Positions 1-20,837 of a stretch of 20,837 bases of DNA are shown piece after piece. The stretch lies in IMG/VR virus record IMGVR_UViG_3300047312_000390, positions 1 through 20,837 of that record; one strand, written 5' to 3'. How positions within the stretch are numbered: the first letter of the stretch is position 1; every line of letters starts with the position of its first letter. A program made the position numbers and the translations under genes. A model generated the notes under the pieces. The model did not search any database and had not been told where the DNA came from. It worked only from the letters and a program-made list of their open reading frames with translations. The DNA comes from a virus.

Positions 1-46
1 CTGGTTTGGGACCAGGACACACTCAGTTCGACTCTGAGGTTCCCGA
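1..46 (+). tRNA. tRNA-Pro (TGG), 5' end cut off by window edge
   Basis: The window opens inside the anticodon arm. The loop TTTGGGA gives anticodon TGG, closed by CTGG/CCAG. The T arm is CTCAG-TTCGACT-CTGAG, and the acceptor 3' strand GTTCCCG plus discriminator A follows. The 5' half lies outside the window. Confidence 0.75.
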
Positions 47-85
47 CGAGGAAGAGGTCAGCGGTTCGAGTCCGCTCGGGGCGGC
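47..85 (+). pseudogene. 3' half of a tRNA (Val-like), no 5' half
   Basis: A T arm AGCGG-TTCGAGT-CCGCT and an acceptor 3' strand CGGGGCG are present, but no acceptor 5' strand or D arm lies upstream. The preceding bases GACGAGGAAG resemble the right half of the Val(GAC) anticodon arm found at 3430, and they overlap the acceptor end of the tRNA-Pro. It is best read as a truncated tRNA relic. Confidence 0.5.
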
Positions 86-155
86 AGTCCTGTAGCTCAG
101 CTGGAAAGAGCACTTCCACAGGGAGAGGTCGCGGGTTCGAATCCCGCCCGGCGGC
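86..155 (+). pseudogene. chimeric tRNA relic lacking an anticodon loop
   Basis: A normal D arm (GCTC...GAGC) and a normal T arm (GCGGG-TTCGAAT-CCCGC) are present. The 5' acceptor strand AGTCCTG does not pair with the 3' strand CCGGCGG, and the anticodon arm CTTCC-ACA-GGGAG has only about three loop bases. This looks like the 5' half of one tRNA joined to the 3' half of another with the anticodon lost. Confidence 0.5.
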
Positions 156-162
156 TGGAAAT

Positions 163-197
163 GCCAACGGTAGCTCAGCGGCAGAGCGCTCCCGTAC
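163..197 (+). pseudogene. 5' half of a tRNA
   Basis: The acceptor-like bases and a good D arm (TA-GCTC-AGCGGCA-GAGC) run to about the anticodon stem. The tRNA-Phe then begins at once, so the 3' half is missing. Confidence 0.45.
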
Positions 198-271
198 GGT
201 GCTGTAGCTCAGTTGGTAAGAGCGCCCGCCTGAAAAGCGGGAGGTCGGTGTGTCGAGTACACCCGGCACCA
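198..271 (+). tRNA. tRNA-Phe (GAA)
   Basis: The acceptor GGTGCTG/CGGCACC pairs with one G-T, and the discriminator is A. The anticodon arm is CCCGC-CTGAAAA-GCGGG. The T arm is GGTGT-GTCGAGT-ACACC, with G in place of the usual T at the first loop position. CCA is not encoded. Confidence 0.9.
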
Positions 272-273
272 CG

Positions 274-293
274 ATGAGGGTCGCGACCCTCAT
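274..293. repeat. perfect 20-bp palindrome
   Basis: ATGAGGGTCG is followed directly by its reverse complement, between tRNA-Phe and a tRNA relic. As RNA or single-stranded DNA it could form a 10-bp hairpin with no loop. As duplex it is a perfect binding site for a dimeric protein. Function unknown. Confidence 0.7.
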
Positions 294-331
294 AAGTCAG
301 GAAGCCACGGGTTCGATTCCCGCCTGGTGGC
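294..331 (+). pseudogene. 3' half of a tRNA
   Basis: A T arm around CGGG-TTCGATT-CCCG is followed by CCTGGTGGCA, a plausible acceptor 3' strand. The upstream bases contain CTCATAA, like a Met anticodon loop, but no 5-bp anticodon stem or D arm can be drawn. The left side runs into the palindrome. Confidence 0.4.
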
Positions 332-349
332 AGGCATCCTGGCGATGAA

Positions 350-431
350 GCCCCGGGGTACGGTGCCGGCACCCTGGGAGCCTGGCCGCAAGCCGGGTGT
401 ACCAGGCTCTGGACCGGCACGGCCCCGGGGC
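350..431 (+). ncRNA. candidate structured RNA: long interrupted hairpin before tRNA-Gly
   Basis: Three nested pairings stack in one hairpin: 350-358 with 423-431 (9 bp, all G-C), 363-369 with 414-420 (7 bp), and 379-385 with 402-408 (7 bp). It ends three bases before tRNA-Gly. No open frame in it looks coding. Function is unknown; it may be a processing signal or part of a longer transcript. Confidence 0.4.
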
Positions 432-434
432 CCT

Positions 435-507
435 GCGGATGAGTCCCAAATGGAAGGGTGCTGGCCCTCCAAGCCAGCTGCTGCGGGTTCGAGTCCCGTC
501 ATCCGCT
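435..507 (+). tRNA. tRNA-Gly (TCC), C33
   Basis: The acceptor GCGGATG/CATCCGC is perfect and the discriminator is T. The anticodon arm is CTGGC-CCTCCAA-GCCAG, so position 33 is C, not T. The T arm is GCGGG-TTCGAGT-CCCGT. CCA is not encoded. Confidence 0.9.
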
Positions 508-620
508 CGATCAAGAGGTACCGGCCGGACGGATAATCCGGATTGGGTGCAAGCGGCTGTCGGGCTGCGGCCGGGCGGGAGGGGGAGGCCGACACCGATC
601 TCCCCCGCGCCGGTTTTCAT
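508..620 (+). other. non-coding spacer with hairpins
   Basis: No gene is seen here. Two hairpins are present: CCGGA/TCCGG at 525-541 with a 7-base loop, and GGGGGAG/CTCCCCC at 581-606 with a 12-base loop. The second is followed by TTTT at 614-617 and could be a weak terminator. Confidence 0.4.
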
Positions 621-692
621 GCTCCGTTAGCTCAGTGGCAGAGCGGTGGGCTCTTAACCCGCGCGTCCGGGGTCCGATTCCCTGACGGAGCA
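621..692 (+). tRNA. tRNA-Lys (CTT)
   Basis: The acceptor GCTCCGT/ACGGAGC is perfect and the discriminator is A. The D arm is GCTC/GAGC and the anticodon arm GTGGG-CTCTTAA-CCCGC. The T arm is CGGGG-TCCGATT-CCCTG, whose loop has TCC where TTC is usual. Confidence 0.9.
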
Positions 693-698
693 CAGCAC

Positions 699-771
699 GG
701 GCGGGTAGGCCAGCGGAAGAGTCAGCCGCCCCAAAAGCGGTAGTGCGTGGGTTCGAATCCCACCTCGCCCA
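699..771 (+). tRNA. tRNA, anticodon CAA by fold (Leu-like, identity uncertain), C33
   Basis: The acceptor GGGCGGG/CTCGCCC has one wobble pair, and the discriminator is A. The anticodon arm is GCCGC-CCCAAAA-GCGGT, so strict pairing gives anticodon CAA with C at 33. CAA means Leu, but the long variable arm of tRNA-Leu is absent (5 bases). Reading CCA (Trp) would need an abnormal 9-base loop. Amino-acid identity is therefore open. Confidence 0.65.
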
Positions 772-778
772 CGCGGAT

Positions 779-862
779 GACACGGCCGTCCTGCGAATCC
801 GTGTCCGGTCCCTCCTTGGGGAGGAACAAGGCCGTCACTCCGGGGGGAGCAAAGACCCCCGG
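779..862 (+). other. three consecutive hairpins in a tRNA spacer
   Basis: GACACGG/CCGTGTC (779-805), CCTCC-ttgg-GGAGG (811-824) and CCGGGGG/CCCCCGG (840-862) follow one another before tRNA-Gln. None is followed by a T run. They may be processing or stability elements. Confidence 0.45.
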
Positions 863-868
863 CGACGA

Positions 869-945
869 TGGGGTATAGGGGAAATGGCAGACCCGCCAGG
901 TTCTGACCCTGGAGTCTCCTGGTTCGAGTCCAGGTACCTCAGCCA
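869..945 (+). tRNA. tRNA-Gln (CTG)
   Basis: The acceptor TGGGGTA/TACCTCA pairs, the discriminator is G and CCA is encoded. The anticodon arm is CCAGG-TTCTGAC-CCTGG. The weak T1-A72 pair and G73 are typical of tRNA-Gln. Confidence 0.93.
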
Positions 946-946
946 T

Positions 947-1022
947 GCCGGTGTAGCTCAGATGGCAGAGCAGCGCTCTCGTAAAGCGACGGTCGGGGGT
1001 TCGATGCCTCTCACCGGCTCCA
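947..1022 (+). tRNA. tRNA-Thr (CGT)
   Basis: The acceptor GCCGGTG/CACCGGC is perfect, the discriminator is T and CCA is encoded. The anticodon arm is CGCT-CTCGTAA-AGCG with a G-A mismatch at the outer pair. Confidence 0.9.
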
Positions 1023-1031
1023 GCAGTACAG

Positions 1032-1117
1032 GTCCGCGTGGCGGAATAGGCATACGCGCTAGCTTGAGGTGCTAGTGCTCCTAGCGGAGCGTGGGAGTTC
1101 AAGTCTCCCCGCGGACA
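1032..1117 (+). tRNA. tRNA-Leu (GAG)
   Basis: This is a class II tRNA with the long variable arm GCTCC-TAGC-GGAGC. The acceptor GTCCGCG/CGCGGAC is perfect and the discriminator is A. The anticodon arm is CTAGC-TTGAGGT-GCTAG. CCA is not encoded. Confidence 0.93.
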
Positions 1118-1151
1118 CATGGCGGATTCCCGGTCACCGGGTCACGGCACC

Positions 1152-1198
1152 GCCGGGGTAGCGCCCGGCAGCCGGCGCGCGGAGCGCTACCTCCGCGC
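1152..1198 (+). ncRNA. candidate kissing-loop RNA: two hairpins with complementary loops
   Basis: Hairpin 1 is GCCGGG-GTAGCG-CCCGGC (1152-1169). Hairpin 2 is GCGCGGAG-CGCTAC-CTCCGCGC (1177-1198). The two 6-base loops are perfect reverse complements and could form a kissing complex. Alternatively 1157-1164 can pair with 1184-1191 over 8 bp, excluding both hairpins. A third hairpin (CCCGG-tca-CCGGG) lies just upstream near 1131. Function unknown. Confidence 0.45.
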
Positions 1199-1226
1199 TC
1201 GGACCTGATGGCCGGGGCCGCCGCGA

Positions 1227-1299
1227 TGGGGGTTAGCTCAATGGGCCGAGCAGCGGCTTTTGGTGCCGCGGGATCGGGGTTCGAGTCCCTGGCCCCCAG
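1227..1299 (+). tRNA. tRNA-Gln (TTG)
   Basis: The acceptor TGGGGGT/GCCCCCA pairs and the discriminator is G. The anticodon arm is GCGGC-TTTTGGT-GCCGC and the T arm CGGGG-TTCGAGT-CCCTG. With the Gln(CTG) gene it covers both Gln codons. Confidence 0.93.
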
Positions 1300-1343
1300 C
1301 TCTAATGCCGGATGTCCGTGATCGTCCGGCTTCCGGCGGAGAT

Positions 1344-1379
1344 TTCCTGTCAGGAATCGTCAGGAATCGTCAGGATGGC
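1344..1379 (+). repeat. tandem 10-base repeats (TCAGGAATCG) upstream of the endonuclease gene
   Basis: TCAGGAATCG occurs at 1350 and 1360, and a partial copy TCAGGATGGC follows at 1370. TCAGGAT appears again near 1433, just before the gene start. The first copy overlaps a dyad TTCCTG-T-CAGGAA. Spacing of one helical turn suggests binding sites for a regulator, perhaps keeping the endonuclease gene quiet. This is an inference. Confidence 0.45.
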
Positions 1380-1450
1380 GACAGATAGGTAAGCAGACGT
1401 GCCCTTCGGACCGGCGTCCGCGTGTCCTTTATCAGGATGTATCGTTAACC

Positions 1451-1858
1451 ATGCATCCTACGCACCTGAAGGGGGACCGAACCGAGGCCATCGTCATGGC
1501 GGCCTTGCTTCAGGTCTATGACAGCGTGCTCGTCCCGTTCGGTAACGGTCGGCGCTATGACCTGGTGGTGGACTCAGACGGCAGGTTCCTGCGCATCCAA
1601 TGCAAGACAGGCCGTCTCCGTAACGGGGTAGTCGTCTTTAACACCGCCAGCCAGGACCCGAGGAACCGCGGTGGCTCAGGCATCAGCTATAGAGGCCAGG
1701 TCGAGCTGTTCGGGGTCTATTGCCCAGACACCCACAAGGTGTATCTGGTTCCTGTCGAGGACGTTGGCCCGAATCATGGTCACCTTCGCCTCGAACCCTC
1801 GCGCAATGGCCACGCGGCTCCGTTGGCTCGAACATACGAAGTAAACACGCCTGCTTAG
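1451..1858 (+). CDS. PD-(D/E)XK endonuclease of the homing type (I-Ssp6803I-like)
   Basis: The 135-residue protein is predicted to cut double-stranded DNA. It matches the single-domain PD-(D/E)XK family that contains I-Ssp6803I, a homing endonuclease encoded in a group I intron of a cyanobacterial tRNA-fMet gene. Visible landmarks are HLKGDRTEA with Glu12, VPFGNGRRYDLVVD with Asp37, and LRIQCK with Gln50 and Lys52, which together make up the family's metal site. A VELFGVYCPDT strand and a VYLVPV strand follow. Here no intron is recognisable. The gene is free-standing between tRNA-Gln and tRNA-Thr, and its last ten bases overlap the 5' end of tRNA-Thr. ATG at 1451 is used because the family match starts about six residues in; the Shine-Dalgarno sequence is poor. 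Its codon use is less GC-biased than the head genes, which suggests separate arrival. Fold and family are fairly sure; the DNA target is unknown. Confidence 0.85.
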   Translation: MHPTHLKGDRTEAIVMAALLQVYDSVLVPFGNGRRYDLVVDSDGRFLRIQCKTGRLRNGVVVFNTASQDPRNRGGSGISYRGQVELFGVYCPDTHKVYLVPVEDVGPNHGHLRLEPSRNGHAAPLARTYEVNTPA

Positions 1859-1920
1859 TAGCAGTGGCAGCACCCCGTCTCGGTAAGGCGGTAGCCGGAG
1901 TTCGATTCTCCGAGCAGGCT
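1849..1920 (+). tRNA. tRNA-Thr (GGT), C33, overlaps upstream gene
   Basis: The acceptor GCCTGCT/AGCAGGC is perfect and the discriminator is T. The anticodon arm is CCGTC-TCGGTAA-GGCGG, giving GGT with bases 32-33 as TC instead of the usual CT. The D stem needs a bulged A. The first ten bases are also the end of the endonuclease gene, including its stop codon. Confidence 0.75.
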
Positions 1921-1923
1921 CAA

Positions 1924-1984
1924 GGCCCGCAAGGGCCGTTCCCGCCTCCGGGCGGATGTGCGGTGTAAGTCCTGGCCGACCAGG
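1924..1984 (+). other. three hairpins between tRNA-Thr and tRNA-Gly
   Basis: GGCCC-gcaa-GGGCC (1924-1937), CCGCC-tccg-GGCGG (1942-1955) and CCTGG-ccga-CCAGG (1971-1984) all have 5-bp stems and four-base loops. The first is followed only by GTT, so a terminator role is doubtful. Confidence 0.4.
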
Positions 1985-1996
1985 CCAGGCGTCCAT

Positions 1997-2073
1997 GCGG
2001 ACGTGGCTCAGTCGGTTACGGCGCCACGTTGCCAACGTGGAGATCGCGAGTTCGAATCTCGCCGTCCGCACCA
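1997..2073 (+). tRNA. tRNA-Gly (GCC)
   Basis: The acceptor GCGGACG/CGTCCGC is perfect and ACCA is encoded. The anticodon arm is CCACG-TTGCCAA-CGTGG and the T arm GCGAG-TTCGAAT-CTCGC. The D stem is weak because the 3' strand reads ACGGC where GAGC is expected. Confidence 0.9.
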
Positions 2074-2080
2074 GTAACAA

Positions 2081-2163
2081 GCGCTTGTGGCGAAACGGCA
2101 TACGCGCACGGTTCAGGTCCGTGTGCCCGCGAGGGCGTGAGGGTTCAAGTCCCTCCGAGCGCA
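2081..2163 (+). tRNA. tRNA-Leu (CAG)
   Basis: Class II tRNA. The acceptor is GCGCTTG/CGAGCGC, the anticodon arm CACGG-TTCAGGT-CCGTG and the long variable arm GCCC-GCGA-GGGC. The discriminator is A. Confidence 0.93.
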
Positions 2164-2173
2164 CGCAGTACAC

Positions 2174-2258
2174 GGAGAGCGAACCGGTCAGGTGACCGGG
2201 CCTCGCTGCTAACGAGAGCGCGGCTTCGCGCCGTGGCGTTCGAGTCGTCCGCTCTCCT
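2174..2258 (+). tRNA. tRNA-Ser (GCT)
   Basis: The acceptor GGAGAGC/GCTCTCC is perfect. The anticodon arm is CTCG-CTGCTAA-CGAG, and a long variable arm containing GCGGCTTCGCGCC is present. The T stem is only four pairs. The 3' end reads CCG instead of CCA. Confidence 0.88.
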
Positions 2259-2260
2259 CC

Positions 2261-2347
2261 GGAAGGTACGCACCCGGCGGTGCAGCTGGTCCCGAAAACC
2301 AGCGGCGGTCGCGAGGCCGTGGGGCTCGACACCTCTACCTTCCTCCA
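2261..2347 (+). tRNA. tRNA-Ser (CGA), C33, odd D arm
   Basis: The acceptor GGAAGGT/ACCTTCC is perfect and TCCA is encoded. The anticodon arm is CTGGT-CCCGAAA-ACCAG, with C at 33. A long variable arm is present. The D arm is a tight hairpin, GCACC-CGGC-GGTGC, without a normal D loop. The T loop CTCGACA starts with C. Confidence 0.8.
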
Positions 2348-2348
2348 A

Positions 2349-2424
2349 GGGCAGGCAGCTCAGGGGTTCGAGCAGCTGGCTGATATCCAGAAGGGCGATG
2401 GTTCGATTCCATCCCTGCCCACCA
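2349..2424 (+). tRNA. tRNA-Ile (GAT)
   Basis: The acceptor GGGCAGG/CCTGCCC is perfect and ACCA is encoded. The anticodon arm is CTGG-CTGATAT-CCAG with a G-A mismatch at the outer pair. The T arm is GATGG-TTCGATT-CCATC. Confidence 0.9.
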
Positions 2425-2425
2425 C

Positions 2426-2498
2426 GGCGGTATAGCTCAGCTGGCAGAGCGCCTGGCCCATAACCAGGAGGCCGGGGGGTCGGAACCCTCTACCGCTA
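2426..2498 (+). tRNA. tRNA-Met (CAT, elongator type), C33
   Basis: The acceptor GGCGGTA/TACCGCT pairs with a G-T at the end. The anticodon arm is CCTGG-CCCATAA-CCAGG, with C at 33. The T loop reads TCGGAAC where TTCGAAC is expected. It lacks initiator features. Modification to read Ile ATA cannot be excluded from sequence. Confidence 0.8.
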
Positions 2499-2502
2499 CT
2501 CA

Positions 2503-2579
2503 GGGCCAGTAGCTCAGCCGGACAGAGCGGCTGCCTTCTAAGCAGCGGGTCGCGGGTTCGAATCCCTCCGGGCGCACCA
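2503..2579 (+). tRNA. tRNA-Arg (TCT), acceptor stem with mismatches
   Basis: The anticodon arm GCTGC-CTTCTAA-GCAGC is perfect and ACCA is encoded. The acceptor GGGCCAG against CGGGCGC has two mismatches, and the T stem has one. It may be decaying. Confidence 0.75.
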
Positions 2580-2588
2580 GTAACAAAA

Positions 2589-2608
2589 CATCCGTCAGCT
2601 GACGGATG
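2589..2608. repeat. perfect 20-bp palindrome
   Basis: CATCCGTCAG is followed by its own reverse complement, preceded by AAAA. A second hairpin, AGTCGCCT-cggc-AGGTGACT, lies at 2621-2640. Both fill the gap between tRNA-Arg and tRNA-Glu. There is no T run, so a terminator in the + direction is unlikely. Read on the other strand the palindrome is followed by TTTTG, which fits a terminator for leftward transcription. Confidence 0.6.
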
Positions 2609-2650
2609 GTCCTGTGGATAAGTCGCCTCGGCAGGTGACTGGTTTAACAT

Positions 2651-2725
2651 GGTCCTGTCGTCTAGTCAGGCTCAGGATGCCGGCCTCTCAAGTCGGTGAC
2701 GCGGGTTCGAAGCCCGCCGGGACCA
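2651..2725 (+). tRNA. tRNA-Glu (CTC)
   Basis: The acceptor GGTCCTG/CGGGACC has one wobble pair, and the discriminator is A. The anticodon arm is CCGGC-CTCTCAA-GTCGG and the T arm GCGGG-TTCGAAG-CCCGC. Confidence 0.92.
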
Positions 2726-2735
2726 CGTAGTGCAA

Positions 2736-2806
2736 GGCCCTATCGTCTATGGGTAGGATCGCTGCCCTTCAAGCAGCTGGACAGAGTTCGAGCCTCTGTA
2801 GGGCCA
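2736..2806 (+). tRNA. tRNA-Glu (TTC), C33
   Basis: The acceptor GGCCCTA/TAGGGCC is perfect and the discriminator is A. The anticodon arm is GCTGC-CCTTCAA-GCAGC, with C at 33 where the Glu(CTC) gene just upstream has T. The T arm is CAGAG-TTCGAGC-CTCTG. Confidence 0.9.
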
Positions 2807-2836
2807 CGAGGTACCGGCTAGGCTGGTGCCATACGA

Positions 2837-2913
2837 CGCGGGGTGGAGCAGTTCGGTAGCTCGCTGGGCTCATAACCCAGAGGCCGCGGGTTCAAATCCC
2901 GCCCCCGCTACCA
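2837..2913 (+). tRNA. initiator tRNA-fMet (CAT)
   Basis: The bacterial initiator features are all present. C1 faces T72, an unpaired first position. The anticodon stem ends in three G-C pairs, CTGGG-CTCATAA-CCCAG. The body beginning CGCGGGGTGGAGCAG is nearly identical to other initiator tRNAs. The T arm is GCGGG-TTCAAAT-CCCGC and ACCA is encoded. Confidence 0.93.
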
Positions 2914-2914
2914 A

Positions 2915-2987
2915 TCCGGTATCCGTTAATTCGGTAAACGAGCAGGTTGTTACCCTGTCCCTCTTGGTTCGAGTCCAAGTACCGGAG
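2915..2987 (+). tRNA. tRNA-Asn (GTT)
   Basis: The acceptor TCCGGTA/TACCGGA is perfect and the discriminator is G. The anticodon arm is GCAGG-TTGTTAC-CCTGT and the T arm CTTGG-TTCGAGT-CCAAG. It starts two bases after the CCA end of the initiator tRNA. Confidence 0.9.
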
Positions 2988-3093
2988 CGCGTGGGCCTGG
3001 GGCCCGTGAGGTACAGCCGGGACGTACGCCCGGCCCGGGCCCCGCTGGGCGGAGCTGCCGCCATACCCAGGGAGCGGGAGGTGCCCCGCACAA

Positions 3094-3168
3094 GGACCAG
3101 TGGAGCAGCTTGGAGTGCTCGTCTCCCCGTCAAGGAGAAGGACGCGGGTTCAAATCCCGTCTGGCCCG
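3094..3168 (+). tRNA. tRNA-Asp (GTC), C33
   Basis: The anticodon arm is TCTCC-CCGTCAA-GGAGA, with C at 33. The acceptor GGACCAG/CTGGCCC has one A-C mismatch, and the discriminator is G, as expected for Asp. The T arm is GCGGG-TTCAAAT-CCCGT. The hairpin GCCGGG/CCCGGC (3016-3034) lies in the spacer before it. Confidence 0.85.
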
Positions 3169-3169
3169 C

Positions 3170-3370
3170 TCAGAAGATCCCCCAGCCGCCCTGCCTGGAC
3201 CGGGCCCGGCGCATCCGCTCGGTCCGCTCGAAGGCACCGAGCTGGTTGAAGCCCCAGGCCCGGCCGGCCCGCAGGCCGAGGATGATGCCGACGCCGAGCA
3301 CGGCCGCCACCCAGGGCAGGCCCGCTTTGGTCAGGATGAGGACGGCACCGATGCCGAGGATGACCCGCAT
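3170..3370 (-). CDS. small two-segment membrane protein, opposite strand
   Basis: This is the only protein gene on the minus strand that I accept. It encodes 66 residues. Residues 2-14 and 17-34 are strongly hydrophobic (ILGIGAVLIL, then WVAAVLGVGIILGL) and are separated by a short K-A-G-L-P turn. The tail, residues 35-66, is rich in Arg and ends GGWGIF. Nearly every codon ends in G or C, as in the head genes, and this is the main reason for accepting it. It fits exactly between tRNA-Asp and tRNA-Val. No clear Shine-Dalgarno sequence precedes the ATG. Size and layout would suit a small holin-like or superinfection-type membrane protein, but no family is recognised and the role is unknown. Confidence 0.65.
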   Translation of the reverse strand: MRVILGIGAVLILTKAGLPWVAAVLGVGIILGLRAGRAWGFNQLGAFERTERMRRARSRQGGWGIF

Positions 3371-3406
3371 GACACAGACGGTACATACCCGGTAACAGTT
3401 TGACCA

Positions 3407-3478
3407 GGGCGGGTGGCGCAGCGGGAGCGCGCTTCCCCGACAAGGAAGAGGACGCCAGTTCAATCCTGGCCCCGCCCA
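3407..3478 (+). tRNA. tRNA-Val (GAC), C33
   Basis: The acceptor GGGCGGG/CCCGCCC is perfect and the discriminator is A. The D arm is GCGC/GCGC and the anticodon arm CTTCC-CCGACAA-GGAAG, with C at 33. The T arm is GCCAG-TTCAATC-CTGGC. Confidence 0.9.
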
Positions 3479-3481
3479 CGC

Positions 3482-3512
3482 TTGACACCAGCAGTAGCCA
3501 GTAGGTTACTGT
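3482..3512 (+). promoter_or_regulatory. candidate sigma-70-type promoter in front of tRNA-Arg
   Basis: A perfect -35 box TTGACA (3482-3487) is followed after 19 bases by TACTGT (3507-3512), or after 18 by TTACTG. tRNA-Arg(ACG) begins 13 bases after the -10 box, a sensible leader length. It lies just after tRNA-Val, so the array has at least one internal promoter. Confidence 0.5.
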
Positions 3513-3524
3513 AGGCGAGTTCTA

Positions 3525-3597
3525 GCGCTCGCAGCACGACGGATCGTGCATCCGGTTACGAACCGGAAGGGTGGAGGTTCAAGTCCTCCCGAGCGCG
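3525..3597 (+). tRNA. tRNA-Arg (ACG)
   Basis: The acceptor GCGCTCG/CGAGCGC is perfect and the discriminator is G. The D arm is GCAC/GTGC, the anticodon arm TCCGG-TTACGAA-CCGGA and the T arm GGAGG-TTCAAGT-CCTCC. A34 would need deamination to inosine to read all CGN codons expected of it. Confidence 0.93.
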
Positions 3598-3600
3598 CGA

Positions 3601-3665
3601 GACCCCGGTCCTGCGGCGGCGCTGCGGCGCTGAGCCGGCAGATCCGGCTGCCGGGGTCCATTTTT
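3601..3665 (+). terminator. intrinsic terminator after tRNA-Arg
   Basis: GACCCCGG (3601-3608) pairs perfectly with CCGGGGTC (3651-3658), and a five-T run follows at 3661-3665. Inside the stem a second hairpin AGCCGG-cagat-CCGGCT forms, giving a branched structure. Together with the promoter at 3482 it would make tRNA-Arg(ACG) a one-gene unit. Confidence 0.7.
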
Positions 3666-3669
3666 CAAG

Positions 3670-3741
3670 GGGCGCATAGCTCAGCGGCAGAGCGACGCTT
3701 TCACACAGCGAAGGTCGTAGGTTCGATCCCTGCTGCGCCCA
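3670..3741 (+). tRNA. tRNA-Val (CAC)
   Basis: The acceptor GGGCGCA/TGCGCCC is perfect and the discriminator is A. The anticodon arm is CGCT-TTCACAC-AGCG with an A-A mismatch at the outer pair. The T arm is GTAGG-TTCGATC-CCTGC. Confidence 0.9.
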
Positions 3742-3803
3742 CCCGGCGGTAGAGGTTGCCGGCTCCTGTACCCGAACGCCCGGGCGCGACTGGAACCGGA
3801 CAT

Positions 3804-3876
3804 GGTGGTTGTAGCTCAAGGTAGAGCCCGGGGTTGTGAGCCCCGGAGGTGCGGGTCGTACCCGTCGGCCACCCCA
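3804..3876 (+). tRNA. tRNA-His (GTG), short T loop
   Basis: It shows the extra G-1 paired with C73 that is diagnostic of tRNA-His. The acceptor is GTGGTTG/CGGCCAC and CCA is encoded. The anticodon arm is CGGGG-TTGTGAG-CCCCG. The T arm GCGGG-TCGTA-CCCGT has a loop of only five bases, so folding or processing may be impaired. The spacer 3742-3803 before it holds only small G-C dyads. Confidence 0.8.
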
Positions 3877-3960
3877 GGCGGAAGTGAGCGCCGGCGCGCT
3901 CCGCGGTCTGTAAAACCGTCGTCCTCAGGGACAAGCCAGGGTCGGCACCTGGTTCCGCCA
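3877..3960 (+). tRNA. tRNA-Tyr (GTA)
   Basis: Class II tRNA with a long variable arm. The acceptor GGCGGAA/TTCCGCC is perfect and the discriminator is A. The anticodon arm is GCGGT-CTGTAAA-ACCGT. The T loop GTCGGCA is unusual. It begins on the base after the CCA of tRNA-His, so the two must be cut from one transcript. Confidence 0.88.
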
Positions 3961-3962
3961 CT

Positions 3963-4036
3963 GACCCCATAGCTCAGCGGACAGAGCACCGCCCTCCGGA
4001 GGCGGGTTGTCGCAGGTTCGATTCCTGCTGGGGCCA
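3963..4036 (+). tRNA. tRNA-Arg (CCG)
   Basis: The acceptor GACCCCA/TGGGGCC has one A-C mismatch. The anticodon arm is CCGCC-CTCCGGA-GGCGG and the T arm GCAGG-TTCGATT-CCTGC. The discriminator is A. Confidence 0.88.
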
Positions 4037-4047
4037 CGTACGATAAT

Positions 4048-4122
4048 GGCGGGGTGTCCGAGCTGGTCAGGTGGGCGCCTGCAAAGCGCTCTACACGGGT
4101 TCGAGTCCCGTCTCCGCCTCCA
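4048..4122 (+). tRNA. tRNA-Cys (GCA)
   Basis: The acceptor GGCGGGG/CTCCGCC pairs with one wobble, and TCCA is encoded. The anticodon arm is GGCGC-CTGCAAA-GCGCT and the T arm ACGGG-TTCGAGT-CCCGT. Confidence 0.9.
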
Positions 4123-4123
4123 C

Positions 4124-4200
4124 GGCCCCGTACCGTCAACGGATAGACCCAGGGCCTCCTAAGCCCTGTCGTGCAGGTTCGAGTCCTGCCGGGGTCACCA
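4124..4200 (+). tRNA. tRNA-Arg (CCT)
   Basis: The acceptor GGCCCCG/CGGGGTC pairs with one wobble and ACCA is encoded. The anticodon arm is AGGGC-CTCCTAA-GCCCT and the T arm GCAGG-TTCGAGT-CCTGC. This is the last gene of the array and the fourth Arg isoacceptor. Confidence 0.92.
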
Positions 4201-4270
4201 TGATGCTCACGCTGCGGAGATGTCCCTAGACGTGCCGGAGTGGCCGCGCTACGCTGTCCGGGCAGCACGA

Positions 4271-4336
4271 GGGCGGCCGGCCATCGGGTGCGTTCATCAC
4301 CAGTCATTCGCATGCTGGGCTCCAGGCCGGCCGCCC
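4271..4336 (+). repeat. 12-bp perfect inverted repeat at the border of tRNA array and head operon
   Basis: GGGCGGCCGGCC (4271-4282) pairs with GGCCGGCCGCCC (4325-4336) around a 42-base loop. A possible -10 box TACGCT lies upstream at 4251. The arms could fold in a leader RNA of the head operon and act as attenuator or insulator. The stretch 4201-4346 otherwise shows no gene. Confidence 0.45.
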
Positions 4337-4346
4337 GGAAGCCCGC

Positions 4347-4359
4347 CGATACCACCGGC
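4347..4359 (+). promoter_or_regulatory. CGAT start-site box (copy 1)
   Basis: CGAT followed by ACCACCGGC and ATG. This is one of seven boxes with CGAT placed nine or ten bases before a start codon that lacks a Shine-Dalgarno sequence. Confidence 0.45.
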
Positions 4360-4623
4360 ATGAAGCTGAGCGGCCGCTGGGACCAGGAGCTGGCGCAGTT
4401 CGGGAACGCGCCTGGGCTCAACGCCGGCGACGTCACCATCGAGCTGGGAACCCCGGTCGAGGGCCATGACGCCTACACCGTGGACTCCGACGCGGTGACC
4501 TTCGGGGCCGAGTCGGGCAACGTCATCGGGCTGATGATCGAGCTGGCGGACAAGCGCCACCTGTTCATCCCCTGGAACAACGTGACCGGCATCATCGACG
4601 CGGCCGCGGGCAAGGGCAGCTGA
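4360..4623 (+). CDS. small protein upstream of portal, function unknown
   Basis: The 87-residue protein starts MKLSGRWDQEL and contains a beta-rich stretch (VTIELGTPV, AYTVDSDAVTF, VIGLMIEL, RHLFIPWNNVTGII) that suggests a small beta-barrel or sheet domain. I do not recognise a family. I chose ATG 4360 because a CGAT box sits at the usual distance before it and because the upstream in-frame part, which would extend the frame to 4240, reads like non-coding sequence (many Arg and Pro, crossing the inverted repeat). It opens the head operon and ends 13 bases before the portal gene. It may be a head-assembly or terminase-linked accessory protein, but this is only position-based. Confidence 0.65.
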   Translation: MKLSGRWDQELAQFGNAPGLNAGDVTIELGTPVEGHDAYTVDSDAVTFGAESGNVIGLMIELADKRHLFIPWNNVTGIIDAAAGKGS

Positions 4624-4636
4624 CGATTTCTCCGGG
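4624..4636 (+). promoter_or_regulatory. CGAT start-site box (copy 2)
   Basis: CGAT directly follows the stop codon of the preceding gene. TTCTCCGGG and the GTG start of the portal gene come next. Confidence 0.4.
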
Positions 4637-6271
4637 GTGACCACCCCAGGAGGCGGGCAGGGCGTCCCGTACAGCTCGAACACCCAGCCGCCCGGCGGCA
4701 TGGGCGTGACGAGCCAGGGCTACGGCCAGGAAGGTTATCTCCTGGCCGAGGACCAGGAGCTGCCCAAGCCGCCTCCCGAGGCGCAGGACTTCGCGGTCGG
4801 CGTTCCGTACTTCCTCCCGTTCAGCGTCCCGTACCGGGATTCCTGGGAGGTGTTCCGTGATGACCCGATCTCAGTCCGCCAGCTGGTCACCATGCGCCGC
4901 CGGGACGGCCAGGCCCGCGCGCTGTACCGGCTGCTGACCAAGCCGCTGCTGGCCGCCATGGCCAACGCCGACGTGGTGCCGGCGGACGGGATCGAGGGCG
5001 GGCTGGAGGAGGCCCAGTTCTGCAAGGAGCTGCTGTTCGCGCCCAAGCAGATGGGCGGGATGACCCACTCGTTCAGCCGGTTCCTCAAGCAGATGCTGCT
5101 GGCATTGTTCAATGGCTTCTCGGCCTGGGAACTTGTCTACCACGTCCCGACCAAGGGGCCGAATAAGGGCAAGATCACCCTGCGGAAGATGGACTGGCGC
5201 CCGGCTGAGACGCTGACGTTCCTGCTCGACGGGCAGGGCGAGTTTAACGGCTTCCGGCAGCGGACCTTTTTCCAGGGCCGGACGATTGACGTCAAGATCC
5301 CCCGGGAAACCGCGCTCTATTACGCGCACGAAGAGGCCGAGCGGCCTTTCTACGGCGTGTCCATGTTCGAGAGCGCCTTCTACCACTACGACAAGAAGGA
5401 GAAGCTCTACTACATCGCCCACCTGGCGGCGCAGCGGGCGGCCTGCGGCCTGCGGGTCGGCACCATGGTGCCGAACGCCCCGGCCGAGGACAAGAACAAC
5501 TTCATCAAGGCGCTGAGTCAGCTGGGCCTGGCGCAGTGGATCGCGCTGCCCACCGCGGACTGGACGGTCGAGACGCTGAATGAGTCGGCGAGCCGGTTCG
5601 ATTTCCTCGGCCTGATCAACCACCACAATTCGCAGATGTCCAAGTCGGTGCTCGCGCAGTGGTTCGATGACTCGCAGGGCGGCGGCGGCGGCGACTCCAC
5701 GCTGGTTGATTTCGGGAAGCAGGATGACGTCACGTTCTTCCTGATGCTGGAAGGCATCCTGGAGGAAATGGCGGAGATCATCAACACGCATATCTTCCCG
5801 CGGTTCGTGGACTGGAATTTCGGCAGCGAGAAGTACCCCGAGTTCAAGTGGGGCCCGCTGACCGAGGAGGCCAAGGCCGCCATCCAGGACACGTTCGACA
5901 AGCTGGCCGCCGCCGGGCAGCAGGCGAACGTCACGCCCGAGTTCATGCTGGAGCTGGAGGAGCGGCTGGCCCAGGACTTCGGTTTCGCCATCGACTACGA
6001 CAAGATCAAGGCCCAGCGGGAGAAGCAGCAGCGGCTGATGCAGCAGCAGATGGCGGCCCAGACCCAGGCGATGGCGATGCAGCCCCAGCCCGGCGCCGCC
6101 GGGGCGGGCGGGGCCGCGGGCCAGCCTCCGCAGCCTCCGCCGCCGGCCCCGTTCCCGCCCGCCGGGTTCGGCCCGCCGGGCAGTGACGGGCCGCCGAAGC
6201 CTGCCGGCGGGCCCGGCCTGGGCGGCGGCCGCGGGCCCGGCGCTCCCGGGTTGCAGGGGCGCGGATCGTGA
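4637..6271 (+). CDS. portal protein (Mu gp29-like / DUF935 type)
   Basis: The 544-residue protein forms the dodecameric ring at the capsid vertex through which DNA is packaged and ejected. The core (about residues 55-440) shows family features: LFNGFSAWELVYHVP, then KMDWRPAETLTFLLD, then IPRETALYYAHEEAERPFYGVSMFESAF, a following helix KKEKLYYIAHLAAQRAA, and a region with LAQWFDDSQGGGGGDS. The C-terminal 100 residues change to a Gln-rich helix (EKQQRLMQQQMAAQTQ) and a Pro/Gly-rich tail, which are likely flexible. The GTG start at 4637 follows a CGAT box. A start at the ATG at 4700 is possible but would lose no known domain. The following gene overlaps its stop codon (GTGA), so the two are translationally coupled. 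Confidence 0.85.
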   Translation: MTTPGGGQGVPYSSNTQPPGGMGVTSQGYGQEGYLLAEDQELPKPPPEAQDFAVGVPYFLPFSVPYRDSWEVFRDDPISVRQLVTMRRRDGQARALYRLLTKPLLAAMANADVVPADGIEGGLEEAQFCKELLFAPKQMGGMTHSFSRFLKQMLLALFNGFSAWELVYHVPTKGPNKGKITLRKMDWRPAETLTFLLDGQGEFNGFRQRTFFQGRTIDVKIPRETALYYAHEEAERPFYGVSMFESAFYHYDKKEKLYYIAHLAAQRAACGLRVGTMVPNAPAEDKNNFIKALSQLGLAQWIALPTADWTVETLNESASRFDFLGLINHHNSQMSKSVLAQWFDDSQGGGGGDSTLVDFGKQDDVTFFLMLEGILEEMAEIINTHIFPRFVDWNFGSEKYPEFKWGPLTEEAKAAIQDTFDKLAAAGQQANVTPEFMLELEERLAQDFGFAIDYDKIKAQREKQQRLMQQQMAAQTQAMAMQPQPGAAGAGGAAGQPPQPPPPAPFPPAGFGPPGSDGPPKPAGGPGLGGGRGPGAPGLQGRGS

Positions 6272-7018
6272 GCGCCGGCGATGACCTGATGCGGCTGGCC
6301 AGCGACCTGGTGGACGAGATCGCGGCCGCCCGCCTGCTCGCGCTGGCTCAGCAGGCCGGCGGTACCATGCAGGCAGCGGCTACCAGCCCTGCTCAGCCCG
6401 CCCCGGTCCCGCAGCCGGTGCCCCGCCCGCGCCGGGGGGCCGGGGCGGTGCACCCGCAGCTCGGCTGGCACCTGGTGGCCATGCCGGGCGACTCGATCTC
6501 CGGGCACGCCTACCGGCACTTCACCGATCCGGTCACCGGCCCGCCGCCGGGACGATCAGCCGGGGGTGGAGCACCGTCCCCCGGCCTCGGGCCGTCAGCT
6601 AATCCAGTCAGCCCCGTACCCCAAGGTGCTGGAAGGCCTCGTCCGAAGCGCAAGTTACCGGCCGGGCTGGAAGCTGATCCTGGAGGAGCTGGACCGCGGC
6701 CAGGGCTCCCGCGGCCTGACCCTGGACGTCATCACGATGGGCCATGACAGCTATCACCCCGAGCGCGGCGCTAATTACCGGGTGCATCACTACTTCCCCG
6801 TCCCGCCGGCTGCCTACAACGAGCGCAGCTGGGTCAACTGGCTGTTCGAGTGCCTGCTGCTGGTGGAGAAGCACGAGTGCATGGAGCACTTCCGGATCGG
6901 CGGCAAGCCGGTTTTCCCGCCTGCCCACGGGCCAGGTAATGACCCCTACCTGGTGCTCACCTACGGGGAGGACATGGATCGCAGAACCCGGTTCACCGGA
7001 GATATCAGCCCGGAGTAG
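6268..7018 (+). CDS. unknown head-operon protein, split by an apparent +1 frameshift
   Basis: Two frames together look like one protein of about 249 residues. The 5' frame starts with GTG at 6268, overlapping the portal stop, and gives MSAGDDLMRLASDLVDEIAAA, a Pro-rich linker, then HPQLGWHLVAMPGDSISGHAYRHFTDPVTGPPPG. From about 6541-6567 this frame turns into meaningless Gly/Pro sequence running to 6747. The frame one base further on takes over with GRQLIQSAPYPKVLEGLV and continues through VHHYFPVPPAAYNERSWVNWLFECLLLVEKH to a TAG ending at 7018. The change lies in a G-rich stretch containing GGGGG (6562-6566). It may be a sequencing slip, a true mutation or programmed frameshifting. If the halves are separate genes, the second would have to start near GTG 6566, which has no ribosome site. 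Function not recognised. Confidence 0.6.
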
Positions 7019-7056
7019 CTAGATTCGACTTATAGCCCGGAGGGCAGCGACCAGGC

Positions 7057-8097
7057 ATGGCGGATTCCCAGCTGGGCCGCGGGCTCGCTGCGGCCGTGAC
7101 CTCGCCCCTGGCGAACGCGGCGGCGTACCTGGCCCTGATCACCCGGGCGAACCCGCGCGGCAGCGCCGCCGCGCTGCTGGCGCGGCCGGACGTGACCGCG
7201 ACGCTGCGCGAAGCGCTGAGCGAGGGGCACGAGGCGGCCATGGCCTACATCGAGCAGGGCTGGCTGGGCACCGGGGCGGACCCGGAGGACCTGGGCTATG
7301 CCCGGCTGCAGGGTGACGCGGACCGGATCTTCGGTGCCCTGGACCAGCTGCGGGACCGGATCAGCGCCGCGCATGCCTCGGTGCCGCCGCGCGGGTTCAT
7401 CCAGGGGGCTGACGCGCCGGGCTCCAACCCCGGCCGGGACGCCGCTGAGCGGCGCGCTGAGGCGGTGGCGGCCGCGGTGACCGGATGGGGCCGCCAGGCC
7501 TCCCAGCGGGCCCGTATGGCGCTGTCCGCGGCGCAGGGGCTCGGCCGGACCGCCGCGGCCATCGAGACCGCGACGCTGCATTCTGCGGCCGGGGAGATGG
7601 CGCGCAAGCGGTGGCACCGGAACCCGGCCTCGGCGTCGTGCCTGTGGTGCCGCCGCCTCGACGGGGTGACCATCGGGCTGGGCGAGTCCTTCGCCCCGTA
7701 CCTGGGCGGCCCGGCGGCGCTGCCGGGCGCCTCCGCGCGCCGGGTGGCTACCGAAGCCGGGTCCGCGAAGTACAATCTCCCGGTCGGCGCGCCGATCATA
7801 TACACCCAGCCGCCCCGGCTGTACCATGGCGACCTGCAGGGGCCGGTCCTGCACCCGTACTGCGAGTGCTGGCTGCAGATCGTCCGCAATCCGGGCGGCG
7901 CGGCCGTACCATCGGGAGGCGGCCAGGATGAAACGGGTACCGCCGGCGAGCCTCCTGCTCCCCAAGTCGGCGGCTTCCTGGCCGCGTCAGACGTCCGCGC
8001 GATGCCGGAGGACGAGTACCGGGCGGGGCTAGCCCTGCTGCGCGCGGCGGTGCACGGGATGGATCAGGCGATGCGAGGGCTGGCAGAAGGGCGGTAG
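7057..8097 (+). CDS. MuF-like minor head protein
   Basis: The 346-residue protein belongs to the SPP1 gp7 / Mu gpF minor head family, which binds the portal inside the capsid and helps assembly or DNA ejection. The N-terminal 190 residues are helical and Ala-rich. The diagnostic part comes after: KRWHRNPASASCLWCRRLDG with Cys195 and Cys198, then GESFAPYL, and later HGDLQGPVLHPYCECWLQIV with His257, His266, Cys269 and Cys271, a probable metal site. The last 60 residues are a variable tail. ATG 7057 follows GGAGGG at 7039 with a rather long gap of 12-13 bases. Its place after portal is typical. Confidence 0.85.
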   Translation: MADSQLGRGLAAAVTSPLANAAAYLALITRANPRGSAAALLARPDVTATLREALSEGHEAAMAYIEQGWLGTGADPEDLGYARLQGDADRIFGALDQLRDRISAAHASVPPRGFIQGADAPGSNPGRDAAERRAEAVAAAVTGWGRQASQRARMALSAAQGLGRTAAAIETATLHSAAGEMARKRWHRNPASASCLWCRRLDGVTIGLGESFAPYLGGPAALPGASARRVATEAGSAKYNLPVGAPIIYTQPPRLYHGDLQGPVLHPYCECWLQIVRNPGGAAVPSGGGQDETGTAGEPPAPQVGGFLAASDVRAMPEDEYRAGLALLRAAVHGMDQAMRGLAEGR

Positions 8098-8100
8098 GCC

Positions 8101-9105
8101 TTGGACGCTGACCTGCCGGGGAATCCGGCGGGCCCGGATACCCTGCGCTACTTCACCACTGAGCCGGCGGCTTATGCGCTGGCTCTGCTCTTGCTGATGG
8201 AGTACGCCCGCGTGCACCCGCACGCGGACTTCGTGTTCGGGCCGATGAACATGCCGGCCCTGGCGGCCGGCGGGCTGGTGCTGTCCGGCCCGGCCCTGGC
8301 GGGCCCGGCGGCGGTGCTGGCCCGGGTGGAGGGCCTGGCCCAGCATGAGCCCGGAGCCGAGGAGGCCGTAGTAGCCCGGTTAACCGTAGTTGTATGTATG
8401 ACGTTGGCAGAAGCTCCCTCGAAGGAGCATGGGCGGGCAGCAGCATGGGCGGACCCGGCGAAGGTGTTCGACCCCAGAAGTCATGAGGTCCGGCCAGTCC
8501 GGTTCCCGGTTGCTGCCGGCATCATGCGCGCCGGTCACTACACCCAGTCGGGCGGGAAGGTGTCAGCCTTGTGCTTCGGGCTGTTCGACCAGGATGGCTC
8601 GCTTCGCGGGGCGGCCATCTTCGGGCGTCCTTCCGGTCGCCTAGTCGCTCCTTCGCTATGGGCGGGCGGGAACGAGGAAAATACAGCCGAGCTGACGCGT
8701 CTTTATGCTGATGACGACACGGGTTTCAATACCGAGTCGTGGTTCCTGTCACGTTGCATCCGGCAGCTGCCCCGTCAGATCAGGCTGCTGGTGGCGTACT
8801 CCGCGCCAGATGCGGGGCACCACGGAGGATGCTATCAGGCAGCCAACTGGCTATACCTCGGCCCCGGCACCGGAAATTGCCATTACCACTATGTAGACAG
8901 CGCAGGAAATTACGTCAATAAGAGGCGTCCGTGGGACTATTACGCCGCTCGCCCGGAAATCCGCTCAGAGGCCGAAGCTGCTGACTTGCTGGGTCTTGTC
9001 CTGGTGAAGGAACAGCCGAAACACGTTTACGTGCTGCCCAGGGACCGGAGAGCAGCGAGAGCGCTGCTCCGCCCGGTAGTCCCTTACCCGAAACCAGATC
9101 TATGA
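8101..9105 (+). CDS. mom: Mom-like DNA adenine hypermodification protein, with extra N-terminal part
   Basis: The frame encodes 334 residues from TTG 8101, but only residues from about 128 match Mom, the Mu protein that converts adenine to N6-carbamoylmethyl-adenine and so shields phage DNA from restriction. Mom-type landmarks are HYTQSGGKVSALCFGLF, GAAIFGRPS, ELTRLYADDD, TESWFLSRCIRQLP, LLVAYSAPDAGHHGG with CYQAANWLYLG, and the ending LLRPVVPYPKP. The fold is acetyltransferase-like. ATG 8398 (residue 100) would give a complete 235-residue Mom-like protein. Residues 1-95 have the high-GC codon use of the neighbours, while the Mom part uses many A- or T-ending codons. I infer that a mom gene was inserted and now shares a frame with the 5' remnant of an older gene. 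The Mom assignment is confident; the start is not. Confidence 0.8.
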   Translation: MDADLPGNPAGPDTLRYFTTEPAAYALALLLLMEYARVHPHADFVFGPMNMPALAAGGLVLSGPALAGPAAVLARVEGLAQHEPGAEEAVVARLTVVVCMTLAEAPSKEHGRAAAWADPAKVFDPRSHEVRPVRFPVAAGIMRAGHYTQSGGKVSALCFGLFDQDGSLRGAAIFGRPSGRLVAPSLWAGGNEENTAELTRLYADDDTGFNTESWFLSRCIRQLPRQIRLLVAYSAPDAGHHGGCYQAANWLYLGPGTGNCHYHYVDSAGNYVNKRRPWDYYAARPEIRSEAEAADLLGLVLVKEQPKHVYVLPRDRRAARALLRPVVPYPKPDL

Positions 9106-9126
9106 CGGCCGGGTAGCCTCACGGCC

Positions 9127-9139
9127 CGATTACCTGGCC
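9127..9139 (+). promoter_or_regulatory. CGAT start-site box (copy 3)
   Basis: CGAT-TACCTGGCC precedes GTG 9140. It supports that start codon despite the absence of a Shine-Dalgarno sequence. Confidence 0.35.
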
Positions 9140-10912
9140 GTGGACGGCTGGACGGTGCGCAGGCAGTTCGTAGACGAGGCGGCGGTGTTCGCCCTGGCTG
9201 ACACGCGTAACGTGCGCCAGTACCAGCGCACCGACCCGCGCACCGGCCGTCCCGAGGTCGTGAGCCAGTACCAGGCCGGCCTCAAGCCCGGGGAGAAGCC
9301 TGCCGCGCCTACACCGCCGGCTCGCGAGTGGTGGGACGCCCCGAGGAACTGGTGGATTCCGCACCCGGACTGGGAGAAGGGCCAGCAGGAGTGGATCACC
9401 GCCGGGGAGAAGGCCTGGCTGGAGAAGGGCAAGGCGAACTGGGCCCGCGGCAAGGCCCAGAGCGCTGCCCGGGAGGCCCAGGACACCGCGCGCACGGCGA
9501 GTGAGCATGAGCACGGCTACGAGCGGCCGGACCCGTCCCGGCACCTGCGCGAGCGGGGCACCTACAAGAACCCGGCCGATCATCCGTTCTTCAAGCGCAA
9601 CCAGATGAGTCCCGAGAACATCGTCAAGGCCTACGACGACACCACGCCGGCGGAGAAGGAGCAGGGCGGCCGCTGGTACGAGGACGGCTACCGGCTGGCC
9701 TGGGCGCTGGGCGGCGGGGACGCGGCCAAGGGAGCGGCGGTGCTGTCCGCCTACTCCCCGCGCACCGGCTGGCCGCTGAACATCTACAACGCGGCCCGGT
9801 CGCTGCACACCGGCCGCGCGCTCGGGCCGGGCGAGGGCGTCATCATGGGCTCGGCCCAGCGCAGCGCCCAGCGCATCCTGGACGGCGAGCACCCGGACGA
9901 CGTGCTGCAGGCGCCGAAGACCAACGCGTTCGGCCGGCTGCTGGCGCTCGGCCATGACCACCCCGAGGACACCCTGGGGCAGGTGGTGGTGGACAGGCAC
10001 GCCCTGTCGGTGGCCGCCGGCCGGACGCTGAAGAAGGAGGACACCGAGGGCAAGGGCGAGTTCGCCAGCCCGATCGCCAAGGAGCCGTTCTACGGCCACG
10101 TCGCGGACATGTACCGCGAGGCCGCCAAGATGATCTCCGAGCGGGACGGGGAGGAGATCGCGCCGCACCAGGTGCAGGCCATCACCTGGCTGCGGCAGCA
10201 GCGGGTTAACGACGAGGCCACCGTGGCCGCCGCCAAGGCCGGGGTCAAGGGCAAGAACACCGGCCTGATCACCGCGATGCGCAATCACTGGGCGCAGTGG
10301 CAGGCCTATGCCAGGGAGCACGGGCTGCGGACCGAGCTGGGCACCACGGCGCTGCCGCCTACTCCCATCACCGCGGCGGAGGCCCGCGGCAATTCCCGGC
10401 CGGTCACCGCGGCGGAGTTCCACCAGGTGGCCAGCCGGGGCCGGGACCTGCTCAACTCCTACGAGGACAACCGCTCCCCGATCACCGGCCTCACCTCCAA
10501 CTGGCAGGCGCTGCGCGACCAGGCCTGGCAGGCGGTGCAGGACTCCTGGGGCGGGGTGACCATCGACGCCCACACCGGCGAGCTGGTGCCGGACGGGGCG
10601 GACAAGTTCGCCGTCTCGGTCAAGCCGCCGGGCGTGCACACCATCTCCATCCCGGAGAACGCGACCGAGGCCGAGTTCAACCGGGCCATGGACCTGGCGC
10701 TGGAGCGGTTCGGGTCGCTGCTGGAGGGCCAGAATTTCCACCTGGGCGTCTTCCGCGACGACGAGCATCACCGGATCGACTTCGACCCGGTGCTGGTGGT
10801 GGACAGCCAGCAGCAGGCCGAGGAGATCGGCGCCTACACGCACAATATCGGCGGTGCGTACCGGTTCAGTGACGGCAACGGCTACTGGCCGCCGCACATA
10901 GCGGGCCAGTGA
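9140..10912 (+). CDS. large protein with glycosylase-like core and conserved C-terminal domain
   Basis: The 590-residue protein has three parts. Residues 60-150 are rich in Trp, Lys and charged helices. Residues 155-295 (SPENIVKAYDDTTPAEKEQGG, VLSAYSPRTGWPLNIYNAARSL, VVVDRHALSVAAG) resemble the DUF7178-type phage domain, whose VDRHA segment recalls the DxHV region of HhH DNA glycosylases. That link is tentative. Residues 475-590 form another domain (NFHLGVFRDD, RIDFDPVLVV, GGAYRFSDGNGYWPPH). Upstream of GTG 9140 the same frame stays open back to a stop at 9077 and also reads like protein (YDGRVASRPDYLAV). The original gene may therefore have begun earlier and lost its start when mom arrived. 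It could be an ejected head protein or a DNA-active enzyme. Function uncertain. Confidence 0.7.
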   Translation: MDGWTVRRQFVDEAAVFALADTRNVRQYQRTDPRTGRPEVVSQYQAGLKPGEKPAAPTPPAREWWDAPRNWWIPHPDWEKGQQEWITAGEKAWLEKGKANWARGKAQSAAREAQDTARTASEHEHGYERPDPSRHLRERGTYKNPADHPFFKRNQMSPENIVKAYDDTTPAEKEQGGRWYEDGYRLAWALGGGDAAKGAAVLSAYSPRTGWPLNIYNAARSLHTGRALGPGEGVIMGSAQRSAQRILDGEHPDDVLQAPKTNAFGRLLALGHDHPEDTLGQVVVDRHALSVAAGRTLKKEDTEGKGEFASPIAKEPFYGHVADMYREAAKMISERDGEEIAPHQVQAITWLRQQRVNDEATVAAAKAGVKGKNTGLITAMRNHWAQWQAYAREHGLRTELGTTALPPTPITAAEARGNSRPVTAAEFHQVASRGRDLLNSYEDNRSPITGLTSNWQALRDQAWQAVQDSWGGVTIDAHTGELVPDGADKFAVSVKPPGVHTISIPENATEAEFNRAMDLALERFGSLLEGQNFHLGVFRDDEHHRIDFDPVLVVDSQQQAEEIGAYTHNIGGAYRFSDGNGYWPPHIAGQ

Positions 10913-10977
10913 GCTGAGGCGTAGTACCAGGTATGCGCCGCAGCTGCAGGCCAGGTACCGTGCCGGGGCTGTATGTT

Positions 10978-10997
10978 ACGGTCACAGTACTGTCCGT
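10978..10997 (+). promoter_or_regulatory. operator-like palindrome over a possible -10 box
   Basis: The palindrome ACAGTACTGT (10984-10993) is flanked by ACGG and CCGT. Its right half, TACTGT, could be a -10 box for the peptide gene, so a protein bound here would block transcription. No good -35 box is visible. Confidence 0.4.
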
Positions 10998-11015
10998 CAC
11001 GGAAGGGGAGCGCTT

Positions 11016-11138
11016 ATGCGCCGCAAGATCGCCGCCACCACCATCGCCATCGGGCTGGGCCTGGGAATCGGAGCCGCCGTCGCCCCCGCGCCAGCTGCTC
11101 ACGCCTCGGTCAGCGCCGTCGTGTTCTATCACTCCTGA
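11016..11138 (+). CDS. 40-residue secreted pre-peptide
   Basis: ATG 11016 has a strong ribosome site (GGAAGGGGAG, 5 bases before). The protein is a textbook Sec signal peptide: MRRKIAATT, a Gly/Ala/Ile/Leu core, then APAPAAHA with an expected signal peptidase I cut after residue 30. That leaves only SVSAVVFYHS. Alternatively the N-terminus stays in the membrane as an anchor. Codon third positions are G or C biased as in real genes. The gene has its own possible promoter and a 9-bp terminator, so it is a separate unit inside the head cluster. A short secreted phage peptide could be a signal in the manner of arbitrium AimP, a bacteriocin-like or lysis-affecting peptide, or a remnant. No family is recognised and no receptor gene is seen here. 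Confidence 0.6.
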   Translation: MRRKIAATTIAIGLGLGIGAAVAPAPAAHASVSAVVFYHS

Positions 11139-11150
11139 GCCCGCCCGGCC

Positions 11151-11185
11151 AGCACCCCGTACGGGAATGCCCTGTGCGGGGTGCT
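11151..11185 (+). terminator. hairpin terminator after the peptide gene
   Basis: AGCACCCCG (11151-11159) pairs perfectly with CGGGGTGCT (11177-11185), and GGG-aatg-CCC is nested inside. No T run follows, as is common in high-GC actinobacterial terminators. Confidence 0.6.
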
Positions 11186-11196
11186 TGCTGTCCGGG

Positions 11197-11202
11197 TATA
11201 CT
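11197..11202 (+). promoter_or_regulatory. candidate -10 box TATACT
   Basis: TATACT, preceded by GGG, lies 21 bases before ATG 11224 and just after a terminator. This is where a new promoter is needed. No convincing -35 box is seen. Confidence 0.45.
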
Positions 11203-11223
11203 TGACTTCAGTCAGGAGGAAGC

Positions 11224-11589
11224 ATGGACGCGAAGACCCAGAAGTTCAAGGGCCCCGGGCAGTGGCGGTCGGCCGCGGAGGACGCGCGCCCGGATACCGT
11301 CTTCGCTGACCTGGCGGACACCGCCCGGCGGTTCCAGGACAAGGGCCTGAGCGACGCGCAGCAGGCCGTGCACCGGGCCGAGGCCGCGCTGGCTGCCGAG
11401 GACTACGAGACGGGGGAGGCGGAGCTGCGGGCAGCGGCCCGGCTGTGCCAGGCCACGGCGCCCGCCTACGCGGCCGGCCTGCGGGACATCGCCGGGCGGG
11501 TGAGCGCCGGGGCCCCGGCCCAGGCCGGGCCGGTGAAGAGCGCCCCGGACAAGGCGGATACCTCCGAGCACCTGGACGCGGGGGAGTAG
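11224..11589 (+). CDS. small acidic helical protein, function unknown
   Basis: The 121-residue protein has a strong ribosome site (AGGAGGA at 11215-11221). The middle (residues 25-95) is almost all helix-forming and Ala/Glu-rich (FADLADTARRFQDKGLSDAQQAVHRAEAALAAEDYETGEAEL), probably a coiled coil or helical hairpin. The ends are polar and flexible. It stands before the protease/scaffold gene and may assist head assembly, but this rests on position only. No family recognised. Confidence 0.7.
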   Translation: MDAKTQKFKGPGQWRSAAEDARPDTVFADLADTARRFQDKGLSDAQQAVHRAEAALAAEDYETGEAELRAAARLCQATAPAYAAGLRDIAGRVSAGAPAQAGPVKSAPDKADTSEHLDAGE

Positions 11590-11660
11590 CCTGCCGCGCT
11601 AGGCTAGGGCTGGCCTCGTCGGCTTCAGCCGGTCACACTGCTGCCGGCCGGCGGGGCATC

Positions 11661-11674
11661 CGATTGCCCAGAGC
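11661..11674 (+). promoter_or_regulatory. CGAT start-site box (copy 4, ten-base spacing)
   Basis: CGAT-TGCCCAGAGC precedes ATG 11675. The spacing is one base longer than in the other copies. Confidence 0.35.
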
Positions 11675-12799
11675 ATGGGCGACGAGCGCTTTATCATCCC
11701 GGCCCCGGCGGGGTCCGCGACCTTCTCCGCGGTCGACGAGGTGCCGGCGGCGCTGGCCCGGCAGCGCCGGGTCACCGGGAAGCTGTTCGAGAAGCACATC
11801 CTGAACCTCGGGCCGCTGATCCACCCCAAGACCGGCGACGTCATCAACGTGGACGACGCGTTCGTGGCGACGATGCAGGACAACTTCGCCAAAGGCGTCT
11901 GCGACATCGTGCAGCTGCCGCTGGCGAACGACTCCAACGAGCACGTCGAGGGCCCGGCTGCCAACCTGGGCGAGGTCGTCGGGATCAGGCAGCGGGACGG
12001 CAAGGTCTACGCGCTGCTCGACGCGCGCCAGGACGCGGACAAGTTCGGCAAGACCTACCTGGGTGCCTCCGCCTTCCTGAGCACCAACTACACCGACTCC
12101 TCGACCGGCAAGAAGGCCGGGCCCACGCTGCTGCACGTGGCCGTGACCAACCGGCCGTACGTCGTCAACCTGGAGGGTTACAAGGAGGTCATCGCGGCGT
12201 CGGCCGATAAGACCGGCGAAGTCGTCGTACTCACGCCGCCGGAGGAGACCGAGGTGCCGCCTACCAGGGAGCAGCTGCTGGAGCAGCTGAAGAAGGACCA
12301 CGGCATCGACGTGGAGGCCCTGCAGGCCGCTGCGCAGCAGCCGCCAGCTCCCGACACCGCCGCGCTGTCCGCCGCGGTCGTCGAGGCGCTGAAGGGCGCG
12401 GGCGTGAAGCTGGCCGCCGGCGAGGACGGCGAGCTGAAGCTGACCGATGTCTCCGCCGCGGTGGTCGAGCTGGCCGCCGACAACAAGGGCCTGCGGGACT
12501 CGGTGGACGAGCTGAAGCTGGCCGCCGCCACGGCCGAGGTGGACGGCTACATCGGGGCCGGCCGCCTGCTGCCCAAGACCAAGGCCACCGCCATCGAGAT
12601 GGCGCTGTCCAACCGCAAGGGCCTGGAGGCCATCCTCGCCCCCGAGGACAAGCCCTACGTGAAGCTCGCCGCCCAGGAAGGCGTCCCGGCCAACGACGGC
12701 GAGCAGCGCCAGGAGCAGGACATCGACGGCGAGGTGGCCCGCCTCACCGCCGAGCACGGCCAGTTCTTCTCGGCCAACGGCACCAAGACGCGTCAGTAA
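11675..12799 (+). CDS. prohead protease with scaffold tail (Mu gpI-like)
   Basis: The 374-residue protein should act as internal scaffold and maturation protease of the procapsid. Residues 30-175 match the Mu I-like peptidase: KHILNLGPLIHPKTGDVINVDDAF, then VQLPLANDSNEHVEGP with His90, GEVVGIRQRDGKVYALLDAR, KTYLGASAFLSTNYTD with Ser132, and GPTLLHVAVTNRPYV. His90 and Ser132 are the likely catalytic pair. Residues 195-330 are helical and charged (QLLEQLKKDHGIDVEALQAAA) and fit a scaffold domain that would be cut up after assembly. The start follows a CGAT box. The gene precedes decoration and capsid genes, the usual order. Confidence 0.85.
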   Translation: MGDERFIIPAPAGSATFSAVDEVPAALARQRRVTGKLFEKHILNLGPLIHPKTGDVINVDDAFVATMQDNFAKGVCDIVQLPLANDSNEHVEGPAANLGEVVGIRQRDGKVYALLDARQDADKFGKTYLGASAFLSTNYTDSSTGKKAGPTLLHVAVTNRPYVVNLEGYKEVIAASADKTGEVVVLTPPEETEVPPTREQLLEQLKKDHGIDVEALQAAAQQPPAPDTAALSAAVVEALKGAGVKLAAGEDGELKLTDVSAAVVELAADNKGLRDSVDELKLAAATAEVDGYIGAGRLLPKTKATAIEMALSNRKGLEAILAPEDKPYVKLAAQEGVPANDGEQRQEQDIDGEVARLTAEHGQFFSANGTKTRQ

Positions 12800-12829
12800 C
12801 CAGCCCAGGCAGAGCGAGGAGCAGCAGCG

Positions 12830-13510
12830 ATGCCCGCTAACGACAGCGTGGAGTTTGACTACCCGCCCGGCTACGTCAAGCCCACGCACGGGTACGGCCA
12901 GGAGTTCGGTGATGAGTTCCACGCGCCGGCCGTCGCCGAACTGCTGCTGTCCTATGCCGGGTTCACCCAGCGCGGCGTCACCCTGGCCGCGGGCCAGGGC
13001 ATCCTGCCCACCGGGTGCATCATCGCCCGGCACACCGCGTCCGGCAAGTACTTCGCCTACGCCCCGAGCGCCTCGGACGGGCGCGCGGTGGCGCTCGGGG
13101 TGCTGCGCGACGCCCGGGACACCGGCGGGCCGGGAGCGGCCAGCCTGGCGGCCTACAACGCCAACACCAACGGGGTCAACCCGGACGCCATCACCCTGGC
13201 CGGCGGGACCTTCGTGCCCCCGGCCAGCCCGGCCGGCAAGGTGGCCGGGGACGCGCTCGGCAACATGGTCATCAGGGGGATCTTGAACGCCAACGTGGTC
13301 TCCGGCGCGGACACCACCTCGCTGATCCCCAACACCAACGGGCTCGGCTCCGCCGCGGGCCAGGCGGTGGCCACCCTGGGCGCGCGGATCGTCCCGTTCG
13401 GCGGGCCGGTCGGCAGCAGCCCGCAGTGGCCGGGCGGCCCGATGGACGGCAACCCGCTTACCGCCTCCGGCGGCGCGGGCCCGACCGGGACCAACGCCTT
13501 CATGTTCTGA
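12830..13510 (+). CDS. head decoration protein (lambda gpD-like)
   Basis: The 226-residue protein is predicted to bind the outer capsid surface and stabilise it. The middle shows the gpD-type pattern: GVTLAAGQGILPTGCIIARHTASGKYFAYAP, then SDGRAVALGVLRDARDT. It is about twice as long as lambda gpD (110 residues), with a Gly/Asn/Pro-rich C-terminal half. Ribosome site GAGGAG lies 9 bases before ATG. A strong terminator follows, so transcription of the decoration and capsid genes is at least partly separated. Confidence 0.8.
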   Translation: MPANDSVEFDYPPGYVKPTHGYGQEFGDEFHAPAVAELLLSYAGFTQRGVTLAAGQGILPTGCIIARHTASGKYFAYAPSASDGRAVALGVLRDARDTGGPGAASLAAYNANTNGVNPDAITLAGGTFVPPASPAGKVAGDALGNMVIRGILNANVVSGADTTSLIPNTNGLGSAAGQAVATLGARIVPFGGPVGSSPQWPGGPMDGNPLTASGGAGPTGTNAFMF

Positions 13511-13530
13511 AAGCTGCCGCAAGGTAGCAG

Positions 13531-13571
13531 AGCCCCCGCCAGGGCGCAGGCGAGACGCACTGGCGGGGGCT
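13531..13571 (+). terminator. strong hairpin between decoration and capsid genes
   Basis: AGCCCCCGCCAG (13531-13542) pairs perfectly with CTGGCGGGGGCT (13560-13571) around a 17-base loop. No T run follows. It could end decoration transcripts partially or protect their 3' ends. The next 148 bases to the capsid start hold no gene. Confidence 0.7.
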
Positions 13572-13719
13572 CTGTCATGCGCCGGTCGATAGGACCCGGT
13601 AACCGCCGAAGGCAGGCGGCCAGGCCAGCCAGGTGGCCCGAGATAACGGGCGGCGCAGGCCGGGCTCGTGATCGAGTCGCTGACAGTCAGCCAGGTCGAG
13701 CAGAGGAAGTTTTCGGAAT

Positions 13720-14895
13720 ATGCCTGACATCAGCCTCCTAGAGCCGGTCGTGCTGCGCGGAGTGGTCGAGAAGTTCGTTACCCCGCAGACCCACGTGATG
13801 CTGAACCGGCTCGACCAGACGCCGTGGCCGTTCCCGTCGGCGACCTGGGACGTCATCAAGGGCTCCCGCGCGGTCGCTAAGCCGAACGTTCCCAATTCCG
13901 AAGCGCACATCATCGCCCGCCTGGGCAGGTCCCAGGAAAGCGCCTCCTTCATCTACTTGAGGGAGAAAAAAGTTTTCGAACCTACTACCCTGCACTGGCT
14001 GAGGACGCCCGGCGAGATCGCGCGCATCAACGCGGAACAGGCCGTGCTCAGGGAGATCAACGACCTGAATGGGCGCTTCGACAACTTCGCCGAGTGGAGC
14101 GCCTGGCAGGCCATGGGCGGCGGCATCACGTACAACTACGCGGATGTCCAGGCGCAGGTGAACTACAAGTTCCCGGCCTCCCACTTCGTCGCGCCGGCCA
14201 ACCCGTGGCTGGTCAACGCGGGCCTGACCCTGCCCGGCTCCTCGGGCAACCCCACCGACCTGGGCGCGGCCAACACCAACCTGGGAGCCGGCGGCACCCC
14301 GAGCTACGCCAACCCGGCCTCCATCCTGGAGGACGTCCGGTCCTGGAAGCGGATCATCCAGGTGCACGGCCGCGTCCCGGCCAAGGAGGTCTTCGCCACC
14401 TCGGTGACGATGGCCGCCCTGATGGAGGCCTGGACCCAGGCCACCTCCGGCGCCACCGTCAACATCCCGGCCACCATGCTGTCGGACCGGATGAAGGACG
14501 AGTTCTACTCCTCGGGCATGATGAGCGGCTTCATGGGCCTGGTCTGGAACACGGTCGAGCAGGTCTATGAGTCCGACGCCGGGAACCTGACCTTCTTCGT
14601 GCCCGACGGCGTGCTCTACATGGGCAATTACTCGGATCAAAGGCCGATGGAGCTGCTGATCGGCCCGACCGCGGACGACGAGGCTCCGAGCGGCTTCACG
14701 GGCAAGTTCGCGAAGACCTGGAAGGAGAAGGACCCGAGCGCCCGGCAGTATCTCCTCGAATGGCACCTGTTGCCGATCGTCACCCGGCCGGAGCAGATGC
14801 TCGTGGCGTCTGGGATCATCGCCTCCAACACCACGCCGACCAGCGGAAACCTGGGTTCTTACTACACCGGGCTCAACCCGAGCTGGAAGCAGTAA
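13720..14895 (+). CDS. major capsid protein (lambda gpE-like)
   Basis: The 391-residue protein builds the icosahedral head and has the HK97 fold. It matches the phage capsid protein E family: FVTPQTHVMLNRLDQTPWPFPSATWDVIKGSR near the N-terminus, REKKVFEPTTLHWLRTPGE, then the helix INAEQAVLREINDLNGRFDNFAEW. Later come NPASILEDVRSWKRIIQVHGRVPAKEVFATSVTMAALM and the C-terminal VPDGVLYMGNYSDQRPMELLIGPTADDEAP with EKDPSARQYLLEWHLLPIVTRPEQMLVA. Ribosome site GAGGAAG precedes ATG by 10 bases. Length is close to family members of about 340 residues, with an inserted Gly/Asn-rich loop (residues 170-200). A classic terminator follows, fitting a very highly expressed gene. Confidence 0.9.
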   Translation: MPDISLLEPVVLRGVVEKFVTPQTHVMLNRLDQTPWPFPSATWDVIKGSRAVAKPNVPNSEAHIIARLGRSQESASFIYLREKKVFEPTTLHWLRTPGEIARINAEQAVLREINDLNGRFDNFAEWSAWQAMGGGITYNYADVQAQVNYKFPASHFVAPANPWLVNAGLTLPGSSGNPTDLGAANTNLGAGGTPSYANPASILEDVRSWKRIIQVHGRVPAKEVFATSVTMAALMEAWTQATSGATVNIPATMLSDRMKDEFYSSGMMSGFMGLVWNTVEQVYESDAGNLTFFVPDGVLYMGNYSDQRPMELLIGPTADDEAPSGFTGKFAKTWKEKDPSARQYLLEWHLLPIVTRPEQMLVASGIIASNTTPTSGNLGSYYTGLNPSWKQ

Positions 14896-14924
14896 GACCG
14901 AACACTACAGGTTCTGAGCAAAAG

Positions 14925-14954
14925 AGTCCCCGGATCGAAGTTGGGGGCTTTTTT
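14925..14954 (+). terminator. intrinsic terminator after major capsid gene
   Basis: AGTCCCC (14925-14931) pairs with GGGGGCT (14943-14949) around an 11-base loop, and six T follow (14949-14954). This is the clearest rho-independent terminator in the window. Confidence 0.85.
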
Positions 14955-15031
14955 GCTTGCTCGTAGAGTGATTCTTTTTCTTTTCAGGACTTAGCATAGT
15001 TGCCGATGGCTCTAGTGTTTAGCAAACCTGG

Positions 15032-15037
15032 TACGCT
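15032..15037 (+). promoter_or_regulatory. candidate -10 box for a leaderless transcript
   Basis: TACGCT lies exactly 12 to 7 bases before ATG 15044. That places the expected start of transcription at the A of the ATG. There is no Shine-Dalgarno sequence, which agrees with a leaderless mRNA. No good -35 box is seen. Confidence 0.45.
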
Positions 15038-15043
15038 GGTTCC

Positions 15044-15907
15044 ATGGGGAGAAAGCAGACGGTAACGGCAGAGGCAGGCCAGGAGTTCGGCCGCCTGACG
15101 GTGAGCGAGCTGGGGAAGCACCCGAAGAGCGGGAGGCCCGCCGCGCTAGTCGTGTGCCGGGGGACAGCGGAGCAGCCGCACGAGCCCGTCGCCAAGTGGG
15201 TGACACTATTCCCGCTGGTGCGCGGGATGGTGCTGTCGTGCGGCTGCCTGCACCGCGAGAAGGCGTCGCAGCAGACGAGCGATACCCCGCAGGCCCAGCG
15301 CATGCGGGACTGGCGCGAGCGCAGGAATTCTCCCGACTACCAGCCGAAGGCCCAGTGGCGGACTGACGACGAGGGCCGGGAATGCTCCTACAGCGGCAGG
15401 GGAAGCTGCGGTCACGCTTACAAGCCGTGGAGTGCGTACAGCTCCGGCGAGACCCGGTGCAAGGCCTGCATGGTCGTCAAGGCGGCCGAGTACCTAGAGC
15501 ACGAGCCGGATGAGGCCCGGCTGCGCCGGGCAGAACGCCAGCGGGCTTACCTGAAGACCGAGCCTGGCCGGGCTGCTAACCGGCGGGCCCGCCTCAAGTA
15601 CCGGTACGGCATCACCGAGGAGCAGTACCTCTGGCTGCTGGAACAGCAGGACGGGGCGTGCTTCCTGTGCGGGAACGGGGAGACCGTGCCGCATCACGCC
15701 AGCGGGGACCTTATGCGACTGGGCGTGGAGCACGCTCATGACTGCGATCAGGGCCACGACCCGGAGAAGGGGTGCCCGGCTTGCGTGCGTTCCCTGGCCT
15801 GCTACAACTGCAACGTGTTCATGGGCCGAGTGGAGCGTTCTCCCCGGCTGGCTGCCCGGTTCGCTGACTACCTCGTGCGGCGGCCGCTGCTGTCCTGGAA
15901 GCAGTAG
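15044..15907 (+). CDS. endonuclease VII-like (His-Me finger) free-standing homing-type endonuclease
   Basis: The 287-residue protein likely nicks or cuts DNA. Residues 12-70 (GQEFGRLTVSELGKH ... GMVLSCGCLH) look like the small DNA-binding module found at the N-terminus of many phage homing endonucleases. Residues 114-142 contain a Cys/His zinc-like motif (CSYSGRGSCGHAYKPWSAY, CKAC). Residues 187-262 match recombination endonuclease VII: YGITEEQYLWLLEQQDGACFLCG with Cys206/Cys209, LGVEHAHDCD with His230, and LACYNCN with Cys253/Cys256 and Asn257. The gene lies between the capsid terminator and another terminator and starts behind its own -10 box. It is an independent insertion rather than a member of the head operon. 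A Holliday-junction role as in T4 is possible but less likely here. Confidence 0.82.
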   Translation: MGRKQTVTAEAGQEFGRLTVSELGKHPKSGRPAALVVCRGTAEQPHEPVAKWVTLFPLVRGMVLSCGCLHREKASQQTSDTPQAQRMRDWRERRNSPDYQPKAQWRTDDEGRECSYSGRGSCGHAYKPWSAYSSGETRCKACMVVKAAEYLEHEPDEARLRRAERQRAYLKTEPGRAANRRARLKYRYGITEEQYLWLLEQQDGACFLCGNGETVPHHASGDLMRLGVEHAHDCDQGHDPEKGCPACVRSLACYNCNVFMGRVERSPRLAARFADYLVRRPLLSWKQ

Positions 15908-15949
15908 CCTGATACCGAGCGCGCTTCAGCTGCTCGGTCAAAGGTAACC

Positions 15950-15978
15950 GGAAGCCCCGTCCCGTCGGCGGGGCTTCC
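15950..15978 (+). terminator. terminator after the endonuclease VII-like gene
   Basis: GGAAGCCCCG (15950-15959) pairs perfectly with CGGGGCTTCC (15969-15978) around a 9-base loop. No T run follows. Confidence 0.7.
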
Positions 15979-15993
15979 GGCGTGTCGGGGGGA

Positions 15994-16006
15994 CGATTGC
16001 CCCGGC
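15994..16006 (+). promoter_or_regulatory. CGAT start-site box (copy 5)
   Basis: CGAT-TGCCCCGGC precedes ATG 16007, 15 bases after a terminator stem. A promoter is needed here, which supports the idea that the box is part of one. Confidence 0.45.
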
Positions 16007-16687
16007 ATGGCAGGACTGTCCGGCAAGCAGCAGGTCGTCGACATCGTGGCCGCCTCGCGGCAGCTGGCTCCCTGGGAGGACCCCCAGCCGCCCGGAGAGC
16101 CCCGCACCCAGGCCTGCGCGCTGGGCCACCCCAACGACCCGGCTGCCCGGTTCTGCTCGGCCTGCGGGCTGTCGATGAACGCGCAGCTGGCCCCTGGGGC
16201 GGAGACGGCCCGGCCCAAGCCGGCCGCCGAGCTGACCGAGGAGGAGCGGACCGAGCGGGAGCGCCAGCATGCCGCCGCGGTGCAGGCGGCTGCCGCGTTC
16301 GAGCAGGCCCCGGAGCAGATCGTGCCAGCTGAGGGGGAGACGCTGCTCATCCACTTCACCGAGGACGGGCTGACCGCGTTCGGCCGGGTCTGGTACCGCG
16401 GCCAGGAGCTGGCCATCGGCCCGGATCACCCGCGCTGGCCCGAGGCGGTCGGCTGGATCATGCTGGACAAGGCCGGCCAGTTCGCGCGGTGGGGCCGGCA
16501 GTACTTCGAGCACGGGCCCTGGCCGTTCCAGCGCAGCTACGTCGACCCGGCCGCGCACTACGAGGACATGCGCACCGTGGGCGGGCAAGGGCAGCTGGCC
16601 GGCGGTCCCTCAGAGGAGGAACTGCGGCGCGCGGACGAGGCCGAGGCCCGGCGCAACCGGGGCGTTCCGGCTCCGGTACTGAGGTGA
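16007..16687 (+). CDS. zinc-ribbon-containing head-tail region protein, function unknown
   Basis: The 226-residue protein has a zinc-ribbon-like motif at residues 36-55, CALGHPNDPAARFCSACG. A charged helix follows (EERTERERQHAAAVQAAAAFEQ, residues 80-102). Then comes a compact domain, LLIHFTEDGLTAFGRVWYRGQELAI ... GWIMLDKAGQFARWGRQYFEHGPWPF (residues 112-180). The tail is charged. I cannot name a family. Its position directly after the capsid genes is where neck or minor head proteins are usual. The start follows a CGAT box. The next gene begins 6 bases after its stop. Confidence 0.75.
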   Translation: MAGLSGKQQVVDIVAASRQLAPWEDPQPPGEPRTQACALGHPNDPAARFCSACGLSMNAQLAPGAETARPKPAAELTEEERTERERQHAAAVQAAAAFEQAPEQIVPAEGETLLIHFTEDGLTAFGRVWYRGQELAIGPDHPRWPEAVGWIMLDKAGQFARWGRQYFEHGPWPFQRSYVDPAAHYEDMRTVGGQGQLAGGPSEEELRRADEAEARRNRGVPAPVLR

Positions 16688-16693
16688 TGCGCC

Positions 16694-17035
16694 GTGACGT
16701 TTCCCGCTGGGCTCACCACCATCACCGTGACCGGGCAGCACGTGCTGTCGCTCGACGGGCAGCCGCTGACCGGCGCCGTGATTTTCACCGCGTCCGGTCC
16801 GCTCGACGATCCGGCCGCTAACGCCCTGCTGGAAGGCTCGGCCCTGGCCCAGGTGACCGAGGGGGTGATGACCCCGGTCACCATCCCGACGACCGACGCG
16901 GTGAGCCCGCCGTTCACCTACGCCATCGCCTTCCGGCTCAATACCGCCGACGGCATCAGCCCGCCCCCGGTCACCGGGGTGTCCGTCCCGGCCTCCCTGG
17001 GTGCGACGGTGGACATTTCCGCCCTCCTGGGCTGA
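16694..17035 (+). CDS. beta-rich protein, possible head fibre or decoration component
   Basis: The 113-residue protein is rich in Thr, Val, Pro and Gly and alternates hydrophobic residues (ITVTGQHVLSLDGQPLTGAVIFTASG, then FTYAIAFRLN, then VSVPASLGATVDISALL). This is the pattern of the beta-sandwich domains common in phage surface and fibre proteins. GTG 16694 has a good ribosome site, GAGGTGA, which overlaps the stop of the previous gene, so the two are likely coupled. A surface role is an inference from fold pattern and place. Confidence 0.7.
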   Translation: MTFPAGLTTITVTGQHVLSLDGQPLTGAVIFTASGPLDDPAANALLEGSALAQVTEGVMTPVTIPTTDAVSPPFTYAIAFRLNTADGISPPPVTGVSVPASLGATVDISALLG

Positions 17036-17193
17036 CCTAGCTGCCGATAGGGGTAGTGGCGGGGAGTTGTTCTAAGCCCCGGCCGCGGGACCCTAGGCAG
17101 GACGGGCTGTTCGGCGCACGCGCGTACGGTCTCACCGGATGGTGAATACGCGGGACCCCCGGCTGGACCAGGCAGTGCGCGGCTCCCCGTCTC
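17036..17193 (+). other. 158-base spacer with G-C hairpin
   Basis: No gene is seen. CGGGG/CCCCG around 17065-17084 and neighbouring dyads could terminate transcription weakly before the next CGAT box. Confidence 0.3.
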
Positions 17194-17206
17194 CGATTAA
17201 CCGGGC
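17194..17206 (+). promoter_or_regulatory. CGAT start-site box (copy 6)
   Basis: CGAT-TAACCGGGC precedes ATG 17207. The 20-base stretch from 17193 to 17212 is identical to that before the gene at 19668, although the two proteins are unrelated. Confidence 0.5.
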
Positions 17207-17704
17207 ATGGCCGCTACCCCGGATCACATTGATGTCCAGGTCAGGGCGCACGTCCAGACCGAAGGCCATCGGTACCTGATGCACTTCCCGCCCCATCCGG
17301 CCCGGACCTCGGACCCGCACTACCGCGACTTCAACGCCTATCACCGCCGCACCCGCAGCGCCGCGCGCTGCTACATCGGCGAGCGGATCGGCTATGCGGA
17401 CTGCCTGGATGCCCAGGGCCGGCCAGCTCGCCCGGACAGCAAGGGCTGGCAGCCCGGCCTGGAGCTGCATCACGCGCACGTGGAGTTCAGCTTGCAGAAC
17501 GGGGTGTCCCTGGAGGCGCTGGAGAGGGACTACCCGGGGATCTCGAACCCGGACGAGGTGGGTGCCTGGGTGGAGACGGCCGTCAACTTCCGCTGGCTGT
17601 GCGCCTGGCACCACCGCGGCGCGGCCGGCGCGCATACCGCTTCGCATTCGGACTGGGAGGCTTCGCAATACGTCCTCGGCCTGATCTCCCGGGTGCCCCG
17701 GTGA
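17207..17704 (+). CDS. HNH endonuclease-like protein
   Basis: The 165-residue protein has an HNH arrangement: LELHHAHVEFSLQNGV with His88 and His89, Asn127 in AVNFRWLCAWHHRG, and His135, His136 and His143, with Cys132. Cys55 and Cys66 may help bind metal. Such small HNH proteins are frequent in head gene clusters of actinobacterial phages, some working with terminase in packaging. A homing role is also possible. It is translationally coupled to the next gene through a GTGA overlap, so it behaves as a resident of the operon rather than a mobile intruder. Confidence 0.75.
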   Translation: MAATPDHIDVQVRAHVQTEGHRYLMHFPPHPARTSDPHYRDFNAYHRRTRSAARCYIGERIGYADCLDAQGRPARPDSKGWQPGLELHHAHVEFSLQNGVSLEALERDYPGISNPDEVGAWVETAVNFRWLCAWHHRGAAGAHTASHSDWEASQYVLGLISRVPR

Positions 17705-17949
17705 GTACCCGGTCAGCGGCCTGGTACGCCATTCCGGAAAACCAGGCCAGGCGCCAGAAGAACATGCGGCTGTACGTCGCGGCCATGGTGCAGCTAGGCC
17801 AGCGGTATCCCGATGAGCGCCGCCAGGCCTATCGCCGGGCCCTGGGCGGCCAGCCCGCCGGGAAGGCCCTGCAGCAGAGCTACGCCTTTATCCGAGACGC
17901 GCACAAGGACGAGTTCCGGACCATCCTGGCCCGGTTGAGGGAGGCCTGA
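17701..17949 (+). CDS. small helical protein, function unknown
   Basis: The 82-residue basic protein starts with GTG overlapping the preceding stop codon (GTGA) and ends overlapping the next ATG (TGATG). The body is helical: NQARRQKNMRLYVAAMVQLGQRYPDERRQAYRRAL, then KALQQSYAFIRDAHKDEFRTILARLREA. The tight coupling on both sides argues that it is real. A longer frame upstream to 17599 is only the shadow of the HNH gene. No family recognised. Confidence 0.7.
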   Translation: MSTRSAAWYAIPENQARRQKNMRLYVAAMVQLGQRYPDERRQAYRRALGGQPAGKALQQSYAFIRDAHKDEFRTILARLREA

Positions 17950-18527
17950 TGCCCTGGCCGGTCCCCACCCTGGAGCAGGTGGCCGAGTTCAGCGGCCGCG
18001 CCGCGGTCAGCTACACGGCCTACATCAACTCAGCCTCCCTGCAGGCCGCCGTCCTGTTCACCACGCTGACCGAGCGCGGCGCGAGTGAGTACGGCTCGCT
18101 GAGCCCCGATGACCAGCTGCTGGCCGACCTGGGCGTGCGGGCCATGGCCGACTACATCTACCTGCGGTTCCCCTACCAGCAGCTGCTGGCCAGCCCGCTG
18201 CAGTCCGAGGAGATCGGCTCGTACAGCTACTCCAAGCCGCTCCAGGCCCAGGCCCGCAACGCCCAGGCCATCGAGGTCAGCGCGGACAAGACGGGCGTGG
18301 ACATGTTCGACCTGGCCGTCCGGATGCTTAGCCGCAGACGCCGCGCCAACGGGGTGTTCTCGGGGCAGATCACAGGGTTCGAGAGATTTGCTGAGGATGA
18401 CAGCGTGCGTCTCCGCTGGAGCGACGACGAGCAGCAGTGGTTCCTTGAAGGCCCAGCCGACAGAGATCAGCTTGACCTGCAATTCTTTGACCGTAATAGC
18501 GAGGTCTTTCCTAGCGACGTCCAGTAG
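17949..18527 (+). CDS. head-tail adaptor (connector) protein
   Basis: The 192-residue protein starts PWPVPTLEQVAEFSGRAAVSYTAYINSASLQAAVLFTTLTE, the helical start typical of phage head-tail connector proteins that sit under the portal. A helical region follows (DDQLLADLGVRAMADYIYLRFPYQQLLASPLQSEEIGSYSYSK). The last 60 residues (from about base 18360) use more A- and T-ending codons than the rest, so the 3' end may have been altered by the neighbouring insertion. Ribosome site GGGAGG overlaps the previous gene end. Adaptor is inferred from order and sequence pattern. Confidence 0.65.
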   Translation: MPWPVPTLEQVAEFSGRAAVSYTAYINSASLQAAVLFTTLTERGASEYGSLSPDDQLLADLGVRAMADYIYLRFPYQQLLASPLQSEEIGSYSYSKPLQAQARNAQAIEVSADKTGVDMFDLAVRMLSRRRRANGVFSGQITGFERFAEDDSVRLRWSDDEQQWFLEGPADRDQLDLQFFDRNSEVFPSDVQ

Positions 18528-18662
18528 TTCGTGTAACTGGGAGTCACCGGCGCTTGCATCTGCTAGCAGGCAGGATCTCCGGATTGTACGAAAACTGCCC
18601 TGACCTGCCCGAAGACCTGAAATCTGATCGAGGGCACACTTCGCCCCCTCCCTCCGCCCTAG

Positions 18663-18765
18663 ACCTCAAGTAGAGGTTGAAGGTTCCTCAAGGGAACCTG
18701 ACGCCCACCGGCGACCGCTGCCAGGAAGCAGCGACGCCCGACGCCGCGAAGGAAGGGACCTCCCT
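18663..18765 (+). ncRNA. candidate structured non-coding RNA
   Basis: Four stems follow one another: ACCTC-aagta-GAGGT (18663-18677), AGGTTCC-tcaag-GGAACCT (18681-18699), a two-part stem GGCG/CGCC plus CGCTGC-caggaa-GCAGCG (18710-18738), and AGGG-acct-CCCT (18754-18765). Further stems (CAGCAC/GTGCTG at 18804-18822, outer GTACC/GGTAC at 18778-18841) continue. A 12-bp terminator closes the stretch at 18966. No frame here looks coding. It matches no RNA class I can name. Confidence 0.45.
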
Positions 18766-18923
18766 CAAACGCCCCATGTACCTGCTGCCTGCTCCCGGGA
18801 GGTCAGCACAGCTCGCGTGCTGCCTTCGAGCCGGGGGGTACGGCCGCGTGCCCATCCGGGTCCCAATCCGGCTTGCCGCAGCCTTTCCAGCCCATGACCC
18901 TCACATACTACGTCCGGGAAAGC

Positions 18924-18966
18924 GAAACCCCCGCCATGTGCGCTTGGGAGGCGCGGCGGGGGTTTC
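18924..18966 (+). terminator. 12-bp hairpin terminator
   Basis: GAAACCCCCGCC (18924-18935) pairs perfectly with GGCGGGGGTTTC (18955-18966). The 3' arm ends in TTTC. No protein gene ends nearby upstream (nearest stop 18527), so it probably ends the non-coding RNA unit. Confidence 0.75.
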
Positions 18967-19043
18967 TGGGGCTGTCATGGGCCTCACCAGGATTATACGG
19001 CCTCCCGTTCGCGGGACCTGGATGCCTAGGCGTAATAGAGGGC

Positions 19044-19544
19044 ATGAGGCGTCTGCTGATCACCTGCTCGCGGACCTGGAAGGACTGGCCCCGGGCCCGC
19101 GCGGTGCTGGGCTATGTCTACGAGCGGGCCCCGGACCTGATCATGGTCTCCGGCCATGCCTGGAAAGGAGACCGGGACCTGGAGCGGATCTGGAAGGAGC
19201 TGGGCGGGCAGGTCGAGACGTACGTGCCGGACTGGGAAGGCGAATGCGCGCCGGACTGCTGGCCGCCCTGGCACCGCAAGCGCGGCCGCGAGGGCAGGGA
19301 GTACTGCCCGGCCGCCGGCGACCGCCGCAACCAGGAGATGGCCCGGCTGCCAGGGGTGATCCTGTGCCTGGCGTTCCTTATGCCGTGCGAGGAGCCGAAG
19401 TGCGACAAGCGCCGGGAGCTGGCGCGCAACCTCGGCGTGGTGCACTACACGCACGGGGCCCGGCAGTGCGCGGACTACGCCGAGCACGAGATGCAGATTC
19501 CTGTCAGGCGGTTTACGGGCGGCCCCGCTCAGGCGTCATCCTGA
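19044..19544 (+). CDS. SLOG-fold nucleotide-binding protein (DUF2493-like)
   Basis: The 166-residue protein starts MRRLLITCSRTWKDW, close to the ITGSRxWxD start of DUF2493/YpsA-type SLOG proteins. IMVSGHAWKGDRDLERIWKELGG (residues 33-55) stands in for the usual HGxAxGAD helix. AAGDRRNQEMA (residues 90-100) is the typical GxxRNxxM signature, and VILCLAF follows. SLOG proteins bind nucleotides or nucleotide-derived signals, and many occur in phage-host conflict systems; the ligand here is unknown. Several extra Cys (68, 72, 88, 108, 115, 120) are notable. The family match starts at ATG 19044, so the longer frame upstream is rejected. The gene stands between the adaptor and head-closure genes and is probably accessory cargo. 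Confidence 0.75.
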   Translation: MRRLLITCSRTWKDWPRARAVLGYVYERAPDLIMVSGHAWKGDRDLERIWKELGGQVETYVPDWEGECAPDCWPPWHRKRGREGREYCPAAGDRRNQEMARLPGVILCLAFLMPCEEPKCDKRRELARNLGVVHYTHGARQCADYAEHEMQIPVRRFTGGPAQASS

Positions 19545-19559
19545 TGAGAGGAGGCTGTG

Positions 19560-19652
19560 ATGCCGAACGTGCGTGATGACGACGAGGAAACCCTGTGGTT
19601 CGCTGACGAGTCCGAGTGGATGCAGGAGACCGACGTGGGCGAGGACGAGTAG
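19560..19652 (+). CDS. 30-residue acidic protein
   Basis: ATG 19560 follows a perfect ribosome site (GAGAGGAGG, 6-7 bases before). The peptide is MPNVRDDDEE... ending ETDVGEDE, with 13 acidic residues and only one Arg. The stop lies 15 bases before the next gene. Very acidic mini-proteins can act as DNA mimics or protein inhibitors, but nothing specific supports that here. Confidence 0.5.
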   Translation: MPNVRDDDEETLWFADESEWMQETDVGEDE

Positions 19653-19654
19653 CC

Positions 19655-19667
19655 CGATTAACCGGGC
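19655..19667 (+). promoter_or_regulatory. CGAT start-site box (copy 7)
   Basis: CGAT-TAACCGGGC precedes ATG 19668, identical to copy 6. It begins 3 bases after the stop of the acidic mini-gene. Confidence 0.5.
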
Positions 19668-20156
19668 ATGGCCACCCCGTACGTTCCCTGGGCTCCTGGC
19701 CAGGGGCTGCGGATGTTCTACACCTCGACCTGCCAGGTGCTGCGCAACTTCCCGCAGCTGGACGCGGGCGGCGGCATGACGCTGGGCTGGACCAAGGTCA
19801 CAGACATCGTGGACCCGGTGCTGGACCAGCCCGGCCTGCTGCAATGCCGGCTCGACCTGCACCTGGTCCGGCCCGGCAAGGACGCTCCCGCGCCGCTGGT
19901 AGCCGGCCGGGCCCCGGACCGGGTGGGCGTGGTGTTCTTCGACCTGGCCGCAGGCCCGGACGGCGCTCCGCTGGTCAAGGCAGGCGACCGGCTCGAATGC
20001 GTGGCCGGGCCGGTCTTCGGCACGTTCGAGATCAGGGTCATCCCCGATGTCGCCCAAAGCATGATCGGCGGACATCATCAGGAAGTCCAGGTAGTTGAGG
20101 TCAGCCAGCAACTCCAGCCCGGCTCACCGACGCCCTTTCCGGGGAGCCCGCCGTAA
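19668..20156 (+). CDS. head-closure (head-tail stopper) protein
   Basis: The 162-residue protein is mostly beta-strand: LLQCRLDLHLVRPGK, then PDRVGVVFFDLAAGPDGAPLVKAGDRLECVAGPVFGTFEIRVIPDVAQ, then HHQEVQVVEVS. Gene order after the adaptor and a pattern of damage-style 'G-D-R-L ... G-x-F-x-I-R' strands fit the small barrel proteins that plug the head after packaging. The C-terminal 20 residues are Pro/Ser-rich. It ends overlapping the next ATG by one base (TAATG). Assignment rests on order and fold pattern, not a firm family match. Confidence 0.6.
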   Translation: MATPYVPWAPGQGLRMFYTSTCQVLRNFPQLDAGGGMTLGWTKVTDIVDPVLDQPGLLQCRLDLHLVRPGKDAPAPLVAGRAPDRVGVVFFDLAAGPDGAPLVKAGDRLECVAGPVFGTFEIRVIPDVAQSMIGGHHQEVQVVEVSQQLQPGSPTPFPGSPP

Positions 20157-20578
20157 TGCCGGTTCACTGGGATTTCAACGGAGCCGGCATCGAGGCCGAG
20201 CTGGACCGGATCGCCGCCGGCCCGGACCAGGCCACCGTCGCGCGGTGGGAGACGGCGCTGCTGACCGGCTACGCCATGTCCGAGGCCCGCGCGCACGTGA
20301 TCACCGGCGCGCTGAAGGCCTCGGGGCACCCGTCCAGCCACCACGACGAGGGGTCCTGGGAGGGCACCATCTCCTTCGCGCGCAAGCCGGGCATCTTCGA
20401 GCTGGCCCGCGCGGACAAGCCCACCGCCAACCATCCCGAAGGTCAGCATTACTTCCTGACACCAGGAGGACCCCTCTTCGAGCGGATGGTCCGGCAGGCG
20501 TTCTGGGACTGGATCACCGACGGCAAGGGCGGCCTGGCCCCGTCCGAAGGACTCGGCCCCTACTCCGGAGGCGACTGA
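20156..20578 (+). CDS. neck or tail-completion protein (HK97 gp10-like position)
   Basis: The 140-residue protein begins HWDFNGAGIEAELDRIAAG and has a helix (WETALLTGYAMSEARAHVITGALKASG) followed by strands (WEGTISFARKPGIFELARAD) and HPEGQHYFLTPGGPLFERMVRQAFWDW. A helix-then-sheet layout with a conserved 'H-Y-F ... F-E-x-M-x-R-x-A' end resembles gp10-type tail-completion proteins, which join head and tail. It overlaps both neighbours (TAATG at the start, TGATG at the end), so all three genes are coupled. Confidence 0.6.
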   Translation: MPVHWDFNGAGIEAELDRIAAGPDQATVARWETALLTGYAMSEARAHVITGALKASGHPSSHHDEGSWEGTISFARKPGIFELARADKPTANHPEGQHYFLTPGGPLFERMVRQAFWDWITDGKGGLAPSEGLGPYSGGD

Positions 20579-20805
20579 TGTCCGGCACCACGATCTTCCA
20601 CACCCAGCGTGGCTACGGCCTGTGCCACGCCGTGCGCTACGCGGAGGCCCCGGCCGGGCTGACCCACCCTGAGCACGGCCGGCTGGTCTCCTGCGGGCTG
20701 TGCGGCCGCTACGGGGTCATCCCCGAGGCGGGGCACGAGCTGGAGTTCATGCCGCCGGGCACGGAGCGGGCCCCGGACGGCGGGTTCATCTTGCGGCCGA
20801 CATAG
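20578..20805 (+). CDS. small Cys-rich protein, function unknown
   Basis: The 75-residue protein contains YGLCHAVRYAEA and LVSCGLCGRYG, giving one Cys-His pair (Cys16, His17) and a Cys-x-x-Cys pair (residues about 39-42) that could hold a zinc ion. ATG 20578 overlaps the previous stop codon, and GGAGG lies 8 bases before. Longer upstream frames are shadows of the preceding gene. No family recognised. Confidence 0.65.
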   Translation: MSGTTIFHTQRGYGLCHAVRYAEAPAGLTHPEHGRLVSCGLCGRYGVIPEAGHELEFMPPGTERAPDGGFILRPT

Positions 20806-20837
20806 CGGAACGGGCGCTGCCGGGGGGGGGGTAGCAG

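Follow-up and report, generated by a model that had tools for sequence, protein, structure and literature searches.

U33 ranks with the most highly conserved positions in tRNA, and debate about what it does in decoding still draws on a handful of mutants. Eukaryotic initiator tRNAs carry C33 naturally, and many tRNA genes of Methanopyrus kandleri have C where the RNA needs U, with C8 edited to U by CDAT8. The tRNA-Cys of Sulfolobales likewise has a natural C33 (PMC7668247). Among phages, tRNAs of cluster C1 mycobacteriophages carry anticodon-loop changes at VapC sites, and VapC enzymes target Ser(NGA) tRNAs, which mycobacteriophages avoid (van den Berg et al. 2023, PMC10264068); the main text of that paper makes no mention of U33, C33, or position 33. 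Phage tRNAs may also act as antidotes that replace tRNAs lost to host defence, as described for retrons (PMC11555353) and Septu (PMC13096335), and the available portions of these two papers hold no mention of C33 that we could find. A literature search for papers on phage-encoded tRNAs naming U33 gave nothing useful.

The window, the whole stretch of DNA analysed here (20,837 nucleotides, IMG/VR record IMGVR_UViG_3300047312_000390; 68.5% GC), carries on its + strand an array of complete tRNA genes (198..4200), comprising 27 tRNAs called by ARAGORN together with Ser(CGA) and Tyr(GUA). T33 is found in 21 of these, including Tyr(GUA) (about 3877-3959). The original prediction that eight tRNAs carry C33 was borne out by reading of the anticodon arms (8 of about 29 full-length genes), so that none of the eight has the U33 of a functional elongator tRNA. 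As had also been claimed, seven of them have CC at 32-33, namely Gly(UCC) (435..508; 52 bits with the Rfam tRNA model), a CAA tRNA called as Leu (699..772), Ser(CGA) (about 2261..2346), elongator-type Met(CAU) (2426..2499), Glu(UUC) (2736..2807), Asp(GUC) (3094..3169), and Val(GAC) (3407..3479), the exception being Thr(GGU) (1849..1921), which has TC; all eight lie on the + strand. Loop reading confirmed that Glu(CUC) and the initiator retain T33. The chance of finding 8 of 29 is P = 4e-6 against the C33 rate in other viral tRNA arrays (34/988) and P = 2e-5 against arrays with a GC content of 0.62 or more (11/265).

Anticodon stems are sound in each of the eight C33 genes, with 5 of 5 positions paired in the seven called by ARAGORN, and seven of the eight exceed the Rfam cut-off. 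Individual departures from the intact pattern include an A at position 8 of Gly(UCC) and the T-arm of Ser(CGA), which is weak. The latter gene was missed by ARAGORN and matched the Infernal tRNA-Sec model at 38.4 bits, under that model's cut-off; its arm, CTGGT-CC-CGA-AA-ACCAG, gives C33 by direct reading. The CAA tRNA at 699 is missing the long variable arm, as are all 11 CAA tRNAs of the phage family. The array also contains tRNA fragments. Sub-threshold YrlA-like matches occur at 52-191; despite these, a Ro/Y-RNA system was rejected, as TROVE protein is absent from ten relatives.

A contig from another metagenome, L050, is 99.5% identical to the window over 3.1 kb and repeats C33 in five genes, Thr, Met, Glu, Asp, and Val, the last two of which are also repeated in L034. 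Assembly error was rejected on these grounds, and sequencing error is unlikely because L050 comes from a separate metagenome. L050 additionally contains a Lys(UUU) with C33 that has been lost from the window.

The portal protein of the window (4637..6271, + strand; PHROG 113, E 1e-29) was used to define a phage family, which consists of uncultured soil phages with about 30 tRNA genes apiece. Position 33 of its 528 distinct tRNAs is T in 407, C in 120 (23%), and G in 1, with no A. C33 is polymorphic across about 27 anticodons within the family, and nearly all relatives have it in Ser(CGA). In other tRNA arrays with a GC content of 0.62 or more, the share of C33 is 4%, and Magritte, the nearest cultured relative (GC 0.63), has C33 in 0 of 26 tRNAs. 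GC pressure alone was thus rejected as the cause, and GC pressure combined with generally weak selection also fails to account for C33 in the family. Compared as groups, C33 genes are as intact as T33 genes in their stems, U8, U54, C56, A58, and the 53-61 pair; neither the broken stems nor the scattered near-invariant-site changes of pseudogenes were found.

Among 358 close orthologue pairs in the family, which are not independent, 85 show a T/C switch at position 33 and none a transversion, as against 12 switches in 233 pairs from other arrays. The same 358 pairs yield 77 switches at the purine site 57 and none at 54 or 56, while sites 57, 59, and 60 change at similar rates in the family and in other arrays. 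Site 33 in the family therefore keeps pace with the quickest-changing tRNA sites, though it is not clearly faster than the freest, and which tRNAs bear C33 differs between near-identical orthologues. U55, the second U-turn uridine, located in the T-loop, undergoes weaker T/C switching than U33, and C55 is enriched in the family (17/507 vs 11/1158 elsewhere); C54 and C8 are not. As the remaining near-invariant sites show no relaxation, the difference in this family must lie in something particular to the U-turn.

The occurrence of C33 depends on the anticodon (chi2 116, vs a maximum of 72 in 2000 within-phage shuffles). In the family it is frequent in Thr(GGU), Ser(CGA), Asn, Asp, and Val and absent from Arg(ACG), Gly(GCC), Ser(GCU), and Phe. 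C33 is enriched among C36 anticodons within the family (47/146 vs 73/382) and likewise across other arrays (42/284 vs 44/943). An intrinsic ranking of isoacceptors was nonetheless rejected, as the family and the other arrays are weakly correlated (rho 0.24, P 0.21).

C33 was near zero among the bacterial tRNAs tested and was rejected as a native bacterial trait. Across 297 genomes of Actinomycetes, the Val(GAC) pattern was matched with T33 in 230 and with C33 in one, where both Val(GAC) genes have C33 and none with T33 was found; from that one genome, C33 can be compatible with cell life. A search of 84,980 species genomes for the Asp C33 pattern returned 26 stretches, several of which lay within tRNA arrays or lacked a tRNA call, and a plasmid search gave nothing useful. 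The phage C33 loops differ from those of actinobacterial Val(GAC) and bacterial Asp in the genomes tested. Sulfolobales tRNA-Cys, eukaryotic initiators, and supernumerary actinobacterial tRNAs resemble the phage genes in having C33 within an otherwise normal tRNA, but they are single cases, unlike the polymorphism over many anticodons seen here. Among cultured phages, C33 is found in Val tRNAs of Myrna and mycobacteriophage Erdmann, an isolate in which it is confined to the two Val tRNAs, and in Val and Ile tRNAs of RcXuper.

Together, we favour, at a probability of roughly 0.48, the reading that the phage tRNAs are working molecules whose U-turn uridine (U33, and less so U55) can now be swapped with C, the penalty varying with the anticodon. 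The C33 tRNAs would then be charged and decoding, and the exchange nearly neutral rather than selected. As to structure, a C at 33 is still a pyrimidine and would preserve the contact of the 2'-OH with base 35 but lose the N3-H bond to phosphate 36, such that the anticodon loop would still form, less stably. This loss may be tolerable where pairing with the codon is strong in other respects (C36, GNN codons), but not where U33 is required by a modification enzyme or for frame keeping, as in Arg(ACG), Phe, and Trp. T/C changes at 33 would be near-neutral in the lineage of the family and drift at free-site speed, leaving each phage with its own mixture of T33 and C33. The near restriction of position 33 to T and C, the excess of switching over other arrays, the anticodon dependence with its C36 link inside and outside the family, the enrichment of C55 without C54 or C8, the intactness of the C33 tRNAs, and the actinobacterial genome with two C33 Val(GAC) genes all argue for it. 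Against it, the low C33 of GC-matched arrays and Magritte, with other near-invariant sites unrelaxed, calls for a U-turn-specific difference, and yeast tRNA-Gln U33C mutants show a phenotype of poor decoding (PMC3664417).

A less probable account, though one with perhaps a chance in five, is that host nucleases of the VapC, PrrC, or Cas13 type, which read or cut the anticodon loop at U33, select for C33 in the phage copies as a means of escape, with shifting nuclease repertoires turning over the C33 set. A 'cut-proof design' of this kind, as originally proposed, is possible: C33 occurs in 9 of 12 Ser(NGA) tRNAs of the family (two AGA genes excluded) vs 0 of 13 of the untargeted Ser(GCU), and the quick switching is consistent with an arms race. 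Yet U55, which lies outside the anticodon loop, also switches T/C, the rate at 33 is not clearly above that of the freest sites, and Erdmann restricts C33 to two tRNAs. C33 is moreover found in 0 of 6 Trp and 1 of 25 Cys tRNAs of the family, though both are VapC targets in mycobacteria. The further claim that the eight cognate tRNAs would predict which host tRNAs are attacked was not supported, since the C33 set, unlike between close relatives, turns over too quickly to serve as such a signature. Neither RtcB nor a PF13563 2'-5' RNA ligase was found in eight relatives, and tRNA repair was rejected as a sign of nuclease attack. The cluster C1 mycobacteriophages, whose loop changes at VapC sites (PMC10264068) favour such escape, share with the family large tRNA arrays and an anticodon loop unlike the host's; in them each change belongs to a particular isoacceptor and is tied to a VapC site, whereas here one loop site and one letter pair turn over across many isoacceptors. 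The retron and Septu antidotes act against tRNA-cleaving defences; the family is linked to no defence system.

It is doubtful, at odds somewhat above one in ten, that the requirement for a U-turn uridine has been specifically lifted in the phage and host lineage, whether through editing of U-turn cytidines to U, through their modification, or through a changed decoding machinery, which would make C at 33 and 55 penalty-free in about half of the isoacceptors. About one chance in ten attaches to an effect at the DNA level, in which T-to-C changes at 33 or 55 would spoil the sites of homing endonucleases that cut tRNA genes (I-Ssp6803I-type at the anticodon region, SegB-type at the T-loop) and be tolerated in the RNA. 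The array does contain a PD-(D/E)XK endonuclease gene (PF11645; 1451..1858, + strand; Pfam 114 bits), which is likely to encode a free-standing homing endonuclease; its 3' end overlaps the C33 Thr(GGU) gene by 10 bases, and the tRNA arrays of other phages hold homologues. The SegB cut motif RAWTSGAAC is the reverse complement of the T-loop (PMC13096335), so that both affected sites fall within known targets. At the first five loci with a co-oriented downstream tRNA, that tRNA had C33 in four, but in a prospective check of four further loci it had T33 in all four, and the link between endonuclease adjacency and C33 did not carry over to this second set. Nor were tRNAs flanking intergenic gaps over 300 bases enriched in C33 (7/29), and the model does not foresee the anticodon dependence.

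It is improbable that a host or phage deaminase edits C33 and C55 to U at the RNA level, leaving the gene free to carry either letter as with archaeal C8 genes. An exchange strictly between T and C, near free-site speed, at U-turn uridines is what silent editing would produce, and the CDAT8 system offers a likeness in its C at tRNA gene sites that are normally U. That system has its deaminase, whereas PF00383 was not found in the records of ten relatives (eight of them 124-152 kb), which argues against a phage-encoded enzyme and leaves a host enzyme or a divergent fold as possible sources. C33 reaches just part of the phage tRNAs, in particular isoacceptors, editing leaves the isoacceptors that never show C33 unexplained, and T33 is kept in the bacterial genomes tested. 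That dispensable tRNA genes are decaying at random under GC pressure is highly improbable, as the original prediction had anticipated, since, for all the high GC content and the array turnover seen in fragments and in the tRNA lost relative to L050, C33 tRNAs match U33 tRNAs in the intactness of their stems and remaining near-invariant sites and recur across the family, purines at 33 are almost never seen, GC-matched arrays have just 4% C33, and divergent Ser(CGA) and Thr(GGU) retain it.

A position held to be almost untouchable thus appears freely exchangeable in this family. Its natural U33/C33 pairs in over 20 isoacceptors are a ready-made experiment on the purpose of U33 and on which anticodons need it, and the cultured phages with C33, Erdmann, Myrna, and RcXuper, make the question testable now. 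The family also bears on whether translation, tRNA-cutting defences, or DNA endonucleases shape phage tRNAs.

The window, a 20.8-kb IMG/VR virus record with a GC content of 68.5%, has a tRNA array at the left end; next come the structural genes, including those for portal, protease, and capsid. ARAGORN, which may overlook odd tRNA genes, called 27 tRNAs and missed Ser(CGA) (~2261-2346) and Tyr(GUA) (~3877-3959), both matched by Infernal below the cut-off of the tRNA-Sec model. When anticodon arms were read base by base, C replaced the U-turn uridine at position 33 (C33) in Gly(UCC), the CAA-anticodon tRNA, Thr(GGU), Ser(CGA), Met(CAU) at 2426, Glu(UUC), Asp, and Val(GAC), exactly the eight of the original prediction; positions 32-33 read CC in all except Thr. 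Given the C33 rate of other viral tRNA arrays, a count of 8 in 29 has a P value of 4e-6. L050, a contig from a different metagenome that is 99.5% identical to the window across 3.1 kb, repeats C33 in Thr, Met, Glu, Asp, and Val, making sequencing error unlikely as its source and speaking against assembly error. The same contig has a C33 Lys(UUU) between Met and Arg(UCU), which the window recently lost from inside its array (window 2499-2651 versus L050 1001-1231).

Several other features were noted. Positions 1-197 and 273-330 hold fragments of tRNAs or tRNA-like pieces, and 52-115 and 123-191 gave sub-threshold matches to the Y-RNA-like family YrlA. No Ro/TROVE protein was found in ten of the window's phage relatives; in the isolate Magritte, a Ro-like protein adjoins the tRNA array. 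A Mom-like DNA modification protein (PF25680) is encoded at 8101-9105, flanked by head genes. The long variable arm of tRNA-Leu was never present in the CAA-anticodon tRNAs of this phage family (window 699-772; fetched loci L016, L019, L023, L027, L029, L034, L051, L053, L055, and L056).

C33 is a trait of the family. Among 528 distinct tRNAs from portal relatives fetched from IMG/VR, position 33 was T in 407, C in 120, G in one, and never A, and the C33 share was 7 to 45% in each of 20 records with at least 10 distinct tRNAs. Viral control arrays, selected without regard to C33, gave 34/988 overall, 9/584 at GC <0.55, and 11/265 at GC ≥0.62. The nearest cultured relative, Magritte (portal 50% identical), had none in 26 tRNAs, and further isolates had few or none (Wakanda, 0/24; GodonK, 0/30; Myrna, 1/28; Erdmann, 2/26; RHph_Y65, 1/20; RcXuper, 2/23). 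C33 arrays also occur, within one set of fetched loci (L061-L079, L081, L083, L095, and L101), in phage contigs with no related portal gene found and inside bacterial assemblies (Rugosimonospora, Leifsonia, an Actinomycetota MAG, and a Pirellulales MAG).

In the first 599 family tRNAs, C33 genes matched T33 genes in the pairing of the acceptor, anticodon, and T stems and retained U8, U54, C56, A58, G53, and C61 equally well; decay is thereby rejected as the cause, bearing out the original preference against it. Site 33 switches between relatives. L034, a phage with a portal 96% identical to that of the window and DNA ~85% identical, shares C33 in Gly(UCC), CAA, Asp, and Val(GAC) and differs at 33 in Gln(UUG), Asn, Val(CAC), Met, and Glu(UUC). 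Orthologue pairs differing at 8 or fewer positions outside the compared site gave 85 T/C switches and no transversions at site 33 in 358 family pairs, compared to 12 switches in 233 pairs from other arrays, counts that are descriptive, as pairs share common history. These changes were distributed across at least 12 anticodons. In the same family pairs, the purine site 57 gave 77, site 59 gave 52 transitions, and sites 54 and 56 gave none; sites 57, 59, and 60 changed at similar speed in other arrays. U55 starts the T-loop U-turn. C55 was found in 17/507 family tRNAs versus 11/1158 elsewhere, and site 55 switched between T and C in 25 family pairs versus 2 other-array pairs, while C54 and C8 showed no significant enrichment in the family. 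Thus, it is U-turn uridines that are affected, and the effect is not confined to the anticodon loop.

Within the family, C33 was frequent in Ser(CGA) (5/6), Thr(GGU) (8/10), Asn (10/17), Asp (8/17), and also Val, and absent from Arg(ACG) (0/17), Gly(GCC) (0/14), Ile(GAU) (0/12), Pro(CGG) (0/12), Phe (0/11), Lys(CUU) (0/10), Leu(GAG) (0/10), Trp (0/6), and Ser(GCU) (0/12 to 0/13). This heterogeneity exceeded that in all 2000 shuffles within phages. C33 was enriched among anticodons with C36, not only in the family but also in unrelated arrays, and some anticodons that never carry C33 in the family do so in other phages, e.g., Gly(GCC) and Ser(GCU). TadA touches U33 while making I34, which would explain the absence of C33 from Arg(ACG). 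With C33, the 2'-OH contact to base 35 is kept and the N3-H bond to phosphate 36 is lost. The role of U33 has been described previously (PMC9023292, PMC5372741). The most likely reading is that C33 tRNAs would still decode at an anticodon-dependent cost; the observed pattern fits this if loss of U33 is cheap for some anticodons.

Escape from host anticodon-loop nucleases is a less likely explanation. In the closest published idea, whose main text is silent on U33 and on position 33 and whose supplement may contain position-33 differences, mycobacteriophages avoid VapC-cut Ser(NGA) and retain uncut Ser(GCU) (PMC10264068). The family has Ser(NGA), mostly with C33 (9/14 by ARAGORN; 9/12 without two AGA genes), and its contrast with Ser(GCU) is the best hint of such escape. 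Arguments against escape are the U55 effect, the lack of C33 in Trp, and turnover of the C33 set; given this turnover, the expectation that the eight would reveal which host tRNAs are attacked was not supported.

It is improbable that C33 and C55 instead protect tRNA genes at the DNA level from homing endonucleases. Both sites lie within known endonuclease targets, and T6 SegB cuts tRNA genes at RAWTSGAAC, the T-loop reverse complement (PMC13096335). The tRNA downstream of PF11645 homologues had C33 in 4/5 first cases versus 0/4 new cases, and the idea is therefore unproven. PF11645 endonucleases occur in tRNA arrays of unrelated phages (window 1451-1858; L034 7500-7835; loci L013, L133, L129, L348, L350, L352, and L353); the neighboring tRNA differs from phage to phage, and the Thr(GGU) start is overlapped in the window and L348. 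Also improbable is conversion of C33 and C55 to U in RNA by a deaminase. No PF00383 deaminase was found in the records of ten relatives; any such enzyme may come from the host.

In bacteria, an Asp C33 pattern matched 26 stretches among 84,980 species genomes, of which several lay in tRNA arrays or had no tRNA call. The Val(GAC) pattern matched with T33 in 230 of 297 Actinomycetes genomes and with C33 in one. Actinobacterial genomes G254 (locus L306) and G025 (L339) each encode a short tRNA with C32 C33 that resembles Leu(UAA) but lacks the long variable arm, and G025 has additional Asp and Asn copies with C33; these tRNAs look supernumerary and are possibly special-purpose. A cell can live with C33: one actinobacterial genome has it in both of its Val(GAC) genes, which cluster with Gly and Cys tRNAs, and a T33 version of Val(GAC) was not found there. 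On the most likely reading, this family, unlike GC-matched ones, would have been released from the need for U at the U-turn with every other constraint still in force, which implies some feature of the host or of the phage's own physiology.
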